Position numbers and translations under genes: made by a program | Shown here: positions 1 through 64,000 of the stretch, piece after piece | Numbering within the stretch: position 1 is the stretch's first letter | How the letters are laid out: each line of letters opens with the position of its first letter | Virus record (IMG/VR): IMGVR_UViG_3300046170_000411 | Coordinates: 1 to 64,000 of that record | DNA from: a virus | Reading direction: 5' to 3' (one strand) | Length of the DNA stretch: 64,000 bases | Notes under the pieces: generated by a model | Seen by the model: the letters and a program-made list of their open reading frames with translations, nothing else | Told to the model about the DNA's origin: nothing | Databases searched by the model: none

Positions 1-426
1 CAGCAAATGAAGTGGTCTGTAAGAGACGAATCTCTACACAGTAAAATGGGGTGTAGGTTGTTTAATCATATGTGTGAAGAAATACCTAACTTATTAGAAG
101 AATGTAGAGATGATGTTATTACAGCGGCAACAGCAATGCTTAAAGCAGAAGAAAATTATATTGATAAAATGTTTGAACTCGGAGACATTGAAAACCTTAA
201 AGCCTATGACCTCAAACAATTCATTAGAAAACGTCTCAACGAAAAGCTACAAGAACTTGGTTACTTCGACCTCGGGCAGTACTTTGCATTTGACGCAGAA
301 GGAGCAGCAAATCTCGATTGGTTCTACCATCTTACTGGTGGGCATACTCATACTGATTTTTTCGCTGTTAGACCAACAGATTATTCTAAAGCAAACGAAG
401 GAGAAGATTTTGAAGATATTTGGTAA
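1..426 (+). CDS. nrdB: Ribonucleotide reductase class I small (beta) subunit, C-terminal part
   Basis: This is the C-terminal ~141 residues of the RNR beta subunit, which carries the metal cofactor/radical for reduction of ribonucleotides by NrdA. The reading frame is open at base 1, so the gene starts outside the window. The motif WSVRDESLHS supplies the conserved Glu and His metal ligands (compare RDEALH in E. coli NrdB). The acidic, hydrophobic C-terminal tail ending in EDIW fits the peptide that docks on the alpha subunit. The large subunit follows two small genes downstream on the same strand, so this is an nrd operon. The metal type (di-iron or manganese) cannot be read from this fragment. 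Confidence 0.93.
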   Translation, partial: QQMKWSVRDESLHSKMGCRLFNHMCEEIPNLLEECRDDVITAATAMLKAEENYIDKMFELGDIENLKAYDLKQFIRKRLNEKLQELGYFDLGQYFAFDAEGAANLDWFYHLTGGHTHTDFFAVRPTDYSKANEGEDFEDIW

Positions 427-429
427 ATT

Positions 430-750
430 ATGAAGAAATTATTTTTTATTTTATTTAGTGCAATTTCATTTGCACAATCCCCGGAAATATATGGGTTATG
501 GGCTAGCCAAGAGGGCGAGTTCGTAAAAATTGATTATGATAACACATTCGAAAGATTTAAAATTATCAGTGGCAGTAAAAAAAATAAAATATTGTCAAAA
601 GGAATTGTTGAAATAATTGATAAAGAATTACATATTGTAAGAAAAGATACTATAGATGGATATAGGCTTTGTTATTACTTAGGCAATGAAACAATGGTTG
701 TTTGCAAACCCAGATCAAATAAAGCTTGGTTATTCCAAAAAATAAGATGA
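430..750 (+). CDS. Small secreted protein with flavobacterial-type signal peptide
   Basis: A 106-residue protein of unknown function. The first 16 residues (MKKLFFILFSAISFAQ) form a typical Sec signal peptide with the FAQ cleavage context common in Flavobacteriia. The mature part has alternating beta-type segments (IYGLWASQEGEF, RFKIISGS, VVCKPRSNK), as in small lipocalin-like beta-barrel proteins, but no family is recognised. It begins three bases after the nrdB stop and its stop overlaps the next start (ATGA), so it is co-transcribed inside the RNR operon. A secreted protein in a nucleotide-metabolism operon is unexpected; it could alter the host envelope, but that is a guess. Confidence 0.8.
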   Translation: MKKLFFILFSAISFAQSPEIYGLWASQEGEFVKIDYDNTFERFKIISGSKKNKILSKGIVEIIDKELHIVRKDTIDGYRLCYYLGNETMVVCKPRSNKAWLFQKIR

Positions 751-1097
751 GAATATGTAATAAATGTCTTAAGGACAAAAGTGAGGACAAATTTAGAAGC
801 ACCAAAAAAACCTGTAAGCAATGCGAATGGCGCTTTGGTCAAAGGTGGTTAAGGGCATTAGTTAAAGAACGTAAGCTCAGTCCTTTAGAAAGAATAGCTA
901 ATAGGCTTGGGTATATGGGTGCTGCTTTTATAATGATGTCGCCTTATTTACTTTCTTACGGAAAGATAGGTGCTATAACATACATATTTGGCGGTTTGCT
1001 GTGTACGCCTCAGGTTTGGGTTGCTAAGCAATGGAACTTAGTAATAGTTAATTTAAACGTAACGTTGGGTTACTTAATTTATTTATACAATTTATAA
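747..1097 (+). CDS. Small zinc-ribbon membrane protein
   Basis: A 116-residue protein of unknown function. The start at 747 overlaps the preceding stop as ATGA; an upstream in-frame ATG at 726 is less likely. The N-terminus carries two Cys pairs (CNKC and CKQC, about 20 residues apart), which look like a small zinc ribbon, followed by a basic stretch. The C-terminal half has two or three hydrophobic helices (around MGAAFIMMSPYLL, ITYIFGGLLC and the last 20 residues). The stop overlaps the nrdA start as TAATG, so it is translated as part of the RNR operon. The layout suggests a membrane-anchored protein with a cytoplasmic zinc knuckle. Confidence 0.75.
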   Translation: MRICNKCLKDKSEDKFRSTKKTCKQCEWRFGQRWLRALVKERKLSPLERIANRLGYMGAAFIMMSPYLLSYGKIGAITYIFGGLLCTPQVWVAKQWNLVIVNLNVTLGYLIYLYNL

Positions 1098-2842
1098 TGT
1101 GGAATAATGAATGGAAAAAAGGTGAAGACTACCCAGCCTGGGGAGATACCGAAGTTTACAAAAAGACTATATCCGGGGGATATTTGGTTAACGGTGAATC
1201 CCCCAAGGATGCATACTGGAGAGTCTGCAACGCAGTCGCAAAGCGATTATACAAGCCAGAACTAGCCGAAAAGTTTTTTGAGTATATATGGCAGGGTTGG
1301 TTATGTTTAGCGTCTCCTGTGCTGTCTAATACAGGTACAGACCGGGGTTTACCTATCAGTTGCTTTGGTATTGACGTAGCAGATAGTATACAGGACATAG
1401 GCGCTAAAAATTTAGAAATGATGTTACTAGCAAAACACGGCGGGGGTGTTGGTATCGGAATTAATATGATTCGTCCCGCCGGTGCTAAAATAACAGGTAA
1501 TGGAACTTCAGACGGCGTTGTCCCTTTTTGCAAAATCTACGACTCAACTATACTCGCAACCAACCAAGGTAGCGTTAGAAGAGGAGCTGCATCAGTTAAT
1601 ATCAATATTGAACACGATGACTTCCTCGATTGGATTGAAATTAGGGAACCAAAAGGGGACGTCAATAGACAATCTCTTAACCTACACCAGTGTGCTGTCG
1701 TTGGCGATAAGTTTATGCGAAGACTTGAAGCGGGAGATCAAGACGCTCGGCAAAGATGGGCGAAGTTACTCCAAAAGCGTAAAGCAACTGGTGAGCCATA
1801 TATCCTTTTTAAAGGCAACACGAACAAGTCTAATCCAGAAGCATATAAGAAAAACAGCCTGAAGGTACACATGACTAATATCTGTAGCGAGATAACACTA
1901 CATACAGATGAATCACATAGTTTTGTTTGCTGCTTATCATCACTTAATTTAGAAAAATACGACGAATGGAAAAATACAAATCTAGTGTACGATGCTACTT
2001 GGTTCCTGGACGGTGTCCTGGAAGAATTCATACAGAGAGCAAAGAATATGCGGGGGTTCGAAAATTCTGTAAGGTCAGCTGTGAAGGGGCGGGCTCTGGG
2101 ACTGGGAGTTCTGGGCTGGCATAGTTTGCTACAAAGAAACGGTATTGCCTTCGAGGGTTTGTTAGCTCAATTTAAAACTCGCGAGATATTTAGCAAAATA
2201 AAAATTGAAACAGAAAGAGCTTCAAGAGCGTTGGCTGAAACATACGGTGAACCACTTTGGTGTGTCGGTACAGGCTTCCGCAATACGCATTTAAGAGCTG
2301 TTGCACCAACCGTATCGAACTCAAAACTTTCTGGTAATGTTTCGCCAGGAATTGAGCCTTGGGCTGCCAACGTGTTCACAGAACAATCCGCTAAAGGAAC
2401 GTTTATTAGAAGAAATAAAGAACTAGAAAAAGCATTAAGAAAAGTTGGAATCAACAATAAAGAAACTTGGGACAAAATTTTGGAAGATGGTGGATCCGTT
2501 CAAGGAATTAAACAACTTGATGGATGGCATTACGATAACGGAGGAAGACTTACTCAAGAAGGAGAAGGAGAACCAGTAAAGAATGTATTTAAAACATTCA
2601 AAGAAATAAATCAACTGGAGCTAGTTAAGCAAGCAGGCATAAGACAAGACTATATAGATCAGTCTGTAAGTTTAAACTTAGCATTTCCGTCCGAAGCACC
2701 ACCTAGATGGTTGAATCAGGTGCATATTGAAGCGTGGAAACGAGGTATTAAAACTTTGTATTATACACGTACAGAATCTGTATTAAGAGGAGATATAGCA
2801 GCAGCGGCTATGGATCCTGATTGTTTAAGCTGCGATGGATAA
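1097..2842 (+). CDS. nrdA: Ribonucleotide reductase class I large (alpha) subunit
   Basis: Catalytic subunit reducing ribonucleotides to deoxyribonucleotides for phage DNA synthesis. Visible active-site residues are Cys89 (LPISCFG), the N-x-C-x-E motif at 261-265 (NICSEI, thiyl-radical Cys263), a second redox Cys at 278/279 in VCCLSSLNL, the tandem tyrosines in KTLYYTRTES used for radical transfer, and the C-terminal CLSC redox pair. At 581 residues it is short for the family, and it starts almost directly in the catalytic barrel, so the N-terminal ATP-cone that confers dATP inhibition is missing. That is common in phage enzymes and would leave overall activity unrestrained. The CxxC tail needs thioredoxin or glutaredoxin, and a thioredoxin is encoded at 50120-50431. 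Confidence 0.96.
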   Translation: MWNNEWKKGEDYPAWGDTEVYKKTISGGYLVNGESPKDAYWRVCNAVAKRLYKPELAEKFFEYIWQGWLCLASPVLSNTGTDRGLPISCFGIDVADSIQDIGAKNLEMMLLAKHGGGVGIGINMIRPAGAKITGNGTSDGVVPFCKIYDSTILATNQGSVRRGAASVNINIEHDDFLDWIEIREPKGDVNRQSLNLHQCAVVGDKFMRRLEAGDQDARQRWAKLLQKRKATGEPYILFKGNTNKSNPEAYKKNSLKVHMTNICSEITLHTDESHSFVCCLSSLNLEKYDEWKNTNLVYDATWFLDGVLEEFIQRAKNMRGFENSVRSAVKGRALGLGVLGWHSLLQRNGIAFEGLLAQFKTREIFSKIKIETERASRALAETYGEPLWCVGTGFRNTHLRAVAPTVSNSKLSGNVSPGIEPWAANVFTEQSAKGTFIRRNKELEKALRKVGINNKETWDKILEDGGSVQGIKQLDGWHYDNGGRLTQEGEGEPVKNVFKTFKEINQLELVKQAGIRQDYIDQSVSLNLAFPSEAPPRWLNQVHIEAWKRGIKTLYYTRTESVLRGDIAAAAMDPDCLSCDG

Positions 2843-2870
2843 TTTAATATTACCATTTTAAATAATTAAA

Positions 2871-2908
2871 GGGGATGACGCCGTAATTGGTATCATCCCC
2901 TTTTTTTT
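2871..2908. terminator. Rho-independent terminator between convergent operons
   Basis: A perfect 8-bp stem, GGGGATGA (2871-2878) with TCATCCCC (2893-2900), and a 14-base loop, followed by eight T. On the other strand the stem is followed by TTTAATTATT, so it can also stop minus-strand transcription. It lies between the RNR operon (plus) and the end of the late block (minus). Confidence 0.9.
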
Positions 2909-2910
2909 GT

Positions 2911-3153
2911 TTAAGCATATAACTTTTTACGCTTAATCTCTTTGGTACTCGGTTCAGCATTATATGCTTTCTTTTCCCAAGGTAAACTAGGATGGCCTTC
3001 TATATAAGATTTCCCTTTATAAATAATCTTGCCATTTTTGCGCTCATACTTACTGTCATTCCAATACACATAATTATCATCATAATTAAGCTTTCCAGCT
3101 TTCATATCTTTCATGTGTTGCTCTTCATGAGCAATAGTTTTTCGCACGTTCAA
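2911..3153 (-). CDS. C-terminal zinc-metallopeptidase-like end of the giant virion protein
   Basis: The last ~80 residues of the giant protein, in a frame one base away from the preceding segment. Reading across the five-base A run on the minus strand (3138-3142) with one base removed joins ERAK directly to TIAHEEQHMKDM. This contains a clear HEXXH zinc-protease motif (HEEQH). The rest (WNDSKYERKNGKI, EGHPSLPWEKKAYNAE) has a second E/H-rich patch that could give the third zinc ligand. A peptidase-like tail on a virion protein could trim the protein itself or act on the cell envelope during entry; both are inference. The gene ends just before the terminator at 2871-2908. Confidence 0.75.
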   Translation of the reverse strand: MNVRKTIAHEEQHMKDMKAGKLNYDDNYVYWNDSKYERKNGKIIYKGKSYIEGHPSLPWEKKAYNAEPSTKEIKRKKLYA

Positions 3154-3886
3154 CAGGAGATAGGTTAGGGTCTATCTCTATAGTTCCATCGTTGTTTGCT
3201 CTTCCGGCTATGCCGTTGTCTAACTTATTTAAAGCTGAATCTTCAATTTCAAAATCTTCTGTATTAATTTCAAAATCTTCCGTATCAATTTCAAAATCAT
3301 TAGTTTCAATTTCAAAATCTTTAGAATCAACATCAAAACCTTTTTTAGGTTTATCATCAATACCTAATTCCCATTTACTCCAACCTAATGTTAAGAATAG
3401 TTTTTCCCAAGCATCAGTTTCTTCATTTAATACAGCCTCTAAATTTTGAGCTTTTCTAATTACTCTATCTAATGGGTAGCCTGCGAATGAAGCAGCATTA
3501 CCTGTAATTTCTAATACTGGGTTATCTAATTTAGGCTCAAAAGGATCTTGCTCTATTTGTTTATGGTTATATTTATATATATTTCCAATAGCAACAATAT
3601 CTTTTAATTTAGTGTTAAGAGGTGGAGATATTGCTGTTGCTTCAAGAGCTAACTTATAAGCATTATCAATTCTTCCTTTGTTTTCTATTTGCTCATTAGC
3701 TTCCGCTAAAACAGAATATATTGAACCAACAACTGCGCCTGGATTGCCTAAAGATTTAGCATAAGAAGTTAAAGCTCTTTCAATTGCTGTAATTGTTTTT
3801 TCTTCTAATTTATCTTCTTCGTCATCACTAAAGAAAGATGCGAACAATGCGCTCTTGTAAAGCATTAAACAACATTGCTTGTCCAA
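3125..3886 (-). CDS. Giant virion protein, segment 4 (acidic repeat region)
   Basis: About 240 residues continuing the giant internal virion protein in a shifted frame. The meaningful part begins near 3850 (ALFASFFSDDEEDKLEEK), which joins NALQE of the preceding segment if one base is dropped in GAGCGCA. The first ~170 residues look helical. A seven-residue acidic repeat, DFEI[ED]T[NE], is then present four times, followed by a linker that leads into the HEXXH domain. The first ~14 residues after the ATG at 3886 are probably not translated in this frame. No enzymatic domain is recognised in this part. Confidence 0.65.
   Translation of the reverse strand: MDKQCCLMLYKSALFASFFSDDEEDKLEEKTITAIERALTSYAKSLGNPGAVVGSIYSVLAEANEQIENKGRIDNAYKLALEATAISPPLNTKLKDIVAIGNIYKYNHKQIEQDPFEPKLDNPVLEITGNAASFAGYPLDRVIRKAQNLEAVLNEETDAWEKLFLTLGWSKWELGIDDKPKKGFDVDSKDFEIETNDFEIDTEDFEINTEDFEIEDSALNKLDNGIAGRANNDGTIEIDPNLSPVERAKNYCS
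3245..3325 (-). repeat. 21-bp tandem repeat encoding DFEI[ED]T[NE]
   Basis: Four head-to-tail copies with an exact 21-bp period (AATTTC at 3245, 3266, 3287 and 3308 on the plus strand). Copies differ mainly at third positions and one or two residues. They encode a flexible acidic linker just before the metallopeptidase-like end of the giant virion protein. A related DFEIDPD string occurs near that protein's N-terminus. Confidence 0.9.
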
Positions 3887-5417
3887 CAGTATAGTAAAAT
3901 ACTGATTGCAAATCTTTTCTTACTTGATTCATGCCACCTTGAGCTTTAGATCTACCGGAAGCTACATCTTGCAACTTTCTTTTAGATATACGAGCATATT
4001 GAAAAGGTGTATTTGCAAAAGCATAAATTATTTTTCCAATTGACGATGCTTGTATTTCAGATATTCTAGCCGGATCAGAAGATTGTTGAGATTCTTCTGC
4101 AGCAGCAACCCAATCTTTTAAAGCTTGTGATTCTGCTTCTTGCTCGGTTATACCTTGCTTCATTAAAGCATTAGCTCTATTCCTATAAAAAGCCGCACCT
4201 CCTAAAGCAATAGCAAAACTATCTGCATATCTAGTTGGTAAAAACCCTTTCTTTAAAAGTTTATTTAAAAATGTATCAGGGTTTTCGGCTATTTCATCAG
4301 CAAGAACATCAAACTTAGCGCCTTCTCTTCTATTTGATAAATAATCACTATTCCATAAAGTATTGTAATCTTTTTGCCATTGCGTTTGATTTGCAAAAGC
4401 TGCTGTGGCTTGAAATAAATTATTATTATCTTGCCCAATAAAGTTTAAAGAAGATAAAAGCTGTAATGCAGCAGATCTAGTATTAAAGAACATTGTTGTG
4501 GCAACAGATCTATTAATCCAATTTAAAAAGTTATTAGATTGTGCATCCGTTGAAATTCTATTCCTACCTGTTTGCATACGTTTTAAACTGTTACGTAATG
4601 CTTGAACATACTTTTTGCCAAAAACATTTTCTATTTCTTGCAGATTATCTTTATTAAATATTGCATCTACATTATCAGAAAAAGTTTCTAAATGACGTGT
4701 TCTAGAACCTTTGTTGATTGCATCGTAAATAGATTTATTAAAAGGTATGCTTCTCCAGTTTTTATCGTATTCAATGTCATAATTATCTGCAATTTCTTCC
4801 GCCATATATTTAGCTTCAGGATTTGCTTCTACCGCGCCTATCATTCTGTCTAAGTATTCTTGCTTAAGAATATCAACTTCAATATCGGCTTTATTCCAAT
4901 TATAAACTTTTATAGCATCACCAATAGTATAAGGTGTTCCTTCAACATTTTCTTCTAAATTTATTTTGCTATTATTTTTTAGCTCAACAAATCTTTTCGA
5001 TAGTTGAAGTATTTCAGCTTCACCAGCTGCTACACCTTCAGAATATGGCTTTAATATAGTTGAATTAAAAAACTTTTTAGCCAATACGCCTTCTTTGCCA
5101 TCAGGTAAGAAAGCATACAGTAAACCTTTTATATCTTCAGCATTAGAAGGAATAAACCATTTAGATGGTCTTTTGCCTTTTTGCTTTTGTATATTAAGTA
5201 TTCTTCTAAAGTTTCTTTCTAAACCATCCGCTTGCTTTTCTTTTCTTTTTTGCTCGTCGAGTTTGTTTAATTCTTCATTTATTTGCTTAGAAGATTTGTT
5301 TTTATTGTCTTCAGCTAATTTTGCTTGCTGAACTTTTACCTTGCCGTCTATTGTTTTTAAAGCATCTTTTACGGCTTTTACATTTTTAATAGCATCATCT
5401 GCAAAGTAAAAATCATT
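3828..5417 (-). CDS. Giant virion protein, segment 3 (helical region)
   Basis: About 530 residues continuing the giant protein after the HAD-like domain. The segment starts in NDFYFADDAIKNV, which contains the last HAD motif (acidic pair ADD). The open frame extends upstream to an ATG at 5501, but those ~28 residues overlap HAD coding sequence in another frame and are not expected to be real. It contains charged coiled-coil-like stretches (KVQQAKLAEDNKNKSSK, KLDEQKRKEKQ) and a long helical region with patterns such as AALQLLSSLNFIG. No catalytic motif is recognised. Position at the promoter-distal end of the late block fits an ejected internal virion protein. Confidence 0.7.
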   Translation of the reverse strand, partial: NDFYFADDAIKNVKAVKDALKTIDGKVKVQQAKLAEDNKNKSSKQINEELNKLDEQKRKEKQADGLERNFRRILNIQKQKGKRPSKWFIPSNAEDIKGLLYAFLPDGKEGVLAKKFFNSTILKPYSEGVAAGEAEILQLSKRFVELKNNSKINLEENVEGTPYTIGDAIKVYNWNKADIEVDILKQEYLDRMIGAVEANPEAKYMAEEIADNYDIEYDKNWRSIPFNKSIYDAINKGSRTRHLETFSDNVDAIFNKDNLQEIENVFGKKYVQALRNSLKRMQTGRNRISTDAQSNNFLNWINRSVATTMFFNTRSAALQLLSSLNFIGQDNNNLFQATAAFANQTQWQKDYNTLWNSDYLSNRREGAKFDVLADEIAENPDTFLNKLLKKGFLPTRYADSFAIALGGAAFYRNRANALMKQGITEQEAESQALKDWVAAAEESQQSSDPARISEIQASSIGKIIYAFANTPFQYARISKRKLQDVASGRSKAQGGMNQVRKDLQSVFYYTVGQAMLFNALQERIVRIFL

Positions 5418-5632
5418 AAAAGCCTTCTTGTTCTGCTTTTTGCAACATCCAATCCGCCTTAGCTTTTGCAGATCCGTCGCCAAGTCCAACAATATTGTCA
5501 AGTTTAAAATCTAAACCTAATGCGTCTAAAAATTCTTTAATAGCAAATTTAGCATCAGCAGGTCTTGCTGTTAATATGTACAAGTCTTCATTGCCTCTTG
5601 CTTTAGCAATTCTTTGAGCAACAGAAAATAAA
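5416..5632 (-). CDS. Giant virion protein, segment 2 (middle of HAD-like domain, third frame)
   Basis: A 72-residue open stretch with no start codon of its own. It links the two larger segments: LFSVAQRIAKARGNEDLY, then ILTARPADAKF, then VGLGDGSAKAKADWML. ILTAR matches HAD motif II (Thr), and the Lys-rich part fits motif III. Motif I (FDFDDT) lies in the preceding segment and motif IV (ADD) in the following one. The domain is complete only if single bases are removed near 5632 and in the four-A run at 5418-5421. This is strong evidence that the protein is continuous. Confidence 0.7.
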
Positions 5633-8600
5633 GGGCCCGGGTTTTCCGTCTATAACTTCACTAAACTGAGAAAAGTTAAATTCAGCGCCTTTAGCTTTTA
5701 AGTCATCGCTTTTTGCGGCAAATTCAGTAGCGTTTAAACTACCAGTTTTGCCATCAGGCATTGTGTATAGCACTTTTGACGAAGAACGAGCTACAGTATC
5801 ATCAAAGTCAAATACTCTTATTTTTTTGGCTGTGCCTTCATTTAAAGTATTTAGCTTATTAACTCTATCTTGCTCATTTTTTATAGCATTCTCATTTGCA
5901 ATTGCTAATGCGATAGTAGCGCCGGTTGGTTCTTTCTTAACTTCAGTTACGGCTTGCTTAGCAAAATCTAACCACTCTTGCCGAGACATATAGTCTTGTA
6001 CTTTTTTGTACCCAGCTTCAAGCGCTTTAGCAAGGTTTTTAGAGCTTCTATAAGCTAGTTTAGTGGCTCTTAATCCTCCAATTAATATATTTATAGGTAC
6101 AGCTGCAAAGTTGGCCTGTAGGGCTCCTTTTGGGCCCAAATAATCTTCTAGCTTACCTATTGCTCTATCAATTAGAGTTTCAATATTATCTTCAGTTTTT
6201 TCTTGAATTACTTTTTGCTGAGCATTTATAACATCAGGTGTTTTGTTTGTTGCTTCAGCACCAAAAGTTTTAGCAACTGTTTTGCCTGTTTCAAAAAATT
6301 CAATACCATTAGGGTCAATACCTCCATTATTGTTATTAACCAAGTCATTAAAATAACGAGCCCAAGTATTATCTGTAAACTTCCATCCTTTTGGCATTCT
6401 AGAGGTATAGTTGAAATCTTTACCTTTTAATTTATTGTCATCATTAACAGCTAAAGCTACCTGAAAATAATTTTTTTCTACATTTTTAAACGCATTATCT
6501 ACGTCGTCATTCAATATAGAATTAAATAAATATTTTCCAACTAAACTTGCTGGCATAGTATGCTCCTCCCTCATGCCGGAAGAAAGATCTCTAGAAAATG
6601 CTTTTAAAGGAGCGGCAAATCTTAAAATATGATTTTGATTATTTGATGCGGACTTATACCATGTAGCTATAAATTTAGCCGTGCTTTTATCGTCTGCATA
6701 CATTTTAGCAAATTGCTGAGTTGCAAATTTGAGAGTTTTCATGTTTTCAACCCCTTGAGCTTGTATTTTTTTAAAGCTCTTTTTTAAATCTGATAAAGTA
6801 ACTTCAGCTTTATTTTTGCCTTTAAATAAACCTTTTACATATACCTTAGCTTGTTGGCCTAATCCTTTGTAATCAATTCTACCAACTAAATTCCAGTTTA
6901 CCCCAGATGTGTCTTCAGCAAATTTTGAAGACTCTAATTCTTGAGCAACATTTTCTTTGTTAGCAAAAGCCATTCTAGATGAAGAGTTTGTTAAATGTCC
7001 AGATCTAGCTATAAAAAAGAATTCTTTTGGAAAATATTTAGTCATTACATTTTTTACCCAGCCTTTAAATATTTCTTTGTCCTCTTGATTAGTTTTATTA
7101 TCAATTATTAAAGTTTTTTCACTATCTGGCAATTGCTTATTCCAATCTTTAGTTTGGGATTCTGCATCATCCTCTGAAACCTCTGTTGATTCTTGAAATT
7201 TCTTATAGTCAAACCACTCTGAATCATCATTTTCTACAATAGATTTAGCGGTCTCCTCAACTTCTTGTTTTTGTGTTAAAGCAAATCGCTCGCGTACTTC
7301 AGGATCATTCTGTAACAAGTCAGAAGCATACTCTGCACCAACCGCTTTAGCCAAATATTGAGGTAATTGTTTTTTAACACGATCATTAATTGTGCTAGCT
7401 TTTAAACCCTCTTGATCTCTACCTAAAAAATAATCTACAAAAGCCTCCTTAGTCGGTGATTTTAAATTCCATTCTTGAAATGTTTGATTACGCGTAGCTT
7501 TAGCTAAAGAACTTTGCGGTATTGCATCCCATATTGTTCCAGCGAATTGTTCCATAAAAGCTTCACGCTCTTTTGGCTTTGGCACTAAAGCACGTATGTC
7601 TTCAAATATTTCGTTATTAATAGAGTTAACTAAATCTGTAGTAAAAGTTTTGGAATCTACATCTTTAGCTGTTGACAATGCTTTTATAGCTGCATTGCGA
7701 GCTTTATTCATTATTTCATCGCTTAATCCTAAGCGTTTTGTAAATTTAGGGCCTTTAACAGCCGGCATATCAACTTCTTCAGCCTCAATTTCTTGAGCTT
7801 GCTCTGTATCAATACTCACCCCACCTACAGTAGCTTGCTTACCTAATCTTTCATCAACAATTCTTTTAGACCTATTTTCTAAATTTTTTGTAATCCAAGT
7901 TGTTAATAATTGATCTTGAGTAGGATCAAAGCTTTTATACAATCCGTATAAAGAAGATGCTTTGTTTCTTTCTGTTCCGAATATTAAATCTCGTATAAAA
8001 TCTTCTTTTTTTATAGCTCCCTCCCCAAACTCAGGGTTTTCTCTAAATTTTCTGTTTGTTATGCTGGTTAATAAATCTTGCATATTAGGCAAGACTACAT
8101 CATAAAATGTTTTATCGCTAGAATCTTTTTTATATGCATCATTTATTTCATTTGCATTTTTAACAGTTCTAGCTGCTACATCTTCAGGGACTGCTTCAGA
8201 AACTTCTTCAACAATTCCTTTGATTCTATTTTTAGCTTCAATAAAAGAACTTTTATACCCGTCTACAGCAGAATTGTACTCTTCTATGGTTATTTCTCCT
8301 TTACTTAACTTATTTTCTAAATTTTTTACCCGTGTTACTTGCATTTTAGCAAGATCCGTCATATTGTTTATTTCGTCAATATCCTTTTTAGAAAATAATT
8401 CTACTATAGAATTTCCTTTTACTATTCTATCTGAAAGATTTTGTTTTATTTCATTAATATTATTTTTAATTCCGTTTATTACTTCCGGATCTTTTGCTTT
8501 TGCTAAATCATTATTTAATTTTGAAAGCTTTTCAATGTCTGTTTCTATTGCTTTATAATCAACAGGTGCTCTTAAAGAAGAAATTGCTTTTCGCACGTCT

Positions 8601-9808
8601 TTATTGCCAACACCACTAAAACCTGCGCCACCAATAAAACCTTGAACACCGGCTTCCCAAGTTTCTTGATCATCTAATGCTTCTACGAAAGCATCTGCTG
8701 CATCATTTACAGACCCAGTTTTACCATATTCTTCTTGAGATTTTTCTAAAGAAGTTTGCAGTACCTCAGTAGTCATTTCTGCAGACCCAGCTCCTATAAA
8801 ATTTCCTAGCTTTTTAATAACCGGCCCAGTTAATTTTTTTGTTGCAGCACCAGCTATTTTATCAAAACCAATTTTTTCAAGAGTGGACATTGCCGTAGAA
8901 TAAATGGCAGGTGCTAAAGTTTCGTCCTCTCCGTCTTGTATTAACTGTTCTAGTGTTTTTCCTTCTGATTTAGCTTTTTCTGTATTTATTGTTTTGTAAG
9001 AATCGGCAAAAAAATCGGCTAATAAAATAGCAGAAGTACCCCCGCCAGCCATTATTTCTAACATTGAAGGTATTAAAGCGGTTCCAGCATTTACTGTGCC
9101 GGCTAAAACTTCAGCGGCATCAGCATTTTTAAAGCCTTTAATAACCTCTCCGGTAGGCCCCATTTTTTGTTGGTTTAGCTCTATAATTCTTGCAGCATCA
9201 ACAGTTTCTTTTTCAGTTAAGCCTTCTGTCCAAAAAGTATCTTCCCCAACAGCATTAACAAATTTATCTACATTTTCATCACCAAATATTTTTCTATATA
9301 CTATGCCGCTAGATAAATTAACTTTTGGAAATATATTTTGTATTCTAAGATACATATTTTCCATTGACTGCGCCATTTTTTCAGTGGCAGTCATTTCTTC
9401 TGGAAGTTTACGTTGCTCTTGAATTCTTCTTAGCTCCCCTTCAAACATAGCTTCTTTATCTAGCCTAACAGATTCTTCATAAGCTTTTATTTCTTCTTCT
9501 GTTGCTTTAGGGGCTGTTTCAGGTAATACAGAAACATCAAATTCTTCAGGCTTTTGAAATTCCAAAAAACCATCTTCCAACTGCAAATCCGTATCTACGG
9601 GCTCCACTCCTGCAGGTGCAGTTTCCGCCACAGGAGTTGCTGGCTTTTCCACGGGGTCGGGGTCTATTTCAAAATCAATTGATTCTTCCGAAGCCGCCGT
9701 TATCCCAGCTTCTTTAATATACGTGTCAATGTCTACCCCGCTTTGTTCTGCGGCACTTTGAACTTGTTCAAGTGTGTACTCTTCGTTATTAAAAGTGTAT
9801 TTTGTCAT
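5603..9808 (-). CDS. Giant internal virion protein, N-terminal 1,400 residues
   Basis: Main segment of a protein of about 2,300 residues in total (2911-9808). The N-terminus has an acidic Pro/Glu-rich region (residues ~40-110, including DFEIDPDPVEKPATP). A hydrophobic, glycine-rich stretch follows near residues 250-290 (TALIPSMLEIMAGGGTSAILL) and another near 380-400, both plausible membrane-interacting parts. Long helical regions then lead to a HAD-type motif I, RVFDFDDTVARSS, near residue 1330. The frame breaks near 5632 inside the HAD domain. Giant internal proteins at this position are usually packaged in the capsid and ejected with DNA, but no polymerase motif such as the DxDxD of giant phage RNA polymerases was recognised. 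Transglycosylase or other enzymatic activity in the middle part cannot be excluded. Confidence 0.75.
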   Translation of the reverse strand: MTKYTFNNEEYTLEQVQSAAEQSGVDIDTYIKEAGITAASEESIDFEIDPDPVEKPATPVAETAPAGVEPVDTDLQLEDGFLEFQKPEEFDVSVLPETAPKATEEEIKAYEESVRLDKEAMFEGELRRIQEQRKLPEEMTATEKMAQSMENMYLRIQNIFPKVNLSSGIVYRKIFGDENVDKFVNAVGEDTFWTEGLTEKETVDAARIIELNQQKMGPTGEVIKGFKNADAAEVLAGTVNAGTALIPSMLEIMAGGGTSAILLADFFADSYKTINTEKAKSEGKTLEQLIQDGEDETLAPAIYSTAMSTLEKIGFDKIAGAATKKLTGPVIKKLGNFIGAGSAEMTTEVLQTSLEKSQEEYGKTGSVNDAADAFVEALDDQETWEAGVQGFIGGAGFSGVGNKDVRKAISSLRAPVDYKAIETDIEKLSKLNNDLAKAKDPEVINGIKNNINEIKQNLSDRIVKGNSIVELFSKKDIDEINNMTDLAKMQVTRVKNLENKLSKGEITIEEYNSAVDGYKSSFIEAKNRIKGIVEEVSEAVPEDVAARTVKNANEINDAYKKDSSDKTFYDVVLPNMQDLLTSITNRKFRENPEFGEGAIKKEDFIRDLIFGTERNKASSLYGLYKSFDPTQDQLLTTWITKNLENRSKRIVDERLGKQATVGGVSIDTEQAQEIEAEEVDMPAVKGPKFTKRLGLSDEIMNKARNAAIKALSTAKDVDSKTFTTDLVNSINNEIFEDIRALVPKPKEREAFMEQFAGTIWDAIPQSSLAKATRNQTFQEWNLKSPTKEAFVDYFLGRDQEGLKASTINDRVKKQLPQYLAKAVGAEYASDLLQNDPEVRERFALTQKQEVEETAKSIVENDDSEWFDYKKFQESTEVSEDDAESQTKDWNKQLPDSEKTLIIDNKTNQEDKEIFKGWVKNVMTKYFPKEFFFIARSGHLTNSSSRMAFANKENVAQELESSKFAEDTSGVNWNLVGRIDYKGLGQQAKVYVKGLFKGKNKAEVTLSDLKKSFKKIQAQGVENMKTLKFATQQFAKMYADDKSTAKFIATWYKSASNNQNHILRFAAPLKAFSRDLSSGMREEHTMPASLVGKYLFNSILNDDVDNAFKNVEKNYFQVALAVNDDNKLKGKDFNYTSRMPKGWKFTDNTWARYFNDLVNNNNGGIDPNGIEFFETGKTVAKTFGAEATNKTPDVINAQQKVIQEKTEDNIETLIDRAIGKLEDYLGPKGALQANFAAVPINILIGGLRATKLAYRSSKNLAKALEAGYKKVQDYMSRQEWLDFAKQAVTEVKKEPTGATIALAIANENAIKNEQDRVNKLNTLNEGTAKKIRVFDFDDTVARSSSKVLYTMPDGKTGSLNATEFAAKSDDLKAKGAEFNFSQFSEVIDGKPGPFIFCCSKNC

Positions 9809-9810
9809 TA

Positions 9811-11580
9811 TTATTTATTTAAAATTGGCAATGCGCCAGGTTTTGTCCCTAAAATTTGTGAGTATGACTCCATAGAAAATGGCGTGCCTTTTGATTTTTC
9901 GCCTTTTTTGCCTTGCCGCACTATATAAGCTTTTCCGTCTTTATAAGCCACTCTATAGCCTTTATCTTTCATGCTAGGGGGAATTGCATCATTATATTTG
10001 CTTACGCTCGTTTCGTTTAATTCACCTAATGATTTTATTTTGTCAACTATTTGTTTTTGCGTTCTTTCCCCAGCTGTTGTTGCCCCCGTTTTAGGGGTGG
10101 CAAACCTAGTTGTTTGTGTTTGTTGAAAATAAACATTTCCAATATTACGATCATAAAGCTCTTCAGCAGCATCATTTAACATTTCATCTGTAATTGCACC
10201 ATCTGCTTTTACAAACTCTTGATATAATGTATGATCAACACCTAACTTAGCCATATAAGATCTAAGTTTATTTTCATCTGCAGCTAAACTATTTTTAATA
10301 TAAGCTGTGCCTATTTCTTTAGCTTTTTCTGGCGATGCTGTTGCTCTACCAAAACCAAATTTAGTTTTAGTATCTTGTTGATATTTATTAATAAGCTTTT
10401 CAGCGCCGGCCATAATAGGAGCTAAACTTGCGTTTTCAACAAGTCTAAATCCTGCCGTGCCATTTGCTATTTTAGAAACTGGAACTTTTATTAATGCATT
10501 TCCACGTGTTTTGCCGCTGACATAATCTACTCCATTTATATTTTTTATAGATAAAGCTTCAGGATTCTTTTCAAGTGTATTATAAAAATCAACCATTTCT
10601 TTATCAGAAGCATCTATATCATATGTACCTTTGTTTTCTAAATATTCAGCTCTTAACTTTGTTAAATTAGTTCTGGCTGCTGCAGCTGATTTTATTTCTG
10701 ACTCTAAAGTAGATTTTATATTATTATAATCTAACTTACTTATATCTCCATTGGCATATTGATTAAATGCATCAGCTAGTCTTTTCTTTTTTTCCATGCC
10801 TAAAGCTAAGTAATTCTGCCTGGCTTCATCAGACACGAAATCTGCTTCAACATTTAAAGAACCCATTTCATCATCAAGCTCTTGCTCATAATCTGCTTTT
10901 ACAGCCTGATCATAATTATATTTATCTATAACTAAATTAAATCCTTCAGCTGCTGCTGCGCCTAATCTACCTTTTGCGTATTCAGGGATTACTGCTCTTT
11001 TTAGTTGTCTATAGTCAACGCCTTCGGTTTGTAAAAAAGGTGATTGAGCAGCATGTATAACTCTTCGCAACGGGGTATCTTCATCGCCTTTATTTTTATA
11101 TCTTAAAGAATCTATAGCTTTTAATACCTCTGGGTTTAATCTTTGAACAGCACTAATTCCTAATGTGGTCGGCGATACTGTTCCTGTTTGTTCAACCGGA
11201 ATTTTAATTTCTGTAGGAATGTTTGTTAACTCTGTCATACTTATGCCAAAATCTTGCGCCCTCTGCTTTGTAACTTTGTTATTAATATTAGTGGGAGGTG
11301 CTTTGGTAAATATTCCTTTCCCTGACAGATCAGTATTAACTAATTTTGCCATATTAGCATATACGTCTCCAAAACCAGAATAGTCTTTTTCATCTATTGA
11401 AGGTTTTTTTTCTCCACCCAAACCCCCGGAATCTATAACATTGCTAGCATCTCCTTCACTTTCTTCAGAGCTAAAATCCATTTGAGTTAATAAAGCACCT
11501 AATTGCACAATAGCTTCACCGGTTAAATCTACAGGTTGGCCTGCGGAAGCTATAGCTTTATAATTTAATAAATCTCTCAT
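9811..11580 (-). CDS. Putative internal virion protein
   Basis: A 589-residue, mostly helical, charged protein with no recognised domain. It sits between a small Ala/Gln-rich virion protein and the giant virion protein, with 3-base gaps on both sides, so the three are translated together. In podovirus-like phages the genes at this position encode internal core or ejection proteins; the assignment rests on position and composition only. Notable parts are a Gly/Ser/Asp-rich linker near residues 35-60 and a KKGEKSKGTPFSMESYSQIL segment near the C-terminus. Confidence 0.6.
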   Translation of the reverse strand: MRDLLNYKAIASAGQPVDLTGEAIVQLGALLTQMDFSSEESEGDASNVIDSGGLGGEKKPSIDEKDYSGFGDVYANMAKLVNTDLSGKGIFTKAPPTNINNKVTKQRAQDFGISMTELTNIPTEIKIPVEQTGTVSPTTLGISAVQRLNPEVLKAIDSLRYKNKGDEDTPLRRVIHAAQSPFLQTEGVDYRQLKRAVIPEYAKGRLGAAAAEGFNLVIDKYNYDQAVKADYEQELDDEMGSLNVEADFVSDEARQNYLALGMEKKKRLADAFNQYANGDISKLDYNNIKSTLESEIKSAAAARTNLTKLRAEYLENKGTYDIDASDKEMVDFYNTLEKNPEALSIKNINGVDYVSGKTRGNALIKVPVSKIANGTAGFRLVENASLAPIMAGAEKLINKYQQDTKTKFGFGRATASPEKAKEIGTAYIKNSLAADENKLRSYMAKLGVDHTLYQEFVKADGAITDEMLNDAAEELYDRNIGNVYFQQTQTTRFATPKTGATTAGERTQKQIVDKIKSLGELNETSVSKYNDAIPPSMKDKGYRVAYKDGKAYIVRQGKKGEKSKGTPFSMESYSQILGTKPGALPILNK

Positions 11581-11583
11581 ATT

Positions 11584-12192
11584 TTATTGCTTTTTAAAAC
11601 CGAAATTACCTGATTCTAAACCTGCTCCAACGCCACCAATAGTACTTCCAATACCCCCAACCAAAGATGCTGTAGCTTGAGCCCTAGCTTGGTCAGCTGC
11701 ATTTCTTCTCGCTGCCGCTAAATTTAAAAGTTGTTGTTGTCTTCCGTATTGCCTTTGTTGCATAACATCAGCACCTTGAGCTTCCATTTGTTGCAGTCTT
11801 GCTTCTTGCTGCATTCTTCTAGCTTGATTAGTCTGCTCTTGCCTTGCAATATCAGCGGATATACCAGCTTTAGATTGTAAAGCAGCTTGAGCTATAGCCT
11901 GTGCACCGCCTGGCGCTCCGCCAGAAACAGTAGCAGCTTGTAAAGCTTGAGCCAACGCTGCATCAGTTTGTTGGCCTTGAAATTGTGCAGCCTGTTGATT
12001 AACAGTCGCGTCTTCAAAAACATTTTCTAAACCAGCGTATTGATTTTCAAATTGAAAGTCTTTAAACGCTTGTTGCTGAGCCTCAAATTCCGCAGCTGCA
12101 GCTCTAGCTTCTCTGCGCCTTCTACCGCCGCCAATCAAAGAGCCTGCAATTTGTGTTGCGCCACCGATTATACCCATTATTGGTAATGCCAT
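11584..12192 (-). CDS. Small Ala/Gln-rich internal virion protein
   Basis: A 202-residue protein. The N-terminus is Gly/Ile-rich (PIMGIIGGATQIAGSLIGGG) and amphipathic, followed by an Arg patch (RRRREAR), a long Ala/Gln-rich helix, and a second Gly-rich hydrophobic end (SLVGGIGSTIGGVGAGL). This plan resembles small ejected core proteins such as T7 gp14 and equivalents in marine phages, which insert in the outer membrane. There is no sequence-level proof of homology. It lies directly before the two large internal virion proteins. Confidence 0.6.
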   Translation of the reverse strand: MALPIMGIIGGATQIAGSLIGGGRRRREARAAAAEFEAQQQAFKDFQFENQYAGLENVFEDATVNQQAAQFQGQQTDAALAQALQAATVSGGAPGGAQAIAQAALQSKAGISADIARQEQTNQARRMQQEARLQQMEAQGADVMQQRQYGRQQQLLNLAAARRNAADQARAQATASLVGGIGSTIGGVGAGLESGNFGFKKQ

Positions 12193-12208
12193 ATTCTATT
12201 TATTTATT

Positions 12209-15200
12209 TTAAGTTTGACTGATATAATATTCTGTTGTTACTGCAAATAATTCTCGTTTGTCAGTGTCTGGGTTTTTAAGCCTTACTTTGGCAAAGAATC
12301 CTTTTACCCCAGCTACATCCTGTGTATTATTACTGTCTTGTATTAAAGGATAAAAACCGTCTGCATTAGGACTAGACCCAGGTTCTACAATAAAAACAGG
12401 TACCGTACCTACAATTGCAGCATGGTATTTACCTTCTTTAAAAAACCATAAGTCATCCATTAACCTAGCGTCTGTTACAACATTTTCTTCTTGGTCAGCT
12501 AATATATTAACAATTTCCCAATCTTGGCTTCCTTCATAGTTAATTGATAAAAAGTCTGAAATATATGTAGGATTATCGTTGAATATAATTTCTACCTCAG
12601 AATTATATTGTACTCCATAAAAGTTATTTCTATCGGCAGTATCAGAATTGTGTAAATAAATTTTACCATTTTTAAAAGTATAAAATTTATTATTTACAGT
12701 TACACCGGATTCTGGTATAAATGAGTATCGGCTAGTCCAGCTTTGGCCTTTTAAACTATAGCCTAAAGTTAGGTTCCCATCCTCTGAAGGAATTGTTTCA
12801 GAGCCAATAGAGGCACTATTAAAGTCATATCCTTGCAATGATACTACATAAAGCTTTTTAGCTCCATCATAAGCACCTATAAGCTTTGTAGCCGTACCAA
12901 TTCTATCTCTAAAAAAGTTTGACATTCCAATAGAGCTAATAGGAAATAACTGGCCGTTAGCAGGCGTTAGCTGCATAGCTACTCCTCGTTTTGCATCTGT
13001 AAAATATATATTATTACCAAATGTAGCAAAAGACTCAGGGTGTATACTTATACCATACTCTCCTTGGAATGACATCGCTTGCCCTAAGACTAAATTAGTA
13101 GCTGTAACATTAACACCTTCATCTGCATTAAATAATGCATCTTTGTCTGCTAATATTTTAAACACTTTGTCTTCACAAAAAGCTAATAAATTAGTATCAA
13201 GAGCATGTAACTTTTGTATACTTCCGTAATTAGGTTCTAGCTCTTTAGTAATACCATCGGCTAAATTAAATTTATTTAATTCATTAATTCCTGTTCTAGA
13301 ATTATATAAACCAGAAAATATTAATCCATATTTACGATGTTCTTCTGAATAATTAGCTTCTGGCGTATTAACTCTGATACCTTTCACTAAAGACGTAGAG
13401 TTAAATTTATCTTGTATATTAACAGATTCTAAATATATTTTATTATTAGAGCCGCCAACAGTAGCAATGCAATTAGACCAATCAAGTATGTTAGTTAACC
13501 CATGGTCCGCTAAAGGAAATACACTTGAAGTTTCCCAATACAGATTAAGATTAGAATCGTCCCCTTGCTCTGTTTCAAAATCAAAAAACTTTAATGTTTC
13601 AAGCTCTCCTTCTTCATCTAACTCTGTTTGCCCCGTGGGCAAATTTGGAAATGATGTAATACTTGTTTTCCTTGGGACTTTAACGAAAAAAGAACCTTTT
13701 AATTTTTTTTGCCCCGCTTCAGATAGCCCTAGTTTAAAAAACTTTATATCTACATCTGTTTGAAAATTCCAACCACCAGCTGGTGCAACATCAATACCTT
13801 TTGTAAAAATTACTTCATCGTTGTCATTAATTTGATTAGATAAAGTGATTTTAAAAATGTTTCGTTGTTCAACGTCACCACCTGTACCAAATTCCATTTC
13901 ATCAATAAGAATTTTTTTACTTTCTATACCGTCTACTTGAACAAATTGTAAAGCTAATCTTTCATTAAAACCTGTAAAATCAATAGTCTGCAAAGAGGTA
14001 TATGGGCTTTCTTTAGAATCAAAAGTTGTTGAACCACTTTGAGATGTTATATATTGATTAAGTTGTGTTATTATATACTGAGTGTCCCATGTAACTCCTA
14101 AAGAATCTTTTATATAAAATACCTGGTTGTTAGCAGTATTGGGATTAACAGGGGTAAGTGCATTACTTAAATCAGTATAACTAGTAATTATTTGTGCTTT
14201 ATCATCTCTTATTGTAAACTTTTTAATTGCAGTTCTTTCTATAACTTGAGCCTTAACAATATCAGGAGCTTCGTTTTCAATATCTAGTACTGGTATTCTT
14301 GAAAGCTCTGTTATAACATTTCCTGCCGATGCGGCAAACCCATCTCTTTTAGGTATTAAAAAAGAGTCTTCTGTTATTTTGTTTCTATCTTTAGAATCAA
14401 ATTGCAAATAAATATTAGCAGCCTCAGTATCTCCAGGATCGCCATCTAAATAACTATTAAAAGCTGTCATATTATAAAAATCTGTAGAAACGTCTTTTAT
14501 ATAATATTTATAACTTGAAGCCCAAGACGGAGCATTACTGTTTATTTTAGCTGTTAATTTTACTCTAGAATCGTAGGTAAAATCTGTTTTAATTAAAGAA
14601 GAATTGTCAGAGTTATTACCCACTTTTTGAGATAGTAATCCTCCTTGTCTTCCGTATTTGTCCATATAAACAACTCCTACGTCGTAAGTTCTGTTTGTTT
14701 TTACAGAAGGCCCAGACGTTGGGTCAATAACACCTATAGTATCAACTTTTATTTTTAAACCATCACCACCTAAATCATTTTTGCCTTGATTAAATTTAGT
14801 AACATAGTTACCGTATATTAATCTATTAGCTGTGAACTCTTGTGATTTAGCCTTTAAAGGAACAGCATCAAATTGTCTAGTTAATTCAGAATCAGGTAAA
14901 GCTATACCAAAAGATCTTTTAGATATTATAATACCATTTAAAAATCCGTTGCCTCTATCAGCTGGGTCAATTTCTATAGTTTTTAATATATATACTGTAG
15001 AGGATATTGATTCTGTGTATAATATGTCCACAGCAATAACATCTTCTCTACCTTTTGGTATATTATTGAGCACAATGTTTTCTACATCATTAACCATAAA
15101 TACGTTAAAACCTTTTTCGTATCTATCGTTTATTGATTCTATAGGCTTAGAAATAAACTGTACCTCCGTAAACGGGGCGTAAGGCGAATATTCGCCATCA

Positions 15201-15265
15201 TCATATTTCCACCTATAGCTTATATAAGGAAATATTTTTTCAAAAGGTTTTACTTTTTCTGCCAT
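12209..15265 (-). CDS. Tail hub/nozzle-like protein, third part
   Basis: A 1,018-residue beta-rich protein, intact. The start, with ISYRWKYDDGEYSPYAPFTE, is a pattern known from the middle of large tail (nozzle-type) proteins of crAss-like and other marine phages. Downstream strings such as GVVYMDKYGRQGG, YFTDAKRGVAMQLTP and AVTTEYYISQT fit a propeller-like beta domain. The two genes transcribed just before it carry what look like the earlier parts of the same protein, so three polypeptides probably assemble one hub. The homology is recalled, not searched. Confidence 0.65.
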   Translation of the reverse strand: MAEKVKPFEKIFPYISYRWKYDDGEYSPYAPFTEVQFISKPIESINDRYEKGFNVFMVNDVENIVLNNIPKGREDVIAVDILYTESISSTVYILKTIEIDPADRGNGFLNGIIISKRSFGIALPDSELTRQFDAVPLKAKSQEFTANRLIYGNYVTKFNQGKNDLGGDGLKIKVDTIGVIDPTSGPSVKTNRTYDVGVVYMDKYGRQGGLLSQKVGNNSDNSSLIKTDFTYDSRVKLTAKINSNAPSWASSYKYYIKDVSTDFYNMTAFNSYLDGDPGDTEAANIYLQFDSKDRNKITEDSFLIPKRDGFAASAGNVITELSRIPVLDIENEAPDIVKAQVIERTAIKKFTIRDDKAQIITSYTDLSNALTPVNPNTANNQVFYIKDSLGVTWDTQYIITQLNQYITSQSGSTTFDSKESPYTSLQTIDFTGFNERLALQFVQVDGIESKKILIDEMEFGTGGDVEQRNIFKITLSNQINDNDEVIFTKGIDVAPAGGWNFQTDVDIKFFKLGLSEAGQKKLKGSFFVKVPRKTSITSFPNLPTGQTELDEEGELETLKFFDFETEQGDDSNLNLYWETSSVFPLADHGLTNILDWSNCIATVGGSNNKIYLESVNIQDKFNSTSLVKGIRVNTPEANYSEEHRKYGLIFSGLYNSRTGINELNKFNLADGITKELEPNYGSIQKLHALDTNLLAFCEDKVFKILADKDALFNADEGVNVTATNLVLGQAMSFQGEYGISIHPESFATFGNNIYFTDAKRGVAMQLTPANGQLFPISSIGMSNFFRDRIGTATKLIGAYDGAKKLYVVSLQGYDFNSASIGSETIPSEDGNLTLGYSLKGQSWTSRYSFIPESGVTVNNKFYTFKNGKIYLHNSDTADRNNFYGVQYNSEVEIIFNDNPTYISDFLSINYEGSQDWEIVNILADQEENVVTDARLMDDLWFFKEGKYHAAIVGTVPVFIVEPGSSPNADGFYPLIQDSNNTQDVAGVKGFFAKVRLKNPDTDKRELFAVTTEYYISQT

Positions 15266-15275
15266 TTATTGTTTT

Positions 15276-18200
15276 TTACGCTTGTCTCCATATTAAGTTA
15301 ACACGTGTGGTGTGACCACGAATAGCATCGGTATATATTGCGTCTCCGACTTCGAGCGGCTCACCCTCGGGCGTTACCACACTAATGATCAAATAGGTTT
15401 TTTGAGACGGAGGATTATTTTTAGGCGTATACACTCTTAATGTATTGCCATTTCTTATAATTGGGGCTGGCCAAGTGTCTGACGCTGGGATTGAACCGGC
15501 AATTCTATTATCATGAAGGCTAAAGGTCCCCACAAATTCCCATTCTTTACCAATAGAAGTTTTAACATCTATATCAACGTATTCATACCATTTTCCTGCT
15601 TCAGGATTAGAAGAGTTGGTAATTAAGTCATAACCAAGCCCTGTTTCCCTAAAAGAATAAACATTATTATTACGATATTCTATTTGTTTTATATTTACTA
15701 AGTCTAAAGCAATACGCCCAGAGCTGGAATATTCTGTTGGGTTTACTGTTCTAAGAGCACCAGCAAATGAAATTCCAAAAAAGTTGTCAACTGTTTCATA
15801 AAAAGCTACAACATAATATTTTTTATTTGCGTTGTCTGTTGGAAAATCTATATTAAAAGGTAAATTCGCATTCCACAATGTAAAAACCTCACGCCCAGAA
15901 CTTCTCATATACGGCTCCCCACTTATAGTTACGTTATATTTTGTTGTGCCTACACTTGGGGAATCATATTCTTCCATAAACTCCGCGGCACTAGACGGCT
16001 CTTGCAAAGACTGATTTTCTAAAAAATAAAAGCCGTGATTAATTATTTCTGGTTTAGTACCTCCAGACCAGGCTGCCCCTCCGGAAACCGTAAGGGAGAT
16101 GGGTCCTGAGTACACAGCATCGCCTATTGCCAGAGTAAATCTTTTAGTGTAATTTGTTGGTAATAATAAAGTGTTGGGTGTATTATCTATAGAAATATAT
16201 GGCGATATAAATGTTTGTATATTACCGTTTGTATTAGTTTTAACAAACGTAGAAGCGTAATATTCTACTGTTGTAATTCCAGTTACATTTGCAGTAAAAT
16301 TAATTTCTTCATTTTTACCGTTTTCTTTAGTATTTGTTAAATCTAATTTCTTTTCAATTCTATTTGTTGCGCTTGCCATAGTAGCAGCATTACCTGATTG
16401 ATCTGAAAATGGATTTGGAAATTCAGAGGCGGGCTTTAAATAAACACCTATTTCTGTAATAGAATAATTTAAAGAGGGTTTTTCAGCTTTACATTTTACA
16501 GAAACACTTGTTTTTGTTAATGTAGATTCTATGTTATCATCTATTATAGTAAGTATTGGATCTACATCTACCGCGCTTAAATTGGCAGGTGTATCAACTC
16601 TTTTTGGCGTTGCCCACTTAGTTCCATTTAGTAAATTAATAAAAGGCTCACCTCCGTCTACCACTTTAGAATTAGCAGTTGTTGATAACGTCTGTTCTGG
16701 TTTTGCAAATACGGCTACATAATATGTAGTTTCAGCTGTCTTTCCAGTACAAGGTATTGTAATATCTAAAAAATCATTGGTATTTTGATCTATATGCGCA
16801 TTTATTGTTGAAACAGATTCTGTAGCCAAATGTTTAGTAGCTCCTGCTGCCCAAGCGTCTAAATCAGTACTTCTACCGTCTGGTAAAATGTTTATAGAAG
16901 GTGGGGGCGTTGTAGAAACATAAGCCCCAACCTCAACAATTCTTTTTCCGGTATTACTTATTTCGCAAACAATAGTAAAATTATCGTCTTCTTTAACAGT
17001 AATAAATTCATTATTGCTGTTTGAATTTACTATTTTTGGGCCACCCACTAATGGTTTAATTAATTTAGGCTTAGTATCTGGGTTAACATTATCGTTTCTT
17101 AGATCGCCGAAAGGCTGGGAATAATAAGTAACTTCATTTTCTCCAATAATATAAGCCACCATTCTAAAGTTAGAAGATGAAATTTTAATCCCTTCTTCTA
17201 TAAGATTGTAATATTCTTCTGTAGTTATAGCGGGTACAATTATAGGGTTTGTGGTTGTATACCTTCCTATATCAGGGTCACCTACGTTAGCGGTAAAAGT
17301 AAAATCTGATTTTGGTATAGTTAAAGTAAATGAATTATTAGGATTAACTATTGAAGGAATATCTACCCATACTCCATTTTCTGATTTTTCAATTTCAGCT
17401 TTTGTTATTGGCTTTGAAATTATTATGCCCGCGTCTACTATATTGGTATTATTTTTATTAGGTTTACCAATTATATCAAATTCTGCAGTTACTTCAATAT
17501 TTTCTGTACCCGATGTAGACAAATTATATGTTGAAGGAAAATTCCATTCAGCTTTAAATACATTAAATAAAGGCTCTTCTGTATATTCGGGTTTTTTAAA
17601 TTTTTCTAAATTTCCGCATGATTCTGTTCCGCCAGAAATATTATAAGCAATAAAATTTAATTCTTCGCCTTCTTTAATAGTTAAATATGAAGCTGTATTT
17701 AAGCTGAATATTCCACCTTTGTCATAATCATCAGTAACGCTAACCTTAAATGTTTTACCATCAGTAGATACACCATTTGTAAAAGACTTTGTAATTATAT
17801 CTTCTTTTATGGATTCATTGCTACTAAAATAAAAACCTAATTCAGTTATTTCAGCATACCCAAGTGGGTTTAAATAATTATTGCCATTTGAATAGCCTCT
17901 TAAAATGGCCGAAGTGTTAGTATGCTCTGTTACATTTAAAGTATTTACAGGAGCTGTTGGTTTAGTTCTATTTTGTACTTTACTTGTTACCGTGTCTGAA
18001 AGTGATAAGTTATTACCATATACAGTGCCATTTTTATTTGTTGCAAAAGGAACATAGTAATAAATTAAATTTGGTACCGCTTCAAAACTAGAAATTAACT
18101 TTCCTGTTCCTTGGTCAAATGTTGATGAAATAAAATTTCCTTCATCTAATAAATCTTGCACAGTAGGGGCAGCTTCATTGTCATTAATTCTGCCTTCAGA

Positions 18201-19052
18201 AATATATAACCCAGAGTTTACTATTTTGCTGTCTCCATCATTATTTAAAATAGAATCAATTTTTATTTTGTTATCAACTATTATTGGGTCAGAAGATGTT
18301 AAATCTGAAGGAGCAGTACCCGCCACAGCATTATTTAATATTTTAGATTTTGCAATATTGCTATAAAATCTTTTTGAATTACCTTTTTTCTTACCAAAAG
18401 AAACAACAAAAATTTCGCCAGTAGACAAAGTTGCATTATAGTTTCCTCCAGAAGAATTAGTAGATTGTATACTTTCTTGTATGATAGCTATGCCGCCGCC
18501 TAATTCTATATTTTTACTTGTAATTTCTACTGAAGAAGATCCAATACCATTTATAAGTCCTTCTATGGTATCTTCTGTAGCGGACCAAATAAATCCGCCT
18601 TCTACAAGTTGCCCTTCGTTTAATAATAATCTTCCTGTAAAAGACGTGTTTGAAGTACTATGTGCATCAATACTAATATCCGCATGGCCCTCGCTCGGGT
18701 TTGTTATTTTATTTCCATTTTTATCTATACCGTCAGTTTTACTTTTACTAACACTATCGGTAGTTAAATCGTTAGCCCCAGTTCCAAATGCTTCATCAAA
18801 CTTTTGAGTAGTCATTGAAGTAATGGGATGGTCTTTAACAACCGTTATATCGCCTTCCCTTATTTGTCTACCGTAAATATGTGTAGTTCCTGAAGAATGA
18901 TCTACCTCAACCCCCTCAAAGTTGCCTTTAAATTTTTCAATATTAATTTTTTTAGGCTCGTTTTCGTTGTCGGTAAAAAATAGCATACCATCAATTACAT
19001 TAATTCCTGTAATTAATCTGTTTGAACTAAAATTTAGTATATTACTTGGCAT
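15276..19052 (-). CDS. Tail hub-like protein, second part, with Ig-like repeats
   Basis: A 1,258-residue protein. The N-terminal ~90 residues (NRLITGINVIDGMLFFTDNE, NEPKKINIEKF, GTTHIYGRQIREGDITV) match a conserved segment that in related phages lies inside one long tail protein. The rest is a series of beta-sandwich modules of FN3/Ig type with repeating patterns such as ITEIGVYLKP, ITELGFYFSS and IINHGFYFLEN followed by YY(V/A)xxF strands. Such modules often decorate tails and bind cell-surface glycans. It is separated by 9-10 bases from its neighbours, which hold the N-terminal and C-terminal parts of the presumed hub. Confidence 0.65.
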   Translation of the reverse strand: MPSNILNFSSNRLITGINVIDGMLFFTDNENEPKKINIEKFKGNFEGVEVDHSSGTTHIYGRQIREGDITVVKDHPITSMTTQKFDEAFGTGANDLTTDSVSKSKTDGIDKNGNKITNPSEGHADISIDAHSTSNTSFTGRLLLNEGQLVEGGFIWSATEDTIEGLINGIGSSSVEITSKNIELGGGIAIIQESIQSTNSSGGNYNATLSTGEIFVVSFGKKKGNSKRFYSNIAKSKILNNAVAGTAPSDLTSSDPIIVDNKIKIDSILNNDGDSKIVNSGLYISEGRINDNEAAPTVQDLLDEGNFISSTFDQGTGKLISSFEAVPNLIYYYVPFATNKNGTVYGNNLSLSDTVTSKVQNRTKPTAPVNTLNVTEHTNTSAILRGYSNGNNYLNPLGYAEITELGFYFSSNESIKEDIITKSFTNGVSTDGKTFKVSVTDDYDKGGIFSLNTASYLTIKEGEELNFIAYNISGGTESCGNLEKFKKPEYTEEPLFNVFKAEWNFPSTYNLSTSGTENIEVTAEFDIIGKPNKNNTNIVDAGIIISKPITKAEIEKSENGVWVDIPSIVNPNNSFTLTIPKSDFTFTANVGDPDIGRYTTTNPIIVPAITTEEYYNLIEEGIKISSSNFRMVAYIIGENEVTYYSQPFGDLRNDNVNPDTKPKLIKPLVGGPKIVNSNSNNEFITVKEDDNFTIVCEISNTGKRIVEVGAYVSTTPPPSINILPDGRSTDLDAWAAGATKHLATESVSTINAHIDQNTNDFLDITIPCTGKTAETTYYVAVFAKPEQTLSTTANSKVVDGGEPFINLLNGTKWATPKRVDTPANLSAVDVDPILTIIDDNIESTLTKTSVSVKCKAEKPSLNYSITEIGVYLKPASEFPNPFSDQSGNAATMASATNRIEKKLDLTNTKENGKNEEINFTANVTGITTVEYYASTFVKTNTNGNIQTFISPYISIDNTPNTLLLPTNYTKRFTLAIGDAVYSGPISLTVSGGAAWSGGTKPEIINHGFYFLENQSLQEPSSAAEFMEEYDSPSVGTTKYNVTISGEPYMRSSGREVFTLWNANLPFNIDFPTDNANKKYYVVAFYETVDNFFGISFAGALRTVNPTEYSSSGRIALDLVNIKQIEYRNNNVYSFRETGLGYDLITNSSNPEAGKWYEYVDIDVKTSIGKEWEFVGTFSLHDNRIAGSIPASDTWPAPIIRNGNTLRVYTPKNNPPSQKTYLIISVVTPEGEPLEVGDAIYTDAIRGHTTRVNLIWRQA

Positions 19053-19061
19053 ATTTTTTTA

Positions 19062-21662
19062 TTAATCATTTAACGTTAGCCTAACTGGCGCAAAATTAGA
19101 CGTTGTTGTAACATCATTATTATAATTGTTGTCTATAAGTATATTACACCATATTTGGCTTGGGTATGTAGGATCATTTGTTGGATATATAGTTATACCC
19201 CCATTGCTTAATGAACTTGCGAAAGTACCAGTTTGGCTATAAGGCTCACTGTAATCTACTGAACTTGGGGCTAGTCCACTGTAAGTAAATTTTACAGTTT
19301 TACTACCCGTAGGCCCAGTATGAACATACGCAGTTCCATCATCTATTACGCTTGTTGATCCTGTATAAGAGGATGAAGAAGCTACAGCTAGTTTATTACT
19401 CCAAGTCATTGTGGCGGCTGTAGGTGACGCATTAAAGTCTATTGACCCACTAACTGCACTACTTTGCCCTGTAATATTAAAGACGTATTGAATAGAGCTA
19501 TAAATACCGTAATCAGTTACTGTTTCGCTCACTAAAGTAACCCAACTAGGAAGGTTTGTTGCGCTAGAAGCATTTGCATCCGTAAGCTTATATCCATCAT
19601 CGGGTTGAACATTAACAGAAATTTGCTGTGTTGAGCCCGGAGCAATACTCCAAGTATAGCTAGTTAGAAGCGACGCTCCAACGCCGGCTACAAAATTGCT
19701 TCCAACACTATTAAATGTTAAAGTGTGATTATTTGCCGCTGTAGCACCTGCTAAACTAATAGCTACTGGGGCGTTGGAATATGTAATACTTTTCCTTTGA
19801 TCTGCAGGAATAGCTATACTGAAACTTGCTGTTAAACTACCACCCGCACTAGTGGGAATACCTGAATAACTTACAGTTATTAGATTACCGCCATATGTTG
19901 CATTTTTAGTAGTAGAGTTAACACTGGAAATATATTTACCACTATCTGTTACTGTAATTGTATCAGAAGCAGTTTTAGTGCCAGTACCAGTAAAACTTAT
20001 TGAGCTATCCGATGTTGGACTAATAGCTGCCGAAGGATTTGTAGAAGCTGTCCATAAACCAGCAGACCAAGTAGTAACTACCTGCGTAGGAGTCGCGGCT
20101 ATATTATAAGTTACACTATCATCATTGGTAGGTGTATTAGATATAGCTATATCTACTTGTATATACGTATGATTATCTCCATTTGTATTTTGTGAAATGC
20201 TAGCGCTAGCCCATGCGGGTAGCCCTGTTACAGAAACAGAAGAAGCATCAGCAAATTCGTAGCCTGCATCGGGAAATATATAAAATGTTTCTGTTGCTGA
20301 ATATCCAGCTGTTTGTGTTGTCGCAAGCCCTGTATAAGCATTTCCAGTAGAAAGAGCTGTTTGTTTTAATGTTGAATTACCTATAGATGCCGATGGGGTC
20401 AATGAGTAGTTGTATGTTTGGGCTGTACCGGCCGCTTGCTCAATTGTATCAAAAGCTTGTAGGTTAGAAGGTAAAAATACTGTTGACCCTACTGTTGCAA
20501 CATCTACTCTTGGAAAACGCAATGGATCTCCTGTACCCTGCGCACTTATTGTTATATTATGTGTAGCTGTTCCTGATCCATCTATTGTATGGGTTCCAGC
20601 TGGTGCTGTTGCTCCAACAGACCCGGTCAAAGTGTACGTAGCACCTGAAGTTCCAGATACTGAAAAGTTTTCAATTCCTCCTGTATTTACAACATTAGAA
20701 TTAACAAATCCTAAGCTTGTTATTGAAAAAGCTGTATTTGTAGTTGTAAAGCTTTTAACTTCGCCGTCTGTTGTTCCAATAGAATTAGTAGCAAAAGCTG
20801 CGTAACTAATTTGTTTATCAGCAACAAGTCCCGTTATGTCAGCTGTAAAATTATTTTTTATTGAAGAGCTAGAAACAGTATTATTAGTTATACCAGCTCC
20901 ACCCGTTTTTAATTCTGATAATGTTAAAGCACTGCCGTCTGTTTTATATCCATAGTAAAACCCCTGCACGGTAACGTTAACACTATTATTAGTTAAAGAG
21001 CCAGCAATAGTAGCAGTTGTATTTGCTACGGTTTTTATATCTTCTGTAATAACCTCAGGCGCGGTTATAGTAGGTTGAGAGGCCGTAACACTTCCTGTTA
21101 TAGAATCATTGCTATTTTTGTATGCATTTGGCACTTCAATATTTATAGATACATCTTTATTAATTGAAGACCCTGTTGTATTTGGAGCAAATTTTGTTGT
21201 TATTGCTTTTGGGTTTCCAATTTTAGAGTTTACAAATATTGTTCCATCTTGTGCTATTGAAGCGCTAGGTGATGCTGTAGAAAAATTTAATTCTGTATTA
21301 TTAGCAACTGATAAATTTGAGCTATCTATTACTATAGTACTTATAGAATTATTAATTATATCATATTCGAATATTCCGTCAGCAACGTCGCCAGTAACAA
21401 AATAATATATTTTTTCTTCCTCCGGGTGAGCGTAAGAGCCCACAACCTTAGCATTAGGATTTGAAGCGGCAGATAAGCCGTATATGTTTTGATTAGCTAT
21501 TAGCTCGTTACCCTTTAAATTTTCAACAGCGCCTACATTGGCGTCTTCAGATGTGTCAACAGATATATTAAGGCCGTCTCTATATTGGCCTTGTTTTAAT
21601 AACCTGTCATCTACATCTTTGTCCATTCTCGCGGCTTGGAACGTTCTTTTGCTTTCTGCCAT
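19062..21662 (-). CDS. Tail hub-like protein, first part, with Ig-like repeats
   Basis: An 866-residue protein. The N-terminal ~170 residues (MDKDVDDRLLKQGQYRDGLN, GAVENLKGNELI, VGSYAHPEEEKIYYFV) correspond to the start of long propeller-like tail proteins seen in marine and crAss-like phages. After VNSKIGNPKAITTKF the sequence changes to Ser/Thr/Asn-rich Ig/FN3-like modules (TTATIAGSLTNNSVNVTVQG, GSLTASFSIAIPADQRKSIT and similar). The frame is intact and ends cleanly 9 bases before the next gene. The change in character inside the gene suggests receptor-binding modules were added to a structural core. Confidence 0.65.
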   Translation of the reverse strand: MAESKRTFQAARMDKDVDDRLLKQGQYRDGLNISVDTSEDANVGAVENLKGNELIANQNIYGLSAASNPNAKVVGSYAHPEEEKIYYFVTGDVADGIFEYDIINNSISTIVIDSSNLSVANNTELNFSTASPSASIAQDGTIFVNSKIGNPKAITTKFAPNTTGSSINKDVSINIEVPNAYKNSNDSITGSVTASQPTITAPEVITEDIKTVANTTATIAGSLTNNSVNVTVQGFYYGYKTDGSALTLSELKTGGAGITNNTVSSSSIKNNFTADITGLVADKQISYAAFATNSIGTTDGEVKSFTTTNTAFSITSLGFVNSNVVNTGGIENFSVSGTSGATYTLTGSVGATAPAGTHTIDGSGTATHNITISAQGTGDPLRFPRVDVATVGSTVFLPSNLQAFDTIEQAAGTAQTYNYSLTPSASIGNSTLKQTALSTGNAYTGLATTQTAGYSATETFYIFPDAGYEFADASSVSVTGLPAWASASISQNTNGDNHTYIQVDIAISNTPTNDDSVTYNIAATPTQVVTTWSAGLWTASTNPSAAISPTSDSSISFTGTGTKTASDTITVTDSGKYISSVNSTTKNATYGGNLITVSYSGIPTSAGGSLTASFSIAIPADQRKSITYSNAPVAISLAGATAANNHTLTFNSVGSNFVAGVGASLLTSYTWSIAPGSTQQISVNVQPDDGYKLTDANASSATNLPSWVTLVSETVTDYGIYSSIQYVFNITGQSSAVSGSIDFNASPTAATMTWSNKLAVASSSSYTGSTSVIDDGTAYVHTGPTGSKTVKFTYSGLAPSSVDYSEPYSQTGTFASSLSNGGITIYPTNDPTYPSQIWCNILIDNNYNNDVTTTSNFAPVRLTLND

Positions 21663-21672
21663 TTAATTTTAT

Positions 21673-22617
21673 TTAATGTTTAATCCATTTAGCTTTGCCT
21701 CGCAGCACTTGTGCCATTTCTTCGGATTTATAATTTGAAAGTCTTATTTTTGCATTTCTCATTTTAGAGCTAGCTTCTTTTTTATATAAAGGCGCTAACT
21801 GCACTGTTGATGGTCTTAGCTTTGATAAATTATATAACATGTAAGCATATAAAGCATCCTCAGCAAGCTTTGGAACATATACTTTAGATAGGTCCCCATT
21901 GTCTGCAATGCCATCAGAAATATAGTCTAAAATGATTAGGTTATCAGGTCTTCCGCTAAAAGTACTATCAAAAAATATTACGCCAGCTTCGTTGTCTATA
22001 AAAAATGTACCAGCTCCAGACATATCTTCTGGATTGCTTCCGTATCTTTTATTAAGATAAGGAAAGTCGTCATCATCATAGTTATAATTATCTTCTAAAG
22101 ACCTTGTTCTATTGGCTGGGTTATTAGGGTCTTGAAATCTAGTAATTGCAGTTGATTTAGCAGCAACCTGTATTTCGCCTTCACTATCATATAAAAAATC
22201 GTGGTCCGCGTCTTGTAAAGGAGCCGTTGGATTATCTACTTTTCTAGATGGCAATAGAATATCTTTTTTACCATCTTCGCCCACTTGCGAAACCTTAACG
22301 TAATTTACGTAATCTTGTGGTAATGGAAATTGTAAAGTAGATCCTAGTTCTATTTCTACACTTTTTTCACTATGCAAAATATCATAACTAAACTCTTGCA
22401 TACCTCTTTGCGCCCAAAAATCTACTTCGTATCTAGGCACTTTAGCTAAAGCTTTATCTTCGCCAATATATGCAACAATAAAGTTATTTATAATATCTTC
22501 TAAACTAGTCCTACTATAATAACCCAAACCTTTAAAGTTAGCAGGAACATTACTCGTGTCTCCTTCAAAGTTTGCGTAGTATTGTCGACTAGTATATATT
22601 TTTTTTGATTCTGCCAT
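21673..22617 (-). CDS. Neck / tail-tube-type structural protein
   Basis: A 314-residue protein starting MAESKKIYTSRQYYANFEGD. Conserved-looking strings include RTSLEDIINNFIVAYIGEDK, KVPRYEVDFWAQRGMQEFSY, FPLPQDYVNYVKVS and the C-terminal KMRNAKIRLSNYKSEEMAQV. Proteins of this type are common in marine podovirus-like and crAss-like phages between the capsid genes and the tail hub. A role as a tail-tube or head-tail joining (gateway) protein is inferred from position. Its start overlaps the previous gene's stop at 22617, so the pair is translationally coupled. Confidence 0.6.
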   Translation of the reverse strand: MAESKKIYTSRQYYANFEGDTSNVPANFKGLGYYSRTSLEDIINNFIVAYIGEDKALAKVPRYEVDFWAQRGMQEFSYDILHSEKSVEIELGSTLQFPLPQDYVNYVKVSQVGEDGKKDILLPSRKVDNPTAPLQDADHDFLYDSEGEIQVAAKSTAITRFQDPNNPANRTRSLEDNYNYDDDDFPYLNKRYGSNPEDMSGAGTFFIDNEAGVIFFDSTFSGRPDNLIILDYISDGIADNGDLSKVYVPKLAEDALYAYMLYNLSKLRPSTVQLAPLYKKEASSKMRNAKIRLSNYKSEEMAQVLRGKAKWIKH

Positions 22618-23321
22618 TATCGTTCAGATTGTGTTATTTGCTGTTCTTTTACTGTTGCCGCTTGAGTTATATCTGCTGCTCTAACAATTACACCTGCATA
22701 AGTTAATATTTTTACAACTAATTCCGGCTCTTCAGACGGATGTAATTCAAAATTTTGATAATCAGGGGCAGTTGGGTTTGCAGCAATTTGGCCGCTTAAG
22801 GTACCCCCAGCCCACTTTACTTCTGCAGGTTTTCTTATATAGTTTATATTAACATCAGTTATACCGGTTGTTGGGTACATAACAACGCCTCCCTCGTGTC
22901 TAACGTATACGGGATTATTCACTGTAGGCTTAGTAAGTGGAGATCTATTTAGATATAATATTTTTTGACTTGAAACCTCGTCGGCGTGTATAGCATTTGC
23001 AGATACAGTTCCTAGCCTAAAAAAGTTAGAAGGGTAAGCGTAGTAGCTTGAGGTTGTATTGCCTGCGGCATTAGAAAATGTTCCAGCACTTATTGTTTCT
23101 TCGTTTTCAAACAAAGCTATTTTTTCTTCTACATTTTTTCTAATATCTGAATAATCAGAGTTATTAGAAACAACATAGTTTCTTAAAGAAAAGTAACCTT
23201 CAAAAATTTCATTTTGAGCCTGGTTAGCCAGCGAATTAAATTCTCTAGGCACTATATAACCTCTATTTTCTTTATTAAGTATGTTTAATACTGTTTTATA
23301 AACGTTGTCTATGCTTACCAT
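22617..23321 (-). CDS. Neck (head completion / stabilisation) protein
   Basis: A 234-residue protein starting MVSIDNVYKTVLNILNKENR, with ANQAQNEIFEGYFS. The helical N-terminus is followed by beta strands (YYAYPSNFFRLGTVSANAIH, GVVMYPTTGITDVNINYIRK). This arrangement is familiar from tail stabilisation or adaptor proteins that follow the capsid genes in crAss-like and related phages. It overlaps the next gene by one base. Function is inferred from position and general pattern. Confidence 0.55.
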   Translation of the reverse strand: MVSIDNVYKTVLNILNKENRGYIVPREFNSLANQAQNEIFEGYFSLRNYVVSNNSDYSDIRKNVEEKIALFENEETISAGTFSNAAGNTTSSYYAYPSNFFRLGTVSANAIHADEVSSQKILYLNRSPLTKPTVNNPVYVRHEGGVVMYPTTGITDVNINYIRKPAEVKWAGGTLSGQIAANPTAPDYQNFELHPSEEPELVVKILTYAGVIVRAADITQAATVKEQQITQSER

Positions 23322-23342
23322 TATTGTTTTTATTTATTAGAT

Positions 23343-23370
23343 GGTTATAGCTAAACAAATAACTATAACC
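23343..23370 (-). other. Intergenic hairpin upstream of neck genes
   Basis: An 8-bp inverted repeat, GGTTATAG with CTATAACC, and a 12-base loop in the 56-base gap before the neck genes. No T-run follows on the minus strand, so it is more likely an RNA-processing or stability element than a strong terminator. Confidence 0.5.
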
Positions 23371-23377
23371 TGGTATT

Positions 23378-24103
23378 TTATGAAAGTTTCTTTTCAATGG
23401 CTTTCATAACGTCTACGCCTTCATCTGTTTTTAAGAATCGTGCAAACGCTGCGTATGGATGTTCATCAAATGGTACAGTCATAATTTTTTTGCCATTTGT
23501 GCTCCACTTAAATACTGTATTATCATCTGTTAGTTTAACAATACCAGCTTCTACACATCTATTAGCTAAGTTACGAAGTTTAATATCTTCGTCTTTTGCT
23601 ACTTCAATAAATAGTTCTGGATCGCTTTTAGCAAACAAATAACAATCTCTTTTTATTTCTTTAGAAGACATTGTTGTTACATCAGAACCAATTTCAGTCC
23701 TAAGTATAGCCTCAAGGTGCTCAACATCAAGCTCTTGCACTAGTTTCAATGCTTCTAATTCTAATTCTATAATACTTATATCATCAACAGCTTCTTTTAC
23801 GTTGTCAATTTCTTCCCATAAATTTAGTCTATCAGGATGATATAATGATAATAATTGCTGTAGTAAAGGTTGTGTTCTAGGAACCATAAGCACCCCATCC
23901 CGGAATACTATATGTTTAAGTTGTGCAAAACCATCTTGTTCGTCAATAAATAATGACTTTTGATTATCAGCATATCTTATTTCTCTGTTAATTGCTTTTT
24001 CTTCATCAAAGTGCAATAAACCTGTACTTTTAATTTTGTATGTTAACGGAGACATACCATTCTTAAGAACGTATGTTCTGTCTTTTATTTCCCAATTTTT
24101 CAT
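23378..24103 (-). CDS. Conserved-type phage protein next to the capsid gene, unknown function
   Basis: A 241-residue protein starting MKNWEIKDRTYVLKNGMSPL. The N-terminal ~80 residues are beta-rich and likely form a small domain (YADNQKSLFIDEQDGFAQLK, VFRDGVLMVPRTQPLLQQLL). The C-terminal two thirds are helical with many acidic residues and end in DEGVDVMKAIEKKLS. Proteins with the same opening pattern occur beside capsid genes of other marine phages, but no function is known to me. It is framed by hairpins on both sides, which suggests its expression level is set apart from that of the capsid protein. Confidence 0.6.
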   Translation of the reverse strand: MKNWEIKDRTYVLKNGMSPLTYKIKSTGLLHFDEEKAINREIRYADNQKSLFIDEQDGFAQLKHIVFRDGVLMVPRTQPLLQQLLSLYHPDRLNLWEEIDNVKEAVDDISIIELELEALKLVQELDVEHLEAILRTEIGSDVTTMSSKEIKRDCYLFAKSDPELFIEVAKDEDIKLRNLANRCVEAGIVKLTDDNTVFKWSTNGKKIMTVPFDEHPYAAFARFLKTDEGVDVMKAIEKKLS

Positions 24104-24122
24104 AATATAATTTAATAAGATA

Positions 24123-24158
24123 ATAGCTAAAGGGTGGCCGTAACCACCCTCTGCTATA
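24123..24158 (-). terminator. Hairpin downstream of the major capsid gene
   Basis: A GC-rich stem, GGGTGG (minus strand, 24149-24144) with CCACCC (24137-24132), and a 6-base loop, extended outward by ATAGC/GCTAT pairs with a small bulge. The sequence after it is T-rich but lacks an uninterrupted T-run. A partial terminator or 3'-end stabiliser that raises capsid mRNA relative to downstream genes is the likely role. Confidence 0.6.
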
Positions 24159-24166
24159 TTAATTCA

Positions 24167-25630
24167 CTACTTCAATAAGAAGAAGTTGTTGGCTCCTTGA
24201 GTAATCAAACATCTTTCAGATAAGAAGTTAACTCTCATTTCGTCCAAGCTAGAAGTGTATGCACCTCCTACTGATCCAGTAATCCAAGTTTTCATTTTTC
24301 TGTCATCAGTTTCAGAAGAACGATAACGTACGTGTAAAAATGGTCTTTTGATATTTTTGCCTAGATCTTGATCGTATACAGTAGATGTACCTGCAGGAAT
24401 AATAGTTCCTTCAACATCACCGAATCCGCCTCTTGTAGCAAAGTCATTTAGATATTTCCAGTCAGTCTTATAAAAATCATAAGCACCTCTTCTAAATCCA
24501 GAAAATCCTAGGTTTAGGGCCATATCTTCAGAATTATTAAATACTCCGTAAGAAGTACCGCCTGCTCCATAAGAATTTTTAGAAGCCAATACATCATCAA
24601 TAGCTAGAGACAAAGCTCTATTGCTATAAATCATATTTTCTTCAATAGCTCCATTCTTATCTAGTTGCTTAAGGATGTTATCAAAACCAACCATAGTTGG
24701 AGTTCCTCCACCTAATAAATCTGTAGATAGTCCGTCATATACATTACCTCTTGCTTCTAATGCAGCAAAGAAACCTTCAGATCCAGTGTAGCTTGCAGCA
24801 GCAGTACCAGCAGAACCAGTTTTCTTTACTGACTCTACCATAGACATCTCTAGGTAATCTTCAAATCTTAGTCTAGTTTCGTGCTCAGACTTTAGGTACC
24901 ATAGGTAACCAGAAGCACCATTTTCAGAAGTAACTTCGATCCAACCAATCTGAGCAGTGTCAGAACCATTGATAGCGTAGTTATCTTTTAGAATAATAGG
25001 CTTGTTAGTATAAGAGCTGTAGTCAGAATCCAAAGATCCAACCATTCCGTCAGTTCCTTTAGCAAACTCAGAACCGTATACTAATACGTTTGCTTTTGCG
25101 TAAGAAGCAGCACCTGTAACACCTGTCCAGTCAGCAGCTGTATAAGCAACAGCAGTAAAAGTTCCGGTATCACCAGCAGCAGCAGCTCCAGCAACAGTAA
25201 CGACCCCTTTAACTACAGGTCCTGTAGCAGCACCTCCAGAAGTTAGTCCTTGTACCATAATGGTTTGTCCAGCTCTAACAACAGGAGCATCTCCTGCAGC
25301 ATAAGCAGTCCCGTCAGGCTTAGCGGCAAAAGTGACTGTAAATATAGATTCTCCAGTACCGCTAGCAGTGCCAATAGCTACGTTGTCGTAACGCGTGTGT
25401 AGTCTTCCTTGCTCAATCCATCTGATTTCGTCAGAAGTAGATGGCATTTCAGCTGATACCATACGTAGGAAAGAAGAGATAGAACGGTTTCCGTAGATCT
25501 CAGCTTCTTTTTCGTATACATCAGGTAAAAATTGTTTTGTAAAATCGAAATCGGTAATATAATTACCTTGAAATAATGATCCCTTGCTAGATGAAGGGGT
25601 TAAGTTTTCAATGCCAGTTGATATAGCCAT
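24167..25630 (-). CDS. Major capsid protein
   Basis: A 487-residue protein. The N-terminal arm (ENLTPSSSKGSLFQGN) and QFLPDVYEKEAEIYGNRSIS are followed by a domain with an Ala/Gly/Thr-rich beta insertion (about residues 90-190), a helix-rich part with MVESVKK and FFAALEARGNVYDGLS, and a C-terminal beta region ending in DEMRVNFLSERCLITQGANN. Length, composition, location after portal and scaffold-like genes, and the hairpin after the gene fit an HK97-fold capsid protein. The fold is inferred. The insertion near residues 90-190 may be a surface-exposed domain. Confidence 0.8.
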   Translation of the reverse strand: MAISTGIENLTPSSSKGSLFQGNYITDFDFTKQFLPDVYEKEAEIYGNRSISSFLRMVSAEMPSTSDEIRWIEQGRLHTRYDNVAIGTASGTGESIFTVTFAAKPDGTAYAAGDAPVVRAGQTIMVQGLTSGGAATGPVVKGVVTVAGAAAAGDTGTFTAVAYTAADWTGVTGAASYAKANVLVYGSEFAKGTDGMVGSLDSDYSSYTNKPIILKDNYAINGSDTAQIGWIEVTSENGASGYLWYLKSEHETRLRFEDYLEMSMVESVKKTGSAGTAAASYTGSEGFFAALEARGNVYDGLSTDLLGGGTPTMVGFDNILKQLDKNGAIEENMIYSNRALSLAIDDVLASKNSYGAGGTSYGVFNNSEDMALNLGFSGFRRGAYDFYKTDWKYLNDFATRGGFGDVEGTIIPAGTSTVYDQDLGKNIKRPFLHVRYRSSETDDRKMKTWITGSVGGAYTSSLDEMRVNFLSERCLITQGANNFFLLK

Positions 25631-25647
25631 TGTAATAAATTTTTAAG

Positions 25648-26436
25648 TTATTGTTTTAGTTTCATTCTCAGTTTAGAACTAGAATCACCAGAAACAACTT
25701 TAAACTTTTGGCCTGAAGATGTTTTGATAACACCTTCTTGCCTTGGGTCCATATTTATATTTTTAGCCTCCTTAGCGGATTGGCGCAGAGCATCGGCACG
25801 GCCTTGCTCATAAAAATGTTCAGCTAGCTTATCTGCATTTCTTGCAGTAAACAATGCTTTATGATAACCCTTGGCGTCTTTAATTTGACCATCGTCACCT
25901 AAAAATGGTTTTACAAAATTATTAATATCAGATTGTTGTGTTTTTGTATCATTAACATTATTGACTTTATAGCGGTATTTATTGTTTCCAACTTGGAAAT
26001 CAAAACCTTTAAAATCTTGACTAAACACATTATCTGTTTTTTGTAAAAAACTTTCAGTAAGTTGTTTGCTTGATTCAGCGTTCTGTTGATATGTATTGTA
26101 ATACTCTAAAGCCTCTTGGTACTCCTGAGGAATATCTGTTTGCTTCTTCAACTTGAGGTCAGCATAATATTTCTCTTTGTTTCCTTCCAAAAACTTTTTA
26201 GCATTAAATAGCTCTTCTTTAAATGCTCTTTTCTTAGAGCGTATTTCTCTTGGGTCATCATCTTCTTCATATGAAAAATTATCTTCCATATATTCAGATA
26301 CTTCTTGTGAATCCCAAGGTTTAGATTGTTTATAATATTCTCGCAATAGATCGCCATCGTTGTATTTTGATAGATCTCTATTTAATAAAACAAAGTCTTC
26401 AACACTAGCCACCTGTTTCTTCCATAAACTTAACAA
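25648..26436 (-). CDS. Capsid assembly-associated protein, unknown
   Basis: A 262-residue, highly charged protein (MLSLWKKQVASVEDFVLLNR, YEEDDDPREIRSKKRAFKEE, KFKVVSGDSSSKLRMKLKQ). It lies between a Glu-rich scaffold-like protein and the major capsid protein, and overlaps the former by 32 bases. Helical content with acidic and basic clusters fits a scaffold, core or protease-partner role, but no catalytic motif is visible. The basic C-terminus (SSSKLRMKLKQ) could bind the inner capsid surface. Confidence 0.5.
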   Translation of the reverse strand: MLSLWKKQVASVEDFVLLNRDLSKYNDGDLLREYYKQSKPWDSQEVSEYMEDNFSYEEDDDPREIRSKKRAFKEELFNAKKFLEGNKEKYYADLKLKKQTDIPQEYQEALEYYNTYQQNAESSKQLTESFLQKTDNVFSQDFKGFDFQVGNNKYRYKVNNVNDTKTQQSDINNFVKPFLGDDGQIKDAKGYHKALFTARNADKLAEHFYEQGRADALRQSAKEAKNINMDPRQEGVIKTSSGQKFKVVSGDSSSKLRMKLKQ

Positions 26437-26872
26437 GCTTGTCTACATTTTCCGGAAGTACAACTTCGGGCTCTGCAGGTTTAGGTTGTTCGTTTACTTG
26501 AGCAGCTCTTTCATCTACTTTAGGCTGGTTAGTTTCTACCGCTTCTTCTTCGTCTTTGATGAGCTCGAGCGGCGAGTCTTGCTCTTCTGTTTCTTTAGCT
26601 TCGGTTTGTTCTTGTACTTCTTGCTCCACTTCTTTGCTATCTCCGGGTGCATCTTCCACAGGAACCTCCTCTGCTTCTCGCTCTTGAACGGCATCTTTTT
26701 CTTTGTTTAATTCGTCTAAGTTAATTTTTGGTACTTCATCAACCTCTTTGCCCGCGGCTTCAGGTTCAATCTTACCTTCTTCAACTGCTTTATCTAAAAC
26801 AGCTTGTTCTTGTTCTTGTGCTGACTTTTGTTCAACGTCTTCAGCAGCACCTTTAATTTTCCATTCTGCCAT
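26405..26872 (-). CDS. Glu-rich scaffold-like protein
   Basis: A 155-residue protein with extreme Glu/Gln/Val content (runs such as AEDVEQKSAQEQEQAVLDKA and EQEVQEQTEAKETEEQDSPL). It is low-complexity and probably disordered or helical. Location between portal and capsid genes and its acidity are typical of internal scaffolding proteins. The end overlaps the next gene by 32 bases. Confidence 0.6.
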   Translation of the reverse strand: MAEWKIKGAAEDVEQKSAQEQEQAVLDKAVEEGKIEPEAAGKEVDEVPKINLDELNKEKDAVQEREAEEVPVEDAPGDSKEVEQEVQEQTEAKETEEQDSPLELIKDEEEAVETNQPKVDERAAQVNEQPKPAEPEVVLPENVDKLVKFMEETGG

Positions 26873-26923
26873 AATTTAATAATATATAATAGTTAATAAT
26901 TTTTTATCTAGGTTCAAATCCTG

Positions 26924-29266
26924 CTAAGATCTATACCGCCCTAAAACATCATTTCCACTAGATTCAAAAGCTTTTTTAGGCTCTGGGTTTGATACTGGCT
27001 TTTGTAATTCTATTTGTTTTTTTGCATCAAGCTCCATTCCTTTAAGCTTCATATTTAAATCAAACTCATACTGCATCAATTCACGTTTTGTTTGTGCTTC
27101 TGATTCTAATTTTTGAATATCAAGTTGAGATTGCAACTGAGCTAATTTACCCTTAGCCTCAACCTTCATATTTTCAGCTTGAGCTTTAGCCATTTCAGCA
27201 GCTTGAGCAGCTTGAGCATTGGCTTGCGATTGTGCTGCAATATTTCTTTCTGCTTTTAATTGGTCTGTAGCTTCCTTCTTAGCTCTTCTATATTTTAATA
27301 GTTGATTAGCTAGTTTTATATTTTTTACTTGTCTTATATCAATTATATCTTCAAGATGTATTTGATCTCTTGACAGTGCTACTTGTATGTTATTTTCTAC
27401 AAGTTGTTTTTCATCTTCATCTGGATCTAGCTCTAAGAAAATGCCAAAGTCATGCATATGTAAATTATCCATTTCTTTTAAAGCACCTACACTAAATCTT
27501 CCAATACCCCCAATCATCGCATCCCTTTGCGGATGATATGCTAGCACGTCTTTTATTCTTACAGATATAGCTTCTGCCAAAGTGGTTGTAATGTATAAAG
27601 AGCTATGTAATATATGCCTAGTTGCTGTATTAGAATTTGCAGCAGCTAATTTTTGTACGCCTACTAAAGCATATGGGTCTGGATCAGATCCGTCTCTTGC
27701 TTCATTTAATCCAGTAACATCGCGAAGCATTTGCAGATAATAATTATATGCCTGTATTAATGCTTGACTTTGTTGTCCGCCGCCACCGGGTAATTCCTGT
27801 ATTGGCACTTTGCCAGGGTTCATATCACCATCAACAGTCATAGACCTTCCTATAACTGATCCTGTTTGAAAATATAAGTTTAAAGCTTCTTGTGGGTTAT
27901 AGTTTGTCCCGTTACCTAAATCAATTTCAGCTAATCCATCAGCATCTAAATAAACACCAGATGGTGTCATCCTTTGAATTACTTGCTGTAGCTTTAAATG
28001 TGTAAGCTGAATTAAATCAGCATAAGTAACCATTCTACTAACTAAGCTTTCAATTTTACCTTTATACATTCTAGGAGCACTAACAACATAATTCATCATT
28101 ACTTTGTTAATGTTAGAATCGGGCCTAACCATATTAGTAGCTTTTTGCCACTTTAAAAGTTTGTTAGAACCTAATACTAATACGCCTTCGTATATAGTTT
28201 CCATAGCCTGAGCTACTTTTTCAAATCTAGTTCTTTGATCTTTAGGAGGGTTAAACTTATCATCTTTCTTTATAGCTTTTTTAGCCCCTGTAGATGTTTC
28301 TTTTATTTTATATACACTTTGCTCCCAAGTTTTCCAATTAAAATATAATACAGTCAATGTGTTTGTATCAAACGTATCGTTTGAATCATTATCTATATAA
28401 TCATAGTTATTATAATTAGAAGATTTTTTTATAATGTCTTCAAATTCTTCGTTTGTTAATTCTGGAAATTGTTTTTTAAGCTCATTAGATTTAATTTGCT
28501 TAACTTCACCAAAATAATATACATCATCAAAATTAGGATCCTCGGTATATGAATATACTAAATTTGATGGATCAACATATTCTAGCTTTATACCATCTGT
28601 ATTATTAAATGTATGCTTAGCAGCTGCAATACCTAAAACAGTTTGATCGTAATCACATCTCTTTTTTATTTCGTGATAAGCGTTTCTTTTAAAAGTATTG
28701 TCAATAGCTTGCTCATGAGCTAATTCAATAGATTGTTTATAACCTATTTGCATATGAAGCTCTAACTCTTCTTTGTTAGACGGCAGGTCTTCTTGCTTTA
28801 CATTTCTTACATCAACACCTAAAGTTTCATCTATTTGCGTAATCAATTCTTGAGTATTCATATCCTCAAGCATCATTTCTACAAAATTAGTTCTTTCTTT
28901 AACAGATGTTGGATCTTGTGCAAAAGCTTTAACTGTAAACAATCTATCTTGCATACCGTTAACAACTATATCTACAAACTTAGGTATAATTGGCACTGGT
29001 TTCCAATCTAAATTAAGATAAGATAAATCTCCATTTACAGAAAATTCATCTTTATATTTCTGAACAGATTGCTCACCTCTAGCATATAATCTTAACTTGT
29101 GAAAGTCTCGTTGATTTTGTACGAACCTTCCCGTGCCAGATGATTTTCTAAACCATTCGTTTTGTATACCACGCGCCACTTCCATTCCGTAGTCTTTGCT
29201 ATTTTTCGTAGCATCGTCAACCGATTGGCTGGGAAATTGGGTAACTTGTCCTGTAGCTTCTGCCAT
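26924..29266 (-). CDS. Portal protein
   Basis: A 780-residue protein. Recognisable strings are FHKLRLYARGEQSVQKYKD, DLSYLNLDWKPVPIIPKFVD and VVNGMQDRLFTVKAFA, a known pattern of large portal proteins in crAss-like and other marine phages. The centre has a long alpha region with YLQMLRDVTGLNEARDGSD, a conserved wing/stem feature. The C-terminal ~120 residues are an Ala/Gln/Lys/Glu coiled coil (AQAAQAAEMAKAQAENMKVE), as expected for the barrel. It follows TerL by three bases and forms the dodecameric channel for DNA packaging and ejection. Confidence 0.88.
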   Translation of the reverse strand: MAEATGQVTQFPSQSVDDATKNSKDYGMEVARGIQNEWFRKSSGTGRFVQNQRDFHKLRLYARGEQSVQKYKDEFSVNGDLSYLNLDWKPVPIIPKFVDIVVNGMQDRLFTVKAFAQDPTSVKERTNFVEMMLEDMNTQELITQIDETLGVDVRNVKQEDLPSNKEELELHMQIGYKQSIELAHEQAIDNTFKRNAYHEIKKRCDYDQTVLGIAAAKHTFNNTDGIKLEYVDPSNLVYSYTEDPNFDDVYYFGEVKQIKSNELKKQFPELTNEEFEDIIKKSSNYNNYDYIDNDSNDTFDTNTLTVLYFNWKTWEQSVYKIKETSTGAKKAIKKDDKFNPPKDQRTRFEKVAQAMETIYEGVLVLGSNKLLKWQKATNMVRPDSNINKVMMNYVVSAPRMYKGKIESLVSRMVTYADLIQLTHLKLQQVIQRMTPSGVYLDADGLAEIDLGNGTNYNPQEALNLYFQTGSVIGRSMTVDGDMNPGKVPIQELPGGGGQQSQALIQAYNYYLQMLRDVTGLNEARDGSDPDPYALVGVQKLAAANSNTATRHILHSSLYITTTLAEAISVRIKDVLAYHPQRDAMIGGIGRFSVGALKEMDNLHMHDFGIFLELDPDEDEKQLVENNIQVALSRDQIHLEDIIDIRQVKNIKLANQLLKYRRAKKEATDQLKAERNIAAQSQANAQAAQAAEMAKAQAENMKVEAKGKLAQLQSQLDIQKLESEAQTKRELMQYEFDLNMKLKGMELDAKKQIELQKPVSNPEPKKAFESSGNDVLGRYRS

Positions 29267-29269
29267 TTT

Positions 29270-30673
29270 CTATTGTATTATTTTACTTTTTGAACCTTGG
29301 TTGTTGTATTTTGAAAACCCAAAGTCTATTTTCTTAACCTGTCTTGCAGTTTTAGACGCGTATAAATGTCTTTGGCATGCCATTATAGCAAGGCCAGAAC
29401 TTATAGATGCATCAAACTTTGTTCTTTTATTAATATCAAATTTAGCCCAGTCTTCTAATGTTCTTTGGAAGTACATTCTGCCACAATCTCCATTTTCTTT
29501 TAACCCAACATGAGTTTCAATATAACTTTCAATTGCAGCCGCATGGGCTTGTCTTATATCTTCTGAGGTATTAGGTATACCACCTAATTCTCTTTCTGTT
29601 ACAGATAATTTATTTCTAGGTCTATCGGGTCTATTCATTGAATATCCTCTATAACCTCTTCTTTTAATATGATATAATAATCTAGGTTTATTATTTTCAG
29701 CAAGTATTGGCATACCGTAAAATATCATTGCCATAAGTACATCTTCAAAAAATATTTCAGCTGTTTGTGGTCTAGCAACATATTCTAAAAAAAATTGGCT
29801 AGACGGTACATCTGTGAGCATACTAAATGTAGTAAGCCCGTGAAGTGCACCATTAGATCCGCTACCATCAGTTGTTCCGCTAATATCATAGCTATCACAA
29901 CCAAAGGCACCTAAATCTTTATTGCCTGGGTATTTAATACCGTTTTTTACTATTATATTGTTTTGCATTTCAAAGGGTGGAATCCAGGATAATTTAAATC
30001 TACCTGTTTTGTTTGGATGAAATTCTACTGTAGAATCTTTAACTCCATTTTTCCAGCTAAATGAACCGCGGGTTACGTAACCTTGCATTGTCATTTCTTC
30101 ATTGAAATCTACTTGTTCGTATATTTTATTTAAATTGAATAAAGACTTTTCTATTTCATCTCTGAAAGCATGCTTTTCGCTTCTTGGAAACTGTCTATAA
30201 AATTCATTTAAAGCATCATTATTCCCTTTGAGTCCATCTGCTTCATTCTCCCAATGATCGATAACTCCATGTCTGATAAGCTCCCCGTCGATTCCTTCAA
30301 CAGGTTTTTCTGGATGATCGAATACAGGAAATCCATATTTATCAATGAACCCTTCATAGTTCCACTCCATAGGTATGAACAAAGAGTATAGTCCACTAGC
30401 AGTCTGCCCATTGCGGTTTCGGTTTTCAACTTTTGAATCATTATATAATTTTTTAAAGTTATTACCACCTTTGTCTAGAGCATTTGATGTAGAACCCATC
30501 ATACACTTGCCAACAACTTTTGCACCTAACCTTAAACAGGTTTTAGTAACACGCCAGTTATTTAATATATTATCGGGCTTTTCCCATTTACCAGATTCAT
30601 CGTGAACTAGTAATTTTAGTTTTTCACCATCATAGGAGTTGTCTCCTGTGTTCTTCCAGTCAATTGTAGTGTC
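29270..30673 (-). CDS. terL: Terminase large subunit, C-terminal part (after frame break)
   Basis: About 465 residues continuing TerL in a frame shifted by one base. It joins QVGEG of the N-terminal part to LDTTIDWKNTGDN if one G is removed in TTGGAC near 30673. It contains KLKLLVHDESGKWEK, the Walker B aspartate followed by the catalytic Glu, then a coupling region. The RNase-H-like nuclease domain follows, with GAFGCDSYDISGT supplying the first metal-binding Asp. Open frame continues upstream to an ATG at 31225, but that part overlaps the ATPase domain in another frame and gives no sensible protein. Packaging motor and genome cutter, docking on the portal encoded next. Confidence 0.85.
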   Translation of the reverse strand, partial: DTTIDWKNTGDNSYDGEKLKLLVHDESGKWEKPDNILNNWRVTKTCLRLGAKVVGKCMMGSTSNALDKGGNNFKKLYNDSKVENRNRNGQTASGLYSLFIPMEWNYEGFIDKYGFPVFDHPEKPVEGIDGELIRHGVIDHWENEADGLKGNNDALNEFYRQFPRSEKHAFRDEIEKSLFNLNKIYEQVDFNEEMTMQGYVTRGSFSWKNGVKDSTVEFHPNKTGRFKLSWIPPFEMQNNIIVKNGIKYPGNKDLGAFGCDSYDISGTTDGSGSNGALHGLTTFSMLTDVPSSQFFLEYVARPQTAEIFFEDVLMAMIFYGMPILAENNKPRLLYHIKRRGYRGYSMNRPDRPRNKLSVTERELGGIPNTSEDIRQAHAAAIESYIETHVGLKENGDCGRMYFQRTLEDWAKFDINKRTKFDASISSGLAIMACQRHLYASKTARQVKKIDFGFSKYNNQGSKSKIIQ

Positions 30674-31508
30674 CAAGCCCTTCACCAACTTGTACTTCGT
30701 TTTGATCAGTTGCTTTGAGTGAATTTCTTGTAAGTCTTTTAGACGGTATTTTGTAGGAAAGTTCTGTTTTAGGTCTTTCCATCCCATCTTGTATTGGTTT
30801 AAAGAAGAACGGGTAGTTAATCGATATAGGTACAATCTTGTCGGTAAACATTTTTTTTGCGTCACTACCGCTTTTGGATAATACTCCAAATCTTGCATCT
30901 TTTGATGTTGTAGCTTGATTAACTGTTTCTGCGCTTGCCATAAAGGAGAAGCCACTCCGTCTATTTTTGAGGTAGCACATTCCATAACATCTGTAATCTG
31001 CCTTGCAAGCCTCCCAAAAATAAAAGAATATTTTATTTGATTGTCTGAACTCAGGTGCACCGACATCAATTTTTGTCCAGTTAAGGTACATGTAATGCGT
31101 TCCTGTAATGTAGGTTGCTGTGCCGTTACACATAAACCAGTAGCCATCACTGCGACGATCAAACTCTGAATTAATATACTCGTAATACTTTTCTTTAATT
31201 TCATCTGGATATAATTGAAAATCATGTATTGATTTAATTTTTGATAGTGTAGTGGGTTTTAAGGTTTGCTTAAAAACTTGATCTTCAGGTTTTTCGCTAT
31301 TTGAATATACTTCTTTTGGTATTGCAGGTAGTGCAACACGCAATCCTTGTATTTCAAAAATTTCACCTATAGTTCCATCTTTACTTATTACTACACAATC
31401 AAGATCGTCATTATAACCGTACTTGTAATTTTTTAGCTTGTTGTTTCTTTTTACATTTTTAGTAGACAAATGCGCAGAGTGTATAGCATATAGATTTTGT
31501 TTATACAT
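30660..31508 (-). CDS. terL: Terminase large subunit, N-terminal ATPase part
   Basis: The first ~278 residues of TerL (MYKQNLYAIHSAHLSTKNVK). It includes the adenine-binding region (YPDEIKEKYYEYINSEFDRR, YITGTHYMYLNWTKIDVG) and a divergent Walker A (KNRRSGFSF) of the form seen in crAss-like terminases, where the usual GxGKS is replaced. The frame ends early at HYN-stop; Walker B and the nuclease lie in the other frame. Start codon overlaps the previous gene's stop (TAATG at 31508). Confidence 0.85.
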   Translation of the reverse strand: MYKQNLYAIHSAHLSTKNVKRNNKLKNYKYGYNDDLDCVVISKDGTIGEIFEIQGLRVALPAIPKEVYSNSEKPEDQVFKQTLKPTTLSKIKSIHDFQLYPDEIKEKYYEYINSEFDRRSDGYWFMCNGTATYITGTHYMYLNWTKIDVGAPEFRQSNKIFFYFWEACKADYRCYGMCYLKNRRSGFSFMASAETVNQATTSKDARFGVLSKSGSDAKKMFTDKIVPISINYPFFFKPIQDGMERPKTELSYKIPSKRLTRNSLKATDQNEVQVGEGLGHYN

Positions 31509-31768
31509 TACTTAACTCTGTTTTCTACACCATAAAAACTATCCTTAGCGGTTTTAGGTGATTCGTTCATCATTTCATTTATTTCTTCTACTCTTTGTAA
31601 AAGTGCAATGGCATCTTCCATTGCAAGCCTATAAGCTGAGGCTGATATTTTTACTTTTTCAGGATCTAGTTCATCTGGATCCATTCTCTTATTCATTACT
31701 TTTATTAATTCATCAATTGAATTTTCTGCAGCATTAAGAATAAGTTTGCGTTTCTTTTTTATGTCCAT
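31508..31768 (-). CDS. Small helical protein before terL (possible small terminase)
   Basis: An 86-residue charged helical protein (MDIKKKRKLILNAAENSIDE, MEDAIALLQRVEEINEMMNE). It overlaps the terL start by one base and its own start lies inside the end of the GroES-like gene. The position directly before terL is where small terminase subunits usually sit, and an oligomer-forming helical protein would fit, but it is short and no DNA-binding motif is evident. The call is positional. Confidence 0.5.
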   Translation of the reverse strand: MDIKKKRKLILNAAENSIDELIKVMNKRMDPDELDPEKVKISASAYRLAMEDAIALLQRVEEINEMMNESPKTAKDSFYGVENRVK

Positions 31769-32322
31769 AGTTGATAGTTATTTCCGTTGATAAAATTCTA
31801 TATAATTTTTTATCATCTATGTTAAATTCATATTCAGATTCTGGTGTAAACCCCTACAATATCTCCACAGGACAATCCTAACGAGCTTAAATAGTCATTA
31901 GTATATGTAAGCACTCCTAGAAGTTTTTGTTCGCTCTCGGTGCTCCATATGTCTTCGTTTTCTAAAGGTTTTACAAAACAGTACATATTTGGACAATGCC
32001 ACTCACCATTTTGTTTGTAAGCAAACAACTGGTCAGGTGATACTGAGTATCTGTTTTCGTCTATATAATTACCTGAATTTCTTTCTTTACCTCTAACGTC
32101 GTACCACCTTCTAAATACATTATGATGTATTATAACTTGGTCACCTGCTTTTATAGGGGTTTTAATATTTATAGGCGTACTTATTACTGTACCTATTCGA
32201 TTTACAAATTCGTAATCTCTTTCTGTAATTTCAGTATTTAATATAAGCTCTTTGCCTTCGACAGATGTTTTATTATTGTATCTGTCATTTGTTGATATAA
32301 TATAATTGTATAATGACTTCAT
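31734..32322 (-). CDS. GroES-like (Cpn10-type) protein, frame-broken near its end
   Basis: About 195 residues when read through one extra G in a GGGG run (plus-strand CCCC at 31851-31854): GDIVG then continues as FTPESEYEFNIDDKKLY and ends at 31734. Without the correction it stops at 31834. Beta-barrel strings (VNRIGTVISTPINIKTPIKA, AGDQVIIHHNVFRRWYDVRG, MYCFVKPLENED) match large GroES-like proteins known in marine phages, about twice the length of bacterial GroES. A separate 86-residue GroES sits beside GroEL at 44663-44923, so there are two candidates for a co-chaperonin. It may be a specialised lid for the phage GroEL or a structural barrel. Confidence 0.65.
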
Positions 32323-32541
32323 TTAATAATCTAGATTGTATTCTATAGACACAGCCATGTTTTTATTAAAATGTTTCCAAGGCAATTGTGAACCTTTCTT
32401 TTCAATGTATATCTGAAAAGAACCTTCTTGTTCAATTATGTCGCAAATCTTGTGTCCTCCGTAAACTTCCTGGCCTACTGAATAATGCATAGCCTCATTT
32501 TTATAGTCTTGGCCTATGCTAATTTTTCTAATTAATTTCAT
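32323..32541 (-). CDS. Conserved-type small phage protein, unknown
   Basis: A 72-residue protein (MKLIRKISIGQDYKNEAMHY, SVGQEVYGGHKICDI, FNKNMAVSIEYNLDY). This pattern recurs as a small hypothetical protein near GroES-like and terminase genes of marine phages. It is predicted to be a small beta protein. The stop is directly followed by the next start. No function is known to me. Confidence 0.7.
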   Translation of the reverse strand: MKLIRKISIGQDYKNEAMHYSVGQEVYGGHKICDIIEQEGSFQIYIEKKGSQLPWKHFNKNMAVSIEYNLDY

Positions 32542-32551
32542 TTAATTTATT

Positions 32552-32896
32552 TTAGTATGTCCATATAGTAGTTTCAGGAGCTCCTGGATAACCAATACCT
32601 ACGTGCACAAAATTATTTTTTCTTGAAATACCTATACGAGTGAATCCTACTTTAATAGCTGCTTTAACCAATTTAAAGGTTGCCTCACCGCCTACACATG
32701 CAATATCGACTGCAGCTCCATAAGCGTGCTCACCTGGTTTAGATTTTTTAGCTTCTATTGGATGATCAGGGCTTCTATAAGTTGATGTTAGTTTGATTGG
32801 ATAGCCATATTCTTCTCTTAAATTATCTAGCATAGCTAGTAGCGCTGGATCCATTTTATCAAATTCACTAAATTCAGATTCTTCGAAATATTTCAT
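32552..32896 (-). CDS. M15-family peptidase (D-Ala-D-Ala carboxypeptidase-like endolysin)
   Basis: A 114-residue protein. The zinc-binding pattern of the M15 family is present: GEHAYGAAVDIA (His and Asp ligands) and FVHVGI (third His), plus STYRSPDHP. These enzymes cleave peptidoglycan cross-bridges. It lies next to holin-like membrane proteins, so a lysis role (endolysin) is the natural reading; tail-associated activity is the alternative. The start overlaps the stop of the 52-residue membrane protein (ATGA at 32893-32896). Confidence 0.85.
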   Translation of the reverse strand: MKYFEESEFSEFDKMDPALLAMLDNLREEYGYPIKLTSTYRSPDHPIEAKKSKPGEHAYGAAVDIACVGGEATFKLVKAAIKVGFTRIGISRKNNFVHVGIGYPGAPETTIWTY

Positions 32897-33051
32897 TTTT
32901 TATTTCTATCTTTTAATTTTATATAAATATTCATCCCAGTGTATATTATTGTCATAACCAATACTACGGTTTGCAAAGTGGGGTTAATGTTAGGCATGGC
33001 TGAAAATGCCACTGCTCCGACGTTTATGCCGTAAATTTTTAAATCGCTCAT
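32893..33051 (-). CDS. 52-residue membrane protein in the lysis cluster
   Basis: MSDLKIYGINVGAVAFSAMP is followed by one hydrophobic helix (PTLQTVVLVMTIIYTGMNIY) and a basic tail (KLKDRNKK). It overlaps the stop of the holin gene (TAATG) and the start of the peptidase gene (ATGA). One transmembrane segment and the context suggest a second holin, antiholin or spanin-type protein. Confidence 0.75.
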   Translation of the reverse strand: MSDLKIYGINVGAVAFSAMPNINPTLQTVVLVMTIIYTGMNIYIKLKDRNKK

Positions 33052-33464
33052 TATTTGTGTTTACTGTTTCCAAATACTTTCTCCACTCCGCGAGATCCAA
33101 AATAGCCACCAATGACAATAGTAAGTAAACCTGTAATTGAATCTAATGGGTAACCCATATACCATCCAGCTACATAGCTTATTGTTAAAAATACTAAAGT
33201 TAAAGGGCGCACATTAGCTGCAAGCCACGACCCTGAAGTCGCATCTGCAACCCAGCGTTTGGTTGTGCCGTCTATTTCTGCTCTTTCTAAATCTAATTTT
33301 TTTAATGCAATTCTTTTATCCTCTTCGCTCATATCTGAGCCACCAATAATAGCTTGTATTACTGAGCCCACGGGCGTATCACCAGCTATTGCACCTACGA
33401 CGTTAGGAATCTTTTCTAATAAAAACTTCCCAACGCCGGTGTCTTTAAAACGTTTTTTAGCCAT
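33051..33464 (-). CDS. Holin, 3TM type
   Basis: A 137-residue protein. A charged N-terminal half with an amphipathic, Gly-rich segment (NVVGAIAGDTPVGSVIQAII) is followed by two or three transmembrane helices: NVRPLTLVFLTISYVAGWYM and ITGLLTIVIGGYFGSR. The W-x-x-x-x-R-P entry to the first helix is typical of 3TM holins (gene-transfer-agent and phage holins). It would form pores in the inner membrane and release the M15 peptidase encoded two genes on. Confidence 0.8.
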   Translation of the reverse strand: MAKKRFKDTGVGKFLLEKIPNVVGAIAGDTPVGSVIQAIIGGSDMSEEDKRIALKKLDLERAEIDGTTKRWVADATSGSWLAANVRPLTLVFLTISYVAGWYMGYPLDSITGLLTIVIGGYFGSRGVEKVFGNSKHK

Positions 33465-33486
33465 TTAATTTAATTTAAATATTACT

Positions 33487-33837
33487 CTAAGTAGCTTGCT
33501 GAGATATTGTATAAAAGAACTCAGGTGTGCCATCGTCATCTGTGCATACTATTTGAATAAAGTTTTTAGCAGCAGAAGTATCATCGTAGTCTCCACTTAA
33601 TTTAATTGCCTCTGCCGGAAAAGTAAGGGTATTACCACCCCCAGCTCCGGTAGCTACAATAATTTTTACCATACCAATTTTATAATCTGTAAAAGAAAAG
33701 GTTACTGCATGGTTTGGAGTTATTCTAAATATTTGAGCACTATTCCAATCAACAGATACGGATGTGCCTGACACTAAATTTGCCGAGGTTGTAAATTCTG
33801 GTGCTATAACACCCGATGTTATTTTTGTTAAAGCCAT
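33487..33837 (-). CDS. Small tail fibre-associated beta protein
   Basis: A 116-residue protein (MALTKITSGVIAPEFTTSAN, VDWNSAQIFRITPNHAVTFS, ending EFFYTISQQAT). It is clearly similar to the C-terminal half of the protein at 49117-49563, which ends FWYSISQIAT with VDWDAAQVFTLTPS. The opening motif is that of fibre-tip proteins. It follows the LamG fibre gene by five bases and is probably a fibre tip or trimerisation module. Confidence 0.65.
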   Translation of the reverse strand: MALTKITSGVIAPEFTTSANLVSGTSVSVDWNSAQIFRITPNHAVTFSFTDYKIGMVKIIVATGAGGGNTLTFPAEAIKLSGDYDDTSAAKNFIQIVCTDDDGTPEFFYTISQQAT

Positions 33838-33842
33838 AATTT

Positions 33843-36800
33843 TTATTTAAAAGCCATATAGATGTATTCGCCTCCGTTTGCATTAATTCCTGTGTCAGTT
33901 GAAACTACTTCAAAACCATTAGATAGAAAATTAAATCCATTTCCGAGATTACCTACGGATTCTGATGCTGAACTATTAGGTACTAGAGCTAAATTAGTAG
34001 GGTTTGTAGTATTTCTTTTATTATCAAAAACAAGCCAATTATCTCCTGAATCAGTTCTTTTTACCATTAAAAAAGATGGCGTAAAACCTAATGTTACATT
34101 TGGGCCTGTACTTGAACCATTACCTGTATAACTCCCTATCTTACTATATCCTGCAACTGAATGCCAGCAGTAGGCGATGTAGTTTAACCCACTTCCATTT
34201 GTATTAGCAATATTTCCTAATGTAAATAATGTACTTGATGGAGCAGTAGAATTAAACATATTATACGATGATTGCGACTCAGTTGCTCCAGAGGTGTTTA
34301 ATTGTATATAATCAGAAGCACCAATGCCTGTGTGATATACAATCCAATTTAAAGAATTATCAATACCTTTAACTATTATCATTTCAGGAGGATTATCTAA
34401 TCCGTGTCCTACTGTTGCTCCTGCAGTTGCATTACCTGTGTATTTCACAATACTAAACCCAGAATCTTTATTAGCACTAACATCTGAATTAATGTCTCCT
34501 TGAGTGTTCTGGACTGCCTCTCCGCCAGCCTTGAATACCCAAGCCACATAGTCTTGATTTATTTGATGAGTTTCATAAGAAGCTGTATAAGTTGGGTGTG
34601 TTGATGACCCCTCCGATAAAGTAAATCCGTTTGAATCAAAAGAACTTAAATACCCAGTGCTTCTTTGAAACTGCTGAGCATCTGTAGAATCACTCCTAAG
34701 CCAATAACCAGCACCTCTTACAAAATCATATAATCCGTGAGAAGCAGCTAATGTTCTTGACTTTATCCAAACCAATCCTCCATTAGTTTCTAAATCAAAC
34801 CCTACATTAGAAATATATTGAGTTCCACCATTCCCAGTATACAATACAGTCTTAAAGTTAGATGTATCTACTTCAGGTTTTTCGTTGTATAGTTGTGTTA
34901 CTTGGCTACTAGAAAGTGCAGATGAATAGATGCGTACTTGGTCTATTAAGCCGTTAAAATAATAAACTCTACTGCCAAACGCTCGTGCTACTCCAATGCC
35001 GAATTGAGTCATATCCCAAGAATCGGTATATGCACCGCTAAACACTTCTGTTCCGTTTTGATATATCTTTAACACACCACTTTCCCTTGCAAATACTGCG
35101 TGATTCCAAGTGTCTTGACTATAAGCAGTATCCCCCTTTTTAGTAACAGTATCATCTGTAACCATTAAAACTTTTGGGCTTACACTTCCGTTTGCGGCAA
35201 ACCATTGTGTCGTTGTAGAAAACAACGCACCCTGTGAACTTCCTGAATTTTGATTAAACCAACAAGAAAAAGTAAAATCTCCTGTTCCAATACTTGGCAA
35301 ATAATTACTCGTTATATAGCTACTACTACCATTAAACACCGCTGCTTGACCATACCTTCCAAACCTGTATTCAATGTTTGATTCAGTACCGTCGTAAGCA
35401 TACGTTATATTAGCGTCTGTTCCGTTATAGTTACCAGATAAATCTGTAGAATTACCATCTAATTGATATGTTGCAATTGCTGTTTTACCAGATGGGAAAG
35501 ACAGTGTGCTAGTATCACTAACTGTTTCAGCGTATAAATTTGATACATCTGTGGAATCTAATGCTGTATTATATATTCTTACTTGGTCTATTTCTCCATC
35601 AAAGTAGCCGTCCAAAGCATTTCTATTGCCAATGTAAGGAACGCTTTCAGCGTTAACCCAATTACTCATTGATTCGGCTTTTTGAACTCCATTTACATAT
35701 AAAGTTGAAGAGCTACTTGTAAATGTTCCTGCTATATGATTCCAGTTAGACGCATTTGATATTGTCCAAGCCACCCCGTTGCTATTACTACCAGAGGCAT
35801 ATTGAATATTTAGCTTTCCATTATAAATAAAAATAGCAAAATTATTATTATCAAAAACTTGTATAAATTGACTTGAAGATGTATTATTTATTTTAATCCA
35901 CATACTAAAAGATGTAGTTGTAGTAGCACCAACAGTTCCTGATATATAACTACTACTTCCATTAAACCTTGCTCCCTCGTTAAACTTACCAGTTGACCTA
36001 GCTGAGTCTTTACTATTATTGTCTAATTTATAATATGCAGTATTAGCAATTGGGTAAGCAACGTTATCTGTAGTCGATGTATAAGTACAAGCTATTTCTC
36101 CTGCACCATTGCCATAAAGTTTACCAACTTCTGCAGTTGATAACGCTTTAGAGAATACTCTTAATTGGTCAATCTCACCTGAAAACTTTGTAGATGCCCT
36201 GCCCCCTATCCAACTATTAGCGGTTGATGTCCCTGTTGATGATGGTATAGTGCCATCATAAGTTAAAGTTCTTTCTGTGCCTTGTATGTATGTTTTAAGT
36301 CTGTTGGAGTTTCCTGTTGCACTACCATCAAAAACCATAACAATATGAACCCATTCATCTGTTGTGTATATGCCTGAATTGCTTATATAACCTCTGTTTG
36401 CTGATGTTGATGCATCTGGTTGAAAATATATACTCCCATTACCAAAATCATAAAAACCTACATTACCACCTGCTCCTGATTCGCTATTATAAAAAATAAA
36501 GTTTTGTGTGTTAAGGTTAGCAAAATTAACCCAAGTAGAAACGCTAAAAGCAGACTTACTGCCTAATAATGATGTCCCTAAGTCTATATAACTACTGCTC
36601 CCATTAAACCTTGCACCATAGTCTGATTTGCCTCCAACGCCAAAGTCTACTGCTGTCGGGGTTCCGTCATATCTATATGTTATATCTGTTTCTGTACCAT
36701 CATAAGCCGTGGTACCCATAGACTCTTTTGCACTACCATCAAGATTATAATTTGCAATACATCCAAATAAATGTGTGCCTACAGTTGAATTGTTTTCTTG

Positions 36801-37445
36801 ATATAATTGGGTAACTTGAGATTGTGTAAGTGTGGAATCATATATTCTTACTTGGTCTATTTTGCCATTGAAGTAATTATCCCCCCCATCGTGCCTACCA
36901 ATAGTAACATTTCTTGATATGCTTGAAGGTGCTTTTGCAGTACCTGTTGTAGAAGAACCTTCTTCTGTTCCATTAATGTATAATTTTGAAAGATTTGGTT
37001 CTACAGTAAATAAAATGTGATGCCAATTTCCGTCATTAATGGTTGAGGTTGATGTGATATCTCTTGCAGAAGGATTAGAAGTAGATGTTCTAAAACTTAT
37101 TGTACCATCAGAAAGATTCCTTACCCTAAAAATATCTGTAGAATCTATACCATCCCCTAAATATTTTGATATTAAATAAGAAGCTGATGTACTTGTAGTG
37201 TTTACCCAAAAGCTAATAGAATAGTTAGCGGTTGTAATTCCTGAGGTTGGGTCTCCTAAATTTATATAACTACTACTACCATTAAATATAGCAGCTTCAC
37301 CAAATTTACCTGAAGCACCTCCAGCGTCTGACGCATCATAATCTAAACCATACAGGGCTACGCCACTTCCGTCTTTAAATATATCTGTCGTATCTGTAAA
37401 ACACGGACGTGAAAACGTATTAATTAATTGTGATGTTCCTATCAT
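33843..37445 (-). CDS. Multi-LamG tail fibre / adhesin
   Basis: A 1,200-residue protein. Four LamG-type (concanavalin-like) domains are recognisable from the repeated start FNGSSSYI (near residues 53, 278, 494 and 705) and the end pattern (I/L)DQ(V/L)R(I/V)(Y/F). Each is about 170-200 residues and binds carbohydrate in known relatives. Linkers carry a TEDxxY-like string (GTETDITYRYDG, GTESNIEYRFG). The last ~330 residues form a different beta domain common in marine phage fibres (LVWIKSR, VAWVFKAGG, PSFLMVKRTDSGDNWLVFDN). It is probably a receptor-binding fibre. The repeats give DNA identity that could recombine. Confidence 0.8.
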   Translation of the reverse strand: MIGTSQLINTFSRPCFTDTTDIFKDGSGVALYGLDYDASDAGGASGKFGEAAIFNGSSSYINLGDPTSGITTANYSISFWVNTTSTSASYLISKYLGDGIDSTDIFRVRNLSDGTISFRTSTSNPSARDITSTSTINDGNWHHILFTVEPNLSKLYINGTEEGSSTTGTAKAPSSISRNVTIGRHDGGDNYFNGKIDQVRIYDSTLTQSQVTQLYQENNSTVGTHLFGCIANYNLDGSAKESMGTTAYDGTETDITYRYDGTPTAVDFGVGGKSDYGARFNGSSSYIDLGTSLLGSKSAFSVSTWVNFANLNTQNFIFYNSESGAGGNVGFYDFGNGSIYFQPDASTSANRGYISNSGIYTTDEWVHIVMVFDGSATGNSNRLKTYIQGTERTLTYDGTIPSSTGTSTANSWIGGRASTKFSGEIDQLRVFSKALSTAEVGKLYGNGAGEIACTYTSTTDNVAYPIANTAYYKLDNNSKDSARSTGKFNEGARFNGSSSYISGTVGATTTTSFSMWIKINNTSSSQFIQVFDNNNFAIFIYNGKLNIQYASGSNSNGVAWTISNASNWNHIAGTFTSSSSTLYVNGVQKAESMSNWVNAESVPYIGNRNALDGYFDGEIDQVRIYNTALDSTDVSNLYAETVSDTSTLSFPSGKTAIATYQLDGNSTDLSGNYNGTDANITYAYDGTESNIEYRFGRYGQAAVFNGSSSYITSNYLPSIGTGDFTFSCWFNQNSGSSQGALFSTTTQWFAANGSVSPKVLMVTDDTVTKKGDTAYSQDTWNHAVFARESGVLKIYQNGTEVFSGAYTDSWDMTQFGIGVARAFGSRVYYFNGLIDQVRIYSSALSSSQVTQLYNEKPEVDTSNFKTVLYTGNGGTQYISNVGFDLETNGGLVWIKSRTLAASHGLYDFVRGAGYWLRSDSTDAQQFQRSTGYLSSFDSNGFTLSEGSSTHPTYTASYETHQINQDYVAWVFKAGGEAVQNTQGDINSDVSANKDSGFSIVKYTGNATAGATVGHGLDNPPEMIIVKGIDNSLNWIVYHTGIGASDYIQLNTSGATESQSSYNMFNSTAPSSTLFTLGNIANTNGSGLNYIAYCWHSVAGYSKIGSYTGNGSSTGPNVTLGFTPSFLMVKRTDSGDNWLVFDNKRNTTNPTNLALVPNSSASESVGNLGNGFNFLSNGFEVVSTDTGINANGGEYIYMAFK

Positions 37446-37744
37446 AACCAGGGAAAACTACTTGTTTCAGTACCTTTATTTAAATTAAATTTTTGTTGTA
37501 TTTCGCTTTGAGCAAAATCTTCTCTTATACCGTCTTTATACCAGTTAACTAAATTTTCTTCTGTTAACTCTTGGTATTCTATAAAAGAACCTTCAGAAGG
37601 CATGTCTAATAATATTTCATTATCCACATAATTCGATTCGCCGCCCTCTGTACCGGTAATACGTATTTTAAAACTTTTTATATTGTTTAAAAAATTATCG
37701 TTATGTTTTTTTAACGACAATATTTGATATGTATATGAAATCAT
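37442..37744 (-). CDS. Small protein between fibre genes, unknown
   Basis: A 100-residue protein (MISYTYQILSLKKHNDNFLN, NLVNWYKDGIREDFAQSEIQ). The pattern (beta strands, Trp-Tyr, then NxxIxxxFN) resembles small proteins found next to fibre genes in marine phages. Its stop overlaps the start of the LamG gene (ATGA). A fibre-assembly or fibre-base role is inferred. Confidence 0.6.
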   Translation of the reverse strand: MISYTYQILSLKKHNDNFLNNIKSFKIRITGTEGGESNYVDNEILLDMPSEGSFIEYQELTEENLVNWYKDGIREDFAQSEIQQKFNLNKGTETSSFPWL

Positions 37745-37747
37745 GAT

Positions 37748-38323
37748 TTATGAATATGCTGTTACTGTTAATAAAGGAACATCTAAAAATGGGTATCCGG
37801 AGCTAGTTCCGTCGCGCCAAGTAGTCCAGTGGGCTCTTGCTTCATAACTTGAGTCATACTCTCTAGCCATTACTTTTATATTTTTAGCCCCCGTCCAATC
37901 TGATTTTAATATTTTTCCATCTGTATAGTCTGTAGAGCTAACAGTTAAATCAAAAACCCAATTTATATAAACTAAATGATGACCATGATTACTAGACCCA
38001 TAGCTACTTGCATTGGTAACAAAAGCGCTATTTACTTCGTAGCCATCAAAATACAAATTCCAATGGCATATACCACTAAGGTCATGTGCCGCCCACTTCG
38101 CAATATACTCATAGTGTACATAATTAGTGCCATCAGGCAGTATATAGTCTATGGAGCTACCCTGCATATCTTGGTAACTTGTAGTTAGGCTTATTGCAGA
38201 AGCTGTTCCCATAGTATAACTATTAGTAACCCCATACACAGTTCTGCCATCACCAATACCACATATCATTTCTAAAGTATTATTAGAAGAAACTGCTGGA
38301 AATAAATCTGTAAAGTTACTCAT
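37748..38323 (-). CDS. Tail fibre paralogue C
   Basis: A 191-residue beta-rich protein, the third of three tandem paralogues. All start M-x-N-(L/F)-T-D-(L/S)-F-P-A, have a G-x-(G/A)DGR motif near residue 28, a GSSIDY/GSSITY-like strand, a (S/N)NHG-H patch and an xVFDLT strand (here WVFDLTVSSTDYTDG), and end in a hydrophobic strand (LLTVTAYS). The His-rich centre could be a metal site or trimer core. It probably forms fibre tips or a short receptor-binding fibre. Confidence 0.7.
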   Translation of the reverse strand: MSNFTDLFPAVSSNNTLEMICGIGDGRTVYGVTNSYTMGTASAISLTTSYQDMQGSSIDYILPDGTNYVHYEYIAKWAAHDLSGICHWNLYFDGYEVNSAFVTNASSYGSSNHGHHLVYINWVFDLTVSSTDYTDGKILKSDWTGAKNIKVMAREYDSSYEARAHWTTWRDGTSSGYPFLDVPLLTVTAYS

Positions 38324-38921
38324 ATTTGAATGCTGTTATTTTTATCATAGGCTGTAGGTATTGAAATTCGCCGGAAGCACCTGTGCCACCTCTCCAAATA
38401 TTAGTATGAATAGTAGCTCTATAATACGGAGAGCTATAATCTCTTGCCATTACTTTTATTTCTTTAGGTGTTGTCCACCCCGCGAGCTTCCCGTTTGATA
38501 TATCATCGCTGTATGCTGTTAAATCAAAAACAAATTCTATATATTGTGTAAAGGATGCGTGATTATTAGAGTGGCTACCACTGTAATTACCAGCTACGTT
38601 TTTTTGTGCACGAGCAACTCGGGTTCCGTCTAAATACAAAGCAATATGGTGTATTCCAGATGATCCATAATTTATATCGTGGGAATCAGATTTGTAAGAA
38701 AACTTATAAGAAACATAATTTGCTTCTGCAGGGGGTGTATATGTAATACTACTTCCTGTTACATCAGCATAACTCGTACTTAAAGTTTGTCTTGCTGTAA
38801 CGTTACCAAACGTGTAAGTTCCAGAAGGCACTGTAACAGACCTTCCGTCTGCAATCCCGACTAAAGTTTCTAATATTGAATTAGAAGCGGGGGCCGGAAA
38901 TAAATCTGTTAAATTACCCAT
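38316..38921 (-). CDS. Tail fibre paralogue B
   Basis: A 201-residue protein, the second of three tandem paralogues (MGNLTDLFPAPASNSILETL, VPSGTYTFGNVTARQTLSTS, EFVFDLTAYSDDISNGKLAG). It overlaps the next gene by eight bases and its own start overlaps the stop of copy A by one base (38921). It shares the first ~50 residues most closely with copy A. Confidence 0.7.
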   Translation of the reverse strand: MGNLTDLFPAPASNSILETLVGIADGRSVTVPSGTYTFGNVTARQTLSTSYADVTGSSITYTPPAEANYVSYKFSYKSDSHDINYGSSGIHHIALYLDGTRVARAQKNVAGNYSGSHSNNHASFTQYIEFVFDLTAYSDDISNGKLAGWTTPKEIKVMARDYSSPYYRATIHTNIWRGGTGASGEFQYLQPMIKITAFKYE

Positions 38922-39505
38922 TATTTCAAAGCTATTATTGTTAATGAAGGTATAGTATAAGTATCGTTGCCCGTTGCGCCACCACCATTATAATATTGAT
39001 TATAATTAACAGCAACACCGTAAGTACTATTATATCTTCTAAACTTTACCTGTATTGTTTTATTTGAAGTCCAATTTGCAAATTCTCCATTAGCTGCATT
39101 ATCTGAACTTGCTGTTAAATCAAAAACCCAATACATACTTTCGTTTCGGCCGCCGTGCGTATGGCCATGGTTTCCTGAATAGTTTTCAGAAAAAGTTTTA
39201 TTTGAATTTGTTATTCTGGTGCCATCAACATCTACATAAAAATGTGAAATACCAGAAGAGCCAATAGAGTGCCATTTAAAATCAAATTTATAAAGTACCG
39301 ATCGTGCATCTTCCGGTGGGGTATATGCTATTAAACTGCCCGGTGCTTTTTGGTAAGAAGTTGTGGCGCTTGTTGTGCCCGTAACGTTTTCTAATGTATA
39401 AGTACCTGAGCCAACAGTTATACTTCTACCATCAGCTGAGCCTTGTATAATTTCTAATATATTACTGGATGTAGCTGCTGGAAAAGAATCTGTTAGATTA
39501 CCCAT
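38921..39505 (-). CDS. Tail fibre paralogue A
   Basis: A 194-residue protein, the first of three tandem paralogues (MGNLTDSFPAATSSNILEII, GSGTYTLENVTGTTSATTSY, GNHGHTHGGRNESMYWVFDL). It has the strongest His/Gly cluster of the three (GNHGHTHGG). It starts one base after the large fibre gene's stop region, so the set is co-transcribed with that gene. Divergent tandem copies suggest alternative or heteromeric receptor-binding tips. Confidence 0.7.
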   Translation of the reverse strand: MGNLTDSFPAATSSNILEIIQGSADGRSITVGSGTYTLENVTGTTSATTSYQKAPGSLIAYTPPEDARSVLYKFDFKWHSIGSSGISHFYVDVDGTRITNSNKTFSENYSGNHGHTHGGRNESMYWVFDLTASSDNAANGEFANWTSNKTIQVKFRRYNSTYGVAVNYNQYYNGGGATGNDTYTIPSLTIIALK

Positions 39506-39506
39506 A

Positions 39507-42500
39507 TTATTGTCCTATTATTACCCAGCCGTTTGTTGCGTCAGAGTATATTAATTCAAAACTTGCAGATGCTGTATCTAATGTTAAATCAGATGCACTA
39601 CCCATTATATTACTACCATTTCTTGCAAGCACACAAGTTGCAACGCCAGATCTATTTGAAATCTTTATAGAGTCACCTGAGCTTGGGCTGGCTGGCAGTG
39701 TTAGTGTAAGGTTTGCTGTAAGTACATAAACTGAATTTGCAACAGCTGTTGTGCTTGTATTTACTACATATACAGTCGGCGCTGTATATGTATCAAAAGT
39801 TACAGCTCCTGTTTGGCCGTTAACACTTACTACAGGACTTGTTGTTAAGTTTGCACCTGACACAGATATTACTTCAACTGTTTCACCAACTTCAGCGCCT
39901 TCTGTTAATACTATTCTAGTAGGACTAGTTAGTAAGCTGTAATTTGCTTTAGCTTGGTATACGCCCTGTACAAAGACCATTGTAAGCTCTTTCGCGCTTG
40001 GCGTACCGTTTGTTAAAGTAAAACTAGTTTGATCTGCAGTGGCTGTAAATGAATCTGAAACTAAATTTGTAGCTACAGCATTAACAGCAGCAGGAGCAAT
40101 AGTTCCTGTTGTTTTAACTTCTACATAAGCACCAGTGTCTGGAGCGTCTGTAAATGTTATTTGTGACCCAGCAATGCTATAAGCATTTTTCTGCTGGTAT
40201 ACACCGTCTATATATACATCTGTATTATTTTCGCTTGTGGGCGCAGTACCTAAAGGTGAAAACTGTGTAGTTGATCCATCACCTGTAAACTGGTCTACGA
40301 ATACAGAACCAACTTCTGTTATACTCGCAACAGTTGTAGTATGAACAACGTGTACATTGTTTGTACCTAATGCAGGAATTGAGCCTGCGGCAAAAGTAAC
40401 ATTTGCACCACTTACCGTATAGTTTGATGGATATTGATATACACCACTTACGTATACAGATATATTATCAATGTCTTCAATAGTGTCTGACAGTGTGAAT
40501 GTAGCTTGAGATCCAGTACCACTAAACGTTTCTTTTACTATTTCTCCACTTCCACCGCCTGAGCCCGCTATTGCGCCCCAAGCACCATCTGCATAACCTT
40601 CAAATTGAGCATCCTCAGAATTATACCTTAGCATACCGTTTGCAGCAGTAGGTCTTTGTGCTGTAGTTCCCGCTGGAACTTGAATAGCATCTGTATCATT
40701 TATGTCAAGAGAAACAGAAGGGCTCGTAGTTCCTATACCTACGTTGCCTGCATTTGATATATTTAAAGGTGTAGCTTGGGCAGCATAACCACCTAATCCT
40801 AAATAAGAATTACCATCAGCTAAAATATGAAAATAATCTCCACCAATAAAATCACCGTCTACTCCATCTAAAAATATTGCGGCTCCGTTGCTAAACTCTT
40901 GTAATGCTATAGAACTAGAGCCATCTGTTACTTCGAATTTAGCACTAGGGCTAGTGGTGCCTATTCCAACTTTGCCAGAGGAATCTATACGCATTGCTTC
41001 GGTTGTGCCTACTTCAAATCTTAATTCCCTTGCAGTTAAAGAACCATCCTGTTTACCTGCTTTAACAAATGCAGAAGTGGAATCACCTCCAATAGAAACC
41101 ATTGACTCATTAGCTGTTAGGCTTCTTGCTATTATTTCTCCTCCAACTAAAAGTTTTGTGTCATAATTAGCGTTAAAGTTCCCTGAAACAATATCACCTA
41201 TTCCTACTCGACCTGAGGAGTCTATGCGCATTCTTTCAGTAGGCGTAGATGAATTTGCGCCTGTGCCAAAAATAAAGTTTCCGCTTCCATCATTATGTAT
41301 TCTACTATCTAAACCTCCAGAGTGTACAGAAAATAATATTTCAGGAGTTGATGATGAGATTTGCAATCTACCTTCAAATAAAGACTCACCAACTGCGTGT
41401 AAAGTAGCAGCAGGGCTCGAAGTTCCTATTCCTAGCCTGTCATTAGTCGTATCCCAATGCAGATTAGTATCTTGGGTAAGTGCACTTCCACTAGACCAAA
41501 TAGCTAATTTATTGGCAGCACCACTTCCTGATATACCGGCTTGGTTTTCCCAATTACCAGTTGAACTATTATATTGTAATATTTCATCATTGGCTACACC
41601 GGTTATATTTACGTCGGTTAGGTCGTTTATTGCAGAATCTGCAGCAACTCCGCCTAAATTAGTAGCTGATAAACTTCTAAATATACCACCAGTTAATATT
41701 TTAGCTTGAGAAGAATTACCTAAATCTGTGGCGTTACCCTTTACTATTAGCGCGCCAAGGTATATAGCTTGGCTAGAGGTATTGTCTGCTTCTTGAAAAT
41801 CTTCTAATAAGTAATTTTTTTCAGCCTCATCAATACTCGCGTACTCAGCTTTACCGTAATACGCAACTATTACATTTGTATTATTAGGAAAATGAAATAA
41901 TCTTTGCGCAGTATATTGGCCAGCCGAAGCGGTTGTTAGAGTTCCGCTATTGTCGTATTTTGTAGGATCTATTGATGTATACCCTGCACCTGCTGTTCCA
42001 TCGTCTTTTGTAAAGCCCGAAGCTGTACTAGAATATCTGTGGAATGCGGGAGTGCTTGCTACATCGGAAACTAAGTTAGGTTCTTCTGCGTCTACTTGGT
42101 AGTTCCTACCAACACCAAAAGAAATACCAGCTGCCCTATCAAGTGCTAGCGTATTGGTGCTATTTACGGTAAGTAAATGCCCTGATTTTTTTAATGGACC
42201 AAATATTTCTACAAACTCTGCAAACGTATTGCCATTTGAATAAGATGGCCTAGGGAATGTTTTTACAAATCTAATTACGTTACTAGAATGTATTACAGAT
42301 CCCAGTACTATATTACTTCTCCATAGAGCAGGAGAAGGCGTGGTTAAAGTCTGCTGGATGTTTCCAGAAGAATCAACATATACCCATGTGTTTAATTGAT
42401 TAGCATCGCCTGCGTTGCCTAAAGTATGCGTGACTGTTGTGGCAGACCACGAAACTTTTTTAATTTCTGGATGCGGGTCAGAATTATCTTTGTTAAGTAT

Positions 42501-44216
42501 ATTAATAACACCGTCCCCAGCTGCAACGTCAAATGTCGTGGATGTATTTGTAGACAGTACACCTCCGTTTAATATTCCAGTTGGTATGTTTTCGGTTAAG
42601 TAATCAATACTTAAATCATGGCCATGGTATCGGAAATGCAAAGTATCGTGTCCGTCTTCTGTAGTGTAGTATATACCATTATCAAAAGTAGGAGTTGTAG
42701 ATTGAGCCGTTATAAGCTCAATAGTGTCATCTACTTGTATACTATTAAAATCTACATCGTCAGTCGTAGCTAAACCTTGATCTATAGCTTTTACAGCCGC
42801 TTCGTCAGTAAGTTCTGAGTCCATCAAAGCTCCCGCTGCAGTTACATTAGCTGTATCAGTTACATCGGCATTAGGCTCAATGCCATCTAGTTTTGTTTTA
42901 TCGCCGTCTACAAAAGGCCCTTCCACAGGAGGCTGTTGAGCACTGTCAGCTTTTGCACCCTGCGCCGCTGTTGCATAGTCCGCAGTATCAAATGCTTTTA
43001 CTTGAGCTAAGTTGGTTACTTCCGAATCCATTAAAGCACCAGCCGCCGTTACATTTGCAGTGTCAGTAACATCAGCAGAGTCTTCAATTCCCCCTAGCTT
43101 TGTTCTTTCTGCGGAAGTTATAACAGCGCCCGAACCAGCTGATGTAACGTCGTTAAGCTCAGTTACACTATGAATAGTTAGGTTTGTTAAGTCAGACGGT
43201 TTGTTTTGAATAAACGCGTCACTTCCTGTGTTGGCTTCGCTCCAGTTAGACTGCACATTAACTTCAGCCGACGCGGCTATACCATTTAATTTAGTAAGTA
43301 AAGCTGTAGTAAAATCTTCAGTTGATAAACCTTTACCAACCTCTGTATTTTGTTTTGCGTCTAAAGCCGCTTGAAGTCCAGATATATTACTTATGCCTAA
43401 ATTATCTAAAGTATCTCTATTAGCTTCTATATAGTCTACAACCTCTTGCAGGCTATCTAAATCAACATTATCACTTGTTAAAAGTGTATTAATGCCGTCT
43501 ATTAAATCTTTTAATACTTTACCTTGATTAGCAGACAAGGGCACGTCAGCAGCTGTAGACGTTACATTATCTACTACGTCTGCATGTAAAAGCCCGTTAG
43601 CAGTAAAGTTATTTAAACTTTGTCTTTCTGCTGTTGTTATAATTTCGCCAGATCCAGCATTACTTACATCACTGAACTCTGTTACAGAATCATCAGAAAA
43701 GTCTTGATCGAATACAGCAGAATAATTAGAAACAAAGTATTCTTCGTTTGCTACTATATTGCCATTATTAACACGGGGAGTTACAGTTAAAAGCTTATAA
43801 GCTCCACCATCATGATCAGCTACAGCTGTTACTTCTAAAACACCATATGTATCAATATTGGTTTTCTGAACTATTCTAATAAAACTATTTAATGTGTCAT
43901 CTAAATAGTTAGCTATAGAATTGCCATGCTTATCTAATACGGATATATATATTTGGCTAATACCACTAAATGGCGAATTAGCCGCAGCGCCTGCGTTGAG
44001 GTTTATAACACCTCTTGGATTTGTTGATCCAGCTTCGTAGCTTTTAAAGGAGTATGATACTCCGTCAAAAACATTAACCAGGTCTTCGCTATTAACAAGG
44101 CCTATCATAGAATCAATAGTATAATTCTTAGTAGCGCCAGTAGCACTGTCAGTACCGACTACTTTATCTAGCTTGTTTAGAGTGCCGTCCTGATCGTACT
44201 GTGATATTCTAGCCAT
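39507..44216 (-). CDS. Large tail fibre protein
   Basis: A 1,569-residue protein. The N-terminus (MARISQYDQDGTLNKLDKVV, GTDSATGATKNYTI) is the typical tail-attachment start of marine phage fibres. The shaft has coiled-coil and collagen-like trimer repeats: VTDTANVTAAGALMDSE occurs twice, and ADVTDTANV and EDSADVTD are related. The distal part carries several copies of a VGIGTTSP/RLGIGTSSP module with (A/T)MRIDSSG(R/K)VGIG, a repeat known from bacterial and phage fibres. Two or three copies of a F(T/S)GxGSxTxF...VYxxGVYQ module follow, and the C-terminal domain has VYVVNTSTTAVANSVYVLTA. It is a trimeric fibre that attaches to the tail and reaches the host surface. Confidence 0.85.
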   Translation of the reverse strand: MARISQYDQDGTLNKLDKVVGTDSATGATKNYTIDSMIGLVNSEDLVNVFDGVSYSFKSYEAGSTNPRGVINLNAGAAANSPFSGISQIYISVLDKHGNSIANYLDDTLNSFIRIVQKTNIDTYGVLEVTAVADHDGGAYKLLTVTPRVNNGNIVANEEYFVSNYSAVFDQDFSDDSVTEFSDVSNAGSGEIITTAERQSLNNFTANGLLHADVVDNVTSTAADVPLSANQGKVLKDLIDGINTLLTSDNVDLDSLQEVVDYIEANRDTLDNLGISNISGLQAALDAKQNTEVGKGLSTEDFTTALLTKLNGIAASAEVNVQSNWSEANTGSDAFIQNKPSDLTNLTIHSVTELNDVTSAGSGAVITSAERTKLGGIEDSADVTDTANVTAAGALMDSEVTNLAQVKAFDTADYATAAQGAKADSAQQPPVEGPFVDGDKTKLDGIEPNADVTDTANVTAAGALMDSELTDEAAVKAIDQGLATTDDVDFNSIQVDDTIELITAQSTTPTFDNGIYYTTEDGHDTLHFRYHGHDLSIDYLTENIPTGILNGGVLSTNTSTTFDVAAGDGVINILNKDNSDPHPEIKKVSWSATTVTHTLGNAGDANQLNTWVYVDSSGNIQQTLTTPSPALWRSNIVLGSVIHSSNVIRFVKTFPRPSYSNGNTFAEFVEIFGPLKKSGHLLTVNSTNTLALDRAAGISFGVGRNYQVDAEEPNLVSDVASTPAFHRYSSTASGFTKDDGTAGAGYTSIDPTKYDNSGTLTTASAGQYTAQRLFHFPNNTNVIVAYYGKAEYASIDEAEKNYLLEDFQEADNTSSQAIYLGALIVKGNATDLGNSSQAKILTGGIFRSLSATNLGGVAADSAINDLTDVNITGVANDEILQYNSSTGNWENQAGISGSGAANKLAIWSSGSALTQDTNLHWDTTNDRLGIGTSSPAATLHAVGESLFEGRLQISSSTPEILFSVHSGGLDSRIHNDGSGNFIFGTGANSSTPTERMRIDSSGRVGIGDIVSGNFNANYDTKLLVGGEIIARSLTANESMVSIGGDSTSAFVKAGKQDGSLTARELRFEVGTTEAMRIDSSGKVGIGTTSPSAKFEVTDGSSSIALQEFSNGAAIFLDGVDGDFIGGDYFHILADGNSYLGLGGYAAQATPLNISNAGNVGIGTTSPSVSLDINDTDAIQVPAGTTAQRPTAANGMLRYNSEDAQFEGYADGAWGAIAGSGGGSGEIVKETFSGTGSQATFTLSDTIEDIDNISVYVSGVYQYPSNYTVSGANVTFAAGSIPALGTNNVHVVHTTTVASITEVGSVFVDQFTGDGSTTQFSPLGTAPTSENNTDVYIDGVYQQKNAYSIAGSQITFTDAPDTGAYVEVKTTGTIAPAAVNAVATNLVSDSFTATADQTSFTLTNGTPSAKELTMVFVQGVYQAKANYSLLTSPTRIVLTEGAEVGETVEVISVSGANLTTSPVVSVNGQTGAVTFDTYTAPTVYVVNTSTTAVANSVYVLTANLTLTLPASPSSGDSIKISNRSGVATCVLARNGSNIMGSASDLTLDTASASFELIYSDATNGWVIIGQ

Positions 44217-44663
44217 TTATAGTTTATCTTTGTTAAATTTATCTATTGCGTTTGAATATACTTTATCTACATAAGTTTTGCGTTTTCCAAAACCGCGTTT
44301 AGCAGATAAAGGCATATCTTCTTCACCTATTAATATTTTATATATTCTATTAATAAGTCTTTTGCCTTTGAAAGATACTTTGTATTTATTGTGATCGCCT
44401 AAACGACCGTTACCTTTATGTATCTTTTCTACCCACTCTTCTCTCTGTAAACGATAAAATCTTTGCCTATCCCAATGATAGTACATAGTACCGTTTTGAA
44501 AGTCTTTTATAGTAAAGTATTTGATGGGGTCTAAATAAAATAACAATTCTAAATCTGATATTGATATATTGTTTTCTTTACAAGCCCAGCGAGACACAAG
44601 CCTGTAATATTTAAGAAAGTCAACTTTTAGTTCGCCTCGCTCTAAAAAATCGCTTCTATCCAT
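44217..44663 (-). CDS. Winged-helix-like protein, unknown
   Basis: A 148-residue basic protein (MDRSDFLERGELKVDFLKYY, ISISDLELLFYLDPIKYFTI, WDRQRFYRLQREEWVEKIHK, KYKVSFKGKRLINRIYKILI). The succession of helices followed by a strand-turn and a basic KYKVSFKGK segment resembles MarR/PadR-type winged helices, so DNA or RNA binding is possible. It lies between groES and the large fibre gene and shares a one-base overlap with groES (44663). It might regulate late genes; that is inference. Confidence 0.55.
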   Translation of the reverse strand: MDRSDFLERGELKVDFLKYYRLVSRWACKENNISISDLELLFYLDPIKYFTIKDFQNGTMYYHWDRQRFYRLQREEWVEKIHKGNGRLGDHNKYKVSFKGKRLINRIYKILIGEEDMPLSAKRGFGKRKTYVDKVYSNAIDKFNKDKL

Positions 44664-44923
44664 TACAATACTATTATAACATCTTGCTCTTGTATAACTT
44701 TATAAATATCTTTACCAATTTCTATATTATGCCCAGCATGTCTGTCATAATATATTTTGTCATTTACATTTACACCCTCTACCGCTGTACCTACAGAAAT
44801 AACATCTGCAGTGCGGTATCTTATATCTTCGCGGTGGTTTTCCGCAAGTAGCAGCCCACCGTCTGTTTTCTTTATGTCTTCTTTTATTTCAGAAATAATA
44901 ATGTATCTACCTATTGCCTTCAT
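44663..44923 (-). CDS. groES: Co-chaperonin GroES
   Basis: An 86-residue protein of normal GroES size. The start, AIGRYIIISEIKEDIKKTDG, and LLLAEN correspond to the beta strand and the region before the mobile loop; VISVGTAVEGVNVNDKIYYD and DIYKVIQEQDVIIVL correspond to the GDxV region and the C-terminal IxExDIL strand of bacterial GroES. The canonical mobile loop is not obvious (ENHREDIRYR), so the loop may be adapted to the phage GroEL. The gene starts inside the last 17 bases of groEL, the reverse of the bacterial groES-groEL order. Confidence 0.8.
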   Translation of the reverse strand: MKAIGRYIIISEIKEDIKKTDGGLLLAENHREDIRYRTADVISVGTAVEGVNVNDKIYYDRHAGHNIEIGKDIYKVIQEQDVIIVL

Positions 44924-46505
44924 TTTCTCTTACGTTTGAAATTACACAATCAGTTGAAAGAATAGTAGTAGCTACAGATATAGCGTTTTGAAGCGCTGAC
45001 TTAGTAACAAGAAGAGGATCAATAATACCTGCCTCGCACATATTTTTGATTTTGCCATCTATAACGTCTACGCCGTGGCATCCTTTTCCTAAATCAGTAT
45101 ACTCTGCAGAGTTTAATCCCGCGTTACTCAGTATAAGTAAAAAAGGTGCGTATAAAGATTGTTTCAATATACTTACACCTTTGAGCTCACCGGGGTTGAG
45201 TTTCATTTGCCAGTCAGAGTTTGCTACGTGAACAAGTGCAGAACCACCACCCGGAAGTATACCTTCCTTCTTTGCAGCTCTAACGGCGTGTATAGCATCG
45301 TCAACTCTATCTTTCTTTTCTGAAACTTCAACATCTGTATCTCCGCCTACATATACTATAGAAACTCCGCCTGACAATATGGCCAATCGGTTTTCTAAAT
45401 GAGGTCGCATTACATGGTGCTCTTCTTCATCTAGCTGCGCTTTTAAATAATCAACGCGTTCTGTAACTTCTTGTGATACCTCTTTTATAGCAAGAGTAGT
45501 ACCATCATTATCTATGATAGCCTTATCGGCCTGTCCTAACACTTCTGGGGTGATGTTATCTAATGAGTCACCTAAGTTCTCATCAATAACAGTAGCACCC
45601 GTTAGAAGGGCAATATCATCTAGTATGTCCTTACGCTTCAGCCCAAACGACGGAGGATCTATGATATTACACTTAATATTGCCCTTTACGTGATTCATTG
45701 CTAAAGCTGACACTACCTGCTGTTCGCAAGGGGCAATAAGCAATAACGATCTGTTGGACTTGATCGCATGCTCTAGTATTGTTTGTATTCTTCTTATATT
45801 AGTTACTTCAGACGCACATAAGAATACTAATGGCTTGTCTAGTTCACTTACTTCTTTTTCTCTATTAGTATAGAAGTGTATACTTTTCGATGTAGCATTA
45901 ATATGAGTTCCATCTACTACATCTATGTATGTTTCATTTGACGGGGAGGTTTCCATTGTAACCACTCCGTTATCTCCCGCAGATTTAAATGCTTCTGCTA
46001 TGAAGTCACCAAGCTCAGTGTCATTATTGGCTGATATTCTAGAAACTTGGTTTAATCTTTTATCATCAACGGGAACACTTCTTTTTTCTAATTCTTTTAT
46101 GATATGCTTTGCAAAAGCTGAAATACCATTTTTAATATCTCTAAAAGAATATTCTTCTCCCTTTTGATTAAAGTAGTTATGAATTATAGCTTGCGCTAAT
46201 ACTGTTGAGGTTGTTGTGCCATCACCTGCCTTAGATGCAGTTTGGCGAGAAGCTTGCTTAAGCATAGTAACACCCAGGTTTTCTACTGGGTCTTCTAAAT
46301 TAATGTAGTTTGCTACAGTAACCCCGTCTTTAGTTACGTGTGGGTTACCAAAGTCATCTTCAAGAACTACCGTTCTTCCCGATGCACCGAGTGTACTACC
46401 TACTGCTTTTGCTAGTTTATTAATGCCGTCTATTAGTTTTTGCTTAGCATCTGTACCGAAGCTAAGTTCTTTAACTATTTTAGGCGATCCGAATTGTATT
46501 GCCAT
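44907..46505 (-). CDS. groEL: Chaperonin GroEL
   Basis: A 532-residue type I chaperonin. ATP-site motifs are visible: VGSTLGASGRTVVLEDDFG near residue 40, KDGVTVAN, and AGDGTTTSTVLA near residue 95, plus the C-terminal KEGILPGGGSALVHV near 412. The apical domain is more divergent from bacterial GroEL, and the GGM-rich C-terminal tail is missing (it ends RENEGNR). It folds proteins in a double ring together with GroES. The late location among fibre and basic virion genes suggests it helps fold capsid or fibre proteins. Phage chaperonins are known in some large phages and in marine viral metagenomes, but remain unusual. Confidence 0.95.
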   Translation of the reverse strand: MAIQFGSPKIVKELSFGTDAKQKLIDGINKLAKAVGSTLGASGRTVVLEDDFGNPHVTKDGVTVANYINLEDPVENLGVTMLKQASRQTASKAGDGTTTSTVLAQAIIHNYFNQKGEEYSFRDIKNGISAFAKHIIKELEKRSVPVDDKRLNQVSRISANNDTELGDFIAEAFKSAGDNGVVTMETSPSNETYIDVVDGTHINATSKSIHFYTNREKEVSELDKPLVFLCASEVTNIRRIQTILEHAIKSNRSLLLIAPCEQQVVSALAMNHVKGNIKCNIIDPPSFGLKRKDILDDIALLTGATVIDENLGDSLDNITPEVLGQADKAIIDNDGTTLAIKEVSQEVTERVDYLKAQLDEEEHHVMRPHLENRLAILSGGVSIVYVGGDTDVEVSEKKDRVDDAIHAVRAAKKEGILPGGGSALVHVANSDWQMKLNPGELKGVSILKQSLYAPFLLILSNAGLNSAEYTDLGKGCHGVDVIDGKIKNMCEAGIIDPLLVTKSALQNAISVATTILSTDCVISNVRENEGNR

Positions 46506-46534
46506 TTAATTTGATTTGATTGATATAAGTTATA

Positions 46535-46879
46535 TTAGCAGTTCCATTTACGGCGTGCTGCTTTACCACGCTCTGACTTCCAGCTTCTCGATCTGGCACA
46601 AAATGATTTTCTACGCTTCCAGGCTTTACTTCCTCTTTTAAGTTTTGATGGTGAAGTTGTCACGGCTGTTTTAAGCTTTGACCCTGGATTGTCTTTTCTA
46701 TATTTAGCTACCCCTTTAGAGGTCATTCCGCCACCTGCTTTAGAACCAGTACCGCTTCCGGACTTTACTTTAGCATAGTAGCCTTTAGACTTTTTACGAG
46801 AAGGGGCATTTGACTTTCTTCTTGCTAAAGGTGTTGCGCCGCAACTGCAGCTAGCAAACTTATTAGTAAATGGTTTCAT
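46535..46879 (-). CDS. Basic Cys-containing virion-associated-type protein
   Basis: A 114-residue Lys/Arg/Ser-rich protein. Key strings are SGSGTGSKAGGGMTSKGVAK, YRKDNPGSKLKTAVT and KRRKSFCARSRSWK, ending ARRKWNC. This is a pattern I recognise from many marine phages, where it is a small uncharacterised protein. It is likely a DNA-binding or packaged nucleoid-type protein; Cys residues (CSCG, FCAR, WNC) may bind metal. It overlaps the next upstream gene by four bases. Confidence 0.7.
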   Translation of the reverse strand: MKPFTNKFASCSCGATPLARRKSNAPSRKKSKGYYAKVKSGSGTGSKAGGGMTSKGVAKYRKDNPGSKLKTAVTTSPSKLKRGSKAWKRRKSFCARSRSWKSERGKAARRKWNC

Positions 46880-47115
46880 TTTGTGTTGTATTTTTTAGTA
46901 CCTTTGCCATAACCACCTCTGTTTGTTTTAACTGGTACAAACTTCTTTTTATTGTGGTCGTAGTCTTTACCTTGTATATTTATTCCCCTTTTAAGTGCAC
47001 TGCGTCTTTTTCTTTGATTCTCCGCCTTCATAGCTCGACGCCGGGGAGTTTTAGCATACGCAAGGTCACGGGCCGCTTTTCTTTTACGGGCCGCAGGAGA
47101 TAGTTTTTGTGGCAT
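46876..47115 (-). CDS. Very basic small phage protein
   Basis: A 79-residue protein, about a third Lys/Arg (KLSPAARKRKAARDLAYAKT, RRRAMKAENQRKRRSALKRG, INIQGKDYDHNKKKFVPVKT). The combination of a helical basic start and KDYDH...TNRGGYGKGTKK recurs in small proteins across marine phages. It is presumed to bind DNA or RNA, perhaps packaged with the genome. It overlaps the following gene (ATGA). Confidence 0.7.
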   Translation of the reverse strand: MPQKLSPAARKRKAARDLAYAKTPRRRAMKAENQRKRRSALKRGINIQGKDYDHNKKKFVPVKTNRGGYGKGTKKYNTK

Positions 47116-47198
47116 TATCTTACGTCTACGTAAGGTTTTGGTGCCGGCTTAGGCTTTTGTACTTTTTCTTTTTTTACTACTTTTTTTTCTTCTGACAT
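47115..47198 (-). CDS. 27-residue Lys/Pro-rich peptide
   Basis: MSEEKKVVKKEKVQKPKPAP followed by KPYVDVR. It has a start and a stop within a tightly packed row of basic genes, and its stop overlaps the next start (TAATG at 47115). A charged Lys/Pro linker-like peptide; function unknown. Confidence 0.55.
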   Translation of the reverse strand: MSEEKKVVKKEKVQKPKPAPKPYVDVR

Positions 47199-47202
47199 AA
47201 TA

Positions 47203-47403
47203 TTATTTTTTATATGGTTTTGATGTTCCTCCACAAAATCTTGGAAGTGGACCTGACATTTCTGTTGGTACAGAACCATCAGCATATCTCATAAAGCCCA
47301 TTTTATTTCTTACACCCTCAGGAAGCTTTGAAAGACCTTCATTACCTTCAGGTACGGGCTTTAAATTTTTCCTAAGAGGTGCTGCGTTATTTTTTGTATA
47401 CAT
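47203..47403 (-). CDS. Small basic protein, unknown
   Basis: A 66-residue protein (MYTKNNAAPLRKNLKPVPEG, GLSKLPEGVRNKMGFMRYAD, ending GGTSKPYKK). It belongs to the row of basic small proteins between groEL and the fibre genes, with a one-base overlap with its upstream neighbour. The KLPEGVRNKMGFM motif occurs in small phage proteins of the same kind. Probably virion-associated. Confidence 0.65.
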   Translation of the reverse strand: MYTKNNAAPLRKNLKPVPEGNEGLSKLPEGVRNKMGFMRYADGSVPTEMSGPLPRFCGGTSKPYKK

Positions 47404-47522
47404 TATTTCATATATTTTTTAATAGGGGACTTTTTCTTAAGCCCTAATAGTTTCGATGATTCAGTTCTGCCTTTTAGCTTAGCGTAAACACCAGGCATTA
47501 CAGTTGTTCCTTTTTTACCCAT
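47403..47522 (-). CDS. 39-residue basic protein
   Basis: MGKKGTTVMPGVYAKLKGRT then ESSKLLGLKKKSPIKKYMK. It starts three bases after the upstream gene and its stop overlaps the next start (TAATG). It is another member of the basic cluster. Confidence 0.6.
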   Translation of the reverse strand: MGKKGTTVMPGVYAKLKGRTESSKLLGLKKKSPIKKYMK

Positions 47523-47524
47523 AA

Positions 47525-47797
47525 TTATTTCTTTTTACGTTTTGTTTTCTTTCTTCTTATCTGTGATGTACGTTTGCCCATACCCACACGTTTCTTTTCA
47601 GCAACAGCCTTACGTTTTTCAGAGCTACTCATTTCACCCCAAGTTTTAACTGTCTTACCTGATATACGTTTAGAAGGTCTGCACTTCTTTACACCTTTGC
47701 GTTTAGCAGAACCACAAGGATTGCCTTTCTCGTCAGTCCACTTTTCTTTAAACCAGCGTTTAAGATTTGCTCCTTTTTTAGTTTTGCGTACTGCCAT
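47525..47797 (-). CDS. Basic phage protein (DUF5872-like)
   Basis: A 90-residue protein with KGANLKRWFKEKWTDEKGNP, CGSAKRKGVKKCRPSKRISG and TVKTWGEMSSSEKRKAVAEK. The pattern KRWF(K/R)E(K/E)W...PCG...KCRP(S/T)xR(V/I)...TW(K/G)EM is recognisable as the DUF5872-type family present in many phages. The C-terminus is almost purely basic. Nucleic-acid binding is likely; the exact role is unknown. Confidence 0.75.
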   Translation of the reverse strand: MAVRKTKKGANLKRWFKEKWTDEKGNPCGSAKRKGVKKCRPSKRISGKTVKTWGEMSSSEKRKAVAEKKRVGMGKRTSQIRRKKTKRKKK

Positions 47798-47810
47798 TTA
47801 TTATTATAAT

Positions 47811-48353
47811 TTATTCAGCTTTAAAAAATTGCACGTCATACTTTAATACGTCTACGTAATCACTCAAGCTGTTTACCTCATTCTCAAGCTTATCTGCCTC
47901 TTCTATAATTTCAGATCTATAGGTTGCCGTTACTGAATCAACATCAATATCTCTTTCAATTTTTCTAATTATTTTCCAGTCAGTAGGTGAAAGTAATTGA
48001 TTTGCTTTACTTTTTATTTCAACGATTTTAGCTGATTTAATATCTTCTAGCTTGTAAAACTTTTCTTTTTCTCCGGTAGGATTATCATCGTCGTCTTTAG
48101 CATCAACTTCTTTATTAAAATCTATACTAGAAACACTGTAAGTAACAACTTTGTTTTCGCTGTCAAAATATATATCGCCTTTCACTTGTGTTTCAGTATC
48201 AAAATCCGGCTCAACTATATTATAAAAGCCTAGCTGCTCTAAAGCTTCTTCGCTAGAGCTTTTAAAATTAATTATTTGCCCACTCGAAATATCCCAAGTC
48301 TTAGGCAATCTATTGTAAACTTTTATTTTACCGTTTTTAACTAATGCTTTCAT
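47811..48353 (-). CDS. Structural-region protein, unknown
   Basis: A 180-residue acidic protein (MKALVKNGKIKVYNRLPKTW, FNKEVDAKDDDDNPTGEKEK). The beta-rich N-terminal half is followed by a long helix-forming C-terminal half with LSPTDWKIIRKIERDIDVDS. The string LLSPTDWxxxR resembles a segment found in small tail or fibre-connector proteins of other phages (tail fibre domain DUF4376-like). It follows the Gly-rich fibre protein by about 10 bases. Probably a fibre-base or chaperone protein. Confidence 0.5.
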   Translation of the reverse strand: MKALVKNGKIKVYNRLPKTWDISSGQIINFKSSSEEALEQLGFYNIVEPDFDTETQVKGDIYFDSENKVVTYSVSSIDFNKEVDAKDDDDNPTGEKEKFYKLEDIKSAKIVEIKSKANQLLSPTDWKIIRKIERDIDVDSVTATYRSEIIEEADKLENEVNSLSDYVDVLKYDVQFFKAE

Positions 48354-48362
48354 TTGTTGTTT

Positions 48363-49115
48363 TTAATCAAATTGTATTGTATGGGATCCTGAGAACCACT
48401 GAAGCACAGTATCCCCGCCCACAGTAGAAGCAGTAGCTCCTGTTGCCGTATATGTTCTATCCGAAGGAAATCTTAATATCACTACTCCTGCTCTACCATT
48501 CCCAGTCATATACCGATATTGATTACATGAGCTTTCATATGTAGCTCCACCTCTACCGCCTTGCCCATACGTAGATCCACTAGGCGCATATGTTACATCC
48601 GCGTAGTTCATACTATTATAAAACGTTGGCTGTGTCTTGCCATACACATATGAAGATCCTGTTATAGAATTATTAATATTAGCGCCACCACCTGCTCTGT
48701 GGTAAACGTTAGTGCGGTTTCCACCGTATCCTCCTAAAAAACCACCATTCGTAGGATCAGGTAAAGCATGAGGGGCAGTAGTACTACTAGAGCTAGTTGT
48801 TGATCCGCCTTTGCCACCACCACCCGCTCTTATGTCTACATTTAGGCCAATCAAGCTAGAGGTCCCTCCGTTGCCACCGCCTACAACAATATTATATATT
48901 TCTCCTGCTTCAAAAAGGGGAGCTGAATGGGTTGCCCCTGATCCATAAGAAAATTTTACCGCACCACTTCCTCCGTTTCCAGCGGCTGATCTATATCCTC
49001 TGTAACAAGACAAACTTCCTCTGCTACCTCCTTGGCCTCCCCCGCCTGTTATAAGAAAATTGCTTTCTACAGGAGCTGAGGCTCCTCCTCCTAGTGGTAG
49101 TCCCTGCCCAAACAT
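48363..49115 (-). CDS. Glycine-rich tail fibre/tip protein
   Basis: A 250-residue protein with a Gly-rich domain (NFLITGGGGQGGSRGS, IYNIVVGGGNGGTSS, GGGGKGGSTTSSSSTTAPH, GRAGVVILRFPSDRTYTATG). This arrangement is the glycine-rich beta-helix/polyglycine type seen in phage tip proteins, and GVVILRF is the usual end of the module. The C-terminus (VLQWFSGSHTIQFD) is a typical end strand. It probably binds a host surface structure. Confidence 0.7.
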   Translation of the reverse strand: MFGQGLPLGGGASAPVESNFLITGGGGQGGSRGSLSCYRGYRSAAGNGGSGAVKFSYGSGATHSAPLFEAGEIYNIVVGGGNGGTSSLIGLNVDIRAGGGGKGGSTTSSSSTTAPHALPDPTNGGFLGGYGGNRTNVYHRAGGGANINNSITGSSYVYGKTQPTFYNSMNYADVTYAPSGSTYGQGGRGGATYESSCNQYRYMTGNGRAGVVILRFPSDRTYTATGATASTVGGDTVLQWFSGSHTIQFD

Positions 49116-49116
49116 A

Positions 49117-49563
49117 CTATGTAGCTATTTGTGATATTGAATACCAAAATTCCGTAGAGGATACACATAATATATTTATTAAATTTTTAATACCAGCTGT
49201 ATCATCATACTCACCGGATATTAAATTAAATGTACCGGCAGCTCCACCTACATTAAGTGTAATGGTATATGAATTGCCCGAACCTGTTATAATTAATGCT
49301 TTCTGCAATCCTACGGTCGAGTTTACTATATTAAGTGTTGTAGACTGGCTGGGTGTTAGTGTAAAAACTTGAGCAGCATCCCAATCTACATTTTCTGTAG
49401 CAGATGAACCTAAAGCAGATGCAGTCTTAAACTGATCGTGCACCTTACCTACCGTTACCGAAGCATTACCTAGCTTGCCTGTTGTTACTGAGGCGTTGTC
49501 TAGCTTACCCGTTGTTATAGAGGCGTCTGTTATTACATCTGCTGTTATTTTAGTTCCTGCCAT
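49117..49563 (-). CDS. Small tail fibre protein, paralogue of 33487-33837
   Basis: A 148-residue protein. The N-terminus is a heptad-like repeat (DASITTGKLDNASVTTGKLG, NASVTVGKVHDQF) that would form a trimeric shaft, with a globular beta domain after it (VDWDAAQVFTLTPSQSTTLN, ending EFWYSISQIAT). The globular domain is closely similar to the protein at 33487-33837. It lies directly before the Gly-rich tip protein. Confidence 0.65.
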   Translation of the reverse strand: MAGTKITADVITDASITTGKLDNASVTTGKLGNASVTVGKVHDQFKTASALGSSATENVDWDAAQVFTLTPSQSTTLNIVNSTVGLQKALIITGSGNSYTITLNVGGAAGTFNLISGEYDDTAGIKNLINILCVSSTEFWYSISQIAT

Positions 49564-49564
49564 T

Positions 49565-49978
49565 TTATTCTTCTAGTATTTTTTTAGCTTTAGCGCGGTC
49601 ATCATAATCAAGTGCTGCTTTAAGGATAATCTTATCCATAACGTCGTCTTGGTTGTCTAACATCTGCTTTTGCAGATTTATAACCATTTGCTCTAGATCA
49701 TCTTTACCTTTGGTAAGAGAGTCTATTTGAAGCTGTTTCTTTTCAATGTCTGATTTAAGTGCGTTAACGTCATCTGGCTTAGCGCCTGTGATTGTGCTAA
49801 CGACAAGCCCTATAGATGCGGCAAGTGTACCTATGAGCATCATAACGACTTCTTTGTTTGTTTCTAGTACTGGGTATCGCATTAATATAAATACGATGGA
49901 TATAATTAAAAGGAATATAAATAAACTGCCAACATAGTGGCGAATCTCACGGGCTACTCCATTTTTAGGTAATGCCAT
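49565..49978 (-). CDS. Membrane protein with coiled-coil tail (possible holin/spanin-like)
   Basis: A 137-residue protein. Two hydrophobic helices, YVGSLFIFLLIISIVFILMR and VVMMLIGTLAASIGLVVSTI, are followed by a long coiled coil (DDVNALKSDIEKKQLQIDSL and on to MVINLQKQMLDNQDDVMDKI). The plan resembles small phage membrane proteins with a cytoplasmic coiled coil; a lysis-timing role is possible since the main lysis genes lie far away at 32552-33464. The start overlaps the stop of the upstream 46-residue protein. Confidence 0.6.
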   Translation of the reverse strand: MALPKNGVAREIRHYVGSLFIFLLIISIVFILMRYPVLETNKEVVMMLIGTLAASIGLVVSTITGAKPDDVNALKSDIEKKQLQIDSLTKGKDDLEQMVINLQKQMLDNQDDVMDKIILKAALDYDDRAKAKKILEE

Positions 49979-50118
49979 TAGCCCCCTCTCTTTCTACATT
50001 TAGCGATTGCCCCTGAGGCATAAGCCGAAGGGAATACCTTGTACTGTCTCTTTACTTTATAATAGCATTTGTCTTTCCTTGTCAGAGGAGACAAACCGTT
50101 TACTGTATGTCTTGCCAT
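49978..50118 (-). CDS. 46-residue conserved-type basic phage protein
   Basis: MARHTVNGLSPLTRKDKCYY followed by KVKRQYKVFPSAYASGAIAK and CRKRGG. The pattern C(Y/H)xKVK..YKV(F/W)PSAYAS(G/A)xxxKCRK is well known to me as a tiny, very widespread phage protein. Two Cys and many basic residues suggest DNA or metal binding. Its stop overlaps the next start. Confidence 0.8.
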   Translation of the reverse strand: MARHTVNGLSPLTRKDKCYYKVKRQYKVFPSAYASGAIAKCRKRGG

Positions 50119-50119
50119 A

Positions 50120-50431
50120 TCAAATTATTTTACTAAGTGCCTGTTTATATTCCGATGCATCTTTTACACCGACTAGCCTATCTACAACCTGCCCATCTTT
50201 AAATATAAGGACAGTAGGAATGTTACGCACCCCAAAGCGACTACCGGTCATATACTTCTCTGCATCCATCTTACCAACTATAGCGTCCCCAGATACATCC
50301 TTTGCTACATCATCTATAATAGGTGCTAGAACCTTACAAGGAGAGCACCAGCCTGCCCAGAAATCAACCATAACAGGTTTGTTCGATGTTAATACTTCAT
50401 CAAAGGTATCATCGGTAATGTCTATAGTCAT
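50120..50431 (-). CDS. trxA: Thioredoxin
   Basis: A 103-residue thioredoxin with an active site of WCSPC (WAGWCSPCKVLAP), where the usual Gly of WCGPC is Ser, and the cis-Pro loop (NIPTVLIF). The fold is complete, VMVDFWA to FKDGQVVDRLVG. It likely reduces the C-terminal CLSC of the phage NrdA; other options are a polymerase processivity factor (as in T7) or redox control of virion proteins. It is the first gene of the late block, nearest the divergent control region, so it is expressed with late genes. It ends one base before the next gene. Confidence 0.92.
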   Translation of the reverse strand: MTIDITDDTFDEVLTSNKPVMVDFWAGWCSPCKVLAPIIDDVAKDVSGDAIVGKMDAEKYMTGSRFGVRNIPTVLIFKDGQVVDRLVGVKDASEYKQALSKII

Positions 50432-50897
50432 ATGTTTGTTTTAAATGTTATTAGATAAGAAGAAGAAGTGGGTTGCATTACATATTTAGCAATAAAACCT
50501 TAATTTTAAAGCCATATTCACAACCTATGCCACTATGTATTGCATTATTTATAGTGTTTTGTATATATCTATGCATTATTATCAGTATATACTTGCTTAA
50601 TTTTCAATACATTACATAGATCATTGCATTATTGTTAGTAATATTAACTAAATACTACATATAATGTAAACATTATTAATTATATTTATTATATTAGTGA
50701 ATTTTATTAGGTATATTCACATATTATACAATTGTTTTATACACGTTTACATTATTATTACTAATTAATATGTTTTATCACATTATTGTTAATATTTATT
50801 TAATTTCTTTGTATAGTTATTGTATTTAGTTACTTTATATAATATATATTACATAAATTTACAAAAAGGTATATTTTTATTATTTTATTATATAATA
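50432..50897. promoter_or_regulatory. AT-rich divergent control region (possible origin)
   Basis: No gene is seen in this stretch between the diverging early and late blocks. It is extremely AT-rich and carries repeated half-sites T(G/A)CATTAT(T) on the plus strand: 50541, 50572, 50625, 50670, 50749 and 50780, with weaker copies near 50474 and 50610. They are 30-80 bases apart. An inverted repeat GTGAAT/ATTCAC lies at 50697-50720. The array fits an operator cluster or iteron-type replication origin placed between the two transcription directions. There is no direct proof of either. Confidence 0.6.
50661..50676. promoter_or_regulatory. Palindromic operator candidate
   Basis: ATAATGT-AA-ACATTAT is a perfect 7-bp inverted repeat with a 2-base centre. 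Its half-site matches the other T(G/A)CATTAT repeats of the region, so it looks like the full dimer site of the same DNA-binding protein. Confidence 0.65.
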
Positions 50898-50935
50898 TAC
50901 GTTACAAATCTTATAACAATGTGATAATATAAGTG
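50898..50935 (+). promoter_or_regulatory. Early promoter copy 1
   Basis: TACGTTACAAA (50898-50908), 12 bases, then GTGATAATATAAGTG (50921-50935). Read as GTTACA - 16 bp - GATAAT it has sigma-70-like geometry. It lies 17 bases before the first early gene. Four copies in the window share the same sequence and exactly the same 23-base offset between the two boxes. Confidence 0.82.
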
Positions 50936-50952
50936 TAATTAAAATATAAACT

Positions 50953-51172
50953 ATGTCAAATTTAAAACACTTAAAAACTAATCATTATAAAAGTAAACTT
51001 TTAAAAGTATAAAAAACTAAAATTTAATAATACAACTTATTTAGGTTTTAATATAAATGATTTGTTTCAACTAAAAGAATTTATTAAAAATAGTAATATA
51101 GTAGAATTTACTAACAAAGGTTTAAGTTATATAAATAAAAATAATTTAAAAAGTACGTTACAAAACATATAA
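50953..51172 (+). CDS. Small early protein, frame-broken
   Basis: Read with one base removed near 51007 it gives a ~72-residue protein: MSNLKHLKTNHYKSKLLK, then YKKLKFNNTTYLGFNINDLF, ending LKSTLQNI. Uncorrected, the first frame stops after 19 residues. Its end overlaps promoter copy 2. It is the first gene after promoter copy 1; function unknown. Confidence 0.5.
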
Positions 51173-51191
51173 TAAAGTGATAATATAAATG
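51154..51191 (+). promoter_or_regulatory. Early promoter copy 2
   Basis: TACGTTACAAA (51154-51164), 12 bases, GTGATAATATAAATG (51177-51191). The upstream box lies inside the last codons of the preceding gene. It drives the run of tiny genes from 51276. Confidence 0.82.
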
Positions 51192-51275
51192 TAAATAAAA
51201 TGTGTGTGTTATAAAAATTATTCTCTACACTATAAATAAAGTTGAATAAATGAAATTAATTTAAAAATAAATAAT

Positions 51276-51386
51276 ATGAAAAATAATAAAATCCACTTTG
51301 TAACTTTTGATAATAAATTAAATAAATTAAATTCTAAAGAATTATTAAACTTTTACAATAACATAAATAAAAATCTAACAAAATGA
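51276..51386 (+). CDS. 36-residue early protein
   Basis: MKNNKIHFVTFDNKLNKLNS continuing KELLNFYNNINKNLTK. It has an A-rich leader (AAATAAATAAT) before the ATG, and its stop overlaps the next start (ATGA). Unknown; Asn/Lys-rich like its neighbours. Confidence 0.5.
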   Translation: MKNNKIHFVTFDNKLNKLNSKELLNFYNNINKNLTK

Positions 51387-51511
51387 AATTAAATAAAATA
51401 ATACAAAGTTATAAAAATACAAATATGAATAAAGAATTGTTAAGTTATAAATTAAAAAATTATTATAACTTAAATGAAAATGAAAGAATAATTATTAAAC
51501 ATAGTATATAA
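51383..51511 (+). CDS. 42-residue early protein
   Basis: MKLNKIIQSYKNTNMNKELL continuing SYKLKNYYNLNENERIIIKH. It overlaps both neighbours (ATGA and TAATG). The Leu/Tyr spacing suggests a short helix pair. Unknown. Confidence 0.5.
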   Translation: MKLNKIIQSYKNTNMNKELLSYKLKNYYNLNENERIIIKHSI

Positions 51512-51723
51512 TGAAAAGATTTTGTTGGAATGTAGAAACTATAGATTTTTTTCAACTATTAAAAAATAGTGAAGGAAATGAAAAAATGAAAGAAAGTGTA
51601 GAAATGTTTGTTTATAATGAATGTGATTTAGAAGATAATGAAAGTTATGAAGATTTAATTAAAGATTTATTATATCAAATTGAAAATACAACTTTAGAAG
51701 AAATAGAAAATTTAAAAAAATAA
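51511..51723 (+). CDS. Small acidic early protein
   Basis: A 70-residue protein (MKRFCWNVETIDFFQLLKNS) with a strongly acidic C-terminal half (YNECDLEDNESYEDLIKDLL). Translationally coupled to the upstream gene. Acidic early proteins of this size are often inhibitors of host enzymes; that is only a general analogy. Confidence 0.6.
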   Translation: MKRFCWNVETIDFFQLLKNSEGNEKMKESVEMFVYNECDLEDNESYEDLIKDLLYQIENTTLEEIENLKK

Positions 51724-51728
51724 AAATT

Positions 51729-51869
51729 ATGTTAAATAAAAAAGAAATTAAAAAAGATATTAAACAACTATTAATGTTCCATGACATTGATGAATTTAGT
51801 AATGAAGATTATAAATATCTAGTAAATAATATTGTTGAATATATTACAGATGATGTAATAAAAAAATAA
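51729..51869 (+). CDS. 46-residue early protein
   Basis: MLNKKEIKKDIKQLLMFHDI continuing DEFSNEDYKYLVNNIVEYIT. Helical, charged, unknown. The gene starts five bases after the previous stop. Confidence 0.55.
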   Translation: MLNKKEIKKDIKQLLMFHDIDEFSNEDYKYLVNNIVEYITDDVIKK

Positions 51870-51873
51870 AAAT

Positions 51874-52038
51874 ATGAAAGTAGAATTAACACAAAAAGAA
51901 ATTGATAGATTATATTTTGATCTTAAAAATTATGTAAAGACATTATATAATGTTGATAAATTAAATGAATTATCCGAAAGTGATAAAGAAGAATGTAAAA
52001 TTGAATTAAACTTAATAGAAAAATTTAGTAAACTATGA
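51874..52038 (+). CDS. 54-residue early protein
   Basis: MKVELTQKEIDRLYFDLKNY continuing VKTLYNVDKLNELSESDKEE. Two amphipathic helices are predicted by eye. It overlaps the next start (ATGA). Unknown. Confidence 0.55.
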   Translation: MKVELTQKEIDRLYFDLKNYVKTLYNVDKLNELSESDKEECKIELNLIEKFSKL

Positions 52039-52238
52039 ATAAATATTTAATAATTTTAGGTTTAGAAGCATTGTTAGAACAATTAGTTGATTCAAGAGAA
52101 AATTCTAATGATTATAAAGAAAGAATAAAAGAAATTGAAGAACAAATTAATATAATGAAAAAATATAAATTTGATTATAATTTCCCAAACCCAATTGACG
52201 GATCAAATGATTCAATTTTAATATATAAAAATAAATAA
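52035..52238 (+). CDS. 67-residue early protein
   Basis: MNKYLIILGLEALLEQLVDS followed by a Glu/Lys/Ile coiled-coil stretch (KERIKEIEEQINIMKKYKFD). The C-terminus (FPNPIDGSNDSILIYKNK) is of different character. Unknown. Confidence 0.6.
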   Translation: MNKYLIILGLEALLEQLVDSRENSNDYKERIKEIEEQINIMKKYKFDYNFPNPIDGSNDSILIYKNK

Positions 52239-52239
52239 T

Positions 52240-52380
52240 ATGATGATAATAAATAAAATAACAGGTAGAGATATCACAAGTGAGTATTTAGGTTTAATGG
52301 AAAAGTTAATAACAAATGAAGAGTTTGAAACAATTACATTAACTCCGGGAAAAACTGGAAGTTGTGAATTATTTAATTAA
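52240..52380 (+). CDS. 46-residue early protein
   Basis: MMIINKITGRDITSEYLGLM continuing EKLITNEEFETITLTPGKTG. Ends SCELFN four bases before promoter copy 3. Unknown. Confidence 0.55.
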   Translation: MMIINKITGRDITSEYLGLMEKLITNEEFETITLTPGKTGSCELFN

Positions 52381-52383
52381 AAA

Positions 52384-52421
52384 TACGTTACAAAACAAAT
52401 TAATAAGTGATAATATATATA
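52384..52421 (+). promoter_or_regulatory. Early promoter copy 3
   Basis: TACGTTACAAA (52384-52394), 12 bases, GTGATAATATATATA (52407-52421). This copy varies only in the last bases of the downstream box. The next gene starts at 52433. Confidence 0.8.
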
Positions 52422-52432
52422 AATAAAATAAA

Positions 52433-52624
52433 ATGATACAATTAACAAAACAAATGATTGACGATAAATTAAAACAAATTGCTATACACGAAAAGCGATT
52501 TGGCGAATGCACAACAACCAGAGCAATGAAAAAATATTGCACAAATGAAATGTACAGACAAAATGTAAATGCTTTTAACAAAGCAAGTGGTGAAACAATT
52601 AAAAATTATGTAAGATATGTATAG
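52433..52624 (+). CDS. 63-residue early protein
   Basis: A basic helical protein (MIQLTKQMIDDKLKQIAIHE, RAMKKYCTNEMYRQNVNAFN). It starts 11 bases after promoter copy 3 and overlaps the next gene by eight bases. Unknown. Confidence 0.6.
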   Translation: MIQLTKQMIDDKLKQIAIHEKRFGECTTTRAMKKYCTNEMYRQNVNAFNKASGETIKNYVRYV

Positions 52625-52931
52625 AGATGATTTAGTATATGATTTCAATGAAGAAATGTGGAACTTATACCATAATGGTACAATTGATAATATTGATGAT
52701 TTTTGGAATGAAAAAAATACATGGATCGATAATCAAGTAATATATACATATGAATGTAAACAAATATGCGATAAATTAGATTATGATATATTTGAAGAAC
52801 ATGATATTTATGGTAAAGCAAATAACTGGTCTCAAGCTGCGTATGCTGCAATATATGATTTACTTAACGACCACAATGATGCATTAACTTATGATGAAAT
52901 GAAATTACAAGAAGAAGAAGCAAATGCATAA
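52617..52931 (+). CDS. Acidic early protein
   Basis: A 104-residue, very acidic protein with many aromatic residues (FNEEMWNLYHNGTIDNIDDF, YDIFEEHDIYGKANNWSQAA). It is the largest of the first early genes. Its charge and aromatic content resemble DNA-mimic style inhibitors, which is a weak analogy only. It overlaps the next gene by eight bases. Confidence 0.6.
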   Translation: MYRDDLVYDFNEEMWNLYHNGTIDNIDDFWNEKNTWIDNQVIYTYECKQICDKLDYDIFEEHDIYGKANNWSQAAYAAIYDLLNDHNDALTYDEMKLQEEEANA

Positions 52932-53034
52932 AGTTTGGAGATTATATTTAATAGATAATAAAAGTATAACTGAAATAAGTAAACAATTAAATATTACAAA
53001 AAATAAATTAAAAACACAATACGGATTAAAATGA
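52924..53034 (+). CDS. 36-residue HTH-like early protein
   Basis: MHKVWRLYLIDNKSITEISK followed by QLNITKNKLKTQYGLK. SITEISKQLNITKNKLKT has the spacing of a helix-turn-helix of the resolvase or sigma-region-4 type. It is too short for a full regulator. Overlaps both neighbours. Confidence 0.5.
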   Translation: MHKVWRLYLIDNKSITEISKQLNITKNKLKTQYGLK

Positions 53035-53228
53035 ATTTAGCAAGAATCAAAGAATTAAGAAATGTAACGCACGATGCACAAACTAAAATGGATCTTATTA
53101 GCAAAAGAGTTATGCAAGGCGGTTTATCACTAGACCAACAAATATTGCATCTTGATAATTTTGCCGCAAATCAATCCAGACATATGCTTGGAAATGAAGA
53201 ATTATATAAATTATTAAAAAATGAATAA
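53031..53228 (+). CDS. 65-residue early protein
   Basis: A protein with MNLARIKELRNVTHDAQTKM and QGGLSLDQQILHLDNFAANQ, then SRHMLGNEELYKLLKNE. Helical; unknown. Its stop overlaps the next possible start at 53221. Confidence 0.6.
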   Translation: MNLARIKELRNVTHDAQTKMDLISKRVMQGGLSLDQQILHLDNFAANQSRHMLGNEELYKLLKNE

Positions 53229-53352
53229 TAAAATGAATAACTTAGCTGAAGAATTATATGGTGAATTTGGTTATGATACTTGTAGCTATTGGGAAAAACA
53301 AGAAATACTAAAAGAAATTGAAAATAATTATGAAAAATACGTTACAAACTAA
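53221..53352 (+). CDS. 43-residue early protein
   Basis: MNNKMNNLAEELYGEFGYDT continuing CSYWEKQEILKEIENNYEKY, ending VTN inside promoter copy 4. An alternative start lies at 53233. Unknown. Confidence 0.5.
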   Translation: MNNKMNNLAEELYGEFGYDTCSYWEKQEILKEIENNYEKYVTN

Positions 53353-53375
53353 TACACAAAGTGATAATATAAGTG
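53338..53375 (+). promoter_or_regulatory. Early promoter copy 4
   Basis: TACGTTACAAA (53338-53348), 12 bases, GTGATAATATAAGTG (53361-53375). The upstream box lies in the last codons of the preceding gene. The next clear gene starts at 53427; a 14-codon reading frame at 53390-53434 lies between and is doubtful. Confidence 0.82.
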
Positions 53376-53426
53376 AAGAAATTAATAAAATGTTTCTTGA
53401 ACTACAAATAAATAAAACAGATTATA

Positions 53427-53657
53427 ATGAATAAAAACGACAAATTACAAAACTACATTGATTTTCAAAACAAGTTTAAAAGAATGAATGATCTTTTGCC
53501 TGAGTGGCAAGTTGAATATTCAATTGAAAAATTCAAGCCGTTAATCGATGATGGCTTTGATGGCAATGATATTATTGAATACTTTACAGTAAAGCTAATT
53601 GATTATATCCAAAATAAATATGAACCAACAAAACCAAATGATGATGGCGGGAAATAA
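53427..53657 (+). CDS. 76-residue early protein
   Basis: A protein with MNKNDKLQNYIDFQNKFKRM and NDLLPEWQVEYSIEKFKPLI, then DDGFDGNDIIEYFTVKLIDY. It begins 52 bases after promoter copy 4 and overlaps the next gene by 38 bases. Unknown. Confidence 0.6.
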   Translation: MNKNDKLQNYIDFQNKFKRMNDLLPEWQVEYSIEKFKPLIDDGFDGNDIIEYFTVKLIDYIQNKYEPTKPNDDGGK

Positions 53658-53790
53658 ATACGATACACCATTTGCTATACACAAACCAAAGTTTTACAAA
53701 TTACAATTTGAAGATCAAGATGGCATTGTGCAAAGCATGAACGGTACACCACTACAAGTATTAAATTATATACTAAACCAGCAATTATGA
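53620..53790 (+). CDS. 56-residue early protein
   Basis: The start at 53620 (MNQQNQMMMAGNKYDTPFAI) is chosen over an in-frame ATG at 53599 because it reduces overlap. The rest (HKPKFYKLQFEDQDGIVQSM) looks like a small beta domain. Unknown; its stop overlaps the next start (ATGA). Confidence 0.5.
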   Translation: MNQQNQMMMAGNKYDTPFAIHKPKFYKLQFEDQDGIVQSMNGTPLQVLNYILNQQL

Positions 53791-53867
53791 ATTGTGAAAT
53801 ATGTAACAAACCAATGACTATAGAAGATTACGAATATTGTGATATTTGTGGTGATTGCTTAGAATAA
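53787..53867 (+). CDS. 26-residue zinc-knuckle peptide
   Basis: MNCEICNKPMTIEDYEYCDI followed by CGDCLE. It holds five Cys in CxxC and CxxCxxC spacing, so almost certainly a zinc-binding knuckle despite its size. Coupled to the upstream gene. Confidence 0.6.
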   Translation: MNCEICNKPMTIEDYEYCDICGDCLE

Positions 53868-53874
53868 ATAAAAT

Positions 53875-54066
53875 ATGAAATATTGTAAATGCGGTAATGA
53901 AGTACATCCTGTTCGAATTGAAATGGGTTATAAAAATTGTGTGCAATGCTCTGATACACAGTTATATAGTTATGTACCAATCATTGCAAACAAACAAGTA
54001 CTAGAAGTACAAATCGTTGATCAAGCTACAAGTGCAAATGTTCACAGAGCTTGGCGACGCAAATAA
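53875..54066 (+). CDS. 63-residue zinc-ribbon protein
   Basis: MKYCKCGNEVHPVRIEMGYK with CxC and NCVQCSDTQLYSYV gives a C-x-C...C-x-x-C zinc ribbon of the DksA/TraR tail style. The second half is beta-rich (NKQVLEVQIVDQATSANVHR). It could bind RNA polymerase or nucleic acid. It is the last gene before the structured RNA region. Confidence 0.6.
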   Translation: MKYCKCGNEVHPVRIEMGYKNCVQCSDTQLYSYVPIIANKQVLEVQIVDQATSANVHRAWRRK

Positions 54067-54079
54067 AATATTAACGACA

Positions 54080-54227
54080 CCGAAGGAATGCTGACGAGCA
54101 ATATATACTAGTTAAAAAGACAGGTAATGAGCTGCGCCTTCGGCCACTGGGCGTGACGGGTAAGTGCTGACAAAGTTCGAAAGTACACTATCAGCAAACG
54201 GAGGTTCGACTCCTCCCACGTCCACTA
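54080..54227 (+). ncRNA. Structured RNA with tRNA-like 3' end
   Basis: No open frame spans this 171-bp gap (54067-54237). The 3' end looks like a tRNA: T-stem GGAGG/CCTCC (54200-54216) around a canonical T-loop TTCGACT, then CACGTCC and discriminator A (54217-54224). A 7-base segment GGGCGTG (54149-54155) pairs with CACGTCC (one G-U), giving the acceptor stem. Between them, only one 6-bp hairpin (TGCTGA 54165-54170 / TCAGCA 54191-54196) with a 20-base loop is visible; no ordinary D or anticodon arm fits. Upstream, CCGAAGG (54080-54086) pairs with CCTTCGG (54137-54143). This could be a degenerate tRNA, a tRNA-like element, or a tmRNA-like RNA without a reading frame. CCA is not encoded. Confidence 0.6.
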
Positions 54228-54237
54228 AATTAAAATT

Positions 54238-54480
54238 ATGACTAAAAAACAAATTGACTTGAGAATTGAATCAAAACTGATTGGCAAAATGGCTAATCAT
54301 AGGTTAATGGCACGTGATCTATTTAGAAAACGGCACAAAGGTGCATTTCCAGAATTAAATGTAAATCAATGTATGTATCATCTAAACGAACTTAGAGTGT
54401 GGAAACGTATTGCTGAACTTGTAGATAACACAAATTCTATACCTTATGAAACTTATTATGCAAACGAATTAACTAAATAA
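54238..54480 (+). CDS. 80-residue early protein
   Basis: A basic helical protein (MTKKQIDLRIESKLIGKMAN, LMARDLFRKRHKGAFPELNV, YHLNELRVWKRIAELVDNTN). First gene after the structured RNA, 10 bases downstream. Unknown; possibly nucleic-acid binding by charge. Confidence 0.65.
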   Translation: MTKKQIDLRIESKLIGKMANHRLMARDLFRKRHKGAFPELNVNQCMYHLNELRVWKRIAELVDNTNSIPYETYYANELTK

Positions 54481-54486
54481 ATATAT

Positions 54487-54807
54487 ATGACTGCAATTGA
54501 AAAATTACAAAACAAACTAAACATTGAAATTGATGAAACATACAGATATAATTTGTATGATCTTGAAGTATCAACCTACAATACGGCTGATGGCTACGAA
54601 GTATATGTTATGAACAGTACTCCATTTGAAAATAACCTTGATTGGGAGAATGATGTATTTTATTATCAACCATCATTTGATGACATTATGTCACGTATTA
54701 TGGAATTAGATCCTGACTCTAAAGTATATATTGATGACATTGAAGAGTATATGCCTGAATATGAAATTGAACAATGGATTAACGACAACGAAGATACAGA
54801 TGACTAA
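54487..54807 (+). CDS. Acidic early protein
   Basis: A 106-residue acidic protein (NLYDLEVSTYNTADGYEVYV, DDIMSRIMELDPDSKVYIDD, EPEYEIEQW-like end). Beta strands followed by acidic helices. It overlaps the next gene by eight bases. Unknown. Confidence 0.6.
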   Translation: MTAIEKLQNKLNIEIDETYRYNLYDLEVSTYNTADGYEVYVMNSTPFENNLDWENDVFYYQPSFDDIMSRIMELDPDSKVYIDDIEEYMPEYEIEQWINDNEDTDD

Positions 54808-55105
54808 CGAACAATTAGAGCAGCTTGCTCAGCTTATTGCAGACAAAGTTACCGATAAGCTTGAAAAACTTTTTGAAGAAGAACCACCTGCTCCTACATG
54901 GCCAATGAGTCCTCAAGAGTTTTTTCATCATCAAGTTGATGGTTTTGGTAACATAAAACATTTTAGCCGCAAAGATTTGCTATACACCCAACTTCAACAA
55001 TTAGACGAACAAAGAGCAAAATTATTAGCTGAAGAAAAATATGAATTATTAATTGAATTAGAAGAAATTTATGAAAAACTTAAAAAAGAGCATGACAAAC
55101 TTTAA
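54800..55105 (+). CDS. Helical early protein
   Basis: A 101-residue protein. The start at 54800 (MTNEQLEQLAQLIADKVTDK) is preferred because it overlaps the upstream stop and removes a non-protein-like N-terminal extension. The central part has PAPTWPMSPQEFFHHQVDGF. The C-terminus is a coiled coil (QLQQLDEQRAKLLAEEKYEL). Unknown. Confidence 0.6.
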   Translation: MTNEQLEQLAQLIADKVTDKLEKLFEEEPPAPTWPMSPQEFFHHQVDGFGNIKHFSRKDLLYTQLQQLDEQRAKLLAEEKYELLIELEEIYEKLKKEHDKL

Positions 55106-55187
55106 TAAATTAGTAAAAACTTAAATAACAATATCACAATTTAACAAATTAACAAAAAACTTAAATAGCAATATGACAAACTTTAAA
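55092..55187 (+). repeat. Imperfect ~40-bp direct repeats ahead of the ligase gene
   Basis: The unit AAATTA..AAAAACTTAAATA.CAATAT.ACAA occurs twice (about 55107-55145 and 55146-55187). ATGACAAACTTTAA, the start of the ligase gene, occurs at 55092 and again at 55173, 81 bases later. The first copy opens a 10-codon reading frame, MTNFNKLVKT, ending at 55124. The duplication thus creates a short upstream reading frame that mimics the ligase start. Confidence 0.75.
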
Positions 55188-56018
55188 CCAATGCTGGCAC
55201 ACCCAGTATCAAAACAAATCAACTATGATCAAACATTATTTATTCAACCCAAGCTCGACGGTGTTCGCTGCTACATTACAGCCGATGGAGCATTTAGCAG
55301 AAACGGTAAGCAATTCTACAATTGTAAACATATACTCACTGAGCTTAAGCCACTCTTTGCCGATAATCCTTATCTTATTCTTGATGGCGAGCTTTATAAT
55401 CATAAGTTCAAAAACAACTTCAACAAAATAATTTCACTTGTCCGCAAGCAAAAACCTACGCAACAAGATAAATTTGAAGCAGCAAGTTATTTGCAATTCC
55501 ATTGCTACGATTTATTTGAAACAACAAGCTTTTCTAATGTTGATTTTATTGATCGTACACTTGCTATTACAAATCTTAAAAGCAAATACAAACTTAAGTT
55601 CACTCACGAAGTTGATACTAAAGTTATTTACTCAGAAACTGAACTAAACAAATTTCACAAACAAAACAAAGCAAACGGCTACGAAGGCTCTATGCTCAGA
55701 CAAAACAAACCTTATGAACAAAAACGAAGTTACACACTACAAAAAGTCAAAGATTGGTCGGACACCGAGATCACAATCACTGGTTACATTGAAGGCCGTG
55801 GCAAATTCAAAAACGGTCTTGGCAAATTCATCGGTGTTGATTCAGACAATCGAGTAGTTGAAGTGCCTTGGCCATCACTTACAATACAAAAGCGTAAAGA
55901 TATTTGGGCTGCACGCGGTTATTTTATTAATAAACAATTAACATTCGAGTACTTCGAGCGTACACCATCTGGCGCATATCGTTTCCCTCGAGCTAAAACA
56001 ATTCGTAATTATGAGTAA
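55173..56018 (+). CDS. ATP-dependent DNA ligase
   Basis: A 281-residue ligase that seals nicks during replication and recombination. Nucleotidyltransferase motifs are in order: I KLDG with Lys27 as the adenylated residue (FIQPKLDGVRC), Ia FSRNGKQ, III LDGELYNHKF, IV YEGSMLR, V TLQKVKDW. An OB-fold follows (EITITGYIEGRGKFKNGLGK, LTFEYFERTPSGAYRFPRAK). It is a minimal ligase without an extra DNA-binding domain. The short leader and repeats upstream are described separately. Its stop overlaps the next start. Confidence 0.93.
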   Translation: MTNFKPMLAHPVSKQINYDQTLFIQPKLDGVRCYITADGAFSRNGKQFYNCKHILTELKPLFADNPYLILDGELYNHKFKNNFNKIISLVRKQKPTQQDKFEAASYLQFHCYDLFETTSFSNVDFIDRTLAITNLKSKYKLKFTHEVDTKVIYSETELNKFHKQNKANGYEGSMLRQNKPYEQKRSYTLQKVKDWSDTEITITGYIEGRGKFKNGLGKFIGVDSDNRVVEVPWPSLTIQKRKDIWAARGYFINKQLTFEYFERTPSGAYRFPRAKTIRNYE

Positions 56019-56097
56019 ACTTATATGGGAATTATACAATACAAATCAAATTAGTGAAGAAGTAGCTAACAAATTATTAGATAAATTATATGAATAG
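56011..56097 (+). CDS. 28-residue peptide after ligase
   Basis: MSKLIWELYNTNQISEEVAN then KLLDKLYE. Overlaps the ligase stop by eight bases and the next gene by eight bases. The size and overlaps match the other micro-genes here. Unknown. Confidence 0.45.
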   Translation: MSKLIWELYNTNQISEEVANKLLDKLYE

Positions 56098-56335
56098 TAT
56101 TATACTAGCTTTAACGTTAGTAAGTATTGGAATATTTATAATGTATATTAAAGATTTTTTTAGTATATTGCCTATTATTTCAATAGTGCTAATGATTGCA
56201 ATTGATGCATTAGTAATATTTATATTTTATAAATTAAACATAAACAAAACTGATATTGCACTAGGCATATTTGCCTCAACAATATTAAAAGTAATTTCAT
56301 TCTTAATAATAAATAAACATGAACAAACCAATTAA
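56090..56335 (+). CDS. 81-residue membrane protein
   Basis: About three transmembrane helices (IILALTLVSIGIFIMYIKDF, LPIISIVLMIAIDALVIFIF, IALGIFASTILKVISFLIIN) with short polar ends. Early phage membrane proteins may act in superinfection exclusion or membrane attachment of replication; neither is shown here. Overlaps both neighbours. Confidence 0.65.
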   Translation: MNSIILALTLVSIGIFIMYIKDFFSILPIISIVLMIAIDALVIFIFYKLNINKTDIALGIFASTILKVISFLIINKHEQTN

Positions 56336-56489
56336 ACTAACAGATTCTCAAGGTAAAGTAAGAAAATTTAAACCTTATCAAATTAGTAACATACCACCAA
56401 GCTTTGATAAGAAAAAGCATTTACATTTTAATAAAGGAGGTATAACTTATATAGAAGACCAACCTCACTGGTCAGACGCATTAAAATGA
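56319..56489 (+). CDS. 56-residue protein, unknown
   Basis: MNKPIKLTDSQGKVRKFKPY followed by QISNIPPSFDKKKHLHFNKG and GITYIEDQPHWSDALK. Basic N-terminal half, beta-like. Translationally coupled to both neighbours (ATGA at 56486). Confidence 0.55.
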   Translation: MNKPIKLTDSQGKVRKFKPYQISNIPPSFDKKKHLHFNKGGITYIEDQPHWSDALK

Positions 56490-56647
56490 GCAAGCTAGGA
56501 AAACTTATTGTAGACTGTCCAATATACGGCCATGAAGAATATATTATCAATACAGCAGTAGCTGAGCATGTACAAGATGCAACTATTAAAAGGATATTAA
56601 AATACCATCCTAGTGAAGCTATAATTGATTTTGAAGAAATATGCTAA
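56486..56647 (+). CDS. 53-residue protein, unknown
   Basis: MSKLGKLIVDCPIYGHEEYI followed by INTAVAEHVQDATIKRILKY. Compact mixed alpha/beta composition. It overlaps the next gene by seven bases. Confidence 0.5.
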   Translation: MSKLGKLIVDCPIYGHEEYIINTAVAEHVQDATIKRILKYHPSEAIIDFEEIC

Positions 56648-56796
56648 AAAAAACATGGAGAATATGGGCTAAAGCTCTTGGAGAAAAAGCGGCAGAAAAC
56701 GCAGACACTGTTGCTTTTGTAAGAACATTATTAATAGCGCAAGCTGTTATAACAAATATATTAATATCAATTAACATTATAATTAACTGGTTATGA
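56641..56796 (+). CDS. 51-residue membrane protein
   Basis: An amphipathic basic N-terminus (MLKKTWRIWAKALGEKAAEN) is followed by one transmembrane helix (LLIAQAVITNILISINIIIN). Function unknown. It ends in an ATGA overlap. Confidence 0.55.
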   Translation: MLKKTWRIWAKALGEKAAENADTVAFVRTLLIAQAVITNILISINIIINWL

Positions 56797-56927
56797 GCGC
56801 AATACAACAATATAAACATTTGCTATACACCAACGCTTTTGGCGTTGCTAAAACAATAAAACAATTACGCAATGAAAATAAAAATAGGAAACAAAACAAT
56901 TCTGTGTACAAGAAAAAAAGATCATAG
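56793..56927 (+). CDS. 44-residue basic protein
   Basis: MSAIQQYKHLLYTNAFGVAK followed by TIKQLRNENKNRKQNNSVYK and KKRS. It overlaps the following gene by 56 bases, which is more than usual here. Either it or the 5' end of the next gene may be misread. Confidence 0.35.
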   Translation: MSAIQQYKHLLYTNAFGVAKTIKQLRNENKNRKQNNSVYKKKRS

Positions 56928-57084
56928 AGATTTTCTTTTTGAAAGAATAATGCAATTAAGAAATGAAATAATACAAGATGTATTAGAATCAACTTTAAAA
57001 AACAGGATTCCAGTAAAGCTGCTTAAACATAAAGCAGAGCTTATAAGAAAATATAGTAGAAGATTAAAAATATTACATACATGA
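56872..57084 (+). CDS. 70-residue basic protein
   Basis: A basic helical protein (MKIKIGNKTILCTRKKDHRD, VLESTLKNRIPVKLLKHKAE, LIRKYSRRLKILHT). Directly before the sigma-like gene, with a four-base overlap. It may work with that protein, but nothing proves it. Confidence 0.5.
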   Translation: MKIKIGNKTILCTRKKDHRDFLFERIMQLRNEIIQDVLESTLKNRIPVKLLKHKAELIRKYSRRLKILHT

Positions 57085-57812
57085 AATGGTACAGCCATGC
57101 TACATATAAATCTCATTTAGCTATTCTAAAATCATACAATAGAATAGACCCTATGCGTGCACCTTACATTGAATGGCCTAAATCTCTTGCAAATATATTT
57201 GAAAGATCTTATCCTAGAATTGGTATATTAGATCTTACAGATTTATTGCAAGAAGGATATTGCGCTTTTTATAAAGCGTGGACTAAATTAAACTGGGATA
57301 TAATTAACGAAGCAGATGAACAAGACAAACCTGCAGTAATAACAAACTATTTAAAATTGAACATAAAGAACGGTATTAAACGAGCCATAGCTCGCGATAG
57401 AGACACTATTAGGATTCCGGAGGCATATTATACAGAAAAGCCTCACGGAGACGCACACGGAGGAAAATACGATATGAATTATCAAACTGATATATTCTTA
57501 ACACGCACATTTTCTTCCTTCTTTAATAATCATTATTTAGATGTTGCCAATGAAATATCTAATTATGATAATGATTTATTAAATGACTTTTTAAATAAAG
57601 TAATGAACAAGTATTTAACACCCATGGAAAAAGGTATCATATGTAAATATTATGGTATTGATGAGCCTTATGATAAAAAAGTTAGTGTAGCTAAAATTGC
57701 TGAATGGGCAAACAAATCAGAAATATGGGTTAAGAAGAAAAAAGCAGAAGCTTTAAAAAAGCTACAGAATCAAGAAGTTAAAGAAATAATTGAAAATTTT
57801 ATGCAAGAATAG
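57081..57812 (+). CDS. Phage sigma-70-family factor
   Basis: A 243-residue protein that should direct host RNA polymerase to phage promoters. Region 2.1-2.2 is seen at residues 51-73 (DLTDLLQEGYCAFYKAWTKL). Region 2.4-3.0 lies at 95-115 (IKNGIKRAIARDRDTIRIPE), matching the R..(I/L)R(I/L)P pattern of primary sigma factors. Region 4 lies at 179-228 (LTPMEKGIICKYYGI, VSVAKIAEWANKSEIWVKKK, KAEALKKLQ), with the expected helix-turn-helix. Region 1.1 and most of region 3 are missing. Position in the early/middle block fits a late-gene regulator. It is followed by a 39-base gap, the largest in this part of the block. Confidence 0.85.
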   Translation: MKWYSHATYKSHLAILKSYNRIDPMRAPYIEWPKSLANIFERSYPRIGILDLTDLLQEGYCAFYKAWTKLNWDIINEADEQDKPAVITNYLKLNIKNGIKRAIARDRDTIRIPEAYYTEKPHGDAHGGKYDMNYQTDIFLTRTFSSFFNNHYLDVANEISNYDNDLLNDFLNKVMNKYLTPMEKGIICKYYGIDEPYDKKVSVAKIAEWANKSEIWVKKKKAEALKKLQNQEVKEIIENFMQE

Positions 57813-57851
57813 TATACTTAAAGCTATTTTTATGTAATATATATTATACCT

Positions 57852-58109
57852 ATGAATAATAACATTAATAAATTATACGACATCGAAGATGACGCAATTG
57901 ACAGAGGTGATGCTTCTAACTTGTCTGAAGAGCTTAGCTATTATAACATTGATAATAGTCCTTCGGACATTAATCTTAATCAAAAAATTGAAGCAGACTA
58001 TCATAATACTTACTACAAAAAAGGTAAGTTTAGTACAAGAACGCTTAGAATGAATAATATTAAATGGCACAAATTAAATAAATATGACAACAGCAGAAAA
58101 ATTAAGTAA
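57852..58109 (+). CDS. 85-residue protein, unknown
   Basis: An acidic N-terminal half (NKLYDIEDDAIDRGDASNLS) and a basic C-terminal half (GKFSTRTLRMNNIKWHKLNK). Overlaps the ERF gene by 26 bases. Unknown. Confidence 0.5.
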   Translation: MNNNINKLYDIEDDAIDRGDASNLSEELSYYNIDNSPSDINLNQKIEADYHNTYYKKGKFSTRTLRMNNIKWHKLNKYDNSRKIK

Positions 58110-58617
58110 AATTCAAATCGAGTTCAAAGCTAAAAAGTCTAGGTTTAATTCTTTCGGTAAGTATAATTTCAGATCAGCTGAAGATATACTGGAAGCATTG
58201 AAACCTATGAATGAAAAATACCGAGTGTATTTTACTATTGACGAAAAGTACATTCATACAGATCAGCTACCTATCATTGAAACAAAAGCAACCATGTTTG
58301 ATATAGACGAAAACAATGCTATACATTCAAGTGCTATTGTTGGTGTTGATTTACATCAAAAAGGTATGGCTACGCCCCAACAGTTTGGGAGTGCTTCTAG
58401 CTACGCTAAAAAGTATGCGCTGGGTAATCTACTATTAATAGATGATACTGCGGATGCGGATGCTACAAACGACCACGGAGCTATGCGTAAGCCTAAAATA
58501 ACTTCTAATAATATTGAAAAAGCTAAAAAGTTTTTATCAAACGGAGGATTGCTTAAAACGCTACAAGATAAATATGATATAGAGCCTGCAGCTCTTAAAG
58601 AATTACAGAATGGATAG
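58084..58617 (+). CDS. erf: ERF-family single-strand annealing protein
   Basis: A 177-residue recombinase that anneals single strands and pairs with the exonuclease encoded next. The signature ATPQQFGSASSYAKKYALGN followed by LLLIDDTADAD is the classic ERF/Rad52-type motif. YNFRSAEDILEALKPM near the N-terminus is the conserved ERF start. The short C-terminal part may contact other proteins. Its stop overlaps the exonuclease start by eight bases, so the pair is made together. Confidence 0.9.
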   Translation: MTTAEKLSKIQIEFKAKKSRFNSFGKYNFRSAEDILEALKPMNEKYRVYFTIDEKYIHTDQLPIIETKATMFDIDENNAIHSSAIVGVDLHQKGMATPQQFGSASSYAKKYALGNLLLIDDTADADATNDHGAMRKPKITSNNIEKAKKFLSNGGLLKTLQDKYDIEPAALKELQNG

Positions 58618-59341
58618 ACAAGAGACATTAGATAAATTGCGTGATGATGAGAATTATTACGGTGAGTTTGGAAAACAATACCTAAGTAATTCTGATATAT
58701 CAGCATTATTAAATAATCCTCTTGATTTTAAGAAGCAAACACCACCGTCTGCTGCATTGGTAATTGGTGGTTATTTTCACACATGCATCCTCGAGCCTCA
58801 TAAGCTTGATAAGTACAAAATAATTAAATCGAGTACACGTAACACTAAATTGTACAAAGAGCTTTCAGAAGGCGATATATGCTTGCTAGAACATGAAGCA
58901 GACAATATTGAATTAATGAGAGAAACAGTTCTAGACAATGAGCTATTTAAAGATTTAATTCAAGAAGGTGAAGTTGAGTATGAAGTACCTGGCTTAGTAG
59001 AGCTTGAGGGCATGACGTGGAAAGGTAAAGCAGATATTGTAAATCATTCGCACCAATTAGTGGTTGATTTAAAAACTACTGGAAATATTAATGCATTTCA
59101 AAGTAGTGCTTACAAATATAATTACGACAGCCAAGCATATATATATTCAAAAATGTTTGGCTATGAACTTGTTTTTATTGTTATTGATAAAAACACTAAG
59201 CAACTAGGTTTATTTGATTGCAGCGATAAGTTTATGCATTCAGGTTCAAACAAAGTAGCTCGAGCCGTGCAGGCTTATAATGAATTTTTTGTAAATGGCG
59301 AAGGAGATTTTAGCCAATATTATATCTCCAAAACACTTTAA
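58610..59341 (+). CDS. PDDEXK exonuclease (RecE/YqaJ-type)
   Basis: A 243-residue nuclease partner of the ERF protein. YLSNSDISALLNNPLDFKK and ALVIGGYFHTCILEP are the conserved opening of phage RecE-like/DUF3799 nucleases. The active site is seen in WKGKADIVNH then LVVDLKTTGN (Asp plus D-x-K), followed by SQAYIYSKMFG. It would trim 5' strands of double-strand ends for annealing. Confidence 0.88.
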   Translation: MDRQETLDKLRDDENYYGEFGKQYLSNSDISALLNNPLDFKKQTPPSAALVIGGYFHTCILEPHKLDKYKIIKSSTRNTKLYKELSEGDICLLEHEADNIELMRETVLDNELFKDLIQEGEVEYEVPGLVELEGMTWKGKADIVNHSHQLVVDLKTTGNINAFQSSAYKYNYDSQAYIYSKMFGYELVFIVIDKNTKQLGLFDCSDKFMHSGSNKVARAVQAYNEFFVNGEGDFSQYYISKTL

Positions 59342-59357
59342 TTTAAATTTAATTATT

Positions 59358-59525
59358 ATGGCAAGAACAAGAAAACAAACTTGTGATGTTACTGGTATGA
59401 CAACCAGTGTAAACAATTTTTACAACAAACAAAACCATGTAAAAGCGGTAGATAATCTGCGTAGAGTTACTGGCGCTAACAAAGACCAGCTCAGAAGAAT
59501 GTTTAATCAATTAGCTACATACTAA
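59358..59525 (+). CDS. 55-residue basic protein, unknown
   Basis: MARTRKQTCDVTGMTTSVNN followed by FYNKQNHVKAVDNLRRVTGA and NKDQLRRMFNQLATY. The start at 59358 has an A/T-rich leader; an in-frame ATG at 59295 lies inside the exonuclease gene. It lies between exonuclease and SSB genes, so a replication accessory role is likely. Overlaps the next gene (one base). Confidence 0.65.
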   Translation: MARTRKQTCDVTGMTTSVNNFYNKQNHVKAVDNLRRVTGANKDQLRRMFNQLATY

Positions 59526-59839
59526 TGGCAAGTATTATTTCAGCAAACATTGACTTAACTAAAATTGATAAGTCAAAAATTTACGAAGGTAAAAAAGGTA
59601 AGTATTATCCAATTACTATTGTTCTTAACGATGAGCCTGGCCAATACGGCGACTCAGGATATATTCAAACGGAACAAACTAAAGAGGAACGTGATGCCAA
59701 GCAACCTAAAAGTTATTTAGGTAATGTTAAAGTGGTCTGGACTAACGGCGAAAATGTAACTACTGCCGCTAGAGAAGATTCACCTCAGCAAGCTTCTATG
59801 CAAGCGCAGGCGCCTGTAGAACCTGATCTTCCTTTCTAA
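59525..59839 (+). CDS. Single-stranded DNA-binding-like protein
   Basis: A 104-residue protein with a beta-rich core (GKYYPITIVLNDEPGQYGDS, SYLGNVKVVWTNGENV) and an acidic disordered tail ending EPDLPF. The D-(I/L)-P-F tip is the protein-interaction end of bacterial SSB. Location between recombination genes and primase-helicase supports an SSB role. The OB-fold itself was not proven. Confidence 0.7.
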   Translation: MASIISANIDLTKIDKSKIYEGKKGKYYPITIVLNDEPGQYGDSGYIQTEQTKEERDAKQPKSYLGNVKVVWTNGENVTTAAREDSPQQASMQAQAPVEPDLPF

Positions 59840-59910
59840 TGAATGAAGACTTTGATTTTTACGACGTCGAGTACGACGAAGACGGTGAAATAACTTTAAT
59901 TGAAGATTAA
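59839..59910 (+). CDS. 23-residue acidic peptide
   Basis: MNEDFDFYDVEYDEDGEITL then IED. Overlaps the SSB stop (TAATG) and ends one base before primase-helicase. More than 40% acidic; unknown. Confidence 0.5.
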   Translation: MNEDFDFYDVEYDEDGEITLIED

Positions 59911-61615
59911 ATGAATACAACAGAGATCAATGGATTTACGATTGACCAGTTCAATCAATATGACCTTGAGGTTGGCAAGAAAGAGGGTATATGCCCTAAA
60001 TGCTCACATGATAGGAAACCTGAAAATCGTAAAGCTAAATGCGCTATGTATGATTGGGAACGTGGTCTCGGCACTTGTATGAATTGTGATGAAGTATTTC
60101 AACTTCACACCTTTAAACGTAAAGGTGGTAGTGATAAAGTTTATGTTAGACCTGAGTGGAAAAATACCACTGAGCTATCTGACAAGGCTATTAAATGGTT
60201 CGAGGGTAGAGGCATATCACAATCTACCCTCAATCGTTTAAAGGTATCTGAAGGAGTAGAATGGATGCCTCAAACAAGTAAAAACGAAAATACTATTCAA
60301 TTTAATTATTTTATAAATAACGAATTAATAAATATAAAATATAGAGATGGTAGAAAAAACTTTAAACTTGTTAAGGATGCAGAAAAAGTATTCTATAATC
60401 TTGATAATATTGTTGGTCATGACTGGTGTATTATTGTGGAAGGCGAAATGGATGCTCTTAGTTTTTGTGAAGCTGGCATATATAACGTCATATCCGTACC
60501 AAACGGTGCTACACTTAATAGGCTTAACCTTGATTATCTTGATAACTGCATTGAGTACTTTGATGATAAATCAAAAATCATACTCGCTACAGATTCTGAT
60601 GAGGCTGGTCAAAATTTACAACAAGAGCTTATACGTCGATTTGGCGCGGAAGTATGTTGGTTGGCAAGTTTCGGAGAGTATAAAGATGCTAATGACCTTC
60701 TTATTGCTAGCGGCAGGAACGCTCTTCGCGATGCTATACACGATGCAAAACCTGTTCCATTAGAGAACGTTGTAACAGTAGGGGATATAAATGAAGAACT
60801 TGAAGAATTTATTTATGAAGGTTTTAAACCTGGGTATCAAATCGGTCTTGATAACTTTGATAGCATATTCAGTACTTATACAGGGCAATTCATCACCGTT
60901 ACAGGAGTGCCTAGCTCTGGCAAGTCTGATTTTGTTGATAGAATGGCTGTGGGTTACCAAATGAAGTATGGCTGGAAAACAGCATTTGCTTCACCAGAAA
61001 ACAAACCAACATTTTTACACGCTCACAAGCTAATCAGAAAGATTGGCGGCTGGATGCCTAAAGAAAATGATTTAGGCACTGAAAAGTGGAATCGCTGCTT
61101 TGAAATAGTAAATGATAATTTTTACTTTATAGAAGCAGAAAGATATGACTTAGACACAGGTACTTAAAAAAGGTGCTGAGTTAGTTAAAAGAAAAGGTAT
61201 TAAATGTTTAGTAATTGATCCTTACAATAAAGTTAAAATGAAAGGTGCTTCTGATATGTCTATACCAGATGCAACAATGGAGTATTTAGCTAAAATAGAA
61301 GCTTTTGCAAAAAAGTATGATGTTTTAGTAGTTGTTGTAGCGCACCCAACTAAAATGTACAAAAAAGATGATGGTACTATTGACGAACCTACTATGTATA
61401 ATATTAAAGGTGGTGGTGAATGGTATGACGCATCTTATCACGGTTTATTAGTGCATAGAGATTATACTAATAATTCTGTGAAAGTTAAAGTACTTAAAGT
61501 AAAATTTCAAAACTTAGGTGAGAATCAAGCAGAAGCACATTTTAAATGGAATCACGCTTCTGGAGACTATATGCCTTTAGCAGAAGTGCCTAGTGGGCCA
61601 ATGCCTTGGGATTAA
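59911..61615 (+). CDS. Bifunctional primase-helicase (T7 gp4-like), frame-broken
   Basis: About 568 residues when one extra base near 61155-61158 is removed (YDLD then QVLKKGAELVKRKG); otherwise it stops at 61167. The primase half has a zinc ribbon (Cys28, Cys31, Cys56, Cys59) and a TOPRIM domain (CIIVEGEMDALS with Glu177; ILATDSDEAGQ with Asp228/230). The helicase half is RecA/DnaB-like: Walker A GVPSSGKS at 332-339, Walker B CLVIDPYNKV after the break, then VVVVAHPTKM and a distal GEWYDASYHGLL. It unwinds DNA and makes primers at the fork. The break is inside the helicase core, so an unjoined product would be inactive as helicase. Confidence 0.9.
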
Positions 61616-61881
61616 TGGCAAAGAAAAAAGAAAATTGGATGCCAAAGTATCATCCTAATCCCGAAGAAATTAAAGCTTCTAATTATTGTATAAGAAACAA
61701 TATTAGAATTTCACCACTAGGTATTAATGGTGAAATTGGAAAATGGAAAATAGGTATAAATGTTGGACCATATGTAAAAGGTGAAAAAACTAATATAGCA
61801 CCTCATATATATGACAAACATACTATATGGCCTAGTTATTACGAAATGTGTAAATATTATTATGATAAACGTACAAGATGA
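61615..61881 (+). CDS. 88-residue protein, unknown
   Basis: MAKKKENWMPKYHPNPEEIK and NYCIRNNIRISPLGINGEIG, then a Tyr-rich C-terminus (YEMCKYYYDKRTR). The start at 61615 overlaps the helicase stop. A pattern of small proteins near helicase and thymidylate synthase genes in phages, function unknown. It overlaps thyA by 20 bases. Confidence 0.6.
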   Translation: MAKKKENWMPKYHPNPEEIKASNYCIRNNIRISPLGINGEIGKWKIGINVGPYVKGEKTNIAPHIYDKHTIWPSYYEMCKYYYDKRTR

Positions 61882-62692
61882 GTACAGAGGATTACTATCA
61901 GGAATACTCCACGGTGGAGCACAAAAAGAGGATAGAACAAAGACTGGGACACAATCTGTCTTTGGAAGAATGCTTCGACATGACATGGAACTTGGGTTTC
62001 CATTGCTAACAACTAAAAAAATATATTTTAAACATGCAGTTACGGAACTATTATGGATCTTACAGGGACGCACTGACATTGCTTACTTGCACGATCACGG
62101 TGTTACTTACTGGGATCCTGATTATAAGCGCTCAGGTAGAACTGACGGTACGCTCGGTCCTGTTTATGGGAAGCAGCTTAGGAACTTTAATGGTGTTGAT
62201 CAGCTTGAAAAAATACTCAAGCAAATTAAACAAGAGCCAAGCTCAAGGCGCATTATGGCAAGCTTATGGAATCCCAATGATATGGATGATATGGCACTCC
62301 CTCCTTGTCATTATGGCTTTCAAATATATATAAACGATGGAAAACTTAATTTATTATGGAACCAGCGATCTGCTGACGTCTTTCTTGGGTTGCCTTATGA
62401 TTTTGCCATGTATGGTTTACTCTTACTTATGTTGGCAAAAGGAGCGGGTTATAGACCTGGGCGTCTTACTGCTTCACTGGGTGATTGTCACCTTTACAAT
62501 AACCATATCGATCAAGCTACAGAGCAATTATCCCGTGATTTTAGGGAACTTCCTCGCGTGGGAATTGATTTTGGATTATCTATTGAAGAAGGAGCAGGAA
62601 ACTTTATAAGGATACCAACACATAAAATGATTCACTTGGTAAACTATAAACCTCATGAAGCAATTAAAGCCCAGCTCAATGTCGGAGTATAG
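61862..62692 (+). CDS. thyA: Thymidylate synthase (ThyA type)
   Basis: A 276-residue enzyme converting dUMP to dTMP with methylene-tetrahydrofolate. The start at 61862 (MINVQDEYRGLLSGILHGGA) matches the family's beginning; an upstream in-frame ATG at 61811 is inside the previous gene. Motifs: RTKTGTQSVFG (phosphate-binding Arg), LWILQGRTDIAYL, GPVYGKQLRN, the catalytic Cys149 in LPPCHYGFQI, RSADVFLGLPYDFAMYG and LGDCHLYNNH. All expected residues are present. With RNR it supplies dTTP. Confidence 0.96.
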   Translation: MINVQDEYRGLLSGILHGGAQKEDRTKTGTQSVFGRMLRHDMELGFPLLTTKKIYFKHAVTELLWILQGRTDIAYLHDHGVTYWDPDYKRSGRTDGTLGPVYGKQLRNFNGVDQLEKILKQIKQEPSSRRIMASLWNPNDMDDMALPPCHYGFQIYINDGKLNLLWNQRSADVFLGLPYDFAMYGLLLLMLAKGAGYRPGRLTASLGDCHLYNNHIDQATEQLSRDFRELPRVGIDFGLSIEEGAGNFIRIPTHKMIHLVNYKPHEAIKAQLNVGV

Positions 62693-62789
62693 ATACTGGT
62701 TTCAAAAAAATAATCATATGGGTAAATTTCTTAGCAAAAGAAGTTTAGAAATAATTAAATCAATAAAAAATGGAAACAGTTCTAAGTAA
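62679..62789 (+). CDS. 36-residue basic peptide
   Basis: MSEYRYWFQKNNHMGKFLSK then RSLEIIKSIKNGNSSK. It overlaps thyA by 14 bases and the next gene by 20 bases. Basic helix; unknown. Confidence 0.4.
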   Translation: MSEYRYWFQKNNHMGKFLSKRSLEIIKSIKNGNSSK

Positions 62790-63555
62790 AGGTAAGTACA
62801 AAATTTATCATATACCTGGTGTTAAAATTGGGTGTACAACAAATGTTCAAAAACGTATTATTGAAACTCAAGGCTATAAGCCAGGTGAATACGAAATACT
62901 TTTTGAAACAGATGATGTAGCAGAAGCTTCTAAAGTAGAGCAAACACTACAAAAAGATTTAGGGTATAAAGTAGATAGAAAACCTTATAAAGATTTATTT
63001 AAAAAGACTATGAATAAACACAGTTCATCACCAACTACAACTACATTTAAAATATCATCCAAAGAATTAAATGCAAACTTTTTAGCAGATTTAGAAATTA
63101 AAACACAGTATGGAACGTTCAAGCTTGACTCGACTGATAAGATTGATTGGGTTATATCTAATGTACATAATAGTCAATTTGGTCCTAGCACCTGTTATAT
63201 TTATAATAAAGCCATGGCTGAAGCGGGAGAGTTCCAAACTTTAACAAAAACTGTATTGTCAGATAATATGTTTGAAGATATAAGACAATGGGCTAATGAT
63301 CGCGGCTTATATGATAAAGGCGACGCTAAAACACAATTAATTAAATTATATGAAGAATCCGGAGAGTTATCCCAAGCTTTACTTAAAAATGATAAGGCAG
63401 GTATTATTGATGCTATTGGTGATAGCGTTGTTGTTCTTACTAATCTTGCCCACCTTGTCGGTACCGATATTGAAATTTGCATTAAGTCTGCTTATGATGA
63501 AATATCTAATAGAACTGGTAGAATGATTAACGGAACATTTGTAAAAGATGCGTGA
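62770..63555 (+). CDS. GIY-YIG-like domain fused to MazG-like NTP pyrophosphatase
   Basis: A 261-residue protein. Residues 8-35 (KYKIYHIPGVKIGCTTNVQK, RIIETQGY) show the K-I-G-x-T-x-x-x-x-x-R pattern of T5orf172/GIY-YIG-type nucleases, although a catalytic Tyr pair is poorly preserved. The C-terminal ~100 residues are all-alpha MazG-like: EESGELSQ (residues 195-202, E-x-x-E) and DAIGDSVVVL (214-223), where the usual E of ExxD is Ala. MazG-type enzymes hydrolyse dNTPs or ppGpp. The fusion suggests nucleotide-pool cleaning linked to a nuclease-like or regulatory N-terminal domain. A Ser/Thr-rich linker lies near residues 82-92. Confidence 0.75.
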   Translation: METVLSKGKYKIYHIPGVKIGCTTNVQKRIIETQGYKPGEYEILFETDDVAEASKVEQTLQKDLGYKVDRKPYKDLFKKTMNKHSSSPTTTTFKISSKELNANFLADLEIKTQYGTFKLDSTDKIDWVISNVHNSQFGPSTCYIYNKAMAEAGEFQTLTKTVLSDNMFEDIRQWANDRGLYDKGDAKTQLIKLYEESGELSQALLKNDKAGIIDAIGDSVVVLTNLAHLVGTDIEICIKSAYDEISNRTGRMINGTFVKDA

Positions 63556-63880
63556 TAAAATTATACAACAAGTAGTAAGTAAGATTCAAAAGCGATCTGA
63601 CGTAGGTTTTAAAAAGTATGGCGTTACTCTTTTCGATGATGACCAGCCACTAGATACTTGGCTCAATCATTTACAAGAAGAACTTATGGATGCCGTAAAC
63701 TATATTGAAAAAGCTCGTATGTCATTACGTGAAGAGATTGAAGAGTGCTACATTAAAGACTGGGAAGTAGATGCTGAACTTGTTTCTGCATATCCAGATC
63801 CTGGACCACCCGATCAATTAGGCTACAATATAAATAAAACATGGACAACTAATCATACTAATGAGACGAAGGAAAAGTAA
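63548..63880 (+). CDS. All-alpha NTP pyrophosphatase (MazG-like)
   Basis: A 110-residue helical protein (SKIQKRSDVGFKKYGVTLFD, DDQPLDTWLNHLQEELMDAV, NYIEKARMS). The pattern KRxxxGxxKYG...W(L)xHxQEExMDxxxYxEK is a short MazG-like/dATP-dGTP pyrophosphohydrolase family common in phages. EELMDA gives the metal-binding acidic residues. It overlaps the preceding MazG fusion by eight bases, so two pyrophosphatases are coupled. Confidence 0.75.
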   Translation: MRDKIIQQVVSKIQKRSDVGFKKYGVTLFDDDQPLDTWLNHLQEELMDAVNYIEKARMSLREEIEECYIKDWEVDAELVSAYPDPGPPDQLGYNINKTWTTNHTNETKEK

Positions 63881-64000
63881 AAAGCGTGGGCCTGTAACAG
63901 CAAAGAAAATTACATATGACGGTATTAACTTTGCTTCTGGCCTTGAACGCTACACTTATATGGCTTTAAAGAAAGAAAAACTATTTGAATATTATGAAGG
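63861..64000 (+). CDS. Start of a DUF1064-like nuclease (partial)
   Basis: The window ends in this gene, with 46 residues visible (MRRRKSKKRGPVTAKKITYD, GINFASGLERYTYMALKKEK). A basic N-terminus followed by (D)G-I-x-F-x-S-x-L-E matches the opening of DUF1064/endonuclease-I-like PDDEXK proteins used as Holliday-junction or fork resolvases. The active site lies beyond the window. It overlaps the previous gene by 20 bases. Confidence 0.65.
   Translation, partial: MRRRKSKKRGPVTAKKITYDGINFASGLERYTYMALKKEKLFEYYE

Follow-up and report, generated by a model that had tools for sequence, protein, structure and literature searches.

An RNA element between two small open reading frames

The window, by which we mean the whole analysed stretch of 64,000 nt, is positions 1 to 64,000 of the IMG/VR virus record IMGVR_UViG_3300046170_000411 (64,988 bp). 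The source is a marine phage. Its virion protein, encoded at 24167-25630, shares 49-51% identity with homologues from an uncultured podovirus and from Maribacter phage Panino; identity to those of the Flavobacterium phages 'elemo' is 43%, so that a flavobacterium is the probable host. A GroEL-type chaperonin (Pfam Cpn60_TCP1) is also encoded by this phage (window 44907-46505, minus strand).

The window sequence and its ORF calls place a gap of 171 bp (54067-54237) between two small ORFs (Table 1), neither of which gave a match in a Pfam search. Within the gap lies a 76-nt tRNA-like RNA (hereafter TLS), which is scored at 108 bits by model R1 and in which an AAC linker joins arm alpha to the T-arm. 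The gap itself, the acceptor, the T-arm and the 6-bp hairpin with its 20-nt loop are all found where the initial annotation had placed them, and the plan that it had likened to the tRNA-like domain (TLD) of tmRNA, namely acceptor, one arm and T-arm, was borne out, with covariation (see below) showing that it is under selection. The annotation had seen no tag frame either; indeed, alignment and inspection gave no tag frame with a resume codon and a stop, as the arm loop contains no stop codon in any frame and no frame is conserved in the relatives. The TLS resembles the front half of an alanine tRNA or of tmRNA, with a hairpin substituting for the anticodon arm. The folding energy is modest (z values of -2.0 for the 171-bp gap and -2.5 for the 76-nt TLS) and is by itself weak evidence for the structure.

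Table 1 Features of the 171-bp gap and its flanking ORFs, in window coordinates
Feature	Position	Strand	Details and basis
Small upstream ORF	53875..54066	+	CxC...CxxC motif, end ..WRRK*; conserved beside the RNA cluster
Element B	54080..54143	+	P1 CCGAAGG/CCTTCGG, hairpin GCTGACGAGC, hairpin CAGGTAATGAGCTG; double changes in 4 pairs
Element B, 7-bp stem	54080-54086 / 54137-54143	+	CCGAAGG / CCTTCGG
TLS, 76 nt	54149..54224	+	Acceptor, D-loop, anticodon-replacing arm, T-arm, A73; sequence, covariation
Acceptor stem, 5' strand	54149..54155	+	GGGCGTG; pairs with 54217-54223; covariation
G3 of the G3:U70 pair	54151	+	In the acceptor 5' strand
Stem-less D-loop	54156..54164	+	ACGGGTAAG; GG for the D-loop/T-loop elbow, kept in relatives
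Arm alpha, replacing the anticodon arm	54165..54196	+	Stem covaries, loop kept
Arm alpha, 6-bp stem	54165-54170 / 54191-54196	+	TGCTGA / TCAGCA
Arm alpha, 20-nt loop	54171-54190	+	CAAAGTTCGAAAGTACACTA
T-arm	54200..54216	+	GGAGG-TTCGACT-CCTCC; covariation
T-arm parts	54200-54204, 54205-54211, 54212-54216	+	GGAGG, TTCGACT, CCTCC
Acceptor 3' strand with discriminator A73	54217..54224	+	CACGTCC + A; covariation
Acceptor 3' strand proper	54217-54223	+	
U70	54221	+	
A73	54224	+	
Encoded trailer after A73	54225..54227	+	CTA; matches the phages' own tRNA-Met genes
Small downstream ORF	54238..54480	+	80 aa, MTKKQIDL..

The 7-bp stem upstream of the TLS, described initially as a separate long-range helix, is present and indeed lies outside the TLS: it is part of a distinct member of the small-RNA cluster, element B. 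Element B occurs in eight sequences, either 5' or 3' of the TLS, and is absent beside the TLS in L003 and L004. Double changes are seen in 4 of its 15 pairs and its covariation score is reached by 8 of 500 shuffles, giving it moderate covariation support.

Further elements were noticed. Element C, GACC-AAAAAACCGNCGTACCT..GGGT(A/G)AA..CGGTGAGGTC, is conserved in the RNA cluster of seven contigs (L005, L006, L008, L011, L012, L014 and L180) and corresponds to no Rfam family. Element D (L002, L005, L107, L136, L147 and L150) is a longer structured stretch of the cluster, ..AAACAGA.AAAAG.GTATAAGTC..CTAACATTCCAGT.., that hosts other modules. Directly upstream of GGGGACG-type TLS in L019 (from ~2574 upwards, minus strand) and L021 (from ~4265 upwards, minus strand), ~200 nt of non-coding sequence, well conserved and apparently structured, gave no Rfam match. 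At L118 10360 and L172 11867 (both plus strand), another TLS-like element combines an acceptor of the TAACTAG type with TACTGACGAGTA or a similar hairpin near the T-arm. A second class in the same phage group, armless TLS of ~42 nt, comprises only an acceptor, a D-loop ATGGTTA and a T-arm; its acceptors vary in complementary fashion and lack G3:U70 (L098 3748, L005 7872, L088 3184, L120 12186, L139 7050, L172 9611, L177 6427, L188 10189, L124 7820 and L133 5413).

Relatives of the TLS and selection on its fold

DNA scans of IMG/VR yielded 11 further distinct sequences as close relatives, and wider scans combined with a covariance model gave 63 distinct TLS. The design is found again in dozens of viral genomes. 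Of 50 TLS-bearing records, 25 encode a homologue of the window virion protein at 52-79% identity, indicating that the TLS design outlasts considerable divergence. The family covers relatives of the flavobacterial podoviruses as well as other viral groups. A scan of genome contigs for host copies returned one chance match and contig L049 (NZHE01000017.1), which is binned as a Rickettsiales MAG, bears flavophage genes together with a TLS and is probably a mis-binned phage contig. Under strict filters, 296 Bacteroidota genomes gave two R2 matches, one lying within a real tmRNA and the other TLS-like. Several candidates were discarded: the pattern matches L009, L010, L013 and L016 (coding), L017, L018 and L020 (tRNA-type sequence) and L048 were judged unrelated, and L096 is by inspection a tRNA with a cloverleaf. 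Members of the L116/L138 group score up to the Rfam tRNA cut-off and may therefore be aberrant tRNAs.

Compensatory changes are evident among the close relatives, where all of the 186 cells in 11 aligned sequences are paired (100%) and double changes affect 6 of the 17 pairs, a result reached by 0 of 500 shuffles. Across the 63 distinct TLS, 99.2% of cells are paired (72% in shuffles), 266 cells carry double changes (75 in shuffles) and the covariation score is 0.603 against 0.109, while slid controls collapse; this alignment was fitted to the covariance model and hence leans towards it, and its acceptor and T-stem counts are independent of gap placement. In a Python listing, 44 of 71 TLS have a P2 stem of 5 bp or more, compared with 16% of shuffled middles. 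The TLS fold is under selection. GG is present in the D-loop of 59 of 63 TLS having a TTC T-loop and absent from 3 of 4 having a TGC T-loop, numbers that are small but hint that the contact between the two loops may change in coordination.

Of the three readings offered in the initial annotation, a tRNA mimic and a new structured RNA both stand, whereas the third, a decayed tRNA, is ruled out by covariation together with the conserved G3:U70 and A73. The broader notion of a decayed tRNA or tmRNA, or of an attP copy of the 3' end of a host tRNA or tmRNA, finds some encouragement in mycobacteriophages, where matches to a TLD query adjoin tyrosine integrases as an attP would. Covariation in the two acceptor strands, in the arm and in the T-arm nevertheless also rejects an attP copy, and an integrase was not recognised around the window element; we consider this origin extremely improbable.

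Alanine identity, 3' trailer and interchangeable arms

G3:U70 is the alanine identity pair, and the window TLS carries the tRNA-Ala identity set of G3:U70 and A73. All 63 of the 63 TLS relatives have G3:U70, a count that rests in part on a search pattern which forced U70, C71, C72 and A73 but left G3 free, so that A3:U70 was equally permitted. Among the tRNAs called by ARAGORN at the same loci, G3:U70 occurs in 37 of 38 Ala and 12 of 703 non-Ala tRNAs, and A3:U70 in 100 of the 703. The listing of 71 TLS comprises 66 with G3:U70 and four with A3:U70; the A3:U70 exceptions in L108 and L120 were mispaired, the true acceptor being GGGAGTG/CACTTCC with an arm insert, and L096, also among the exceptions, is the cloverleaf tRNA noted above. 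A T-arm listing of flavophage-type loci, made without acceptor constraint, contained 45 distinct TLS that combine G3:U70 with A73 and 5 that do not, and G3:U70 is present in all close relatives found by a loop pattern that leaves the acceptor untouched. Among direct relatives, one real exception is left, the armless TLS of 44 nt in L043/L072, which has A3:U70. The conservation of G3:U70 suggests that charging, or at least recognition by AlaRS, matters.

The encoded CTA follows A73 in 37 of 44 flavophage-type TLS, and neighbouring tRNA-Met(CAT) genes in five related contigs (L004 348-421, L005, L006, L012 and L014) likewise end in A-CTA. These genes place A1 opposite A72, a mismatch, and the anticodon stem is GGG/CCC in three of them, so that they read as putative phage-encoded initiator tRNAs. 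From the trailer common to the TLS and the tRNA-Met genes we infer that RNase P and RNase Z process the TLS, that CCA is added and that the host AlaRS alanylates it; the trailer fits RNase Z cleavage and CCA addition as known from established tRNA biology.

Such processing might be all that the TLS is for, a punctuation signal at which RNase P and RNase Z cut a polycistronic mRNA and leave short A/T-rich leaders. This would account for the TLS of several relatives, among them L003, L139 and L161, that abut or overlap the upstream stop by 1 nt and end 14-17 nt before the next start, and the same phages bear armless 42-nt TLS consisting of acceptor, D-loop and T-arm determinants only. A cleavage signal leaves unexplained, however, why G3:U70 and A73 are kept in nearly all armed TLS and why the arm loops are conserved, and in many relatives the next ORF is 100-400 nt away. 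We therefore regard a purely punctuating role as unlikely.

The arm is a swappable module. The 20-nt alpha loop, CAAAGTTC-NNAA-AGTACACTA, is carried by seven different stems in all, at least five of them within TLS (TGCTGA, TGTTGA, TGCAAA, GCGAA and CCGA with their complements) and two others, GTAGTTAA and GTAGCTAG, in a free 8-bp hairpin. In L107, L136, L150 and L311 the free hairpin comes directly after the same upstream ORF and is followed by a differently armed TLS. Contig L150 contains the 'theta' arm both free and in a TLS, with an identical 28-nt loop on different stems; the 'kappa', 'lambda' and 'zeta' arms also occur in both settings, and 'beta', 'gamma' and 'kappa' sit on GGGCGTG and GGGAGTG chassis alike. 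Modules can be nested as well: in L108 the zeta arm has an insert in its apical loop, and in L147 lambda lies inside another hairpin.

The occurrence of arms inside and outside TLS, and on both acceptor chassis, would be expected if the arm loops were the functional parts, acting for example as protein or antitoxin decoys or as antisense loops, and the tRNA-like fold merely stabilised and processed them. Engineered tRNA chassis tagged with aptamers exist (PMC7590224), of which this arrangement would be the natural counterpart. A mere scaffold has no need of alanine identity, however, and the loops are not known to have a target; antisense action of the alpha loop on phage genes is rejected, as the rest of the window offers it no extended complementary stretch. 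That the TLS is only a carrier for its arm is thus, in our judgement, rather unlikely.

Proposed function and comparison with known RNAs

Our preferred, still tentative reading, to which we give somewhat less than even weight, is that the phage encodes at 54149-54224 a mimic of alanine tRNA which lacks an anticodon and would be processed like a tRNA, alanylated and used as a decoy or competitor. The host RNase P and RNase Z would free the TLS from a polycistronic transcript, the CCA enzyme would complete its 3' end and AlaRS would charge it, after which EF-Tu, and perhaps SmpB, could bind it. Because the TLS has no anticodon with which to decode and no tag on which to resume, it might then compete with alanyl-tRNA, or with tmRNA in ribosome rescue, which is our guess as to its role. 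The arm, found outside the chassis too, may be a plug-in hairpin that has its own function and that the chassis would stabilise and carry to the translation machinery. A TLD-only molecule has been reported to inhibit tmRNA strongly whether or not it can be charged, perhaps via SmpB titration (PMC4131195); since such inhibition needs no charging, inhibition alone does not explain why G3:U70 is kept. Counting against an alanyl-tRNA or tmRNA mimic are a D-loop unlike that of tmRNA, a tmRNA-model score equal to that of ordinary tRNA-Ala, and the armless A3:U70 TLS of L043/L072.

The data suggest that phages repeatedly evolve mimics of alanine tRNA or tmRNA, perhaps disturbing ribosome rescue or the use of alanyl-tRNA, and the TLS may let phages meddle with host protein synthesis. 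They also reveal swappable RNA hairpin modules. It is possible, though on balance doubtful, that these form a modular RNA system in which conserved-loop hairpins are moved between, and nested in, several carriers, namely the Ala-identity chassis, free hairpins and other elements; if so, each phage would possess its own plug-in set of RNA decoys on an alanylated chassis that binds EF-Tu or the ribosome.

Tools built for known RNAs pass over the element. ARAGORN called 0 genes for tRNA or tmRNA in the window, and a search of the window against 4227 Rfam families, including group I intron and RNase P, gave nothing at gathering scores; the standard tRNA model neither scores well here nor calls the element. 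The TLS is like tRNA-Ala in G3:U70, A73, the T-arm and the GG of the D-loop, but it lacks a D-stem and an anticodon arm, forming an Ala-type tRNA-like domain rather than the canonical cloverleaf (RF00005), which has a D-stem and an anticodon loop of 7 nt. RNAs of this kind escape tRNA gene finders.

In a permissive Rfam search the best weak match is tmRNA (RF00023), at 31.4 bits (E 5.5e-11) against a cut-off of 47; the alignment skips the mRNA-like part entirely. This score is not specific to tmRNA, since the same model gives an ordinary tRNA-Ala 30.9 bits; flavophage relatives score 24-38 bits. Like the TLD of tmRNA, the TLS combines a 7-bp acceptor bearing G3:U70 (compare GGGGGTG/CACCTCC in Flavisolibacter tmRNA) with A73, a stem-less D-loop, a T-arm and one arm. 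Unlike tmRNA, it has no mRNA-like part, pseudoknots or tag, and its D-loop is ACGGGTAAG instead of the tmRNA-like TTTGGTTTTGACAG. A tmRNA proper is ruled out by the score, equal to that of tRNA-Ala, and by the lack of a tag.

Certain TLS in isolate (pro)phages, associated with GOLLD RNA, also share a stem-less D-loop (ACGGGTAAGTGG or ACAGGTAAGTGG), a T-arm and the lack of an anticodon arm, but have C3:G70 and G73 and hence are not of Ala type (L031 2136-2210, L234 5413-5473, L223, L224, L239, L252 and L261). GOLLD RNA lies ~400-560 nt downstream of such TLS (GGCGGTG..CACCGCC) in L073, the same contig as L031, and in L234, and GOLLD and ROOL have been described near tRNA islands, with tRNAs occurring in the GOLLD linker (PMC12286853). 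Both observations would be compatible with a larger, ornate GOLLD/ROOL-type RNA of which the window TLS is one domain. The window nevertheless contains no Rfam match to GOLLD (RF02032) or to ROOL, the gap measures just 171 bp, and the TLS and its neighbouring elements vary in order and combination, making membership of such an RNA very improbable.

Mimicry of tRNA is already known, as is TLD-only RNA in phages. The open-access papers searched, however, gave no description of a covarying family in which an Ala-identity chassis without anticodon carries interchangeable hairpin modules that also occur independently. A tmRNA that is little more than a TLD has been reported in a single phage, mycobacteriophage DS6A (PMC4131195); compared with that RNA, as described, the window RNA shows no recognisable derivation from tmRNA and has a swappable arm. 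RNAs without an mRNA part that score above the Rfam tmRNA cut-off were found in seven other phage sequences (L243, L220, L127, L158, L106, LuckySocke and Shaeky), at 50.5-59.3 bits and in several cases with a clear tmRNA D-loop GGTTTCGAC; judged by score, the window RNA falls outside this tmRNA-derived set. The Streptomyces phages LuckySocke (57.1 bits) and Shaeky (59.3 bits) carry theirs unannotated within tRNA clusters (L316 1501-1577 and L317 1501-1578), and GiJojo, Alone3, pSt2308 and BRock have similar sequences. Like the window TLS, the RNAs of these six phages are anticodon-less and Ala-type, with a length of ~80 nt, but they differ in their clear tmRNA D-loop, and as RNAs of cultured phages they are directly testable.
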